Source of the DNA: a virus
IMG/VR virus record: IMGVR_UViG_3300003635_000011
Location: 1-37,669 of that record
Strand: one strand, 5' to 3'
Length of the DNA stretch: 37,669 nucleotides
The notes beneath the pieces are model-generated. The model was not told the DNA's origin, did no database searches, and saw nothing but the letters and a program-made list of their open reading frames with translations. Below are positions 1 through 37,669 of the stretch, piece by piece. A program made the translations under genes and the position numbers. Within the stretch, counting starts at the first letter, position 1; the number at the start of each line of letters is the position of its first letter.

Positions 1-167
1 TGCATTTCGCCGTACTCAATCGGGCACCACGCCCCCGGCTCCGCGTTGGTCCGCTCGATCGCGTCGTACAGCCCGTGGAAAAATTCCGCTTGCTCGTCGT
101 CGCCCAGATTCCAGAACGCTTCGGCAGGCTCTTGCGGGGTTGCCTCAATTGTCACTGTGCGCTTCAT
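1..167 (-). CDS. Small phage protein, 3' end cut by window edge
   Basis: The frame opens with ATG at 167-165, 7 nt after a GAAGGAG ribosome binding site, and is still open at base 1, giving about 55 residues. It begins MKRTVTIEATPQEP and has an acidic, aromatic middle (FWNLGDDEQAEFF) like the small soluble proteins common in early phage regions. I do not recognise a function. It is the last visible gene of the leftward operon and follows the 51-residue gene by 16 nt. If the window were circular with an exact join, this frame would run 15 codons into the right end and stop. It would not join the right-edge fragment in frame. Confidence 0.6.
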   Translation of the reverse strand, partial: MKRTVTIEATPQEPAEAFWNLGDDEQAEFFHGLYDAIERTNAEPGAWCPIEYGEM

Positions 168-183
168 TCGTCTCGCTCCTTCT

Positions 184-339
184 CTAGCTTATCCAAGCAC
201 CCCCAGCGCAGTGACTGCCGCGACCGTCGCCATAGATGCAGTAATTGTACTCATCTACGCATTGGCCGCCTTGCGCTACTAGGGCAGAAACTACGGCCTT
301 AACAACTTCAAAATTAGTCTTTCCTTCAGCCAGAACCAT
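184..339 (-). CDS. 51-aa protein with Cys/Gly tail
   Basis: An ATG (339-337) follows a GGAG-rich stretch that belongs to the end of the upstream gene, with which it overlaps 14 nt. The product starts MVLAEGKTNFEVVKAVVSAL and ends with CIYGDGRGSHCAGGAWIS. The pattern 'VDEYNYC-Y-GRG-CA-G-I' resembles a family of small phage proteins in which 'CA(V/I)G-LIPDE-Y' continues for tens of residues. Here the reading stops right after the motif, so it may be a shortened member. The family resemblance is from memory and the function is unknown. Codon use and tight packing support translation. Confidence 0.55.
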   Translation of the reverse strand: MVLAEGKTNFEVVKAVVSALVAQGGQCVDEYNYCIYGDGRGSHCAGGAWIS

Positions 340-637
340 CTTCCATCTCCTGTATGTCCTTCAGTCGAACAACGCAAAAACTATCCTCGTAGCGTTGATT
401 CTTGGAGTGTAGCACCACTAGCGGTAGCTGGCAACCTCGCTTCGACTTCACTGCTTGGTCCATCGCGTCGTGCAGCCATGCCGGGAGCGTCTTTCTGTGC
501 TTAACTTCAATGCTGAACCTGTCATGCTCTATGTCCGGCTGGTGCCCTCGGGTGTGGCGTCCCGATACCGGGACGCGCACCCCTCCAATCATCTCTGCGA
601 TGCGGCGCTCAGCTGCCTTCCATGTCGACGTCTTCAT
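326..637 (-). CDS. PD-(D/E)XK Holliday-junction-resolvase-like nuclease
   Basis: This is a 103-residue protein with the small-nuclease signature: E10 in 'KAAERRIAEMIGG', D35 in 'HQPDIEHD', then E44-x-K46 in 'FSIEVKHRK', followed by an amphipathic helix (LPAWLHDAMDQA). That is the E...D...ExK order of the PD-(D/E)XK fold and matches small phage proteins called Holliday-junction-resolvase-like. The likely role is cutting branched or recombination DNA during replication or packaging. The start ATG shares ATGA with the stop of the upstream gene, so the two are translationally coupled. The fold is fairly sure, the junction-resolving role less so. Confidence 0.75.
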   Translation of the reverse strand: MKTSTWKAAERRIAEMIGGVRVPVSGRHTRGHQPDIEHDRFSIEVKHRKTLPAWLHDAMDQAVKSKRGCQLPLVVLHSKNQRYEDSFCVVRLKDIQEMEDGSG

Positions 638-1062
638 TCGCTGTAAACGTCTGCGTAATCTTGGACGGTAAGCTCGGCGTACCGTTGCGCCTGCTCCTTA
701 GTCATCACGCTGACTGCCCTGTTAATGCCGTCCATGAACGCTTCGGCGCGCCGTTCGAACTGGTCGCGCTCCTGCTCAAGATCCTTAACGCGTTGCTGAA
801 GGCCCTGGATGCGCGCCTCGTACTCGTACTCATCAGTTTCGCGGATGTGCTTAGTCGCTTCCTTGGCGACGTCGGCGCATACCTTGTGCTCAAGATGGTG
901 GTCATATGCAACGCGCATTTGGTCAGCGCTCGGAACTGCGTCAGCGTGCTCATTAAGATACTTTTTGAGCGCATTTTCAAGGTGGCACCGACGCATGCCC
1001 GGGATGTAAAACCAACGCTGCTTACTGCTGCTGTAGTAAAAGTCCTTCGGGTTAAAGTTCAT
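634..1062 (-). CDS. Coiled-coil early protein
   Basis: This 142-residue protein starts MNFNPKDFYYSSSKQRWFYI. I chose the ATG at 1062 because AAGGAG lies 8 nt before it. A GTG 30 nt earlier has no good ribosome site. The N-terminal 40 residues are aromatic and basic, and residues ~70-120 form a long charged helix (QGLQQRVKDLEQERDQFERR) that looks like a coiled coil. It overlaps the nuclease gene by ATGA. No catalytic motif is visible and the function is unknown. Confidence 0.65.
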   Translation of the reverse strand: MNFNPKDFYYSSSKQRWFYIPGMRRCHLENALKKYLNEHADAVPSADQMRVAYDHHLEHKVCADVAKEATKHIRETDEYEYEARIQGLQQRVKDLEQERDQFERRAEAFMDGINRAVSVMTKEQAQRYAELTVQDYADVYSE

Positions 1063-1095
1063 CTCATTTCTCCTTGGGATACGAACACCCATAGC

Positions 1096-1272
1096 TTACA
1101 CCAAATCTTCGAGGATTGAAAGCGCAGTGCTGACCTTACGCGAGTGAATGTCATTCCTCAGGGCGTCGACGGCTTGCTCAATATCCCTCTCCATCTCATC
1201 GAGCAGCTGCCTAAGAACCCGGTTCTCTTCGCGAAGCTTATTGATTTCGCTTTGCTCCTCATGTTCATTCAT
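1096..1272 (-). CDS. 58-aa coiled-coil protein
   Basis: ATG at 1272-1270 is preceded by GGAGAAGGGCC and overlaps the last 8 nt of the primase/helicase gene. The product begins MNEHEEQSEINKLREENRVL, then QLLDEMERDIEQ: a leucine-zipper-like heptad over residues ~12-35. It ends at TAA 1096-1098, before the next leftward gene. Unknown function; perhaps a small oligomeric regulator or partner of the preceding replication protein. Confidence 0.6.
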   Translation of the reverse strand: MNEHEEQSEINKLREENRVLRQLLDEMERDIEQAVDALRNDIHSRKVSTALSILEDLV

Positions 1273-3169
1273 GGCCCTTCTCCTGCTTGATGCCGGCAGC
1301 CTTTCTGCCAGCTGGTGAAAGAAGTCTATCTTTCCCGGTTCCCTCTGTCAAGTGCCCCTTCGCTTCGAGCTTGGCGATGACACGCTGAATCCCTGCAAGC
1401 GACGTGCACTTTGCATCTTCACCCCACCTTTCCTTCGCTCGGCGAGATAGGTCACGCTGGGATATAGACTTGTTCTCGTGATACTCCCACAACACAAACT
1501 GTTCGCGCTCGCGCTGTACGCTTTCCTGCGTCTCCATCTCCGTCTCGCCAAGCTCAACGCATACGACGGTAGTCATACCCTCGCCGGTGATGTTGTTGAC
1601 CATTCCTTCAAGCGTCGCCACCTCAGACTTAAAGAATCGCGGCGTGAACGGCAGACCCCGATACTTGCTAGGGTGCGGCCTCATCTGCGATGCGTTCTCA
1701 TCACCATCGAGGATAATAGCGCAGTCAATCTCGCCGAGAAACGAGCCTCCGCCTCGCGGCACGATGGCGTCGCCCCGCGCGCCCTTGTTGGGATGGGACA
1801 GGACTACCACGGCCGGCGACCCCTCAAGCTCGGTCAGGCTGCGCAGGTAGGCCGCATGCTCCCGCCGCTGTACGTTGTCGTTCTCGTCCTGACCGCCGTA
1901 GTAGGCCACGTCAGTGTCCACAATGACAAGGTCCCATACGTGATCCGCGAACTGAGAACGGATAACCGGAAGGTTCGGGCCCAGCGGGAACGCTTTCGGC
2001 ACAAAGGTGAGGTTTGTCAAATTTTCCGGCTGCAGCTGGTGCTGGTCCATTGCCGCCTTGAGCCGCTTGCGCAGGTCGTCTGGGTTCTCGCCCGCAAGGT
2101 ACAGGACCCTGCCCGGCATTGTCATACGCCCCAGGAACATATCGCCCATGGCTACCTGTAACGCAAGCTCTACGGCCATGACGGTCTTACCCGAGCCCGG
2201 GTGACCGGTCACCGCGTACACATAACCCTTGGCGAACATACCGTCGACGACATATGTCGGCGGCTTCAGGTTGTCAAGGAAAGTTGACACCTCCTCGGTC
2301 GGTATCTGGGCCACAATGTCCGGGGCCACCTCAGCAGGTCGCTTGTCCACCATGCCGCGCTCGTCTCGACGTTGCCACGTGCGGGCCACGTTGTTCAGAA
2401 AGCGCAATGCCCGGTCATGGGGTGTAGCGCCTTTCTTGTAGAGGGGCTCGCTCGGGTCGTCGAACAGAGGCGGGTCGTGGCGCCCGAAGTCATAGAGCAC
2501 AAGGTCTCCGACAATATCGGTGATGGGCGGCTGCGGGTCCCGGCTCAGGGCAGCGTAGGCAATCTGCTTGAGCTTGTCATTGCGGCCGGCCGGTTCCGTG
2601 CTCGTCGCACTAGTCCGAGCCTTTGACAGGTCCAGCATGGACGCGTCTATCGGGTCAGCGTCCACGGCATACGTGATGCTGTCCGGATAGTCGCTGTAGT
2701 GGCAGCTAGGCATGTAGTAGATGCGGCCCGGGTTGAAGCAACTCACGTCGATGTTGGGGTCAGAGCCCAGCAGGTCCTCGTAGAAGGCCTCCATCATGCT
2801 GCGGTGCAATGACACGTCCACCGGGTAGGCTAGCGGGACCACTAGGCGGAACTTGGGCTTTTCCTTCGTGGCGGAGAACGTTGAGTAAACGTAGGCCTCG
2901 ATGCCGTGCTCGTCCATGCGCTCCCGTATCGCATATGGGTCAGTCGGGCGGTCGCCTGTCTGGTCATAGTCGAACACGAGCGCGTGCACGCTCTCGACGT
3001 TTTCGTCCAGCCGGCGGTTGTCCGTGAAGGTTACCGGTGCCCACAGCGGGGCACGGTCCTTTTCCGGGACACGTAAGTGGTGGCCAAAGACCACGTAGCA
3101 GGCCTCGCTGTCGTACTCCTCGGGCGTGCCGTGCGTGGATAGAATGCTGTCAAACTTAGTGAGCCTCAT
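1265..3169 (-). CDS. Phage primase/helicase: PrimPol-like domain plus RecA-like ATPase
   Basis: A 634-residue replication protein. The N-terminal part has archaeo-eukaryotic primase (PrimPol) marks: D67-x-D69 in 'LVFDYDQTG', the 'STFSATKEKPKFRLVVPL' strand-loop at 96-113, and 'NPGRIYYMPS' at 146-155. The C-terminal part is a RecA/RepA-like ATPase: Walker A GHPGSGKT (322-329), Walker B LVIVDTD (414-420), and a sensor-like VVVLSHPNKG near 454. It should make primers and/or unwind DNA at forks. I start at ATG 3169, which has AGAGGAGA upstream and shares its A with the preceding TAATG stop. A longer frame back to 3268 reads through the upstream gene and is not needed. No phage DNA polymerase is visible in the window. 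Confidence 0.85.
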   Translation of the reverse strand: MRLTKFDSILSTHGTPEEYDSEACYVVFGHHLRVPEKDRAPLWAPVTFTDNRRLDENVESVHALVFDYDQTGDRPTDPYAIRERMDEHGIEAYVYSTFSATKEKPKFRLVVPLAYPVDVSLHRSMMEAFYEDLLGSDPNIDVSCFNPGRIYYMPSCHYSDYPDSITYAVDADPIDASMLDLSKARTSATSTEPAGRNDKLKQIAYAALSRDPQPPITDIVGDLVLYDFGRHDPPLFDDPSEPLYKKGATPHDRALRFLNNVARTWQRRDERGMVDKRPAEVAPDIVAQIPTEEVSTFLDNLKPPTYVVDGMFAKGYVYAVTGHPGSGKTVMAVELALQVAMGDMFLGRMTMPGRVLYLAGENPDDLRKRLKAAMDQHQLQPENLTNLTFVPKAFPLGPNLPVIRSQFADHVWDLVIVDTDVAYYGGQDENDNVQRREHAAYLRSLTELEGSPAVVVLSHPNKGARGDAIVPRGGGSFLGEIDCAIILDGDENASQMRPHPSKYRGLPFTPRFFKSEVATLEGMVNNITGEGMTTVVCVELGETEMETQESVQREREQFVLWEYHENKSISQRDLSRRAKERWGEDAKCTSLAGIQRVIAKLEAKGHLTEGTGKDRLLSPAGRKAAGIKQEKGHE

Positions 3170-3345
3170 TAGATAAATTCTCCTCTCTCCCAAATGTCCT
3201 CCGGGTCGAAGGGGCAGTATTCCCAGTCTTCCGGCTGCTCTCGTCTCCAGTGCTGGCAATACTCCCACGGTTCCTCAATTCCAGTCGCCTTGTCAGGAGG
3301 TGTTGGTCCCCAGGAATCGTCCATTTCGCTACGCATTTTATCCAT
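3169..3345 (-). CDS. 58-aa acidic/Trp-rich protein
   Basis: The frame ends DIWERGEFI and its TAA overlaps the primase/helicase ATG (TAATG). The start is uncertain. ATG 3345 has GGAG 9 nt before it and ATG 3336 has GAAGAG. Longer starts back to 3471 only read the upstream gene out of frame and look unnatural. The protein has a repeated WEYC motif (PWEYCQHW, DWEYCPFD) separated by about 13 residues, so it could bind a metal or be disulphide linked. Unknown function; its coupling to the primase gene suggests co-expression. Confidence 0.5.
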   Translation of the reverse strand: MDKMRSEMDDSWGPTPPDKATGIEEPWEYCQHWRREQPEDWEYCPFDPEDIWERGEFI

Positions 3346-3649
3346 TCTCTTCGTCTCCATTACCCGCGGCGGGCCCGGCTCCAAACATAGTCGAGTCTCG
3401 CTGCCCGCAATCACCATATCCAATCTCAAGTTCATCGGATTTGATTGCCGGCGCCGTGATCCTGCTTCCATTGCGGGTAGTGTACTCGGCTGCTACCGCG
3501 TGCTTATCCCCGGTGCGCCACAGGTGGCGGCTGTACATAGCGGCGGTGAAGTCGCTCATGTTGTTCATACGCAACGTTTCTTCTCGGAAGTTGTCTTCCA
3601 TGTCCTGGTCCCACTGATTGTAGCCGGGGAACTTGGTTTTGTTGGCCAT
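3338..3649 (-). CDS. 103-aa hypothetical early protein
   Basis: It starts MANKTKFPGYNQWDQDMEDN with AAGGAG upstream of the ATG. Residues 1-60 are well ordered and charged. The last ~15 residues (FGAGPAAGNGDEENG) are Gly/Ala rich and likely flexible. I see no motif, signal peptide or membrane segment and do not recognise it. It is the first gene after a 238-nt non-coding gap with two inverted repeats, so it may head its own transcript. Confidence 0.6.
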   Translation of the reverse strand: MANKTKFPGYNQWDQDMEDNFREETLRMNNMSDFTAAMYSRHLWRTGDKHAVAAEYTTRNGSRITAPAIKSDELEIGYGDCGQRDSTMFGAGPAAGNGDEENG

Positions 3650-3887
3650 CGGGTTTTTCTCCTTGGGTTCAATCAGACGATACGCTATCGTCGTTCAAAT
3701 CTCAACTCCATCCTTACCTTCAAAGCAATGACCCGGATTTGACTGAGTCGCTTTGGTCGCCCCCTCTGAAAGCCTTGTGTGGCGCGGGCTCTGATGACTG
3801 ACCCTATACTTTCTTAGTATAGGGTCGGTCACCCTGGAGACCCGTTATCGTGTTTGGCACAGGGACGGAGAATCCAATACGAGGGAC
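3650..3887. other. Non-coding gap with two inverted repeats
   Basis: No convincing gene is present on either strand in these 238 nt. Two dyads stand out: GACGATA-CGC-TATCGTC at 3676-3692, about 27 nt before the start codon at 3649, and a long hairpin at 3795-3831 listed separately. The gap separates two leftward genes and could hold a promoter, operator or RNA-processing site. I could not find a clean -35/-10 pair. Confidence 0.5.
3795..3831 (-). other. 16-bp hairpin, TTCTT loop
   Basis: TGACTGACCCTATACT (3795-3810) pairs with AGTATAGGGTCGGTCA (3816-3831) around the 5-nt loop TTCTT. There are 15 pairs and one mismatch (T3799/G3827, a G-U wobble in plus-strand RNA). No T-run follows in either direction, so it is not a classical rho-independent terminator. 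It could be an RNase III processing stem, a transcript-end stabiliser for the leftward mRNA, or a protein operator. Confidence 0.55.
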
Positions 3888-4286
3888 TCACTTCCTCCGT
3901 AGTTGCTCCATTGCTTCCTCAGCCTGGACCGAGGACGCAAAGCGACGGGTGCTGATAATCCGGTCGCTGGCGGATACGGTCTCCAGCATGTACTCCGGGT
4001 TCACTCCTCGGCCCCGGGCGTACAGGGTGTGAACGTTCTCGCTGTCGGAAATGTAGACATCGGCTATGTTCCATTGCCCCTGTCCGTACAAATTATCGAA
4101 TTCTTCGGCGGCCGCCGCCATGGAAGTGCAGCGAACCGCTTTGGAGACGTTCCACATATCGTTGATGGGGTCCCGAACCTCTAGGCAGACCTCGAAGTAC
4201 TCTTTCGGGCCCGCTATCTCTTTCGGACCCACTATCTGGAAGGTGACCCGGGTCTCGGTGTCGATGTCTCGCGCCAAGATTGCCAT
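3888..4286 (-). CDS. 132-aa hypothetical protein
   Basis: It starts at the ATG at 4286 (MAILARDIDTETRVTFQIVG) with AGGAG about 7 nt upstream. An earlier in-frame ATG at 4322 lies inside the preceding small membrane-protein gene and has no site. The chain alternates short strands and helices ending in EEAMEQLRRK. There are no membrane segments or known motif. It is soluble and cytoplasmic by composition. Unknown function in the leftward early operon. Confidence 0.6.
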   Translation of the reverse strand: MAILARDIDTETRVTFQIVGPKEIAGPKEYFEVCLEVRDPINDMWNVSKAVRCTSMAAAAEEFDNLYGQGQWNIADVYISDSENVHTLYARGRGVNPEYMLETVSASDRIISTRRFASSVQAEEAMEQLRRK

Positions 4287-4287
4287 G

Positions 4288-4413
4288 TTACTTCTCCTCT
4301 TTCCGTGCCTTGCGTTTTTCAATTTCTTCCTTGGCTATGATGATCCAGCCCTCGATGGTTAGCCACGTTAAAGTGAAAACCAGCAAGAACAACAGTATTG
4401 CCAGGATAATCAT
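4288..4413 (-). CDS. 41-aa single-pass membrane protein
   Basis: ATG 4413-4411 overlaps the previous stop (ATGA), and AGGAG lies about 11 nt upstream. Residues 1-26 are strongly hydrophobic (MIILAILLFLLVFTLTWL...) and the rest is a short basic, charged tail (KEEIEKRKARKEEK). It is probably an N-out/C-in inner-membrane miniprotein. Early phage operons often carry such proteins, which affect host membranes or superinfection. That is context only, and no specific function is visible. Confidence 0.6.
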   Translation of the reverse strand: MIILAILLFLLVFTLTWLTIEGWIIIAKEEIEKRKARKEEK

Positions 4414-4613
4414 GGATTCATCTCCTGTTCGAGTTTCGAAAGTGAGGTGACCGCGTCGAGAATATCGTCGAGGTCCTCTATCTTGCCGTTAATCTCCTCA
4501 GTGTCAAGTACCTGTTGCTGCCGTGCAAAAAGCTCCGAGATGTAGGACGAGAGCGCTTCCTGCAGTGCGTCAAGTGCTTCCGGCTTTACTGATAGGTGGT
4601 AACGGTAAACCAT
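4410..4613 (-). CDS. 67-aa helical protein
   Basis: It starts MVYRYHLSVKPEALDALQEA after GAGGAG with 6 nt spacing. The chain is almost entirely predicted helix, with acidic clusters (DTEEINGKIEDLDDILDAV). It overlaps the membrane miniprotein by ATGA and follows the upstream gene by 3 nt, so all three are probably translated together. No known motif. Confidence 0.6.
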   Translation of the reverse strand: MVYRYHLSVKPEALDALQEALSSYISELFARQQQVLDTEEINGKIEDLDDILDAVTSLSKLEQEMNP

Positions 4614-4616
4614 GGT

Positions 4617-4784
4617 TTACTCCTCCTCGATGAATCGCAGTTGCTCTTTCAGTTCCCGCGCCCGCTGGTCCCATTTGCGGAAGGTGTTACCCATGGGGTC
4701 GAGCATGTACGCGCAGTAGCGCTCCTGCTCAGCCGCCTTGAGTTCAGCGGTGATGGCCTCGCGGCTTTGGTCCTTGGTCTGCAT
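4617..4784 (-). CDS. 55-aa charged helical protein
   Basis: ATG 4784-4782 has CAGGAGACGAGCC upstream. The product starts MQTKDQSREAITAELKAAEQ and ends LKEQLRFIEEE; it is helical and charged, with one YCAY patch. The stop TAA at 4617-4619 lies within the ribosome site of the next gene (GAGGAGTAAACCATG), suggesting coupling. Unknown function. Confidence 0.6.
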   Translation of the reverse strand: MQTKDQSREAITAELKAAEQERYCAYMLDPMGNTFRKWDQRARELKEQLRFIEEE

Positions 4785-4813
4785 GGCTCGTCTCCTGTTT
4801 CCGTTGAAGGTGA

Positions 4814-4830
4814 GGGGAGCTTAGCTCCCC
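4814..4830 (-). other. GGGGAGC-TTA-GCTCCCC hairpin
   Basis: A perfect 7-bp GC-rich stem with a 3-nt loop holds the TAA of the possible mini-ORF just upstream. No T-run follows on the minus strand, so termination would be weak at best. It sits about 100 nt downstream of the expected start from the sigma-70 promoter at 4949-4977 and could attenuate or protect that transcript. Confidence 0.45.
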
Positions 4831-4916
4831 GCCCTCTGGTTGTCAAGGTACCGGTCGATGAGATTGTAAATCTCGATGAAGCGCTGACGCGCCTCATATC
4901 CGTTGATCTGGTCCAG
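4821..4916 (-). CDS. Possible 31-aa mini-ORF with CTG start
   Basis: An open frame with natural-looking composition (DQINGYEARQRFIEIYNLID...) ends at TAA 4821-4823. It has no ATG, GTG or TTG start. The best start is CTG at 4916-4914, 7 nt after AGGA. It is the first frame after the consensus sigma-70 promoter, so it could be a leader peptide. The unusual start makes this a weak call. Confidence 0.25.
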   Translation of the reverse strand: MDQINGYEARQRFIEIYNLIDRYLDNQRAGS

Positions 4917-4948
4917 CGCTACGTCCTGTGTTTGGTGACTGTGTAGGG

Positions 4949-4977
4949 ATTGTAGGTGGTGGCGGGAGCCCTGTCAA
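4949..4977 (-). promoter_or_regulatory. Consensus sigma-70 promoter, leftward
   Basis: On the minus strand TTGACA (4977-4972) is followed by 17 nt and TACAAT (4954-4949), 11 of 12 consensus bases at the ideal spacing. Transcription would start near 4942 and run into the small early genes and the primase/helicase. This is the best host-type promoter I found and marks the left arm as early. Confidence 0.8.
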
Positions 4978-4995
4978 GGGCCCCCGCGTTACCCC

Positions 4996-5100
4996 TTACG
5001 CGAAGTGTGCCGCGCCCGTGCCGTGGGCCTGGATGACAATCGAACCGCGCCGCCCGGACGACAGGCCGTCACATGCCTTGCACGTCGCGCACGTGAGCTT
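4996..5100 (-). pseudogene. Out-of-frame C-terminal Cys cluster of the 5069-5809 gene
   Basis: In the +1 frame relative to the upstream gene, translation after the A5 run (minus strand 5103-5099) gives KLTCATCKACDGLSSGRRG..., then a hydrophobic/His stretch, and TAA at 4998-4996. A Cys-x2-Cys-x2-Cys cluster with this tail is what I would expect at the end of the upstream protein's family. Removing one A from the A5 run would join the frames. It is either a true disabling frameshift, a +1 recoding site, or an assembly/sequencing error in a homopolymer. Confidence 0.6.
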
Positions 5101-5809
5101 TTTGCCCGCCACGGCGCTTGATGCTGTCGGCGGACACTCGGAAGGTACGGAAGCCCTGAGCGTTGTACGCGTCCGCCTGTTGGGCCGTGTCGGCGGACAG
5201 CATGCACAGTGACGCGATGCGGCGGCGCTGCTCGGCGCTGAGCGCGGGGTTTTCGTGCTGGTGAGTGTATCCGGTATGGCTATCCGCGCCAGCTACAAGG
5301 CATTCCCACACTGCCGCCGGGACCGCTGCCGGGTCGCCGTAGGTGCCGAGGCGGACCGCGCGGCCCTCGCCAAGGGCCTTGATTGCGATGCTGGCGGATG
5401 CACGCGGGTAACCGCCGCGAGTGTATTTGTCGTAGACCGAGCGCGGACCGTGGGCAAGTGTCACGTAGCAGCTGCGGCCCTTGCCCGTACCATCGCCGCG
5501 ATGCTGGCACGTGCCACATATGCTAGCGTCCTGTCCGGTCTTCACGGCCTCGATTGGATGTACGTCACTGCGAATGATGTAGGTTTGAACCATCGCCCCG
5601 TCAGTGTTGTGTGATACGCATGCCCAAAACCAAAACCAAGCCTTATAGCTTGGCCCTTTACGCGGCTTGCGGTCACATCCTTTAGCCATGATATCGCGGG
5701 CCGCCGCATAGTCGATGCCGAATGCGGCAGCGGTGCTGATAACGGTGCAGTCGTTGTACTCCGCTTCGTGCAAGCGTTGTGCGTCGTTCGCTAGTGTTTG
5801 GTAGTCCAT
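5069..5809 (-). CDS. Two-part early protein, C-terminus frameshifted
   Basis: 246 residues as read. Residues 1-52 (EYNDCTVIST...DRKPRKG) look like a 'NDCTV...R-PRKG' segment found in other small phage proteins. Residues ~53-225 look like a separate conserved phage family: VQTYIIRSDVHP, CGTCQHR (C98, C101) with C114, RLGTYGDPAAVP, HTGYTHQ, and RTFRVSAD. It may be a fusion. The biochemical function is not known to me. The stop at 5069 comes from a frame change; the expected Cys-rich end continues in another frame to 4996. The start ATG has AGG at about -8. It is the first gene left of the sigma-54 bank. Confidence 0.65.
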   Translation of the reverse strand: MDYQTLANDAQRLHEAEYNDCTVISTAAAFGIDYAAARDIMAKGCDRKPRKGPSYKAWFWFWACVSHNTDGAMVQTYIIRSDVHPIEAVKTGQDASICGTCQHRGDGTGKGRSCYVTLAHGPRSVYDKYTRGGYPRASASIAIKALGEGRAVRLGTYGDPAAVPAAVWECLVAGADSHTGYTHQHENPALSAEQRRRIASLCMLSADTAQQADAYNAQGFRTFRVSADSIKRRGGQKAHVRDVQGM

Positions 5810-5896
5810 GTGCCTAGCCTCGTGTTTACGTTGACCGTGGTTCGAATTCCAGGTGGTCCGTCGTGGCTGTCAAGTCTCGCGTTACGCGCGCGGTAC

Positions 5897-5926
5897 GTTA
5901 TATGGATATGACGGCGCCCCTTGCAA
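5897..5926 (-). promoter_or_regulatory. Possible sigma-70 promoter, leftward
   Basis: On the minus strand TTGCAA (5926-5921), an 18-nt spacer and TATAAC (5902-5897) give 4/6 and 5/6 matches. It overlaps the leftmost sigma-54 type site, so both polymerases could compete here. It would drive the 5069-5809 gene. Moderate support only. Confidence 0.35.
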
Positions 5927-5937
5927 TTTCCATGCCA
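5922..5937 (-). promoter_or_regulatory. Sigma-54 type -24/-12 site, leftward (m1)
   Basis: Minus-strand TGGCATGGAAATTGCA matches TGGCACG-N4-TTGCW at all fixed positions except one (C to T), with the essential GG and GC dinucleotides 10 nt apart. Expected start near 5911, upstream of the 5069-5809 gene. Confidence 0.65.
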
Positions 5938-5987
5938 AGATGATATCGTCTCATTGCTTACGGCCAAAACCGCTCCGGAACTCCGCC

Positions 5988-6003
5988 CGCAAGAAACGTG
6001 CCC
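5988..6003 (-). promoter_or_regulatory. Sigma-54 type -24/-12 site, leftward (m2)
   Basis: Minus-strand GGGCACGTTTCTTGCG keeps GGCACG, exact N4 spacing and TTGC. It differs from consensus at the first and last base only. Confidence 0.6.
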
Positions 6004-6022
6004 GGGCCCGCGCGTTCCTTAT

Positions 6023-6038
6023 TGCAAGCACCATGCCA
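6023..6038 (-). promoter_or_regulatory. Sigma-54 type -24/-12 site, leftward (m3)
   Basis: Minus-strand TGGCATGGTGCTTGCA has one mismatch (C to T) to TGGCACG-N4-TTGCW and correct GG-N10-GC spacing. It is the innermost leftward site, only 20 nt from the first rightward one. Confidence 0.65.
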
Positions 6039-6058
6039 AGGGCGCAGCCGCGGCGGGC

Positions 6059-6074
6059 TGGCGCGATTCTTGCA
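6059..6074 (+). promoter_or_regulatory. Sigma-54 type -24/-12 site, rightward (p1)
   Basis: TGGCGCGATTCTTGCA has one mismatch (A to G) to TGGCACG-N4-TTGCW with exact spacing. It is the first of four rightward copies upstream of the virion operon. Confidence 0.65.
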
Positions 6075-6093
6075 TTCAGGCACTTACGAACAT

Positions 6094-6109
6094 TGGCACG
6101 TGGCATGCA
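6094..6109 (+). promoter_or_regulatory. Sigma-54 type -24/-12 site, rightward (p2)
   Basis: TGGCACGTGGCATGCA has a perfect -24 block and one mismatch (T to A) in the -12 block; GG-N10-GC is kept. It is followed by TGGTGG, as in p3. Confidence 0.65.
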
Positions 6110-6150
6110 TGGTGGTTCCCGCTTCGCTGCAGGCCGCGCCCCGCCTCGCT

Positions 6151-6166
6151 TGGCACGCACCTTGCA
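6151..6166 (+). promoter_or_regulatory. Sigma-54 type -24/-12 site, rightward (p3), perfect
   Basis: TTGGCACGCACCTTGCA matches the sigma-54 consensus YTGGCACG-N4-TTGCW at every fixed position. Expected start near 6178. This is the strongest single site and anchors the interpretation of the others. Confidence 0.8.
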
Positions 6167-6183
6167 TGGTGGCTGCAGGGAGC

Positions 6184-6199
6184 CGGCACGCTTTTTGCA
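6184..6199 (+). promoter_or_regulatory. Sigma-54 type -24/-12 site, rightward (p4)
   Basis: CGGCACGCTTTTTGCA differs from consensus only at the first base. It is nearest to the late operon, with an expected start near 6211, about 115 nt before the first start codon and just ahead of the G-run. Confidence 0.7.
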
Positions 6200-6221
6200 T
6201 AGTACGCCAAGCCCTTGATTT

Positions 6222-6243
6222 GGGGGTAGGGGTGGGGGAGGGG
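6222..6243 (+). other. G-quadruplex-like run in the late leader
   Basis: Four G tracts of 5, 4, 5 and 4 (GGGGG-TA-GGGG-T-GGGGG-A-GGGG) fall on the coding strand, about 10-30 nt into transcripts from p4. CCCCGCCCC at 6282-6290 could instead pair with GGGGTGGGG (6229-6237), offering two exclusive RNA folds before the first gene. Confidence 0.6.
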
Positions 6244-6325
6244 AGTTGGGCGAGCAGGGAGTGCGGGGGCCTGGTCACATACCCCGCCCCAAAAAATTTG
6301 AAAATAAAATTAACGGAATCTGAAC

Positions 6326-6691
6326 ATGAAACTACAGCCTTATATTAACGCAATGCTCGGTTGGGACGAGGTCGAGAAGCGGAAAAAGCGGGCTGTAAGG
6401 GAATTTGAGAAAATCGACATGCGCAAAATCGAGAAAGTACTGGAGGACATGGGGATGGACCCGCACGAGGAACTCGTGAAGGTCTACAACGCTGGCATGC
6501 TGCCGGACCAAATCGCCACGGCCGTGCTGAAGCACCTTTCCACAGAGCTTCAGCGAGAACGCCATGTCGAGCGGAAAGAAGTCAAGCACGAGGGCCTCAC
6601 CTTCGCCGACGCCATCCGGGCAGCCTCTCAGGAAGAGGAAACCCCCTCAGACGCACGGAGCGGCTCTGAGAGCGACGCAGACGACGAATAA
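6326..6691 (+). CDS. Probable small terminase subunit
   Basis: A 121-residue protein directly before the large terminase. It starts MKLQPYINAMLGWDEVEKRK; a weak GGA lies about 8 nt upstream. The body is helical and basic (KRKKRAVREFEKIDMRKIEK) and the tail is acidic and disordered (SGSESDADDE). A basic helical N-terminus and flexible acidic C-terminus fit a DNA-recognising, oligomeric small terminase, but no clear HTH is visible and the call rests mainly on position. It is the first gene of the long rightward operon. Confidence 0.55.
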   Translation: MKLQPYINAMLGWDEVEKRKKRAVREFEKIDMRKIEKVLEDMGMDPHEELVKVYNAGMLPDQIATAVLKHLSTELQRERHVERKEVKHEGLTFADAIRAASQEEETPSDARSGSESDADDE

Positions 6692-6704
6692 GGGGTAACC
6701 ACCT

Positions 6705-8120
6705 ATGGCGGACAAAAAAGCCGCTGTGGAGCGTATACGGCGCTGGAAACGGGACCCGGTTCTATTCGTCCACGATAATTGGCCTGAAGTCCAACTGGAA
6801 GACTTCCAGGAAGAGGCCCTCCGGGCCATGGCTGAAGGGGGCAAGGTCTCCATCAGGTCTGGCCACGGGGTCGGAAAGACGGCCGTGGAGGCCTTCATCT
6901 GCCTCTGGTTCATGACGACCCACTTTCCGTGCAAGGTGGCCATCTCAGCGCCGTCCGCTCACCAGCTGGACGACGTGCTGAGGCCCGAAATCGGGGCATG
7001 GATGAGTCGGTCGAAGTGGATGGTCAAAGAATTTGACCTGTTTAAGCACCAGCTGGTGCTGAAGGCCGACCCCCACGAATGTTTCGCCGCGTTCCGGACC
7101 GGGAATCGCAATAATCCGGACGCGCTGCAGGGCTTCCACGGCGAGAACTTCCTGTTCTTGCTGGACGAAGCCTCTGGTATTGATGACAGGGTTTATGAGG
7201 TCGCGCAGGGTGCTCTCTCCACGCCCCACGCTAAGGTGCTTTTGGCCGGGAACCCGACGAAAACGTCGGGTTATTTTTGGCGCACGCACAAGGACCCGGC
7301 AGTTGCCCAGTTCTACCACCAGATTCACGTCTCATGCGCCGACTCAAGCCGAGTGTCCGAACAATACCAAGAGGAGATGGCCGCATATGGCACTGAGTCT
7401 AACATCTATCGTGTCCGTTATCTCGGAGAATTTCCTAAAACCGACGACGATGCGGTTGTTCCCTACGAATGGGTTGAGGCCTCGCTCGGTCGCGATAGCA
7501 AACAGGCTGGGGACATCATATGGGGGATGGACCCAGCCCGCTTCGGTGATGACAGAAGCGCCCTTTGCAAGCGTCATGGTAACCATCTTCCCGAGGTCCC
7601 CAAGTACAAGCGCAATCTGGACACCGTACAACTTGCTGAATGGCTCCGATTGGAGTACGACCTTGCCGAAAAGCGGAAGATTCAGCCAGACGTTATCTAT
7701 GTGGATTCCATCGGTGTCGGTGCGGGAGTTGTCGACTCAGCAAAGTCGCTTGGACTCCCTGTTGTCGGAATCAATGTCTCTGAAAGACCGGCAAACGTCC
7801 AGAAATACGCTCGACTACGAGATGAAATATGGTTCAAGGGGCGAGAATGGTTCGAAGACATGCAGTGCGTCCTCCCAGAACGAGCTGCGCTAAGCCCTGC
7901 TGACCAGAAGACACTTGACACGCTCATCGCTGAGCTTACGAACCAGAAATACGAGATTCTGCCGGCCGGAAAGGTGAAGGTGGAGTCGAAAGAAGAGATG
8001 AAACGACGCGGGGAGGCCTCGCCCGACCTCGCAGACGCATTCCTGCTGACCTTCGGCATTGCTCGGGGCAAACGCAGGGGCAAGCCACGACCAATTGAGT
8101 ATAAGAGGAAATTCCTGTGA
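6705..8120 (+). CDS. terL: Large terminase subunit (TerL)
   Basis: A 471-residue packaging motor. The N-terminal ATPase has Walker A SGHGVGKT (52-59), Walker B FLFLLDEA (149-156, catalytic D154/E155) and a coupling-motif-like LLAGNPT (179-185). The C-terminal RNase H-like nuclease has acidic residues in GMDPARFGDD (D276), VIYVDSIGVG (D334) and SPDLADAF near 440. It pumps DNA through the portal using ATP and cuts the concatemer. Length and motif order are typical. Its stop overlaps the GTG start of the next gene (GTGA). Confidence 0.95.
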   Translation: MADKKAAVERIRRWKRDPVLFVHDNWPEVQLEDFQEEALRAMAEGGKVSIRSGHGVGKTAVEAFICLWFMTTHFPCKVAISAPSAHQLDDVLRPEIGAWMSRSKWMVKEFDLFKHQLVLKADPHECFAAFRTGNRNNPDALQGFHGENFLFLLDEASGIDDRVYEVAQGALSTPHAKVLLAGNPTKTSGYFWRTHKDPAVAQFYHQIHVSCADSSRVSEQYQEEMAAYGTESNIYRVRYLGEFPKTDDDAVVPYEWVEASLGRDSKQAGDIIWGMDPARFGDDRSALCKRHGNHLPEVPKYKRNLDTVQLAEWLRLEYDLAEKRKIQPDVIYVDSIGVGAGVVDSAKSLGLPVVGINVSERPANVQKYARLRDEIWFKGREWFEDMQCVLPERAALSPADQKTLDTLIAELTNQKYEILPAGKVKVESKEEMKRRGEASPDLADAFLLTFGIARGKRRGKPRPIEYKRKFL

Positions 8121-8551
8121 ACTTTGAAGAGCTTCGACAGCTGATGGCATCGCAGGCCCGGAACGACCGCGCAGCCGTGAACGAGGGCGGTCGGGGCATT
8201 TACACCCAGCAGGCGATGGATATGGTGCCGTGGGCTAACTTCCGAAACCAGCACCTGATGCCGGGCGCTGTGGGCAATGCCAGCATCAACCCGGCGCCTC
8301 AAGCGCCATTCACGCCCCCGGCGCCGCCGCCGGCACCTGCGCCGGCGCAGTCGCCAACCCCTACTGGTGGTGAGGGCTCTCCCTGGGCGACCGGGTACGA
8401 CCCGGGCAAGATGCCGGCGCACCTGCGCGAACTCTACTACCGCCAGAACCCGGAAGTGCAGCGCCCTCAAGCTGGGCAGCCGGGCTACGTAGACCCGGTG
8501 ATCGGCAACTGGGCGCTGGGCATGAACAATCCCACTAGCGGAAAATATTAA
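8117..8551 (+). CDS. 144-aa Pro/Ala-rich protein
   Basis: It begins at GTG 8117 overlapping the TerL stop, with AGAGGAA upstream (NFEELRQLMASQARNDRAAV). Residues ~55-85 are a Pro/Ala linker (PPAPPPAPAPAQ...), followed by a short ordered region with YRQNPEVQRPQ. It lies between TerL and the portal, so a packaging or head-associated role is plausible, but I do not recognise the family. The stop TAA overlaps the next ATG (TAATG). Confidence 0.65.
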   Translation: MNFEELRQLMASQARNDRAAVNEGGRGIYTQQAMDMVPWANFRNQHLMPGAVGNASINPAPQAPFTPPAPPPAPAPAQSPTPTGGEGSPWATGYDPGKMPAHLRELYYRQNPEVQRPQAGQPGYVDPVIGNWALGMNNPTSGKY

Positions 8552-8721
8552 TGGACTCACGCCAAGTAAGAGCAATTAAGCTGAGCGCTCAGGGCGTTGA
8601 CGAGCTTCGGCATCGAATATCGGTGCTAGAAAACCTTGTCATTACTCTGAGCGACGAAGTGTCCACGCTAAAGAAAGAACGGAGGTCCGGCAATGGCCGT
8701 GGACGACAGAGAACTAAGTGA
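8551..8721 (+). CDS. 56-aa coiled-coil protein
   Basis: It starts at ATG 8551 within TAATG and overlaps the portal start by 29 nt. The sequence MDSRQVRAIKLSAQGVDELR then shows heptad leucines (RISVLENLVITLSDEVSTL) and a basic tail (KKERRSGNGRGRQRTK). It is a short coiled coil ending in a nucleic-acid-like basic tail. Unknown function; it may assist portal assembly or packaging. Confidence 0.6.
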   Translation: MDSRQVRAIKLSAQGVDELRHRISVLENLVITLSDEVSTLKKERRSGNGRGRQRTK

Positions 8722-10933
8722 TGAACAGGTATTTTCGCTGTTCAAGCAGGAAACGTCTGCGTATTCGGCCGAATCTCTGTCGGACCTTGCTAGCGAGCGG
8801 TCCGAGGCGCTCGAGCGCTATCTAGGCGAGCCGCTCGGCGACGAATCCGAGGGCCGCTCCTCGCTGCAGACACGTGAGGTCTACGACATCGTCGAGTCGG
8901 TGATGCCGGCCCTGATGCGTATCTTCTGTGCTGAAGACAATGTCATCACATTCGAGCCGGTGGGCCCGGAGGACGAGCAGCAGGCGGCCATCGAGACTGA
9001 ACTTTGCCGGCACGTGTTCTTCGAGCAGAACAACGGCTACTACAACCTGTACGCATCCGCAAAGGATGGCCTGCTGACAAAGACCGGCCTGCTGCAGATG
9101 TGGTACGACGACAGCGAAAGCATCGAGAAGGAAAGCTACACTGGACTAACGCCCGTCGAGCTTGCGTCGCTGCTGCAGGATGAAGATGCAGAGCGCGAGG
9201 TGAAGGAGTTCGAGCAGAACCCTGACGGAACACTCGACATCACGTTCACGACCACGTGGGACAAGGGTCAGATCCGTATAGTGCCTGTGCCGCCCGAAGA
9301 GATGGGCGTGAACGACGACTCAAGAAGCCCACTAGCTCAGGAACAGGAATTCATCTGGTCAAAGCGCCTCATACCGGCGTGGAAGCTGGTGGACATGGGT
9401 TACGAGCCGGAATTCATCGAGACCCTGCCGTATGACGACACTGTCTACGATGAGGAGGAGCTGGCGCGCCGGAACTATAGCAACGAGACTAACCAGCTGG
9501 GTGATGCGCCGCACTGGTCGATGCGCCGCATCTGGGTGACCGAGGCCTACGGCCGGCTGGACAGGGATGGTGACGGCATCGCAGAGCTGCTGAAGGTGAC
9601 GTCGGCCGGCGGCACTGACGAGGACATGGGCTCGACCCTGATGGACGTGGAAGAGATAGACCGCCTCCCGTTCCACTCATGGGCGCCCATAATCCTCCCT
9701 CACAAGTTTTACGGGCTGGCCCTTACCGATGCCGTCATGGACATCCAAGCGGCCAACACAGCGCTCCTCAGGGGCGTTCTCGACAATGCATACATCGCCA
9801 ACAACGGACGCACCGTGGTCAACACCTCATTCATCGACATCGATGACCTGCTGACCAGCCGCCCGGACCAGATTGTGCGATTCGAGGACGACTCGGGCCA
9901 GATTAACCCGCAGCAGGTCGTACAGCAGCTTCCGGCCAACGCATTGCCTCTGGGGACGTTCGAAGTGATGCAGTACATGGACGAACTCAAGAACCGCCGC
10001 ACTGGCGCCGGCGAGGACGCAATGACGCTGGACTCGGCTGCGCTGGCCAACATTAAGACCGGTGTGTACGCGCTGGCCCACGACAAGGCAGCGGCCAAGA
10101 TTGAGACCATCGCCCGAAACTACGCCGAACTCATGCTGCGGCCGCTGTTCTACCACATGCACGAGCTTCTCCGGAAACATGTAGACCGGAAGCTGACTAT
10201 CAAGCTGAACGGCGAATACCTGCAGACGAACCCGGCTGACTGGAAAGAACGCGCTGATGTGAAGGTGCGCGTAGGGGTCGGCAACGCGAGCCGAGAGAAG
10301 AAGATTATGTCGCTCGAGAGCCTGATGGAAAAGCAGCTGGCCGTGGCAGAGCGCACGCCCCCTGGACAGGTATTCAGTGTGATGAAGGGCTACCAGGCGC
10401 TGAAGGACTGGACGAAGGCTATGGACCTGGAACCGTCTCTGTACTGGGAGGACCCGGCCAAGTTCCAGCCGCCGCCCCCTCAGCCCGACCCTATGATGCA
10501 GGCGCAGCTGCAGCTGCTGCAGGCCCAGGCAGGTGAACTCACCGCTAAAGCGCAGGCAACCATGCTGAACGCTCAGGCCGAGCAGGCCAAGTTCCAGATT
10601 GAGACCAGCATGAAGCAGGCTGAGAACGAGTACAAGCTTCGTCAGGAACAGCTGAAGACGCAGGTCGCGCAGATGAAAGCGCAGGCGGACATCGCCAAGG
10701 CGGAGACGGACGCCGAGAAGGCTGCTCGTGAGTACGCCGTTGCTGGCCTTGAGCGCGAAATGGAGGTAGTACAGAGCGAGCTTGACCGTAAGCTCAAATA
10801 CTACGAGGCGCAGCTGAAGGCCGCTATAGAGATTGCGAAGATGGAATCGCAGGAAGATATAGTGGAATTCCAAGCAGCCCACGACATGGTAAAACAAGAG
10901 GCCCCACGCAATGAAGAATCGTCCGACGAATAA
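8693..10933 (+). CDS. Portal protein (P22/SU10 type)
   Basis: A 746-residue protein right after the terminase. The N-terminal core has the portal-like segment VESVMPALMRIFCAEDNVIT (67-86) and downstream blocks MRRIWVTEAYGRLD, LPFHSWAPIILPHKFYGLAL and NRRTGAGEDAMTLDS. Residues ~600-725 form a long Gln/Ala/Lys-rich coiled coil, as in P22-like portals with an extended barrel. It forms the dodecameric ring through which DNA enters and leaves. The ribosome site is CGGAGG upstream of ATG 8693. Length and position fit, and family assignment at the P22/SU10 level is confident. Confidence 0.9.
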   Translation: MAVDDRELSDEQVFSLFKQETSAYSAESLSDLASERSEALERYLGEPLGDESEGRSSLQTREVYDIVESVMPALMRIFCAEDNVITFEPVGPEDEQQAAIETELCRHVFFEQNNGYYNLYASAKDGLLTKTGLLQMWYDDSESIEKESYTGLTPVELASLLQDEDAEREVKEFEQNPDGTLDITFTTTWDKGQIRIVPVPPEEMGVNDDSRSPLAQEQEFIWSKRLIPAWKLVDMGYEPEFIETLPYDDTVYDEEELARRNYSNETNQLGDAPHWSMRRIWVTEAYGRLDRDGDGIAELLKVTSAGGTDEDMGSTLMDVEEIDRLPFHSWAPIILPHKFYGLALTDAVMDIQAANTALLRGVLDNAYIANNGRTVVNTSFIDIDDLLTSRPDQIVRFEDDSGQINPQQVVQQLPANALPLGTFEVMQYMDELKNRRTGAGEDAMTLDSAALANIKTGVYALAHDKAAAKIETIARNYAELMLRPLFYHMHELLRKHVDRKLTIKLNGEYLQTNPADWKERADVKVRVGVGNASREKKIMSLESLMEKQLAVAERTPPGQVFSVMKGYQALKDWTKAMDLEPSLYWEDPAKFQPPPPQPDPMMQAQLQLLQAQAGELTAKAQATMLNAQAEQAKFQIETSMKQAENEYKLRQEQLKTQVAQMKAQADIAKAETDAEKAAREYAVAGLEREMEVVQSELDRKLKYYEAQLKAAIEIAKMESQEDIVEFQAAHDMVKQEAPRNEESSDE

Positions 10934-11213
10934 AGAAGTCGCAAGTGCCGAAATTGCGCGAGCAAACAAGGCAAAGCGAGTACTTGAGGACGAGTTGGTA
11001 GTCGAGGCGCGAGAGGCGCTAATGGCCAACTACGAGCGCAAGCTTGACCAGAGAGTCTCCGACGAGGAGTTGCGAGACATCTATCACGAGCGCAGAGCGT
11101 GCAAGGCTTTCTTTAGGCATTTCGAAAGGCTTGTGCAAACCGGAAAACTAGCAGAGGTAACTCTCGAAGAGATTCAGGCCAAGGAGGCCAGAGAGAATGA
11201 GCGAAGAAAATAA
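10911..11213 (+). CDS. 100-aa helical protein between portal and scaffold
   Basis: It overlaps the portal end by 23 nt and the scaffold start by 17 nt. It begins MKNRPTNKEVASAEIARANK and is almost wholly helical and charged, with VSDEELRDIYHERRACKAFF in the middle. No motif recognised. Its placement suggests a head-assembly helper or small scaffold accessory. Confidence 0.6.
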   Translation: MKNRPTNKEVASAEIARANKAKRVLEDELVVEAREALMANYERKLDQRVSDEELRDIYHERRACKAFFRHFERLVQTGKLAEVTLEEIQAKEARENERRK

Positions 11214-12342
11214 CCAACCGGCACCGCAGCCAGTACAGATTGTAGAGCAGCAGAAGCCGCCGGTGGAAGACCGGCTGGCCGCTTTTCTGTCCAACGAGGA
11301 AAGTGATAATGGGCCCGTTGATTCCGGCGAAGATTCCAACACTCGAAGAACTGCTCCGGACGAAGAAGGAAGCCGAGAGCGAGCTGATGGAGGCGATGAA
11401 CCTGAGCAGCTGGGCGATAACGAATCTAGCGATTCGGAGCGCGCAGATGAAAGCGAGGAACACGAAAGCAACGAGGGAGAGCTAACTGAGGAGCAGGAGG
11501 AAGCGCTCGCGTACCTGACGGAACTCGCAGAAGAGATCGACGTAGACCCCGCCGACCTGTACAACCTGAAAGTCAAGCTGACAACGCCCGAAGGAGAAGA
11601 TGAGGTTAGCATCGGGGAGTTGAAGGACTTTCGGCAGCAGGCGCAGGACTACGTTAAGGAACGGGAGACGTTCGAGCAGACCGCTAATCAGTTTCGTGAG
11701 TGGGCCCAGCAGCAGGCACATCAGGTGCAGGCTGAGGCTGAGGCCATCAACGCATACACGAAGCAGGCATTGCAATATCTGGACGCTGACGAAAAGGCTG
11801 CGGGCCTTGATGAGTACGCTAAGGTAGACCCTTATCAGGCGGCTCGACTCAAGGAGCAGTTTGACCAGCGTCGTAAAGAGATTCAGCAGGTGCGCGACCA
11901 AGTGGCCGAGCATCTGACGCTGCGCCAGCAGGAACAGGCGCAGCAGGTTGAGCAGTATCGTATGGCACGGATTCAGGAGGAGACTCAGAAACTGCACCGC
12001 GCCATGAATTGGGACACTCAGGAAAAGGCCGCTTCTGGAGCACAGCAAATTGGCCAGTACCTAGTGGACCAAGGATTCGACCAGAACTTTGTTGACAGCA
12101 TCATGGACCACCGAGCCTTTGTCCTCATCGACAAGGCGCGGCAGTTCGACGAGATGCAGAAGAAGGGGACGGCCGAATCGAAAAAGCTGGTTCGTACACT
12201 TAACGGGAAGAAGCTGAGTAAGCCAGGCTCCCGTAAAGGCCGAGGTCAGCTTGCCGCGCAGCAGAAGCAGACGACTCGAGCCAAACTGAAGAAGTCTGGC
12301 AAGGTCGATGATGCGGTTGCTGCAATCCAGCAAATCCTGTAA
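11197..12342 (+). CDS. Capsid scaffolding protein
   Basis: A 381-residue protein directly before the major capsid gene. Residues ~1-100 are very acidic and low in complexity (EESSDSER, EEHESNEGEL). Residues ~100-290 are long Gln/Glu helices, probably coiled coils. The last ~50 residues are basic (KLSKPGSRKGRGQ... RAKLKKSGK), like the capsid-binding end of P22-type scaffolds. Such proteins shape the procapsid and leave before or during packaging. There is no protease motif. The acidic N-terminal part also encodes another open frame (11309-11485). Confidence 0.8.
   Translation: MSEENNQPAPQPVQIVEQQKPPVEDRLAAFLSNEESDNGPVDSGEDSNTRRTAPDEEGSRERADGGDEPEQLGDNESSDSERADESEEHESNEGELTEEQEEALAYLTELAEEIDVDPADLYNLKVKLTTPEGEDEVSIGELKDFRQQAQDYVKERETFEQTANQFREWAQQQAHQVQAEAEAINAYTKQALQYLDADEKAAGLDEYAKVDPYQAARLKEQFDQRRKEIQQVRDQVAEHLTLRQQEQAQQVEQYRMARIQEETQKLHRAMNWDTQEKAASGAQQIGQYLVDQGFDQNFVDSIMDHRAFVLIDKARQFDEMQKKGTAESKKLVRTLNGKKLSKPGSRKGRGQLAAQQKQTTRAKLKKSGKVDDAVAAIQQIL
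11309..11485 (+). CDS. Nested 58-aa frame inside the scaffold gene
   Basis: In a second plus frame, ATG 11309 follows AGGA with 8 nt spacing. The product MGPLIPAKIPTLEELLRTKK continues as a regular amphipathic helix (EAESELMEAMNLSSWAITNL) and a basic end. This looks like a real protein, while the scaffold frame here is low-complexity acidic sequence, as expected if the region is constrained by the other frame. It is the only overlapping plus frame in the late operon with both a good ribosome site and natural composition. Unproven. Confidence 0.4.
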   Translation: MGPLIPAKIPTLEELLRTKKEAESELMEAMNLSSWAITNLAIRSAQMKARNTKATRES

Positions 12343-12357
12343 CAAGAGGAAAAAACC

Positions 12358-13332
12358 ATGTCTGTACCCGCAGGTACATTTACGGGATATGCCGCAGTAG
12401 GTGAGCGAGAAGACCTTGCGGACATTATCTACGACATCTCGCCCATGGACACCCCGTTCATGAGCAACGCTGCACGTACTCGTGCAACTGCCGTTTTTCA
12501 CGAATGGCAGACTGACGTTCTCGCAGGCGCCACCTCCGGCAACGCGCAGGTGGAAGGTGATGACTACACTGGTGATACGGCAACGCCGACCGTCCGTCTG
12601 GGTAACTACACTCAGATCTCGACGAAGGTGCCGCGTGTGACCGGTACGCTCCGCGCAGTGGATACCGCAGGTCGCCGTGACGAACTGTCGTATCAGATTG
12701 CCAAGCGTGGCCGCGAACTGAAGCGCGACATCGAGTCTACGGTGACGGGCCTGCAGGCCGCAACGGCTGGCGCCGCTGCTTCTGCTCGCGTTGCTGCTGG
12801 TATCGCAACGTTCCTTTGGCAGAACCAGGTCGCGAAAGGCACGGGCGCTACTACTCCGACTGTCACCTCCGGCGCACCGACGACCGCACCGACCGCAGGG
12901 ACTGCAGGAGCCTATGTCTCCGCGGACCTTAACAACGTCATCGGCCAGTGCTGGGACGAAGGTGGTGACCCGTCCGTGATTATGCTTGGCCGCTTCAACA
13001 AGGTGGCAAACTCTAGCTTCACGGGCATCGGTACTCAGTATCGTGACGTACAGCCGAACGGCGCACTCCGCCCCGGCTCGATTGTTGGTGCCGCTGATGT
13101 CTACATCAGCGACTTTGGCCAGCACGCGATTGTTGCAAACCGGTTTATGCCGAACAACAACGTGTACGCTCTCGATATGGAGTACTGGGCAATTGCCTAT
13201 CTCCGCCCGATTCAGCAGGAAGACCTTGCGAAAACGGGTGACTCGGACCGTCGTATGATTCTGGCAGAGTACACGCTCGAAGCCAAGAATCCTTCGTCTA
13301 GTGGTAAGGTCTACACGACCACCACGTCCTAA
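12358..13332 (+). CDS. Major capsid protein (SU10 / DUF5309 type)
   Basis: A 324-residue protein that starts MSVPAGTFTGYAAVGEREDL after AAGAGGAAAAAACC. It contains the block ADIIYDISPMDTPFMSNA typical of this HK97-fold family, then LAYLRPIQ-like and strand-rich C-terminal parts (EYWAIAYLRPIQQEDLAKTG). It forms the icosahedral shell. There is no N-terminal delta domain, consistent with the separate scaffold gene. A strong terminator follows. Confidence 0.9.
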   Translation: MSVPAGTFTGYAAVGEREDLADIIYDISPMDTPFMSNAARTRATAVFHEWQTDVLAGATSGNAQVEGDDYTGDTATPTVRLGNYTQISTKVPRVTGTLRAVDTAGRRDELSYQIAKRGRELKRDIESTVTGLQAATAGAAASARVAAGIATFLWQNQVAKGTGATTPTVTSGAPTTAPTAGTAGAYVSADLNNVIGQCWDEGGDPSVIMLGRFNKVANSSFTGIGTQYRDVQPNGALRPGSIVGAADVYISDFGQHAIVANRFMPNNNVYALDMEYWAIAYLRPIQQEDLAKTGDSDRRMILAEYTLEAKNPSSSGKVYTTTTS

Positions 13333-13351
13333 TCCCTAGCGTGGGTAGGTT

Positions 13352-13379
13352 GGGTGGGGCTTCGGCCCCGCCCCTTTTT
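13352..13379 (+). terminator. Rho-independent terminator after the capsid gene
   Basis: GGGTGGGGC pairs with GCCCCGCCC across a TTCG tetraloop (9 pairs, one G-U), followed by CTTTTT. It lies 20 nt after the capsid stop, and the T-run directly abuts the next ribosome site. It probably lets part of the polymerase through, so capsid mRNA exceeds downstream genes. Confidence 0.85.
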
Positions 13380-13390
13380 AGGAGGAGAGA

Positions 13391-13540
13391 ATGAAAGGCA
13401 AGAAAGTCAGCGGAGCTGCCTACAATGGCAAGGGCAAGCCGGCCGCACCGAATTACCGGGAGAAAAACCCGTATGGCCCCAAGCCTGCGTCCTACTACAA
13501 GGGCGACATGAAGGGCTGCCTCAACAAGCTTATGAAGTGA
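13391..13540 (+). CDS. 49-aa basic Lys/Tyr/Pro protein
   Basis: It has a strong site GGAGGAGAGA before the ATG. The sequence MKGKKVSGAAYNGKGKPAAP ends CLNKLMK; it is very basic, rich in Lys, Gly, Pro and Tyr, and likely disordered. It may bind DNA or the capsid as a minor head protein. No family recognised. Confidence 0.6.
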   Translation: MKGKKVSGAAYNGKGKPAAPNYREKNPYGPKPASYYKGDMKGCLNKLMK

Positions 13541-13547
13541 GGACGAC

Positions 13548-13682
13548 ATGAAAACCATCAAGCATTCGCACCGCAATGAAGGTAAGCCGCCGAAGCTGAA
13601 GGACGCGAATAACTTTTCGACGAAGAAGCCAAAGATTCCGGCTAACCACACGTTCAGCAAGAACTCGAAAAGGCACAAATAA
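13548..13682 (+). CDS. 44-aa very basic protein
   Basis: ATG 13548 follows GAGGACGAC. The product starts MKTIKHSHRNEGKPPKLKDA and ends FSKNSKRHK; it is Lys/His rich with no hydrophobic core. It resembles its neighbour in character and may have a similar DNA- or head-associated role. TAATG joins it to the next gene. Confidence 0.55.
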   Translation: MKTIKHSHRNEGKPPKLKDANNFSTKKPKIPANHTFSKNSKRHK

Positions 13683-14032
13683 TGACTCGAAGACTTCTCG
13701 ATTACGATGTGGAGACCAGGACAGCGGTCTACCACCACTATGATTCTGAAAAGGACATGACGTACATCGAAGAAGTTCAGGACCTTCGCCCCTATGCCGA
13801 GGAACTCAAGCAAATGCGCAACCGGTTCCACGGCAAGGGGCGCCTTAACTCCTACGAGCGCGAGGGCATCCAGAATAGCTTCATGCACGTAGCGACGGTC
13901 CCGAACTCGGTAATCATGGACTGGATGCGCAAGGGCATCGACGTGTTTGGCCGCAACAGCGGCAAGGAAATAAAAAAAGAACTCAACAAGAGCGAAATGA
14001 AACCCTTCAGGACAGGAAACGCTAGGCTATGA
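13682..14032 (+). CDS. 116-aa hypothetical virion-region protein
   Basis: It starts MTRRLLDYDVETRTAVYHHY at TAATG. It is mixed strand and helix, with MTYIEEVQDLRPYAEELKQM and a basic C-terminus. Aromatic and acidic N-terminal strands followed by helices suggest a small folded protein. It overlaps the TPR glycosyltransferase gene by 4 nt. Not recognised. Confidence 0.6.
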   Translation: MTRRLLDYDVETRTAVYHHYDSEKDMTYIEEVQDLRPYAEELKQMRNRFHGKGRLNSYEREGIQNSFMHVATVPNSVIMDWMRKGIDVFGRNSGKEIKKELNKSEMKPFRTGNARL

Positions 14033-15393
14033 CTATAGAACAAGTAATGACCTACCTTAACGCTGGGCAAGAAGAAAAAGCAGGCCAGATGCTGGACGGC
14101 ATGCTCAACAAGAACCCGGATGATGTTGACGCAATGGCGATCATGGCGCAGCTGCTAATGCGAGCCCATGCCTACGGCGTGGCGCTGGCTATCATGCAGA
14201 AGGTAGTCCATCTGGACCCTGAAAACTGGCGCGCATGGATGTTGCTGGGTACCGTCGAGGCGGCCATGCAGCGGCCCGAGCAGGCCATCAAGGCGCTCGA
14301 GATCGCCAAGAGCTACGAGCCGGGACACCCGAAGGTGCTGGACGCTCTGGCGCATGCTTACGTTAACGCATACGACTTCGATAAGACGATGGAGTATGCG
14401 AATCAGGCCATCCTGCGTTCTGACGCTGTGCAGTCGTACATCGCGCGGGCGTTTGTCCACCTGCAGCGCCGTGAGTGGTCGAAAGGCTGGACCGACTACC
14501 ATCGCGGCGTCGGCCACATGCGCTGGCGTGACGCGCACGACTACGGTCTGCCGAACTGGGAAGGCGAGGAGGAAGGCGACCTGCTGGTGTACGGCGAACA
14601 GGGCCTGGGCGACCAACTGGCCTACCTCGGAATTCTGAAGACGCACTTCGAGGACCGCATCGCGCAGATTAACTGCCACCCGAAGATTGCGGAGGTGGTT
14701 GCTCGCGCATTCCCGAAGGCTGAGGTGTACGGGCAGCAGTTCGAGACGCCGACCACCTTCGTGCCGGGCTCTGACTACCAGACTATCATGGCGAGCGCGC
14801 TGCGTTTTATCGACATACCGGACGGAAACCGTTACGCCAGCGACGCATTTCTCGAGCCGCACTACGCAAAGAGCGTACAGTGGAAGTCACTCATCGAGCA
14901 CCTGAAGCGGGACCGCGGGTTCGATAAGGCGGTTGGCATCGGCTGGACCGGGGGATTGCACTCGAGCTTTGGCAATCGGACCCGGAACCTGTCGCTTGAG
15001 TCGCTGCAGCCGCTTCTCGAAGCGCTTCAGGAGAAGGGGTACATGCTGGTCTCCCTGCAGCACCAGAAAGACCACCTGCCCGAGCTTGAGGAGTTTCAGA
15101 TGCTGACTGGCATCGAAATTCACGACTGGTCATGGGCAAACCGCACCGAGGACCTCGATGACTTCGTGGCGCTGCAGTCCTGCCTAGACCGCATCGTGTG
15201 TGTGCCGACCACTGCGTACCACATTGCCGGCGGCCTTGGGCAGAAGGCAGACGTGCTCGTACACGAGCAGCCGCACTTCCACGAGGGCATCACAGGAACC
15301 GTCTCACCTTGTTGGGACACGGTGACGCTCTGGCGCGGAGAAGACCGAATCGCGCGATTGACGGAGGAAGTACGTGCAGAAGGAGAAGAATGA
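14029..15393 (+). CDS. TPR protein with GT-B glycosyltransferase-like domain
   Basis: 454 residues. Residues 1-~155 are tetratricopeptide repeats (DDVDAMAIMAQLLMRAHAYG, NWRAWMLLGTVEAAMQRPEQ, HPKVLDALAHAYVNAYDFDK). Residues ~180-450 look like a GT9/OGT-like GT-B transferase: LVYGEQGLGDQLAYL (187-200), VGIGWTGG near 303, a LSLQ-type strand (MLVSLQHQK), and VPTTAYHIAGGLGQ. TPR plus transferase is the layout of enzymes that glycosylate proteins. It may add a sugar to a virion protein, given its place three genes after the capsid. The start overlaps the previous gene by 4 nt (ATGA). Fold good, substrate unknown. Confidence 0.75.
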   Translation: MTIEQVMTYLNAGQEEKAGQMLDGMLNKNPDDVDAMAIMAQLLMRAHAYGVALAIMQKVVHLDPENWRAWMLLGTVEAAMQRPEQAIKALEIAKSYEPGHPKVLDALAHAYVNAYDFDKTMEYANQAILRSDAVQSYIARAFVHLQRREWSKGWTDYHRGVGHMRWRDAHDYGLPNWEGEEEGDLLVYGEQGLGDQLAYLGILKTHFEDRIAQINCHPKIAEVVARAFPKAEVYGQQFETPTTFVPGSDYQTIMASALRFIDIPDGNRYASDAFLEPHYAKSVQWKSLIEHLKRDRGFDKAVGIGWTGGLHSSFGNRTRNLSLESLQPLLEALQEKGYMLVSLQHQKDHLPELEEFQMLTGIEIHDWSWANRTEDLDDFVALQSCLDRIVCVPTTAYHIAGGLGQKADVLVHEQPHFHEGITGTVSPCWDTVTLWRGEDRIARLTEEVRAEGEE

Positions 15394-16052
15394 TGAAGGT
15401 CTTCATCGGGATGGACCCACGCCAGAAGATTCCAGCGTTTGTGCTGGCCCACAGCATTCAAGAGAGGGCGTCGAAGCCGGTGAGCATCACGTTCCTCCGC
15501 CTGAACCAACTGCCTATTCAGAGACGCGGCCTGACGGAATTTACGTTTACTCGGTTTCTGGTGCCCCACCTGTGCGAGTACCAAGGCGTTGGCGTTTTTC
15601 TTGATGCAGACATGCTCGTGGATGGCGACATCTGCGAACTCGAAACACTCGCCAAGGACCAGCCTGACTCAGACGTGCTCGTCGCTACGAGCGCCCCGCG
15701 CTTCGAGTGGCCAGCTGTTATGGTATTCAACAACGAGAACTGCAAGCGACTGACGCCGGAGTATGTCGATGACGATGCCAATCAGATGTTCGATTTTGCT
15801 TGGGCTGCTAATATTGGAAATCTTCCTCCTGAGTGGCATCACGTCGTGGGGTACGAACAACCTCCAAGTAACCCCAAGCTCTTGCATTACACCTGCGGTA
15901 CACCGTGTTGGCCTGAAGTGCGAAACCTCGGCGGATATGACAAGTGGCACGACGAGCTTCGCGAGATGAACTTCACCGTCTCGTGGCTCGAGTTGATGGG
16001 GCAGAGCGTCCACGTCAACAAGGTTCTGACTTCGCTTGATGGGCATAACTGA
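15393..16052 (+). CDS. GT8-like glycosyltransferase
   Basis: 219 residues starting MKVFIGMDPRQKIPAFVLAH. I prefer ATG 15393 (AGGAG, 7 nt spacing) over ATG 15390. A long frame back to 15198 is only the preceding gene out of frame. GVGVFLDADMLVDGD carries the DxD motif (D71/D73) that binds the nucleotide-sugar metal in GT-A enzymes. YTCGTPCWPE and a late His/Asn region follow. It is probably a UDP-sugar transferase acting after the TPR enzyme. Confidence 0.75.
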   Translation: MKVFIGMDPRQKIPAFVLAHSIQERASKPVSITFLRLNQLPIQRRGLTEFTFTRFLVPHLCEYQGVGVFLDADMLVDGDICELETLAKDQPDSDVLVATSAPRFEWPAVMVFNNENCKRLTPEYVDDDANQMFDFAWAANIGNLPPEWHHVVGYEQPPSNPKLLHYTCGTPCWPEVRNLGGYDKWHDELREMNFTVSWLELMGQSVHVNKVLTSLDGHN

Positions 16053-16053
16053 C

Positions 16054-16707
16054 ATGAGTGTTCGCGTAATTACTTCGATGTCTCAAGCCGGGTACGATGT
16101 TTACGGTAAGGAGTTTCTTGATTCTTACCGCAAATATGTCAACTTTCCGTTGACAATTTACTCGGAAGATAAACTCCCCGTCGATGAGTACAAGCCAATA
16201 TGGGATGTGGAGATGTCCAAGCTTCTGAGCAACTACCCAAGAAGCGCTGATTGGCGCTTGGACGCGGGTCGGTTCGCCTGGAAGGCCTTTGCCATCATTG
16301 ACGCGCTATCGGCCAAGGACAAGGACATCGTGTGCTGGATGGACTCCGACGTAGTCATTCATGCGCCGCTCAAGGAGCCTTACGTGGAGCGCATGGTCGG
16401 CGACCACTACTGCGCTTTGATGATGCGCCAGGACTACCATCCCTGCAGTTCTTTTGTGGTCTACAACAAGGCCCACGGAGACAACGTGAAATTCGTGGCA
16501 GAGATGAAGCGCATGTACCACGGTAAGGATGTACTGCACGAGCCAGAGCAGCACGACGCGTACATACAAGGGAAGGTCCTGCTGCAGAACTGTAGCGTAA
16601 TAAACCTCACCCCCGGGGCAAAGCCGATGGAAAACGTATTCGACCGGCTTGGGTTCGGGCATCATAAGAAAGGCCCACTGAAATGGGCAGAAGGAGCAGC
16701 ATCTTGA
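16054..16707 (+). CDS. GT-A-like glycosyltransferase with DSD motif
   Basis: 217 residues, starting MSVRVITSMSQAGYDVYGKE 1 nt after the previous stop. IVCWMDSDVVIHAPL holds a D97-S-D99 motif in the position of DxD. RFAWKAFAIIDALS and QHDAYIQGKVL fit the GT-A acceptor side. It is related in plan to the preceding gene but divergent in sequence. It would extend or branch a glycan. The last 4 nt overlap the next gene (TTGA). Confidence 0.65.
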   Translation: MSVRVITSMSQAGYDVYGKEFLDSYRKYVNFPLTIYSEDKLPVDEYKPIWDVEMSKLLSNYPRSADWRLDAGRFAWKAFAIIDALSAKDKDIVCWMDSDVVIHAPLKEPYVERMVGDHYCALMMRQDYHPCSSFVVYNKAHGDNVKFVAEMKRMYHGKDVLHEPEQHDAYIQGKVLLQNCSVINLTPGAKPMENVFDRLGFGHHKKGPLKWAEGAAS

Positions 16708-17414
16708 CTACCCCCAACTTCGACTTGGAGTACGACAACCTTTACATCGTAAGCCCTGGGCGCAGCGGTAGTAGCTTTCTTGCTGACCTCCTCGTCCATG
16801 CAGGGTACACCCTGACAACGAAAAACTCACCGATGTCGCCCGGTCGCGGGCTCTTCCTTCCTTACGCTAAGCACGAAGACGTTCCGTGTCGGACGCTGCA
16901 GGAAAAGGAGGCTGAGCGCCAGCTTGGCGATGCCCGCGCCACGGGCCCCATCAAGATTACGGAAGATTTCAAAAAGCGCGCGCAGTCGCTTCTGCACCGG
17001 TTCCCGGAGCCGTTCGCGCTGAAGATTCCGAACCAGTCCATTAAGTTCATTGATGCGTGGGGCCTAAAGCCGGTGGGGATTGTCAGGGAGCCGGGGCTCG
17101 TGCTTGAGTCGTACATGGAGCGACAGGGGTTTAACGCAACGGAGCAGCTGACTGAGTTTTACGAGCTTCTGCTCAAGCGACTGGAAAAGGACCCGTTCCC
17201 TGTCTTTGTTTTTGATGAATGGCTGACAGTTGCGCACATCGACGACACTTTGGGTATCGTCAGCGACTATGAGTTTGACCACGGCAGAACTGCGGCCACC
17301 GGCGTCGATGTTCCGCGCCGACTGAAGGAGCTTTGGGAGGAGATTGAGGCCTATGGCCATCACCAACTACAACGAGCTAGTGACAGCCGTAAGAAACTGG
17401 TCCGCCCGTACTGA
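16704..17414 (+). CDS. P-loop sulfotransferase-like protein
   Basis: 236 residues from TTG 16704, which has AAGGAG 7 nt upstream and overlaps the previous stop. An ATG at 16683 is possible but badly placed. LYIVSPGRSGSSFLADLL (13-30) is the 5'-phosphosulfate (PAPS) loop of sulfotransferases. VGIVREPGLVLESY gives R128-x-P130 and S136, the 3'-phosphate site. It should transfer sulfate from host PAPS to a hydroxyl, most likely on the glycan made by the three genes before it. The 3' end overlaps the adaptor gene by 62 nt. Family good, acceptor inferred. Confidence 0.75.
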   Translation: MTTPNFDLEYDNLYIVSPGRSGSSFLADLLVHAGYTLTTKNSPMSPGRGLFLPYAKHEDVPCRTLQEKEAERQLGDARATGPIKITEDFKKRAQSLLHRFPEPFALKIPNQSIKFIDAWGLKPVGIVREPGLVLESYMERQGFNATEQLTEFYELLLKRLEKDPFPVFVFDEWLTVAHIDDTLGIVSDYEFDHGRTAATGVDVPRRLKELWEEIEAYGHHQLQRASDSRKKLVRPY

Positions 17415-18024
17415 CATCGTTGATGACAGAATCGAGGAGTTCATCGACCTGACCGAGGCGATGATGTTCAACAATCGGCCCGCGCCCCCGGCCACGGGGT
17501 CGCTAGGCGGCGTGTTCACGCAGACTGACATCGACGACACGCTCACTACAACAGTCGACAGTGACGAAGTTGACTTACAGAGCGCTTTCCAGTTCTCGCA
17601 GCTGGTGAGCGTCACCATTGTTGATAGCGGAAAGCGCAGGCCTTTGCAGTATGTGGTTCCGGACCAGTTGAATCTGTGGTCAGAGTCCGGGAAGGGAAAG
17701 CCGAGTTTCTACAGCATCGTTGACGAGAGGATTATTTTCGACAAGCCTGCGGACTCGACGTATCAGCTTGTCATTTGGTATTTCCCGCTGCAAGCGGCTC
17801 TGGACGACCCAACGCCGGCGTCTAACACGATTCTGCAGAAGTTCCCGAATTGCTATCTGTATGGCACGCTGTACCACCTCAGCGTCTATACAAAAGACCC
17901 TGAGGAAGCGCAGTACTACCGGAACCTGTACACAGAGCAGGCATGGCAGGCCAGCAAGTACTTCAGAAACCACGAGCGGCCGAGGGCGCCGCTGTTTGGA
18001 CGAACCGACCGGAGGACCCCTTGA
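17353..18024 (+). CDS. Head-tail adaptor protein
   Basis: 223 residues starting MAITNYNELVTAVRNWSART, preceded by GGAGG. N-terminal helices (ELVTAVRNWSARTDIVDDRI, FIDLTEAMMF) and strands, then a helical C-terminus (PEEAQYYRNLYTEQAWQASK). This matches the P22 gp4/SU10 adaptor type that bolts the tail to the portal. It sits before the nozzle gene. An earlier ATG at 17344 lacks a site. Confidence 0.75.
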   Translation: MAITNYNELVTAVRNWSARTDIVDDRIEEFIDLTEAMMFNNRPAPPATGSLGGVFTQTDIDDTLTTTVDSDEVDLQSAFQFSQLVSVTIVDSGKRRPLQYVVPDQLNLWSESGKGKPSFYSIVDERIIFDKPADSTYQLVIWYFPLQAALDDPTPASNTILQKFPNCYLYGTLYHLSVYTKDPEEAQYYRNLYTEQAWQASKYFRNHERPRAPLFGRTDRRTP

Positions 18025-18332
18025 TGGATATGATGAAGATGGGCCAGCAGCTGCTGGCGAACAACCAGCGCATGCCGCTGAGCCAACGCCGACAGATGCA
18101 GGGCACGCAGAACCCGTTCGCCAACATGACTGAGCAGCAGGCCTACGACATCAACGAAATCCTCAAGAGCCTCGGCATCGGCCCTCAGGACGTGCCGGGT
18201 GCCGGAGCCGTGCGTCCGGATATGCCGCAAGGGATGCAGCCCAACATCACGGGCATCAACCCCGAAGCTCAGGACGAGCTTGAGCGCATGCTGTCGCAGA
18301 TGGGTGGCACCTATGGCCTCCCGAGAACGTAA
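18024..18332 (+). CDS. 102-aa Gln/Met-rich protein
   Basis: It begins at ATG 18024 (TGATG overlap) with GGAGG 8 nt before it. MDMMKMGQQLLANNQRMPLS is Gln/Met rich and helical. The middle is Gly/Pro rich, and it ends EDELERMLSQM-like, helical. Disordered and amphipathic composition is like small ejection or internal proteins, but I do not recognise it. Confidence 0.6.
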   Translation: MDMMKMGQQLLANNQRMPLSQRRQMQGTQNPFANMTEQQAYDINEILKSLGIGPQDVPGAGAVRPDMPQGMQPNITGINPEAQDELERMLSQMGGTYGLPRT

Positions 18333-19362
18333 GCGTCGCGGCCGTGGTGCCGAGAACAACATCGCGTGGTCTGATATAGGCCGCGCCGGAGGCAAATTCG
18401 CTAAGGGGGTTTGGGACGACTCCAACAACTTGCAGCGAATCGGGATGCTTCCGGCGCCGGTTGTCTCTGACTTGGCGGGCATTGCTGGCGACATTCAAAT
18501 GTACATGACCGAGCCAGAGCAACGGTCCTTACCGAACTATCTCATGACTGGCGCCAGCATTCTTCCGGGCATGGTCCCAGCTAGTGCCCGTAAGAGCTTG
18601 AGGGGGCTAGTCGCTGACGAAAAGGTTGCCGGAAGATTGAAGGATGAACTTCCAAACCCGGTTTTTACAGAGCGCGCAGGAAACCCTGGAAGAGTCGGGT
18701 TTGAGTTTTCAGACGTTGATGCCAAGCTTAACGATGACGCTCTTTTAAGGTTGCAGTATAGTCTTTTGGATAATCCAAACGCGTTCCCGGACGGAGTCGC
18801 TTATGCGAACCTGGAAGACGTCTTCGACCATCCTATGTTGTACAAGGCGTACCCAGAAGCTAGGAAAATTAAGCTTGGGTACATGCCCGGTATTGCGGGC
18901 GACAAGATGGCGCGCGGCGGAAAAGTTAAGGGCGCAGACGAAATATGGCTAACGGACGCAGGCCTTGACGAAGACCCAAGGCGAACGCTGTTGCACGAAA
19001 TACAGCATTGGATGCAGGAAAAAGAGGGGCTTCAGTCTGGCGGAAACCCGAGAGCGATTCAACGAAACGTGATGAGAGCTGCGCCGAAAAGCCGAGAAAA
19101 TCTTCTCAACACTGTTTTTGGTCCGGGCGGAGAAGTTTGGGAAAGCACTCCGAGGGAAATGTCTATGGCTATCTACCCGAGACTTTCCGGGGAATACGAA
19201 TCACGAATGGTTGCTCAGAGCGCAGATTTGCCGCAAGAGGTATTAGATCAAGTTCCAATCAACAAGCGCAGGGCTTTGCCTGCACCGGGGCAGGATTTCC
19301 CGGAGGTTCAGATAGAAGACGTTTTGGACGCATCTATTGCTCGAATGTTGGGACAGTACTAA
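18313..19362 (+). CDS. Virion-region protein with zincin-like HExxH domain
   Basis: 349 residues from ATG 18313. TLLHEIQHWMQEKEGLQSGG (225-244) has H228-E229-x-x-H232, and the pattern 'HE-QHWxQ-xEG' is one seen in large polyvalent phage and mobile-element proteins. It starts with a basic stretch (RERKRRGRGAENN) and has an Ala/Leu hydrophobic patch near 74-95. A metallopeptidase carried in the virion could cut cell wall or host proteins on entry; that is inference. Base composition is unusual: 118 of 240 bases at 18661-18900 are G/C by hand count, clearly lower than the portal or capsid genes. Confidence 0.65.
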   Translation: MASRERKRRGRGAENNIAWSDIGRAGGKFAKGVWDDSNNLQRIGMLPAPVVSDLAGIAGDIQMYMTEPEQRSLPNYLMTGASILPGMVPASARKSLRGLVADEKVAGRLKDELPNPVFTERAGNPGRVGFEFSDVDAKLNDDALLRLQYSLLDNPNAFPDGVAYANLEDVFDHPMLYKAYPEARKIKLGYMPGIAGDKMARGGKVKGADEIWLTDAGLDEDPRRTLLHEIQHWMQEKEGLQSGGNPRAIQRNVMRAAPKSRENLLNTVFGPGGEVWESTPREMSMAIYPRLSGEYESRMVAQSADLPQEVLDQVPINKRRALPAPGQDFPEVQIEDVLDASIARMLGQY

Positions 19363-20868
19363 ATGATTGAGTTTGCAGAATGGCTGCCGGATCTTCCGGA
19401 GCTAAACAACCCGGGGGCTACTGAGGCGAAGAACGTTCGCCCGTATGTGCGCGGCTATCTGCCTTTGAATCGTCTTGTGACTGACACAGACGCAATCGAT
19501 AGCGTGTGCAAGGGTGGAATTGCGGTGCGCGCTAATGATGATACTACATTCAATATCGTAGGCGACGCTTCGAAGCTTTATTCTCTATCAGGCGGCGTGC
19601 ATACCAACATCTCACAGACATCTACAACGTATTCGGCCACCACTGTCGGGTGGAGCTTCACGAAGTGGGGGAATGGCGTCATCGCGGTCAACGGCAACGA
19701 CACGCCGCAGTTCATAGACATCGGTACCGCGACGCCGGAGGCGGTAGACCTTGGAGGAAGCCCTCCGCCAGCAGAGTTCGTGGCCGTTGTGCGTGAGTTC
19801 GTATTCCTTGGCAGCACCGGAGCTATCGGAACGGAAGATAAGGTCCGAAACAGAGTGCGTTGGTCGGCTATCGACAACCGAGATAGCTGGACGCCGGGCC
19901 TTGCCACGCAAGCCGACTTTCAGGACCTGCAAGGAAGCTCGGAGAACGGCGGCGGCGAAATCACCGGGCTCGTCGGAGGCGAGTATGGGATCGTATTTCA
20001 AGAACGCTCTATCTGGAAGGTAAGCTACGAAGGGCCTCCGACTGTGTTCCGTTTCGACGAGGTGCTGCCAAACATTGGATGCGCGGCAAAGCGTTCAGTG
20101 GTCCAGCACGGTGACTACGTGTGGTTCTTCGCGACTGACGGGTTCTACGAAATCCGCAATGGAGAGCAGTTTACCCCAATCGGGCAGAACAAGGTTGACC
20201 AGTGGTTCCGCGATAACGTCTCGAGCGCTGAACTCGACCGAATGACTGGGGCATACGACGTCATCAACAAGAATGTGTTTTGGTGCTTCCCAAGCACCAA
20301 TAGCACTGGCGGCAACCCAGACACGCTCATCATATACGACTGGGTAAACAAGCGCTGGTCGTACGCGAACGTCAATGCGGAGTACCTCGTAACCGCTCTT
20401 GGGCAGGCGCAGACCATGGAGTCGCTGGACACGTATGCAACGTCCGGCACGAACACTATGGAGACGCTTTCTGAGTCACTGGACTCGGAATTATTTAAGG
20501 GCGGCGCATCACAGCTTGCTGCGTACAGCTCTTCAAACCGGCGCGCAACCTTCACTGGGACCTCTCTACCGGCAGTAGTAGAGACTGCTGAGGCGCAGCT
20601 GTACAACGAACAGGACCGCCGCGCCATACTTCGTGGAGTGCGTCCTCTAGTATCCGGAAACAGCCCTACGCTACGCGTTGCGACCCGGCACCGCAGCCGC
20701 CTCAACGAAAACCTAACTACGTCCGGCACGTCAACTCAAAACGACCAGACTGGAATTGCAAACTTCAGAATTGATGCCCGGTATCACCGCGTGCAGGTTA
20801 CAACTGAAGGCGACTTTGACCACGCTATCGGCATTGACCTCGATGCCAAACAGACAGGGAGAAAGTAA
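19363..20868 (+). CDS. Tail nozzle / stabilisation protein (P22 gp10-like)
   Basis: 501 residues, MIEFAEWLPDLPELNNPGAT, starting right after the previous stop (TAAATG). The chain is strand rich with repeated blade-like segments (GVIAVNGNDTPQFIDIG, EYGIVFQERSIWKVSYEGPP, GDYVWFFATDGFYEIRNGEQ), fitting the beta-propeller nozzle of short tails. It would form the tip of the tail tube after the adaptor. Position and fold agree. Confidence 0.75.
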   Translation: MIEFAEWLPDLPELNNPGATEAKNVRPYVRGYLPLNRLVTDTDAIDSVCKGGIAVRANDDTTFNIVGDASKLYSLSGGVHTNISQTSTTYSATTVGWSFTKWGNGVIAVNGNDTPQFIDIGTATPEAVDLGGSPPPAEFVAVVREFVFLGSTGAIGTEDKVRNRVRWSAIDNRDSWTPGLATQADFQDLQGSSENGGGEITGLVGGEYGIVFQERSIWKVSYEGPPTVFRFDEVLPNIGCAAKRSVVQHGDYVWFFATDGFYEIRNGEQFTPIGQNKVDQWFRDNVSSAELDRMTGAYDVINKNVFWCFPSTNSTGGNPDTLIIYDWVNKRWSYANVNAEYLVTALGQAQTMESLDTYATSGTNTMETLSESLDSELFKGGASQLAAYSSSNRRATFTGTSLPAVVETAEAQLYNEQDRRAILRGVRPLVSGNSPTLRVATRHRSRLNENLTTSGTSTQNDQTGIANFRIDARYHRVQVTTEGDFDHAIGIDLDAKQTGRK

Positions 20869-21252
20869 ATGGCGACGACAGACCGCTCGGGTTTCGCCCG
20901 ATTCGGCGCGGCAACTAGGTTATTTCAAGGCACCGCCGGCACTACGGCATTTACTGCAGTCGTGTTCGACAACCGATTTGAAATTACTCGTCTGGTTGCT
21001 TGCAACACGTCAGGTGGAGGGCGGCGCATCTACTTTTACCATAGCCGTAGAGGGGAGAACGGAACTGCTCCCTTGACTGAAAACCAAGCCATCATCTGGA
21101 ACTCCAACATCAATAGCGATGACGAACTTATTAAGGGTACGCAGTACGCTGGACAGGGCTACGTGTTCGAGAAGGGCGACGTCCTCGGGATCGGTGCCGA
21201 CAACAGCGGCGTCACCTGGACCATCTACGGCGCGCCGGTGCAATCGCGATGA
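20869..21252 (+). CDS. 127-aa beta-rich minor virion protein
   Basis: MATTDRSGFARFGAATRLFQ then strands such as AVVFDNRFEITRLVAC, RRIYFYHSRRG and VTWTIYGAPVQ. No helix of note, so it is probably a small jelly-roll or barrel. A GAGAAAGTAA ribosome site precedes the ATG. It may decorate the tail or head. Its stop overlaps the next start (ATGA). Confidence 0.6.
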   Translation: MATTDRSGFARFGAATRLFQGTAGTTAFTAVVFDNRFEITRLVACNTSGGGRRIYFYHSRRGENGTAPLTENQAIIWNSNINSDDELIKGTQYAGQGYVFEKGDVLGIGADNSGVTWTIYGAPVQSR

Positions 21253-21707
21253 CTGACTACGTGGAGCAGGGCCCCGAGCTTTCATGCGTCTGGCTGGTAC
21301 CGCCGGAACTCACCATCCAGTGCTGGCGCGACATTCGTGAGTTAGTGCTGGAGGCGCAAGAGCACGGCATGGGCGAGTCTGATGAATGGGACCTCGTAGA
21401 CCGCCTGGCTAGAGGCGACATACAGATGTGGCTCGTGATGGACAAGGACGAGCAGCAGCCGATTGGAGTGAAGCTAACGAGAATGCAACAGTACCCGCGC
21501 CGCAAGGCGCTTGTCGATTTTGTGACCGCCGGACGAGGAGCACTCGGAGAGAATGGGTGGTTCGAGGATGTTCAGGATGAGATTGAAGAGTGGGCGCGAG
21601 AGCAGGGATGCGAGTACATCGAAGGCATCGGGCGCCCCGGCTGGGAACGAATCGGTAAGCCCATGGGCTACCGGAAACAATACACGGTATACGTGAAGGA
21701 GCTATAA
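21249..21707 (+). CDS. GNAT-like acetyltransferase-fold protein
   Basis: 152 residues. The order of strands and helices (IQMWLVMDKDEQQPIGVKLT, ALVDFVTAGRGALGENGW, IEEWAREQGCEYIEGIGR, PMGYRKQYTVYVKEL) is that of a GNAT domain ending in the usual 'P-GY' strand. Similar proteins lie just before ejection proteins in T7-like phages, where they are internal virion proteins with a degenerate GNAT fold. The acetyl-CoA loop (R/Q-x-x-G-x-G) is not clear, so catalysis is doubtful. Confidence 0.65.
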   Translation: MTDYVEQGPELSCVWLVPPELTIQCWRDIRELVLEAQEHGMGESDEWDLVDRLARGDIQMWLVMDKDEQQPIGVKLTRMQQYPRRKALVDFVTAGRGALGENGWFEDVQDEIEEWAREQGCEYIEGIGRPGWERIGKPMGYRKQYTVYVKEL

Positions 21708-22595
21708 ATGGGTGGCGGAAAAGGAGGCGGTAGCCAGGAGGTTACCCAAAAGGTAGACAACACGCCCTGGGCGCCGACTGGCGCAGCCATGCAGAACGTC
21801 TACAACCGGGCGAACGAATACTACACACAGAACCGAGTTGCGCAGCCTTACGGCAATGACCGGTTTGTGGGTTTATCGCCGCAGCAGAACCAGGCATTTC
21901 AGCTTGCGGAAGCGCGCGCACTCGGAGGCAACCCCGCAGTACAAGCGGCCGGCCAGAACTTGGCGCAGACCGCGTCCGGCGATTTTCTGAACTCTAATCC
22001 GTACCTGGATGGTATGTACGACCGCGCAGCTAGCGCTGTTACGAGAAACTTCCGCGAGGGAGTGATGCCGGGCATCGATGCTAAGTTCGCTGGCAGCGGT
22101 CGGTATGGCGGCGGCCTGCAGGCGGCCACCCGCGACTCGGCCATGGACCAGCTTGGTCGGTCGCTTGAGGGCATGGCCACCAACATGTACGGCCAGAACT
22201 ACCAGCAGGAACGCGCCAGACAGATGCAAGCGGCCGGGCTTGCGCCGATGATAGCGGGCGAGGACTACAAGGACATCGCCATGCTCGAGGGTGTTGGCGA
22301 GAATGTCCGTGGCCTTGCCGGGCAGATGCTGGGCAGCGATATGCAGCGTTTCCAGGAGCTTCAGCAGGTGCCGCAGGACCGCCTCGACGATTACATCAGG
22401 CGCGTGTCTGCCGGCGCGGCAGGCTCTGGCGGTGCCGGGTCTGCGACTACACAGGAACCGATGACCGGCGGCAGCCCGCTGGCTGGCATGGCCGGTGGCG
22501 CCATGATGGGACACTCGTTGGGCTCTAAGATTGGGTCTATCGGCGGTGTCCCGGGCGCTATCGGCGGCGCAGTACTTGGAGGACTGTTCAAATGA
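21708..22595 (+). CDS. DNA ejection / internal virion protein, Gly-rich
   Basis: 295 residues starting MGGGKGGGSQEVTQKVDNTP, a Gly-rich head seen in ejection proteins of this phage group. A long helical centre (YNRANEYYTQNR..., AFQLAEARALGGN) carries many Gln and Ala. Residues ~250-295 are Gly/Ala hydrophobic (AGGAMMGHSLGSKIGSIGG) and could insert in membrane. It probably leaves the capsid with the DNA and forms part of the trans-envelope channel. It overlaps the next gene by 4 nt. Confidence 0.7.
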   Translation: MGGGKGGGSQEVTQKVDNTPWAPTGAAMQNVYNRANEYYTQNRVAQPYGNDRFVGLSPQQNQAFQLAEARALGGNPAVQAAGQNLAQTASGDFLNSNPYLDGMYDRAASAVTRNFREGVMPGIDAKFAGSGRYGGGLQAATRDSAMDQLGRSLEGMATNMYGQNYQQERARQMQAAGLAPMIAGEDYKDIAMLEGVGENVRGLAGQMLGSDMQRFQELQQVPQDRLDDYIRRVSAGAAGSGGAGSATTQEPMTGGSPLAGMAGGAMMGHSLGSKIGSIGGVPGAIGGAVLGGLFK

Positions 22596-23863
22596 GTTTC
22601 GACGAGTTGATGCGGGGGCTACCCACCAATCCGATGTTCAACACTGGGCTAGCAATCCTGTCGGAGAACCGCCGTCGCCCGATGTCGCAGGGCGTGGCTG
22701 ACTACTTCGGCGCTGCCGGGACCGCGCTCGACCAAGTGCGCCAACGCGAAATGCAGCAAAAACAGATTGAGATGCAGCAGCAGCGCGCGCAGCAGAACGC
22801 AGAGTACCAGAAGGCACTGATGGAGCAAATGGCGCGCCGTGCCGATCAGGAAAAGAAGGCTCGCGAGCGCGAAGCGGAGTTTGGCGTGGCTCTTGCCGGG
22901 ACGAAGGCGCAGGGCGTGCCCGAGATGCTTGCAAACCCCAACATGCCCCGAGAGGAAGCCGACAGCTATCGCCAGTACCTTGAGCGCGCCGTAGAGTTTG
23001 CGCCTGACGCAGCTACGCGCATGCAGGCCGTCAAGGCCCTGCAGCAGGACGAGCAGGCAAAACTTAGCCGGCAAAACCAGATTGAAGTTGCTGGCATGTA
23101 TGCTGCGCGAAACGGCGCCGGGGCAGGAAAGGAATACTCTGGCGCTACTACGACGTTCGTAAACCCGAACAATACCTCTCAGGTTGTCGAGGGCGTAATG
23201 AACATGAAAACCGGCAGGTTCGAGAATGCCCTCACCAATGAACCGGTTCCTAAAGATTTCCGGCCAATCACTACTAGTCAGGTCGGCGAGAATGTGTACG
23301 GTTCTGAAATGGCTAAGCAGGCGGCTCAATACGACGCTGACCTTTGGAGCAAGTACGACAGCGCTAAGTCGCAGCTTGAGGACATACAGTCGAACTACGG
23401 AAGGTTTAAGGACCAGATAGCGCGTGCCGCAGAAATCGCTCCGGAGAACTTGGTGGAGGGCGTCGGCCAAATAGTATTTGAGCGCGTGCCTTTCATGCCT
23501 CAGCAGGAACTGGCGAATATCAACATGACGTTGCAGTCGAATCAGTTCCTTGGGTCTTTGGAGCGCTTGAAGCGCGCCGCGCAGAACGGCGCATCCGGGC
23601 TTGGTCAGGTTACTTGGCCTGAAATCGAGAGACTGCAGAACCGAGTTTCTCGCCTCGACCCGACCGCCAGAAACTACCGCGGCAACCTAAAGAGGGTGCT
23701 CGAGGACTACGAGGACATCATGGACCGTGTTGAGGCGGGAGTGAACGATCTTTCGCAAAGTCGTCGAGGCCCTGGAGGCGGAAGGCTCACTATTATACCG
23801 AACCAGCAGCAGGCCCCCCAGAGCGATGATGATGCGTTCCTCAATAGCCTGCTAGGTGAATAA
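22592..23863 (+). CDS. Second ejection protein, long coiled coil
   Basis: 423 residues, MSFDELMRGLPTNPMFNTGL. Residues ~45-110 are a charged coiled coil (RQREMQQKQIEMQQQRAQQN). Beyond ~160 it folds into mixed helix and loop, with WPEIERLQNRVSRL near the end and an acidic tail. No enzyme motif. Place and composition fit the middle member of a three-protein ejection set. Confidence 0.7.
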   Translation: MSFDELMRGLPTNPMFNTGLAILSENRRRPMSQGVADYFGAAGTALDQVRQREMQQKQIEMQQQRAQQNAEYQKALMEQMARRADQEKKAREREAEFGVALAGTKAQGVPEMLANPNMPREEADSYRQYLERAVEFAPDAATRMQAVKALQQDEQAKLSRQNQIEVAGMYAARNGAGAGKEYSGATTTFVNPNNTSQVVEGVMNMKTGRFENALTNEPVPKDFRPITTSQVGENVYGSEMAKQAAQYDADLWSKYDSAKSQLEDIQSNYGRFKDQIARAAEIAPENLVEGVGQIVFERVPFMPQQELANINMTLQSNQFLGSLERLKRAAQNGASGLGQVTWPEIERLQNRVSRLDPTARNYRGNLKRVLEDYEDIMDRVEAGVNDLSQSRRGPGGGRLTIIPNQQQAPQSDDDAFLNSLLGE

Positions 23864-23865
23864 CT

Positions 23866-25593
23866 ATGGCGTATAGCAAATCTCAAATGGTTGCGAAAGC
23901 TCGAGAGCTTGTTGCTCAAGGACGGGAGGAGGAGGCCAAGCGGCTTGCTCGAATAATCCGCGAGCGCTTCCCGGCAGGAGTCCGCAGAGCTGAGGACGGA
24001 AGCGTATATCGCGGCGACAGGCTCGTCTACGACGCATCCGCAGAGCCGAACTATAACGCAGCCGAGGGGCAGGGGTTCCTGCAGAACTTTCTCGCCGGCG
24101 CCGGCAAGGCTGCCGTGGATACCAAGCGCGGCGTAGTAGACCTTGCCGGAGACGTGGCTGAGGGCGTTACCGGGCGCGAGCTTGGCTGGGCCCAGCGCGC
24201 AGAGCAGGACGTGGCCCAGGCCAGGGCTCGGGACGAAGACCTCATGGGGACCGGCGCTGGCATACTTGGGAACCTTGCCGGGAACGTGGCAATTACCGCC
24301 CCCGCCGGCGGCCTGGGGCTGTCTGGCGGAATTCGCTCTGTAGCGGCCAAACAGGCCGGTCTGGGGGCCGTTCTGTCCCAGCTAAGCGGAACTACCGAGG
24401 ACGAGTCAAGGCTCGCCAGAGGAGCTGCTGGGGGCCTTCTCGGGGCTGCTTTGCCTGTGGCTGGCCGCGGCCTATCTGCGGCCCTCAACAAAGGCAGTGA
24501 CGAGGGCGTCAGGGCCTTGCGCGAGGCGGGCTACCATCTGCCGCCCTCCGCTCGAAACATCAGAGGACCGCTGCGGACTGCTGAGGACATTCTCGGCGGA
24601 CAGGGCATGCAACGGCAGGCGTCTGTGATGAACAGACCCGTAACGGAACGGCTCGCGAAGCAGGCCATCGGACTCACTGATGACGACGTGCTGACGCAGT
24701 CTACGGTCCAGCGCGCCATGAATCAGGCCGGGTCGGCATACGACGATGTCGCGAAGGCCGGCAATAGGGTTACCACTGACAGCGAATTCTTCAATGAAAT
24801 CGGCGCAGTGAATCAGGCGTATGGGCAGCTTGTGGATGAGTTTCCAAGTGACTCCATCAAGGAAGTAGAAAACCTCGTGGAGGAGATGGCTCGCTACAAA
24901 GGCGCTGTCCGCGACTCTTTCAACACGGAAACTCTGATGAACAAAATTAAGAGGCTCCGTCGAGATGCCGGCGTGAATATTCGCTCTGGCGACCCCAAGA
25001 GGATAGAGCTTGGCCAGTACGAGAGGGACATGGCCGAGACAGCCGAAGGACTCATCGAGAGGAACCTCGCGCGTGCAGGCAAGAGCGATGTATTCCAGAA
25101 ATTCGTCAATGCCCGAAAGACGTATGCTCGAGCAAACGATATCGAGAACGCACTGAACCCGGACGGCTCTTTGAGCGTCAGTAGGCTCATCACGAGTATG
25201 CAGCGTCGTGGGATACAGAAAGACCTTGACAGCCCGCTAGGAGTTATCCAGGAGGCATTTGAGCGGATGCCGAACCATATGCGTTCGAACGCGACTTACA
25301 ATGTCTTCGACCCCGCCAATGTCAGGTTCGCTATCCCGGCCGGCATCGCGGGTGGGCTGGGAGCAGTCGGAGCAGAACAGCAAGAGCAGAGCCCGATGCT
25401 TGGGTTCCTTGGTGGTGCCGGCGGGCTGCTTGCTGGCTCTCACGTGCTGCGCGGAGGGCTTCTTGGCGCGCCTGGACAGCAGATTATGTCTGGGGCCGGC
25501 TCCGCTCAGCGAGCTGTTGGGGACATACTTGGTAGGCTGCCTATGATGCAGACAGCAGCACGCGCTGGAATGCTCACGGAGGGAAATCAATGA
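23866..25593 (+). CDS. Third, large ejection protein
   Basis: 575 residues starting MAYSKSQMVAKARELVAQGR. Several Gly/Ala hydrophobic stretches (GILGNLAGNVAITAPAGGLG at ~129, AGGLLGAALPVAGRGLSAAL at ~185, and FAIPAGIAGGLGAVGA-like near 490) alternate with amphipathic helices. These segments are typical of proteins injected into the envelope. No lysozyme or peptidase motif seen. It overlaps the fibre gene by 4 nt. Confidence 0.65.
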   Translation: MAYSKSQMVAKARELVAQGREEEAKRLARIIRERFPAGVRRAEDGSVYRGDRLVYDASAEPNYNAAEGQGFLQNFLAGAGKAAVDTKRGVVDLAGDVAEGVTGRELGWAQRAEQDVAQARARDEDLMGTGAGILGNLAGNVAITAPAGGLGLSGGIRSVAAKQAGLGAVLSQLSGTTEDESRLARGAAGGLLGAALPVAGRGLSAALNKGSDEGVRALREAGYHLPPSARNIRGPLRTAEDILGGQGMQRQASVMNRPVTERLAKQAIGLTDDDVLTQSTVQRAMNQAGSAYDDVAKAGNRVTTDSEFFNEIGAVNQAYGQLVDEFPSDSIKEVENLVEEMARYKGAVRDSFNTETLMNKIKRLRRDAGVNIRSGDPKRIELGQYERDMAETAEGLIERNLARAGKSDVFQKFVNARKTYARANDIENALNPDGSLSVSRLITSMQRRGIQKDLDSPLGVIQEAFERMPNHMRSNATYNVFDPANVRFAIPAGIAGGLGAVGAEQQEQSPMLGFLGGAGGLLAGSHVLRGGLLGAPGQQIMSGAGSAQRAVGDILGRLPMMQTAARAGMLTEGNQ

Positions 25594-26810
25594 GCGACAT
25601 TCGAAGTTCAGACTGGTCGGTCACTGCGGCCAACAACAATCAGACGGTGCCCAACGGTGCGCCGGAAGGCTGGTTTCCGTCCCAGGTCAACAACTGGGGG
25701 CGTGAGACTATGGCCGCCGTTAAGCGGTGGTGGAGGTATGCAACCCCGAGCGAAGAAACCACTGGAGGTACTGGGGGCGCGTTCGCGGCAACATTTGCCG
25801 CAACTATAGGCGCGTATGCCGCCGGAGATGCATTTTGCGTCCGCGCGCATCAAGCTTGCTCAGGGACTTCGACGTTCAACGTAAATGGGACCGGCGCGAG
25901 AACCATTAAGAAATACGGCTCAAACCGAGATCTTGAGTCTGGTGACTTTGCAACTGCTGATGTTCTGTGCCTTGCGTACGACCCCACAAATGACGTATTT
26001 CAAATGTTGGCGCCAGTACCTGAATCCGATGTGTATACGCCAATCGCAGACTTATCGGCGACTTCTACTGCTGCAACGTCTGACCTTATCCGCGTGTCCA
26101 ACGGCACAGATGAGATTGGGATCACCAAAGGTAATTTTCTAGGAAACGTCGCTGGTAACGGCCGCCTCCTACAGCGCACTGTGTACGATGCTGCTGCGTC
26201 CGGCACGCACACATTCGATGCTAATTGCGCCAACTACCTCATCAGAATTGTTGGCGGCGGCGCCGCCGGCGGTGGAACGCAGGCCACTGGAAGCGGGCAA
26301 AACGCCGAAGGCAGTGGCGGCGGCGGCGGTAGTTACGTTGAATGGTATGGCGCAAAGCCAGCCGCTACTCTTACGTACACAGTCGGCGCTGGAGGCACTG
26401 GAGCTACTAACTCCGATGGGGGAGACGGGGGGACGTCAACTGCTGCTGATGGCACGAATACCTTTACTTGTCCTCCGGGGCTTGGAGGGGAGGTAGGCTC
26501 CGCTGGCTCCGGCAGCATCAGACGAATTGGCGGAGATGGCGGCGGTTTTCCAACTGCCCCAGCTGGCGCTATCACTATAAATGGCGCAAGAGGGTTTACT
26601 GGATTTGTTTCAGGCGGCATCTACCTCGCGTCAGGGTTTGGCGCTGCATCTGCGCTGGGGCCGGGCGGCCAAGCCGGAGAAAACTCTATTGGCGGCAACG
26701 GAAAAGCCCCAGGCTCTGGCGGGGGTGGAGCTACCAACGCCCCTAGCCAGGGTGCCAGAGCAGGAGGCGGCGGAGTTAGCGGCATCATAATCATCGAGGA
26801 GTATTCGTGA
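25590..26810 (+). CDS. Tail fibre / receptor-binding protein with Gly-rich tip
   Basis: 406 residues. The N-terminal ~60 residues (WFPSQVNNWGRETMAAVKRW) probably anchor to the tail. Residues ~60-200 are strand rich. Residues ~220-400 are Gly-rich with spaced hydrophobics (RIVGGGAAGGGTQ, GGGGGSYVEWYG, YTVGAGGTGATNSDGGDGG, GGGGATNAPSQG), as in polyglycine-II receptor-binding tips. It likely recognises the host surface and sets host range. The last blocks are repeats of Gly-rich loops. Confidence 0.75.
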   Translation: MSDIRSSDWSVTAANNNQTVPNGAPEGWFPSQVNNWGRETMAAVKRWWRYATPSEETTGGTGGAFAATFAATIGAYAAGDAFCVRAHQACSGTSTFNVNGTGARTIKKYGSNRDLESGDFATADVLCLAYDPTNDVFQMLAPVPESDVYTPIADLSATSTAATSDLIRVSNGTDEIGITKGNFLGNVAGNGRLLQRTVYDAAASGTHTFDANCANYLIRIVGGGAAGGGTQATGSGQNAEGSGGGGGSYVEWYGAKPAATLTYTVGAGGTGATNSDGGDGGTSTAADGTNTFTCPPGLGGEVGSAGSGSIRRIGGDGGGFPTAPAGAITINGARGFTGFVSGGIYLASGFGAASALGPGGQAGENSIGGNGKAPGSGGGGATNAPSQGARAGGGGVSGIIIIEEYS

Positions 26811-27010
26811 TGAGCAACCGAGAGGAGGGCGACATACTGCGCGACCTTCGTCAGGCAACACGAGAAGTGAAGGCTGCTAGGCGTCAGTATGAGCTTGTGC
26901 AAGAGCGCGCAGCAAAGCTAAAAAACGATGAACAACGCGCATCTGCTGAACTTTCACAGGCTCAAAAGTCATTTGCGGAGCTAATTAATGAGTTCAGAGA
27001 GGCCCTTTAA
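26810..27010 (+). CDS. 66-aa coiled-coil protein
   Basis: ATG 26810 overlaps the fibre stop (GTGATG), with AGGAG 8 nt upstream. MSNREEGDILRDLRQATREV runs into one long charged helix (AAKLKNDEQRASAELSQAQK). It may be a chaperone or bundle partner of the fibre, or part of lysis. No membrane segment. Function unknown. Confidence 0.6.
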   Translation: MSNREEGDILRDLRQATREVKAARRQYELVQERAAKLKNDEQRASAELSQAQKSFAELINEFREAL

Positions 27011-27272
27011 AACTATCGATGGATACGGGACCGCTCCGAATATCTCGCACGTCGATATCCTTGAGCGCATGATAAAGCTCGAGCAAAGGCTCGAGACATA
27101 CCTTGAGTACGACCGGGACCGGAACGACGCTGTAGAAAAGCAAATCGAGGAAATCGCAAAGGCAACAATGCAAAACACCATCGAAATCAGAACCATCAGC
27201 CGACTAGCGGCTGCGGTCCTGATGACGATGGCTGTGTTGGAAGGACTAAGAACTTTTGGAGTTATCGTATGA
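26988..27272 (+). CDS. 94-aa coiled coil with C-terminal membrane segment
   Basis: It starts MSSERPFKTIDGYGTAPNIS after GGAG-N7. Residues ~23-55 are a charged helix (ERMIKLEQRLETYLEYDRDR) and ~70-92 a hydrophobic segment (SRLAAAVLMTMAVLEGLRTF). This plan, coiled coil then a C-terminal membrane anchor, resembles XhlA-type lysis helpers. Next to the endolysin and holin it may be a holin partner. Confidence 0.6.
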   Translation: MSSERPFKTIDGYGTAPNISHVDILERMIKLEQRLETYLEYDRDRNDAVEKQIEEIAKATMQNTIEIRTISRLAAAVLMTMAVLEGLRTFGVIV

Positions 27273-27406
27273 ACGCAAGTCAGAAGTACCACGAAGCACT
27301 CAAGGAAATTGAGGCCCTGAAGCGTGAAATCGAACAGCTAAAGCAGGTAGGTCGTCCTCGGCCGTCTGCTCGTCGTTCGCGCCAGGAGGAAGGCCAGGAT
27401 GCCTAA
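27269..27406 (+). CDS. 45-aa charged helical protein
   Basis: ATG 27269 shares ATGA with the previous stop. MNASQKYHEALKEIEALKRE is a helix with heptad pattern, followed by a basic tail (VGRPRPSARRSRQEEGQDA). It overlaps the peptidase start by 8 nt; GGAGGAAGGCC near its end serves as that gene's ribosome site. Unknown function. Confidence 0.5.
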   Translation: MNASQKYHEALKEIEALKREIEQLKQVGRPRPSARRSRQEEGQDA

Positions 27407-27797
27407 TCGATTCTCGCGCACCAGCCTTGAGCGCCTTGAGTCGTGTGATGTGCGCCTTCAGGAGTTGTTTCATGAGGTACTGAAAATACGGGACATCACT
27501 ATCATCGAAGGTCATCGTAGTCCCGAGCGGCAGGAAGAACTCTTTGCCGCCGGCAAGAGTAAGCTCCGTGGGGGCCAGTCGAAACACAACGCTAGTCCCT
27601 CGAAGGCAGTAGACGTCGCACCGTACCCGATTGACTGGGATGACGTACATCAATTCGTATATCTTGCCGGTATCGTAGAGGCGGTAGCTTGGCGACTTGG
27701 CTTGAATGTCCGATGGGGTGGCAACTGGGACCGCGACAATATCGTCGTCTCCGACCAGAACTTTAACGACCTTGTCCACTTCGAGATCATCGACTGA
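27399..27797 (+). CDS. Endolysin: M15-type L-alanyl-D-glutamate / D,D-peptidase
   Basis: 132 residues. IIEGHRSPERQEELFAAGKS (36-53), then SKHN (62-65), KAVDVAP (69-75) and LVHFEI (125-130) form the zinc site of the VanY/M15 family: H63, D72 and H127 as ligands. It cleaves peptidoglycan cross-links or stems at lysis. It has no signal peptide, so it needs the following holin. Length is normal for a single-domain endolysin. Confidence 0.9.
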   Translation: MPNRFSRTSLERLESCDVRLQELFHEVLKIRDITIIEGHRSPERQEELFAAGKSKLRGGQSKHNASPSKAVDVAPYPIDWDDVHQFVYLAGIVEAVAWRLGLNVRWGGNWDRDNIVVSDQNFNDLVHFEIID

Positions 27798-27798
27798 C

Positions 27799-28248
27799 AT
27801 GTTCAGTTTCCTCGGAAAGATATTCGGGACCGACGCCGCGCTGAAAAGTGTGGTAGACAGCGGTGCCTCGGCTCTTGATAAACTGGTCTACACTGACGAA
27901 GAGCGAGCAGATGCTGCCGCCAAGGAACGCGCTGCTGCGCGCGCCATGGTTGTCGAGTGGATGAAGTCCACCGAGGGACAGAACATCGCCCGTCGTCTAA
28001 TCGCTCTGCTCGTAACCGCTCAATGGCTGTTACTCTATAACGTTTCTTGGGTACTCGGCGTCGCTGGTCTATGGGCCAACGAGGATACTGCAGAGAAACT
28101 GCTACAGACTCAGGAAATAACGAACGCATCAGCCCAGCAGATGAACGGCGCAGTGATGCTCGTTCTAGGCTTTTACTTCGCGGCTCCACACATGGGAGCC
28201 ATTGCAGAGAAGGCGATGGACCGCTTCGGAAGGTCGCCAAAAGGGTGA
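27799..28248 (+). CDS. Holin, GTA-type
   Basis: 149 residues from ATG 27799, 1 nt after the peptidase stop. Residues 1-60 are amphipathic and charged (DEERADAAAKERAAARAM). Hydrophobic segments lie at ~65-93 (RRLIALLVTAQWLLLYNVSW...) and ~116-132 (NGAVMLVLGFYFAAPHM). The layout fits the 3-TM holins of gene transfer agents (PF11351), which open the inner membrane for the endolysin. Longer starts only read the previous gene. Last gene of the late operon. Confidence 0.75.
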   Translation: MFSFLGKIFGTDAALKSVVDSGASALDKLVYTDEERADAAAKERAAARAMVVEWMKSTEGQNIARRLIALLVTAQWLLLYNVSWVLGVAGLWANEDTAEKLLQTQEITNASAQQMNGAVMLVLGFYFAAPHMGAIAEKAMDRFGRSPKG

Positions 28249-28251
28249 TAG

Positions 28252-29358
28252 TCATCGACAAGGCCTTATCGTCTGACGACCATACTCGCCATGACACTTG
28301 TGGTACGTGATGACCTGCGCACTGCGATGACTGTTATAGCCTTCTCGCGCTGCGTATGCGTCTGGTGCCGCAAGGGTCTGGTGCTGCTCTACCTCGGCAA
28401 GCGGATGCTCAAACACCTTCTTGTGATGCAAGTGCCCGCAGTGAATGTAGCGGTACTTCGTGGCTCCGTATTCCTTGTGAAACCGGGATGCAAAAAACGT
28501 CGGCAGGTCATTGAACTTGACCTTATGCCCGTGATGAAAGAACAGCCCTACGTCCCCAAACACGTAAGAATAGAACGGCGCTACGTTGTTGATGACCGTG
28601 ACATCTGACGCGTTTGAGTAGTAGGCCGAGAAAAGCTCGCGCAGCCATAGAGAGGATGCAATGTCATGATTACCCTCCGCCATCAGTACGACGACGTGGT
28701 TACTTTCCTCCCGGAGACGCTCGATGAAATACTTGAGTACTTCAATTCCCTCCCGGACCATCTTCGCGTAGCGAGTGTCAGCATCAAGGAGGTGCCCGGA
28801 GGTGGGCGTTACAGCATCCAGGCCGTCGTAGTGGAAGAAGTCCCCCAGCTGGGAGACGATAGATACATCGGCTTTCGGGGTCCGTGAGACCGCTTCCTCA
28901 ACGTATTCCATCAGCACGTCGCGTGCAATTTTAATATCCCAGTCGGCACCGGTCTCTTCGACCCATGCCTTCATGCCAATATGGAAGTCAGTGACGTTGT
29001 ACAGGTTGAGAAGCTCTGTGAGGCCCGGGTGAGGCCGCGTCTCGCGAGTAAGGGCTTTGCCCTTAACGTCCTCTAGAATCGCTCTCTGGGCCTCCTCGCG
29101 GGCTTCCTGGAGGCCTCCGTCGATGTCCGTGGGCTTCATCCACTGAATCTTGACATTTCCCTCGCCATCCACCATCTTCGCGCCGGGGACGTAGTCCTCG
29201 GAGTTGCTGGCGTAGACCTTGACGCGGTCAACAGCGGCGCGAATGGCCCGGCCGCTAACGCCCATTTCTCGGCCAGCCTCTTCGAAGGTGCCGTGTTTCT
29301 CATATGCCTCGACGTATTTCTTTTGCGTCTCGGTCTTTGCGTACTCAGATAGATTCAT
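28252..29358 (-). CDS. HTH-metallophosphoesterase
   Basis: 368 residues from ATG 29358 (GGAG 6 nt upstream; the ATG at 29370 is inside that site). Residues ~8-45 look like an HTH (FEEAGREMGVSGRAIRAAVD). The calcineurin-like core has D124-x-H126 (VTDFHIG), GD at 172-173 (QLGDFFH), GNHD at 229-232, HHGH and HCGHLHH. Such phage proteins hydrolyse phosphodiesters and are found near recombination genes. It converges with the holin gene with only 3 nt between stops, and I see no terminator there. Confidence 0.8.
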   Translation of the reverse strand: MNLSEYAKTETQKKYVEAYEKHGTFEEAGREMGVSGRAIRAAVDRVKVYASNSEDYVPGAKMVDGEGNVKIQWMKPTDIDGGLQEAREEAQRAILEDVKGKALTRETRPHPGLTELLNLYNVTDFHIGMKAWVEETGADWDIKIARDVLMEYVEEAVSRTPKADVSIVSQLGDFFHYDGLDAVTPTSGHLLDADTRYAKMVREGIEVLKYFIERLREESNHVVVLMAEGNHDIASSLWLRELFSAYYSNASDVTVINNVAPFYSYVFGDVGLFFHHGHKVKFNDLPTFFASRFHKEYGATKYRYIHCGHLHHKKVFEHPLAEVEQHQTLAAPDAYAAREGYNSHRSAQVITYHKCHGEYGRQTIRPCR

Positions 29359-29368
29359 TAGGTGCTCC

Positions 29369-29728
29369 ATGAACGAAATTAAAGTTGGTCATCTCTTATA
29401 CCAAATTCAGTATGTGCCTCCGGAAGAACTCCCCGAAGAGCACGGGTGCTGCGTCCCAGACTACCAGTACATCAAAGTGTCTCAGGCGCTGTCGCCCGAA
29501 AAGATGCTGGAAGTCGAATTACACGAACTCGTCCACGCAATGTGGGACGTCGCCGGCCTCAAAGAAAGCGCCACCGAGGAGGAAGTCGCCACGGCGCTCG
29601 GCAAGGTCTTGGCTGGCGTAGTGCTCGATAATGGCTGGTCTGTTGCGCCCTTTCTCATCCAAGAGAATGACGAACCATTCCCCGTTGTGGCCGAGTTTGT
29701 TGTCGATGATGACGAACTTATCCATTAA
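29369..29728 (+). CDS. HExxH zincin-like protein, reversed orientation
   Basis: 119 residues, MNEIKVGHLLYQIQYVPPEE, with AGGTG before the ATG. LEVELHELVHAMWDVAG contains HELVH followed by helical residues, as in small phage zincins of the ImmA/SprT kind. The rest is mixed with an acidic end (VVDDDELIH). It is the only rightward gene in the right arm. Its start is 10 nt from the divergent metallophosphoesterase start, and its end overlaps the nuclease stop by 4 nt, so its promoter must lie within the neighbour. The target is unknown. Confidence 0.65.
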   Translation: MNEIKVGHLLYQIQYVPPEELPEEHGCCVPDYQYIKVSQALSPEKMLEVELHELVHAMWDVAGLKESATEEEVATALGKVLAGVVLDNGWSVAPFLIQENDEPFPVVAEFVVDDDELIH

Positions 29729-30864
29729 AACGGAATATCATCGTTAAAAGGACGAGCAGGGTCGCCAGTTGGGCAAGTATCTGGACGCTCACGAGAGAAA
29801 TCAACAGACGCATTGAACTGCCCACGGATTTCGTCAAGTACTTCATCTCCGATAAGTCCCACTTCAAGTCGCTCGAGTTCTCGAGAAGGGTAGCTATTCC
29901 TTCCTGAAGGTCCGTTCCAGAATTCCTTTTCTGTTTCTTCGTCTCGGAATAGAATAGCTGGCGCATCTCGGTCCATTTCGACGGGCTCAAGCCAGGGCAC
30001 GAGGGTCTGCAAGTACACGTGTTTGTCGCAGGCTTCAATCTGTTCATCTCGGCTAAGTTCCTTTTCATGTTTATGGCAGTACCACCCTCCGGCGGCCACT
30101 GGTTCAGAGAAGGCGCACGTTCGGCATGACACTGTTGGAAAGCGCTTAGTATGGCAGACCGCCGTGTGCGGGCAGAATCTGCAAGGAAATACATCGGGAC
30201 CAGACCCGGCCTTTGGGGGTGCGTCTGTAGTGGTGGTAAGGTCGAGTGCAAGTCGCTCAATCTTTTTTCCCTGTTCAGCAACATACTTTAGCCTCTCAAC
30301 GAATATCTCTTCGTTGTTCTTGTTCACCGCAATGAACAGGCAGCGAGTCAGCCGGCTCTCGTTTGTCTTCCCAGAGAAATGCATCCCCGCGATACACTGC
30401 CAGTAGTACTTCGGCTCTGCCGATTCCAGGCCCTTTTTCACGAGCGCCTTGAATCTCTTCTCGTTCATAGACTTTACTTCTAAAGAATGCCATGTCTTCG
30501 GCGCCTCCGGTACGTTCTGGGCAATCCCATCGAGCTTCGCCACAAAGTGGCCATTCTCATTCGTAAACTCCCACTGCTTCATGGTGTTGGGGTCGAGCGG
30601 CATCACGTGAATGCCAGCAGACTCAAGGTCCTTGACCACGAGGTCTTCCTCAACATCGCCCCGCCTGAAAATCCGTATCGTCCTTCCTTCGAACTCCTCC
30701 ATGGGCGACGCCCATCGATAGTCGTACCACGTCCTGCGCCGGCACTCCTCGCCAATAGCTGAGGCGCCGATGCGTTCGCTTCGACGTCGAGAATGAAGGC
30801 CCTGCTTGCGCAGGGCCTCGTAAATCGCCTCGACTGTCCCTTCTTCCTTGGGGATTTCAGGCAT
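29725..30864 (-). CDS. PD-(D/E)XK nuclease, RecB/Cas4-like, with Cys cluster
   Basis: 379 residues from ATG 30864 (AAGGG upstream, 5 nt after the previous stop). RIGASAIGEECRRRTWY (31-47) is the usual leading motif. GHFVAKLDG gives D112 and HSLEVKS gives E129-x-K131, the catalytic set. CRFCPHTAVCHTKRFP and SCRTC form a Cys cluster that could hold zinc or iron-sulfur, as in AddB/Cas4 nucleases. A 5'-3' exonuclease partner for the SSB and Sak4 genes next to it is likely. Confidence 0.75.
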   Translation of the reverse strand: MPEIPKEEGTVEAIYEALRKQGLHSRRRSERIGASAIGEECRRRTWYDYRWASPMEEFEGRTIRIFRRGDVEEDLVVKDLESAGIHVMPLDPNTMKQWEFTNENGHFVAKLDGIAQNVPEAPKTWHSLEVKSMNEKRFKALVKKGLESAEPKYYWQCIAGMHFSGKTNESRLTRCLFIAVNKNNEEIFVERLKYVAEQGKKIERLALDLTTTTDAPPKAGSGPDVFPCRFCPHTAVCHTKRFPTVSCRTCAFSEPVAAGGWYCHKHEKELSRDEQIEACDKHVYLQTLVPWLEPVEMDRDAPAILFRDEETEKEFWNGPSGRNSYPSRELERLEVGLIGDEVLDEIRGQFNASVDFSRERPDTCPTGDPARPFNDDIPF

Positions 30865-30869
30865 CCCTA

Positions 30870-31379
30870 TTACCCTTGGTTCTGCTGCCAAGGTGCGGGC
30901 GCGGGACCGGGCTGCTGCAAAGGTGCTGACGCAGGCTGCGGCTGAGGTGCAGGCTGCGGAGCGCCATACTGCGGCTGCGGTGCTGGAGCCTGCGGCTGCG
31001 GCGGTGCGCCAGCATCACGACGAAGATCCTTGAGGCGGTTGAACTCACCTTCGACTTCGACGCGCGCCGTGAAAGTGCGGCCGTGAACCTGCTCGGTGGC
31101 AGTAATGTTTTCGAAGCCGCACGCGTTGGCCAGCGCCTTGAGTTCACTGAACGCGATACGGCGCACGTCTTCCTTCTCATGGCCAACGTTGTAGAAGGCG
31201 CTGATAACCCGATTGGCGTGAGTCGGCCCGACAACGCGGAACTTGATGTAAATCATCTCGAATCCATTCTTAGACTGACGAAGCTCCGAGTCCTCGACCA
31301 TGATCTGATAGTCGCCGGCCGGAACCGGGTCAAACGATTCGACTTCAACGTTGGTCATATCAAAGTTCAACTGAGGCAT
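30870..31379 (-). CDS. DUF669-type single-strand DNA-binding protein
   Basis: 169 residues. The N-terminal ~115 match DUF669: FDPVPAGDYQIMVEDSEL, FRVVGPTHANRVISAFYNVG, IAFSELKALANACGF. The last ~45 are Pro/Gln/Ala repeats (PQPQAPAPQPQYGAPQPAPQ), a flexible tail like those of SSB proteins, built of similar tandem units in the DNA. It would coat ssDNA and recruit the Sak4 ATPase and nuclease next to it. Confidence 0.75.
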   Translation of the reverse strand: MPQLNFDMTNVEVESFDPVPAGDYQIMVEDSELRQSKNGFEMIYIKFRVVGPTHANRVISAFYNVGHEKEDVRRIAFSELKALANACGFENITATEQVHGRTFTARVEVEGEFNRLKDLRRDAGAPPQPQAPAPQPQYGAPQPAPQPQPASAPLQQPGPAPAPWQQNQG

Positions 31380-31431
31380 ATGCTCTCTCTCCTAGTATTA
31401 AATTTCACAGCCGGGTAAGGTTTTTCACTGG

Positions 31432-32118
31432 CTATGCTCTGCCAGTAATCTTATTCGCAATGGCGCAAAGGTCCGGGGCTTCCCACAAGTCCAATGCGCC
31501 GCTGCGGTCTTTCGCGATGTACTGGAAGTCACCGCGACACTGCAGAACGTGGAAGTCGTTCTGTTCTTGGTCCTTCTCAATTCGTGCAGCAAGCACTTCA
31601 TCGAAAAGGTATGGCAGCTGCTGCCCCACCGACCTTCCCGGCATTGAAGGAGCATACAGCATAGTCCCCGCAAGGTCGTCTTTCTCTCGCGCCATCTTGG
31701 CGCTCACATAGACGTTCTTACCGGGCAAGTCGCGAAATGCCTTCGTCAGCATCATCATCTGGTCGCTCATTTCGCCGTAGGCCTTGCGGCCGTCCTTGGT
31801 CTGGGACTTCTCGTACGCGAGAACTGTCTCCGCAATCTCGCTCAAAGAATCGATACAGACCCAGTCGAATTGCGAGGAGTCAGGGCTGCCGTACAGCCAG
31901 TCCAGAATCTGCTGAATGTCGTTCATCGACTTTACCTGCCAGACCGGGATGTCCTGGTCTCGCAGGGACAGCAGCCCGGACTCGGCGCTGATGATAAGCG
32001 GGGTCGAACAGGTTGTCTTACACAACGTAGTTTTCCCCGTGCCCGGCCCGCCGTACACCAGAATCTTTACGCCATGCGTGACTCCCAGTTCGCGGGTAGA
32101 TTGAAACGCAATTGTCAT
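31432..32118 (-). CDS. Sak4-like RecA-fold ATPase
   Basis: 228 residues from ATG 32118 (AGGAG, 5 nt spacing; longer starts add unnatural sequence). GGPGTGKT (23-30) is Walker A and DWVCIDSLSE (85-94) Walker B; residues to ~200 are RecA-core-like (AAA_24). Phage Sak4 proteins anneal or exchange single strands with help of an SSB. The neighbouring DUF669 and PD-(D/E)XK genes complete such a recombination set. Confidence 0.75.
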   Translation of the reverse strand: MTIAFQSTRELGVTHGVKILVYGGPGTGKTTLCKTTCSTPLIISAESGLLSLRDQDIPVWQVKSMNDIQQILDWLYGSPDSSQFDWVCIDSLSEIAETVLAYEKSQTKDGRKAYGEMSDQMMMLTKAFRDLPGKNVYVSAKMAREKDDLAGTMLYAPSMPGRSVGQQLPYLFDEVLAARIEKDQEQNDFHVLQCRGDFQYIAKDRSGALDLWEAPDLCAIANKITGRA

Positions 32119-32126
32119 GCCATCTC

Positions 32127-32276
32127 CTAGATACAGGTTACTTGGCACATGCCGTCGCTGGTGCAGCACTGAGTACACACGACGAACTCACCATTGGGCT
32201 TCAGGACCGACCACGTGGTGCAGTTGGCGCCGGCGGTAGCCGGCAGAAGCATTACAGCAAACAGAAACGCTTTCAT
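32127..32276 (-). CDS. 49-aa secreted Cys-rich peptide
   Basis: ATG 32276 follows GAGGAGGTGAGAG, a very strong site. MKAFLFAVMLLPATAGANC is a clear signal peptide (Lys, 11 hydrophobics, TAGA cleavage region). The mature part has six Cys (C19, C34, C37, C38, C44 and C48) in about 31 residues, ending QVTCI. It is likely periplasmic and disulphide-linked. It stops 9 nt before the Sak4-like start. Function unknown. Confidence 0.6.
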   Translation of the reverse strand: MKAFLFAVMLLPATAGANCTTWSVLKPNGEFVVCTQCCTSDGMCQVTCI

Positions 32277-32287
32277 CTCTCACCTCC

Positions 32288-32491
32288 TCAGAAGAATCCC
32301 AGCCAAATCAGCCATCCATGCACGACGCCAATTGGCGGCAAGATGCATGCAACAGCCAGCATCACGAATGACTCGGTATCAGCGCTGCGCATGATGCTGG
32401 TAATCCATGCGCCGACAGTCAGAAACATCGCGCCGAGCCACACGAGCAGAGTCAAAAGCCCCGCCGTAAAATCATCCCAGAAGTCATTCAT
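32288..32491 (-). CDS. 67-aa two-pass membrane protein
   Basis: It begins MNDFWDDFTAGLLTLLVWLG after GAGGTGACGT. Hydrophobic segments at ~9-33 (LLTLLVWLGAMFLTVGAWIT) and ~42-66 (FVMLAVACILPPIGVVHGWL). It is a small inner-membrane protein of unknown role. Its stop lies 12 nt before the secreted peptide gene, so the two are likely co-translated. Confidence 0.6.
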   Translation of the reverse strand: MNDFWDDFTAGLLTLLVWLGAMFLTVGAWITSIMRSADTESFVMLAVACILPPIGVVHGWLIWLGFF

Positions 32492-32499
32492 ACGTCACC

Positions 32500-34386
32500 T
32501 CACACTATGTCGCATTGGTTTCCGACGCACGCCAGTTCCTGAGACGCCGTCGTATTGTCTACCTTCTCGTAACGGCCAAGGTCCTCGAAGTTAATGGGCG
32601 GGAACTCGCCTTCAAGCCGGATAAACTCCTCCTCTTCAATCTCCTCGTAAGGCATCTGCGGATGCGTGCCTGCGTAGTGCGGCAAGAAGCTAACTCCCGA
32701 CATGATGTCGAAGTTCTCGTAAACCCACGAACCCACCTGCAGCCATTCGTCGTCCTTTACGCTGATAGTCACAGAAGGCTTGTGTTCGCACCAGTATTCT
32801 TGAAGTTTTCGCCACATATCAAGGTGCTCTACCGCGACAATATCGTCGCGAACGAAGCATTCTTCAGGCGACTTCATGGGGAACTCGAACACGTACACTT
32901 GTCCGGGGTTCATTTCGCAGGGCCCGCCCGGTACGCCTTGATCAATCATCAACTGCGTCAGCGGGTCCTTCAAATCGGCACGGACACGGCGAATGTAGTA
33001 TTTGCTATGACGAGGATGCATTCCCGACGCAGAATTCACCAGCTGGCTCACGGTACCCGAGGGCTTCACGCACGTCACTGCAGCCGCCTGATTGATGCCG
33101 AGCCTCTCAGCCCAGTACTTGTTGGTGGCGACGGCAGCGCCCTTTGCGGCCTCGAGCACGTCGCCCCTGAGAAAGAGAGGGTTGTCCAGGATTCCTGTCA
33201 AGCTCACGCCCAGCAAGCGCTCTTCCTCGCAATTCGTGCGCCACACCTTGCGCAGGTACCGGAAGTCCGTCAGCAGCGCCTGTAGCGTGCCGATGAATGC
33301 AGCCGTCGAGACCTTAGCCATCAGATCGTCGAACGTATCTCTCGGACGCACCACCACCTCACTCAGGTTGCAGAACTGATTCGGCCGCAGGATGATTTCG
33401 CTGCACGGGTTCGTGCCCCACAAATGCCCCTTCTCACGACGCTCCGGCATAACCTTATTACATGCCGCTCTATTGAAGATGCCGCGCTCCCCGGACCCGG
33501 AGAGGATGAGGCCTCGCCATTCGTCCATGAATGCAGCTACATCAGGCCGCTTAGCGTAGACCGCACTGTTGTTCGCGAGGGCCCGCTGCGGGTTGTTGTG
33601 CCACCATTCGCCCGCTTTGGCCGTACGCATCTCCCGGTCACCGAGGCCCGACAGGCTTATCATGGCTGACCGGCGAACCCCGCCGACCACCACAATCTCG
33701 CCGATCTTGCACATCAAGTCGTGGCACTCAACGCTGTCGAGGTACCTGCCGGAAGCCGTCTTAAACTTCTCCACGGTGAACTCGAACAGGTCCACCAGCG
33801 GCTCAGGTCCCGAGGCGCGGCCGCCGAAGGTCTTCAGAGGCTCACCAGCGGGCCGGACGGCACTCACATCCCAGTCCGGTATCTGGCCGGCCCACAGCAG
33901 GCACAGAAGCTCCCTGTAGGCCTTCGCCCAGCCGACCTTGCTGTCTGCCACCCTGATGACCGTGCTCGTCTCGTCGAAGCTCTCCGGGACGCTGGGGAGG
34001 TTTATGATGAACTGGTCCTCGACGCTGAACCCAACCCCGGTGCCGCACATGAGGATGTACATCGCCTCATCGAAGGCCCGGGGGTGATCTACCGGCAGAT
34101 AGGCGCAGTTGTAGCCAGCCACGTTGTCGCGCTCAAGAGCCTTCCCGGCCGTCATCATGGAGCGCATGGACGGCATGACCTCCTTGTTGAGGACCAACTT
34201 CTGGGCGTCTGAGAGTTCCCGCATAAGATCGTCCACGAGGGTTTCATCCAGGATGTTATCGCAGATGTAATCCTCCCAGAACTCAGCCCATCGGGAGACG
34301 GTCTCCTCCCATGTTTCCCGACGGCCTTCGCTCGGCAGGAAGCGAGCGTATCGGCTCAGGGCGATGTAGTCTTCGTATTCACGCAA
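32500..34386 (-). CDS. nrdJ: Class II (B12-dependent) ribonucleoside-triphosphate reductase
   Basis: 628 residues from TTG 34386, which has GGAGG 7 nt upstream and overlaps the preceding stop; no ATG serves. Catalytic residues: C94 (AGYNCAYLP), N326/C328/E330 (TNPCSEIIL, the thiyl radical site), C339 (QFCNLSEVV), VKPSGTVSQL as loop 2, and C620/C625 near the end (ACVGNQCDIV), the re-reducing pair. It makes dNTPs from NTPs with adenosylcobalamin and an external reductant. Bacterial monomeric enzymes are about 740 residues; phage ones are shorter. No partner NrdB-like gene is needed. Confidence 0.9.
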   Translation of the reverse strand: MREYEDYIALSRYARFLPSEGRRETWEETVSRWAEFWEDYICDNILDETLVDDLMRELSDAQKLVLNKEVMPSMRSMMTAGKALERDNVAGYNCAYLPVDHPRAFDEAMYILMCGTGVGFSVEDQFIINLPSVPESFDETSTVIRVADSKVGWAKAYRELLCLLWAGQIPDWDVSAVRPAGEPLKTFGGRASGPEPLVDLFEFTVEKFKTASGRYLDSVECHDLMCKIGEIVVVGGVRRSAMISLSGLGDREMRTAKAGEWWHNNPQRALANNSAVYAKRPDVAAFMDEWRGLILSGSGERGIFNRAACNKVMPERREKGHLWGTNPCSEIILRPNQFCNLSEVVVRPRDTFDDLMAKVSTAAFIGTLQALLTDFRYLRKVWRTNCEEERLLGVSLTGILDNPLFLRGDVLEAAKGAAVATNKYWAERLGINQAAAVTCVKPSGTVSQLVNSASGMHPRHSKYYIRRVRADLKDPLTQLMIDQGVPGGPCEMNPGQVYVFEFPMKSPEECFVRDDIVAVEHLDMWRKLQEYWCEHKPSVTISVKDDEWLQVGSWVYENFDIMSGVSFLPHYAGTHPQMPYEEIEEEEFIRLEGEFPPINFEDLGRYEKVDNTTASQELACVGNQCDIV

Positions 34387-34714
34387 CGTTCTTCCTCCGT
34401 CCGATGATGCCAGCGGCGACAATAGCAAAAGCGAGCAGCGGGCCGGCAGCCGGCAAGGGCACCGGGTTCGGAGTGACCGGCGTCTCCGGGCTCGGTTCAA
34501 CGCCGCAGAACTTGCCGAACTTCTCGCACTTGAAGCTCAGGAAAGCCTCAATCCAGTTGAAGCCCTCATTGTCGCCTACCCACAGGGAGCCGATACCCGG
34601 GACTGGGTTGGTCGGAGCCGATAGCCACAGCGACCCTAGACCCTCAGTCGCGCGCTCTTCCGTGAGCACAAAACAGCTAAGCGATCCGCCGTTTGTTGAA
34701 CAATAATTAGTCAT
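34379..34714 (-). CDS. Tail-anchored protein with VPLPA-CTERM-like end
   Basis: 111 residues, MTNYCSTNGGSLSCFVLTEE, with GAGGAG 10 nt upstream and ATGA overlap. A stop lies six codons before this ATG, so no signal peptide can be added. Residues ~75-111 read PETPVTPNPVPLPAAGPLLA then a hydrophobic stretch (FAIVAAGIIG) and RRKNVA. VPLPA, then a membrane segment, then basic residues is the tripartite sorting signal of exosortase substrates. It has four Cys in the soluble part. Function unknown. Confidence 0.65.
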   Translation of the reverse strand: MTNYCSTNGGSLSCFVLTEERATEGLGSLWLSAPTNPVPGIGSLWVGDNEGFNWIEAFLSFKCEKFGKFCGVEPSPETPVTPNPVPLPAAGPLLAFAIVAAGIIGRRKNVA

Positions 34715-34955
34715 CTTTGGTCTGCTCCTCTATGCAGTCATTCAAAGCTAGGTTGATTGCGTTTCTTAGCTGAACCATTCCGCTCTGGTCGAACGCGTAG
34801 ATAATCCCATCGCCTGCAATCAACAGCATGTAGTGCTTATTGCCACGCACCTCGACTTCAGTGAAGAACTTTTCTCCATTAGGCTTCTGGCACAAACGCA
34901 GAATCAATAAAACAGTCGACGTAATGGCAATTGTTGGCCAGAGATACTCAATCAC
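34707..34955 (-). CDS. 82-aa single-pass membrane protein
   Basis: GTG 34955 has AGGAG 8 nt upstream and overlaps the previous stop (GTGA). The ATG 27 nt earlier has no such site. MIEYLWPTIAITSTVLLILR is an N-terminal membrane segment, followed by a soluble beta-like domain (KFFTEVEVRGNKHYMLLIAG, DGIIYAFDQSG) and an acidic end. Unknown function. Confidence 0.6.
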   Translation of the reverse strand: MIEYLWPTIAITSTVLLILRLCQKPNGEKFFTEVEVRGNKHYMLLIAGDGIIYAFDQSGMVQLRNAINLALNDCIEEQTKDD

Positions 34956-35188
34956 ATCAAGCTCTCCTCTGTCGGTATGCATCGGGCCACGAAGCCCACA
35001 GCCATGCCTTTGGGCTCACCTTCCGGGCTGTAAATCAGGCCGCGCGCCTCGTTAATCGATGCAGCGAACTCCTCGCAACTCCTCTTCGTCAAGTTCTCCC
35101 TCTGATATTGCATAGGGTACTGGGTCGGCGGGTTTTCCGTTGTTCCAAGCATAATAAAAATGCTCAGCGTAACTTCTGCTATCAGCAT
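34952..35188 (-). CDS. 78-aa possible exported protein
   Basis: ATG 35188 has GGAG 7 nt upstream. MLIAEVTLSIFIMLGTTENP has a short hydrophobic N-terminus with no Lys/Arg, so export is only possible. The body (CEEFAASINEARGLIYSPEG, VGFVARCIPTEES) has two Cys and looks natural. It overlaps the 35052-35327 gene in another frame by 137 nt; both look real. Unknown function. Confidence 0.5.
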   Translation of the reverse strand: MLIAEVTLSIFIMLGTTENPPTQYPMQYQRENLTKRSCEEFAASINEARGLIYSPEGEPKGMAVGFVARCIPTEESLM

Positions 35189-35327
35189 GACCGTTCTCCG
35201 GCTTGAAGCCCCAGTTAGCGGGGACGTTAAGTTCTTCCAGGTAGTACTCCCAAGAAGGGGTGTATGGCTCTCTCAGGAGACGTTTGCATCTTTTGCAGCG
35301 CGGATTCTCAGGGTTCATGTCGGACAT
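35052..35327 (-). CDS. 91-aa hypothetical protein with CxxC
   Basis: It starts MSDMNPENPRCKRCKRLLRE. I choose ATG 35327; ATG 35318 and a TTG at 35336 are alternatives, and no ribosome site is clear. C-x2-C (CKRCKR) could bind zinc. The rest has aromatic-rich segments (YTPSWEYYLEELNVPANWGF, HFYYAWNNGKPADP) and an acidic end. Function unknown. Confidence 0.55.
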   Translation of the reverse strand: MSDMNPENPRCKRCKRLLREPYTPSWEYYLEELNVPANWGFKPENGHADSRSYAEHFYYAWNNGKPADPVPYAISEGELDEEELRGVRCID

Positions 35328-35592
35328 AGTCCGCAATATCTTCAGCGTCTACGTGCCAGACAACTTCCTTGGGCGAGTAGTAAACGCCTTCAAGCTCATG
35401 GACGCAGTCACTGTGCTCTGTCGGTTTCCACCCTTCTGATTCGATAGACTGGGCAGAGAAAGGACCCAATCCCATAAATCCCCTTATTTCTTCTACGTAG
35501 ACTCCAACCAAAACCTGGTCGTACTGCGTGCAGAAGACCGCTAGCGTCCCGTCTTCAGGCTCGCGCACCCCGTGGATGTTAATTTTCCTCAT
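35308..35592 (-). CDS. 94-aa hypothetical protein
   Basis: MRKINIHGVREPEDGTLAVF, with GGAG 7 nt upstream. Strand-rich (QYDQVLVGVYVEEIRGF, HELEGVYYSPKEVVWHVDAE), probably a small beta-barrel or OB-like fold, but no motif confirms it. It overlaps DUF3310 upstream by 14 nt and the next gene by ~20 nt. Confidence 0.6.
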   Translation of the reverse strand: MRKINIHGVREPEDGTLAVFCTQYDQVLVGVYVEEIRGFMGLGPFSAQSIESEGWKPTEHSDCVHELEGVYYSPKEVVWHVDAEDIADYVRHEP

Positions 35593-35815
35593 TTCCTTTC
35601 TCCAAGTAATAGATCTTCAGTTCAGCGTAGTGAATCACCTTGCGCAGGTCCGTGATTGCAGAGACGCCCGGCTTACTGCCGGCGCGAGACGCGTACTTGA
35701 TGATGTTTCCGGTGCAGAAGTCGAATCCATTCTCCTGAATAAACTCAATCGGCTGCACCGACAAGGCTTTATAATGCGCTCCTCCCTCTTGCCTGTCAAG
35801 CGGTGAATCGCTCAT
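35579..35815 (-). CDS. DUF3310 protein
   Basis: 78 residues. GGAHYKALSVQPIEFIQENG, GNIIKYASRAG and LRKVIHYAELKI match the DUF3310 family ('GG-HY--L--QPI', 'GN-IKY--R', 'DL-K--HY'), found in many phages and sometimes called nucleotide kinase-like. It may act on nucleotides, next to the reductase. The start overlaps the previous stop by ATGA. Confidence 0.8.
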   Translation of the reverse strand: MSDSPLDRQEGGAHYKALSVQPIEFIQENGFDFCTGNIIKYASRAGSKPGVSAITDLRKVIHYAELKIYYLEKGNEEN

Positions 35816-36027
35816 GCCCTTTCCCGCCAGAATTTCGCTTCGCTTTGCGGGGATTCAATCGCAAGTCCTTCTTTCGGTCGCGAAACACTTGGGCCTTGTT
35901 GAACGACCTCGAATGTTTGGCGACATAATTGTTTCTGCTCACGTTCAAACTCCTTCCAGAGGTCCACCTCTTCCCCGAATTCCTGTTCGGTGAACATCTG
36001 CATCTTCACTGTGTCTCCAAGGTTCAT
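35812..36027 (-). CDS. 71-aa acidic hypothetical protein
   Basis: ATG 36027 follows AAGGTGAATC. MNLGDTVKMQMFTEQEFGEE starts the chain, which is acidic then helical, with KFWRERA at the end. No motif. It overlaps the previous and next genes by 4 nt each. Function unknown. Confidence 0.55.
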   Translation of the reverse strand: MNLGDTVKMQMFTEQEFGEEVDLWKEFEREQKQLCRQTFEVVQQGPSVSRPKEGLAIESPQSEAKFWRERA

Positions 36028-36329
36028 GATTCACCTTCCGTAATTTCCTTCAGGGCCACTACGACCTCGGTGACTACTTCGAGGATGTCCTGAATCCGCG
36101 ATGCGTTCGGCGGTATGCCTTCCTCAGCCATGGCTCCAATCTCCACCAGTTCTTCGATTACTTCTTCAAGCGTCATTGTTGCGTTCCTCGTTTGTCGGTT
36201 TACTTCCAAGTGTCCGTCCAATGTTCTCAGTAGCGCGTCGAGGCAGAATTCCTCGCGCCTTGTGGCGCGGTCGGGCTTCCTCGTTTTGCGGAATTCCTTT
36301 GCTGCTAACTCCTTGAAAAATTTCTTCAT
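36024..36329 (-). CDS. 101-aa helical protein
   Basis: MKKFFKELAAKEFRKTRKPD starts at ATG 36329 with GGGAG 11 nt upstream. A basic N-terminal half (RRKPDRATRREEF-like) and an acidic helical half (LEEVIEELVEIGAMAEEGIP, ILEVVTEVVVALKEI). An internal ATG at residue 52 could be the true start of only the acidic half. Unknown function. Confidence 0.55.
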   Translation of the reverse strand: MKKFFKELAAKEFRKTRKPDRATRREEFCLDALLRTLDGHLEVNRQTRNATMTLEEVIEELVEIGAMAEEGIPPNASRIQDILEVVTEVVVALKEITEGES

Positions 36330-36361
36330 TTCGGTTTTTTCTCCCGCGCAATGAGACGATA

Positions 36362-36925
36362 TCAGCTATCGAGATCCCAGTCAAGTGGCCAATCCATCCT
36401 GTTAGATTTCCGGATATTCATCGATGCCGGCATAAGTTGCAAGTTGGTGTAGTGCCAGCAATCGGGGTCTTCCGGGTCCTCGAACGATGATATTGGAGTA
36501 ATGTGGTCGATATGCACGCCCCTGTCTCCAACCTTCAGCCCGTGTGGATTGTCATTAAGGTACTCGACAAGCTCTTCCCAGTCTATCCCCACCATTTCTT
36601 TGAGTTTTTCGGTCTTTCCTTTTTTAGCCCCTCTCAATAAATGCCTGAACCTGGAATATTGCAGCTGCTTCGCTTTGTAAGCGGGGTCATTTGCGTACCG
36701 AGTGCGATAGTACATTACTTCGTACCTGGACAGTCCTATCCTCTTCCTGCCTTCATTCATCCATGCCATTTCTTGGTCTAATGTCGGCCCGGCCCAAGGG
36801 CAACAAATGGGCTCGTCTCGTAAGAAAGCCCAGTATTGCTTGTATCGTCTTTCGTGCTTTTCGTACATTGTTTCGTGTGTAAACTGGGGGTTCATTGGTA
36901 AGATATCGTCAGTCTGTCCGGGCAT
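36362..36925 (-). CDS. HNH endonuclease
   Basis: 187 residues, MPGQTDDILPMNPQFTHETM; the G-rich end of the previous gene lies before the ATG. GVHIDHITPISSFEDPEDPD (136-155) has H138 and H141 with D140, then NLQLMPASMNIRKSNRMDW (161-179) supplies the Asn and Lys/Arg of the HNH motif. No CxxC zinc knuckle. It could nick DNA, either as a mobile endonuclease or as a helper of packaging. No intron-like split gene is seen nearby. Confidence 0.75.
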   Translation of the reverse strand: MPGQTDDILPMNPQFTHETMYEKHERRYKQYWAFLRDEPICCPWAGPTLDQEMAWMNEGRKRIGLSRYEVMYYRTRYANDPAYKAKQLQYSRFRHLLRGAKKGKTEKLKEMVGIDWEELVEYLNDNPHGLKVGDRGVHIDHITPISSFEDPEDPDCWHYTNLQLMPASMNIRKSNRMDWPLDWDLDS

Positions 36926-36927
36926 AA

Positions 36928-37266
36928 CTAGCCCCCCTCTTTCTGTCGCTGGAATGCCATTCTAATCTCTTCCATGGTTCGGCCGCAACCCTCGCAGCGC
37001 TCGCCGTCCTCCGAGCGTCGACAACTGTTGACGCAGCGCCTTTCTAGCTCCGTGTTGCAATTCATCGGTACTTGTTCGTAATTACCGAGGTTTTCTATCA
37101 GCCATCTAATGTCGGACGCTGCACTCATCAGACCGCCCGCGTAACAGTCTCCGGCGAAGTATTTTCTCTCCATACCCCTAATTGCATATGCATCGGGCAC
37201 GAATTCTTTCGCGTCTTCCTCCCAACCCTGGGCCATCTCCTTAATTTGCTGTATCAATTCATTCAT
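36928..37266 (-). CDS. DUF1289-like zinc-binding protein
   Basis: 112 residues from ATG 37266 (AGGAAG before it). N-terminal helices (IQQIKEMAQGWEEDAKEF), then CVNSCRRSEDGERCEGCGRT, a four-Cys motif with the 'C-NSC...C-GCGRT-EEI' pattern of DUF1289. It is probably a small zinc protein; function unknown. It is the first gene after the right-hand non-coding gap. Confidence 0.65.
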   Translation of the reverse strand: MNELIQQIKEMAQGWEEDAKEFVPDAYAIRGMERKYFAGDCYAGGLMSAASDIRWLIENLGNYEQVPMNCNTELERRCVNSCRRSEDGERCEGCGRTMEEIRMAFQRQKEGG

Positions 37267-37424
37267 TTGTCTTCCTATTCATAAACTGTTAGCAACCTGT
37301 AAGAAATCCTTACTAGTTCGATCATAGGGCGACGGCAGCGCGATAATGACTGCGGCTGCCTTATTGATCGTCACACGCAGTCCGGGCGGCGGTCCGGCTC
37401 ATCAAGCCAGTCCGTCAGGTGCAG
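37267..37424. promoter_or_regulatory. 158-nt non-coding gap with nested dyads
   Basis: No gene found. Dyads: GTAAG-N5-CTTAC at 37299-37313; CGATCA (37319-37324) with TGATCG (37365-37370), enclosing GGCAGC (37334-37339) with GCTGCC (37355-37360). On the minus strand TATGAT could be a -10 but I see no good -35. It may be the control region of the right-arm leftward genes. Confidence 0.4.
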
Positions 37425-37669
37425 TCAGAGCCCGCCAGATAACGCCATGAGCTTGGCCTCCTGTTCGTCGTCTAGCGGCGGATCACTCATAGGTCGCCAG
37501 TGCGTCACGTCGGGAATGTTCCAATACGGGGAATCGCACTCTGGATGTTGTGGGTAGTAGAACGCGGGCGGGCAGACGTATTCGCCCTCGCTCACTTCGA
37601 TGCAGCCCGGAAACGGATCGCACTCATAGTGCAGTGCCATCTCCGCATCCCAGAGCGCGGGCAGCACGT
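37425..37669 (-). CDS. DUF551-like fragment, 5' end at window edge
   Basis: The frame runs from the window edge (a GTG at 37667 is the first possible start) to TGA at 37425, about 80 residues. NIPDVTHWRPMSDPPLDDEQ resembles the 'VTHWMPLP-PP' end of DUF551 phage proteins. A Cys-spaced middle (ECDPFPGC, YPQHPEC) precedes it. The N-terminal part is probably missing beyond the edge. Confidence 0.55.
   Translation of the reverse strand, partial: VLPALWDAEMALHYECDPFPGCIEVSEGEYVCPPAFYYPQHPECDSPYWNIPDVTHWRPMSDPPLDDEQEAKLMALSGGL

Follow-up and report, generated by a model that had tools for sequence, protein, structure and literature searches.

We found that the non-coding gap between the two gene arms of a 37,669-bp IMG/VR virus contig holds seven sigma-54-type sites arranged as two back-to-back banks. 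The contig was analyzed over its whole length, and the whole record is referred to below as the window. The window array is not unique; like banks occupy the same place in many unrelated virus groups. From the sequence data, the host RNA polymerase-sigma-54 holoenzyme (RNAP-sigma-54) is very probably the best candidate for the ligand of these arrays, and we lean toward the reading that the window array is a bank of sites for it, most likely two outward-facing promoter banks.

Results

Seven sigma-54-type sites lie between the two arms of the window

With up to two mismatches to TGGCACG-N4-TTGCW allowed, exactly seven 16-mers were found between positions 5922 and 6199. Three are on the minus strand, at 5922, 5988, and 6023 (1, 2, and 1 mismatches, respectively), and four are on the plus strand, at 6059, 6094, 6151, and 6184 (1, 1, 0, and 1). 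The GG-N10-GC core is unbroken in 7 of 7 sites, each of which has GG at -24 and GC at -12, exactly 10 bp apart, within the sigma-54 consensus. Orientation switches at ∼6048, leftward sites lying to the left and rightward sites to the right. The pattern scan reproduced the seven sites, orientations, mismatch counts, and intact core given in a preliminary description of this DNA.

Table 1. Features of the window around the sigma-54-type array
Feature	Position	Strand	Remark
Sigma-54 site 1, TTGGCATGGAAATTGCA	5922..5938	-	Leftward bank; top E. coli ChIP-matrix score in window, 21.0
Sigma-54 site 2, CGGGCACGTTTCTTGCG	5988..6004	-	Leftward bank; weakest; E. coli matrix rank 10
Sigma-54 site 3, TTGGCATGGTGCTTGCA	6023..6039	-	Leftward bank; E. 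coli matrix rank 5
Sigma-54 site 4, CTGGCGCGATTCTTGCA	6058..6074	+	Rightward bank; E. coli matrix rank 2
Sigma-54 site 5, TTGGCACGTGGCATGCA	6093..6109	+	Rightward bank; weak by E. coli matrix, rank 8
Sigma-54 site 6, TTGGCACGCACCTTGCA	6150..6166	+	Rightward bank; perfect consensus; E. coli matrix rank 3
Sigma-54 site 7, CCGGCACGCTTTTTGCA	6183..6199	+	Rightward bank; E. coli matrix rank 4
Non-coding divergent control region holding the array	5810..6325	.	Flanked by ORFs 5069-5809 (-) and 6326-6691 (+)
First left-arm gene, PHROG 2554-like, function unknown	5069..5809	-	
Primase/helicase-type replication protein, left arm	1265..3268	-	
First virion-arm gene, putative small terminase	6326..6691	+	By position only; no PHROG match
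Large terminase subunit (TerL)	6705..8120	+	
Portal protein	8693..10933	+	
Major capsid protein	12358..13332	+	
Sigma-70-like promoter TTGACA-17-TACAAT, 11/12 matches	4949..4977	-	Left arm, behind first left gene

As shown in Table 1, the array is enclosed by a divergent region, inside which ORFs were treated as spurious. The virion operon runs rightward from 6326 through TerL, portal, scaffold, capsid, and other genes, and the arm that runs leftward from 5809 includes the primase/helicase; genes for ribonucleotide reductase, Sak4-like, SSB-like, Cas4-type exonuclease, and endonuclease VII proteins are on the minus strand at the far end of the contig. Provided that the contig is circularly permuted, the gap that holds the array would be its main divergent control region. 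The proposal that the region is a divergent control center of sigma-54-type sites agrees with its position between a leftward replication arm and a rightward virion arm, and with like placement in many other phages.

The sigma-70-like promoter on the minus strand lies ∼50 nt before an 82-aa ORF of the left arm, and the arrangement points to sigma-70 control of the left arm that is separate from control by sigma-54. On the plus strand of the window no sigma-70 match exceeded 9/12, so the visible promoter candidates of the virion arm are the sigma-54 sites. A near-ideal G-quadruplex motif, GGGGGTAGGGGTGGGGGAGGGG, is present at 6218-6245 on the plus strand, between the rightward bank and the first virion gene, and would be transcribed into the 5' leader of the virion mRNA. 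The tRNA and Rfam scans of the window gave nothing, and the GGTTCGAATTCC string at ∼5851 is no tRNA. No inverted repeat or enhancer site was recognized near the array in 5600-6500, and a BLAST search of the array region against INPHARED phages gave no match.

The window array is not a chance cluster

The whole window has 13 matches at up to two mismatches, 7 of which fall within the 278 bp of the array. In a weighted consensus scan with a threshold of ≥14.5 of 16.5, only the seven array sites matched in 37,669 bp. Markov genomes of order 1-3 gave ∼2 matches per genome and at most 2 in any 280 bp, and ∼0.05 matches are expected in the array region under these models. The spacing is equally specific: N4 gave 7 matches in the region, whereas all other spacer lengths from 0 to 9 gave at most 3 (≤2 mismatches).

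For an independent matrix we took 84 sigma-54 motifs mapped by ChIP-seq in E. coli (PMC4591121, tables). By this matrix the array sites rank 1-5, 8, and 10 in the whole window, and five of the seven exceed the E. coli intergenic median; the weakest two of the seven are those at 5988 and 6093. Within 265 bp lie seven of the ten best scores in the window, a number that never rose above four with 1000 column-permuted matrices. The cluster was not reproduced by shuffled sequence, Markov models, or permuted motifs, and together with the spacer control these results rule out a chance cluster in the window. The N4 spacers of the seven sites are all different, so the window array is not a copied repeat.

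Like arrays recur upstream of TerL in many viral contigs

Exact-pattern scans of IMG/VR for two tandem or two divergent sites gave at least 120 matches each, against a chance expectation that we roughly estimate at ∼1 match each, and a triple-tandem scan likewise gave at least 120 matches. Among the viral loci listed, 117 matched the strict triple. Clustering yielded at least 121 non-redundant arrays with three or more sites (3-21 each), mostly in podophage-like contigs. This collection was found with the sigma-54 consensus and is ascertained by it; what carries our argument is not the letters themselves but the position, copy number, fixed spacer, and conservation of the sites. The earlier remark that phages rarely look RpoN-dependent is misleading, given how commonly contigs of uncultured viruses carry arrays of the motif.

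The array was upstream of TerL in 34 of 34 groups scored, 33 with a phrog_38-type TerL plus the window, and in all six groups with a window-type TerL (L359, L215, L157, L227, L205, and L079). In total, 40 of 40 groups with TerL on the same stretch have the array upstream; their TerL proteins belong to two lineages that are unrelated, one of them that of the window. The usual layout is a replication arm (primase/helicase, DNA polymerase), the array, and then the virion arm, as judged from crude ORF calls on the array contigs. Twenty array genomes were read, either whole or up to 39.9 kb from the start, and 18 of them have one main array and a few single sites elsewhere; in the other two (G028 and G037) the array is outside the part read.

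Within the arrays, packing peaks at 25-29 nt for tandem sites and at 18-21 nt for convergent pairs. Two-bank arrays that face outward outnumber those that face inward by 9 to 3, and tandem-only arrays, the count of which is inflated by the tandem search pattern, reach ten sites in one orientation. By the crude gene calls, several tandem arrays seem to be placed between convergent genes. Pooled over 34 phages, 87 sites point toward the virion arm and 95 away from it, with no bias, and sigma-70-like sites are enriched in the array gaps (29 observed versus 8 expected).

Two other arrangements were observed. Three contigs (L150, L151, and L245) carry divergent sigma-54-like pairs every several hundred bp rather than one array, and these spaced pairs may be per-gene promoters or dispersed repeats. 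A 147-kb viral contig (L080:2790-6445) has 40 strong sigma-54-like sites in 6.5 kb, with one cluster of 21.

The strict triple had 12 matches in 84,980 bacterial and archaeal genomes (257 Gb), a raw count from a collection unequal in size to the viral one. Nine of these were judged to be copied repeats or otherwise unspecific, and three (L290, L292, and L294) were genuine diverged arrays; RpoN is encoded in all three genomes with genuine arrays. In a Methylococcaceae genome the array (L294) lies between a phage-type primase and tRNA-Pro(GGG)/ihfA-pheT, and the locus (L294:4335-6212) looks like an integrated phage or satellite, which would provide a host link for the arrays.

The array element varies among relatives of the window

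Two contigs found by pattern (L359 and L215) share TerL and portal with the window, and several other contigs have a homologue of its PHROG 2554-like flank gene (5069-5809) at a distance of 0.9-1.7 kb from an array. This gene is also present without arrays (L283-L285). Relatives retrieved by TerL, portal, and left-flank gene searches carried no arrays, and because those from the TerL and portal searches lack them, the array element is apparently gained and lost rapidly. The window phage is read as LUZ24-like because the nearest named phages by TerL are C72C1 and, among cultured ones, Sinorhizobium phage phiM5. The named phages with related genes (C72C1, phiM5, MW202879, SIO1, DSL-LC05, and MW202483) had no array in the sequence compared.

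Recognition letters are conserved and the region after -12 is GC-rich

In a family of 19 related arrays, identity was 0.89 for the -24/-12 letters and 0.68 for the N4 spacers, with 0.67 for the DNA between sites and 0.70 for the flanks. These values argue for selection on the recognition letters while the spacer drifts, a result that applies to the 19-array family, the window having no close relative for the same test. Among letters outside the search pattern, spacer position 1 is a purine and positions 2-3 are A/T, as in E. coli sites; the array sites depart from E. coli at the end of the spacer, where the last position is C-rich.

Positions -9 to -6 are GC-rich in array sites (A/T 0.32-0.46), and the A/T-rich melting region just after -12, which is usual although not absolute for promoters, is absent in the array sites as a set. 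Salmonella sigma-54 promoters have 76% A/T at -9 (PMC3844500). The window's own seven sites are of mixed composition after -12. The GC-rich stretch lowers the claim that array sites are promoters and not the claim that they are binding sites.

Array phages encode no recognizable polymerase or RpoN of their own

No T7-type RNA polymerase was detected in 78 array records, the window included and many of them fragments, by a search that detected the phage T7 control. The Sigma54_DBD/RpoN domain (PF04552) was found in 0 of 50 array records and Sigma54_activat (PF00158) in 1 of 50, marginally, just over the cut-off; among the window proteins scanned there were no RpoN or sigma-54 activator domains. 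On these domain searches a phage-encoded RpoN, enhancer-binding protein, or T7 RNA polymerase was rejected as the partner of the arrays. The idea that one trans-acting gene accompanies every array was likewise rejected, as no such neighbor was found. The protein family most widely distributed across array groups is TerL (33/92).

Discussion

Because array phages lack a T7-type polymerase, RpoN, and essentially any activator, and because the consensus and its spacer are exact, we consider with good confidence that host RNAP-sigma-54 is the likely ligand of the arrays. For the window, promoter function is probable from the sequence; binding by RpoN, transcription, and the activator are what we infer. 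Host RNAP-sigma-54 would sit on the -24/-12 elements as closed complexes, to be opened by a host enhancer-binding protein. The virion operon is predicted to start rightward near 6210, ∼115 nt before its first gene, and the first left-arm gene to start leftward near 5911, and the left arm would additionally be served by the sigma-70-type promoter at 4949-4977. The promoter reading is favored by the fixed place upstream of TerL, by the facing of each window bank toward its own arm, by the excess of outward over inward arrays, and by the tandem-only arrays of up to ten sites.

The sigma-54 holoenzyme is unable to open DNA without an enhancer-binding protein, and by known footprint size convergent sites 18-21 nt apart are too close for two holoenzymes. 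The promoter reading is weakened because no enhancer site was recognized near the window array, several tandem arrays seem to lie between convergent genes, and relatives from the TerL and portal searches lack arrays. It is weakened further by several features that at the same time favor a decoy or trap: almost no array phage encodes an activator, the sites when pooled favor neither arm, the convergent ones overlap, the tandem ones are tightly packed, the region just after -12 is GC-rich rather than easily melted, and the gaps hold sigma-70-like promoters as well. The claim of the preliminary description that seven promoters make the phage RpoN-dependent goes further than the sequence shows: neither an enhancer site nor a phage-encoded activator was found, pooled orientation shows no bias in other phages, and a decoy that is bound but does not fire is a rival.

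As a decoy, the array would bind RNAP-sigma-54 or sigma-54 without firing, and as the genome replicates, more of this scarce factor would be withdrawn from host sigma-54 functions such as the genes for phage shock, RNA repair, pili, flagella, or nitrogen. Alternatively, the bound array would block transcription across the control region. We regard this as a serious but unlikely alternative: a position always upstream of TerL is unnecessary for a decoy, tandem-only arrays hold one orientation over as many as ten sites, the two banks of the window each face outward, and there are few sites per genome before replication. A broader form, to which we give slightly less credence still, is a widespread class of phages with multi-site sigma-54 traps upstream of their terminase genes, which would sense or seize the host sigma-54 pool, titrate it during replication, shut off host sigma-54 programs, and time the switch from the replication arm to the virion arm.

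That the sites serve another, phage-encoded DNA-binding protein with sigma-54-like recognition, such as a repressor acting in the control region or an initiator of replication that binds iterons at the origin, is improbable. The alternating convergent and divergent packing does resemble operator or iteron arrays, the array lies in the main non-coding control region, a possible origin location, and arrays vary fast between relatives. However, no protein family is common to all array groups, the full asymmetric sigma-54 consensus with its fixed 4-bp spacer recurs in ∼120 non-redundant arrays, the spacer letters that the search left free mostly follow those of E. coli sigma-54 sites, and the 50 records scanned hold no Sigma54_DBD homologue. 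A chance cluster or a simple tandem repeat without function is hardly credible: such artefacts exist, most of the 12 cellular matches looking like copied tandem repeats, but the shuffle, Markov, spacer, and permuted-motif controls all speak against it, the N4 spacers all differ in the window and in 71 of 121 arrays among the matches listed, core letters are more conserved than spacers, and the array location is fixed.

To our knowledge, phages are not usually considered to express their genes through sigma-54. No description of such phage sigma-54 arrays was found in open-access PubMed Central full text, in which the matches for sigma-54 or RpoN with phage concerned host regulons, receptors, and a sigma-54-like protein predicted for a phage of Pectobacterium; the earlier statement that no array of this form had been described has thus met no contrary report in that literature. 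The occurrence of ∼120 non-redundant arrays at one conserved place suggests a link between many environmental phages and the RpoN state of their host, by transcription or by titration. Hosts of array phages would then have to possess rpoN, and the timing of phage growth is predicted to follow the nitrogen, motility, or stress state of the host. The arrays would also offer a sequence handle for predicting the hosts of uncultured phages.

Comparison with known systems

The LUZ24-like podophages Sinorhizobium phage phiM5 and Phage C72C1 are the closest named TerL relatives of the window (39-44% identity) and have a similar virion gene order, but differ from it in having no array in the sequence compared (∼half of the genome for phiM5). 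SIO1-type podophages (Cobavirinae, Roseobacter) have a T7-like DNA polymerase related to that of one array phage (L135; 40%), whereas SIO1 itself is without an array.

In T7, too, a transcription arm opens with a row of promoters for the host RNAP, annotated as A1, A2, and A3, and the divergent promoters of phi29 are a further bank of host-polymerase promoters in a phage early control region. These banks consist of sigma-70 or sigma-A promoters, which need no activator, and in this sigma-54 differs; moreover, T7 encodes its own polymerase, whereas the array phages do not.

With the bacterial sigma-54 sites of E. coli (PMC4591121) and Salmonella (PMC3844500), the arrays share the consensus, the exact N4 spacer, and the GG/GC core; the seventh letter is likewise C or T, and the spacers are for the most part of like composition. 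The bacterial sites are mostly single as listed, whereas the arrays gather 3-21 sites within a few hundred bp, in viruses. The array sites frequently face both ways, and a GC-rich stretch follows their -12 element.
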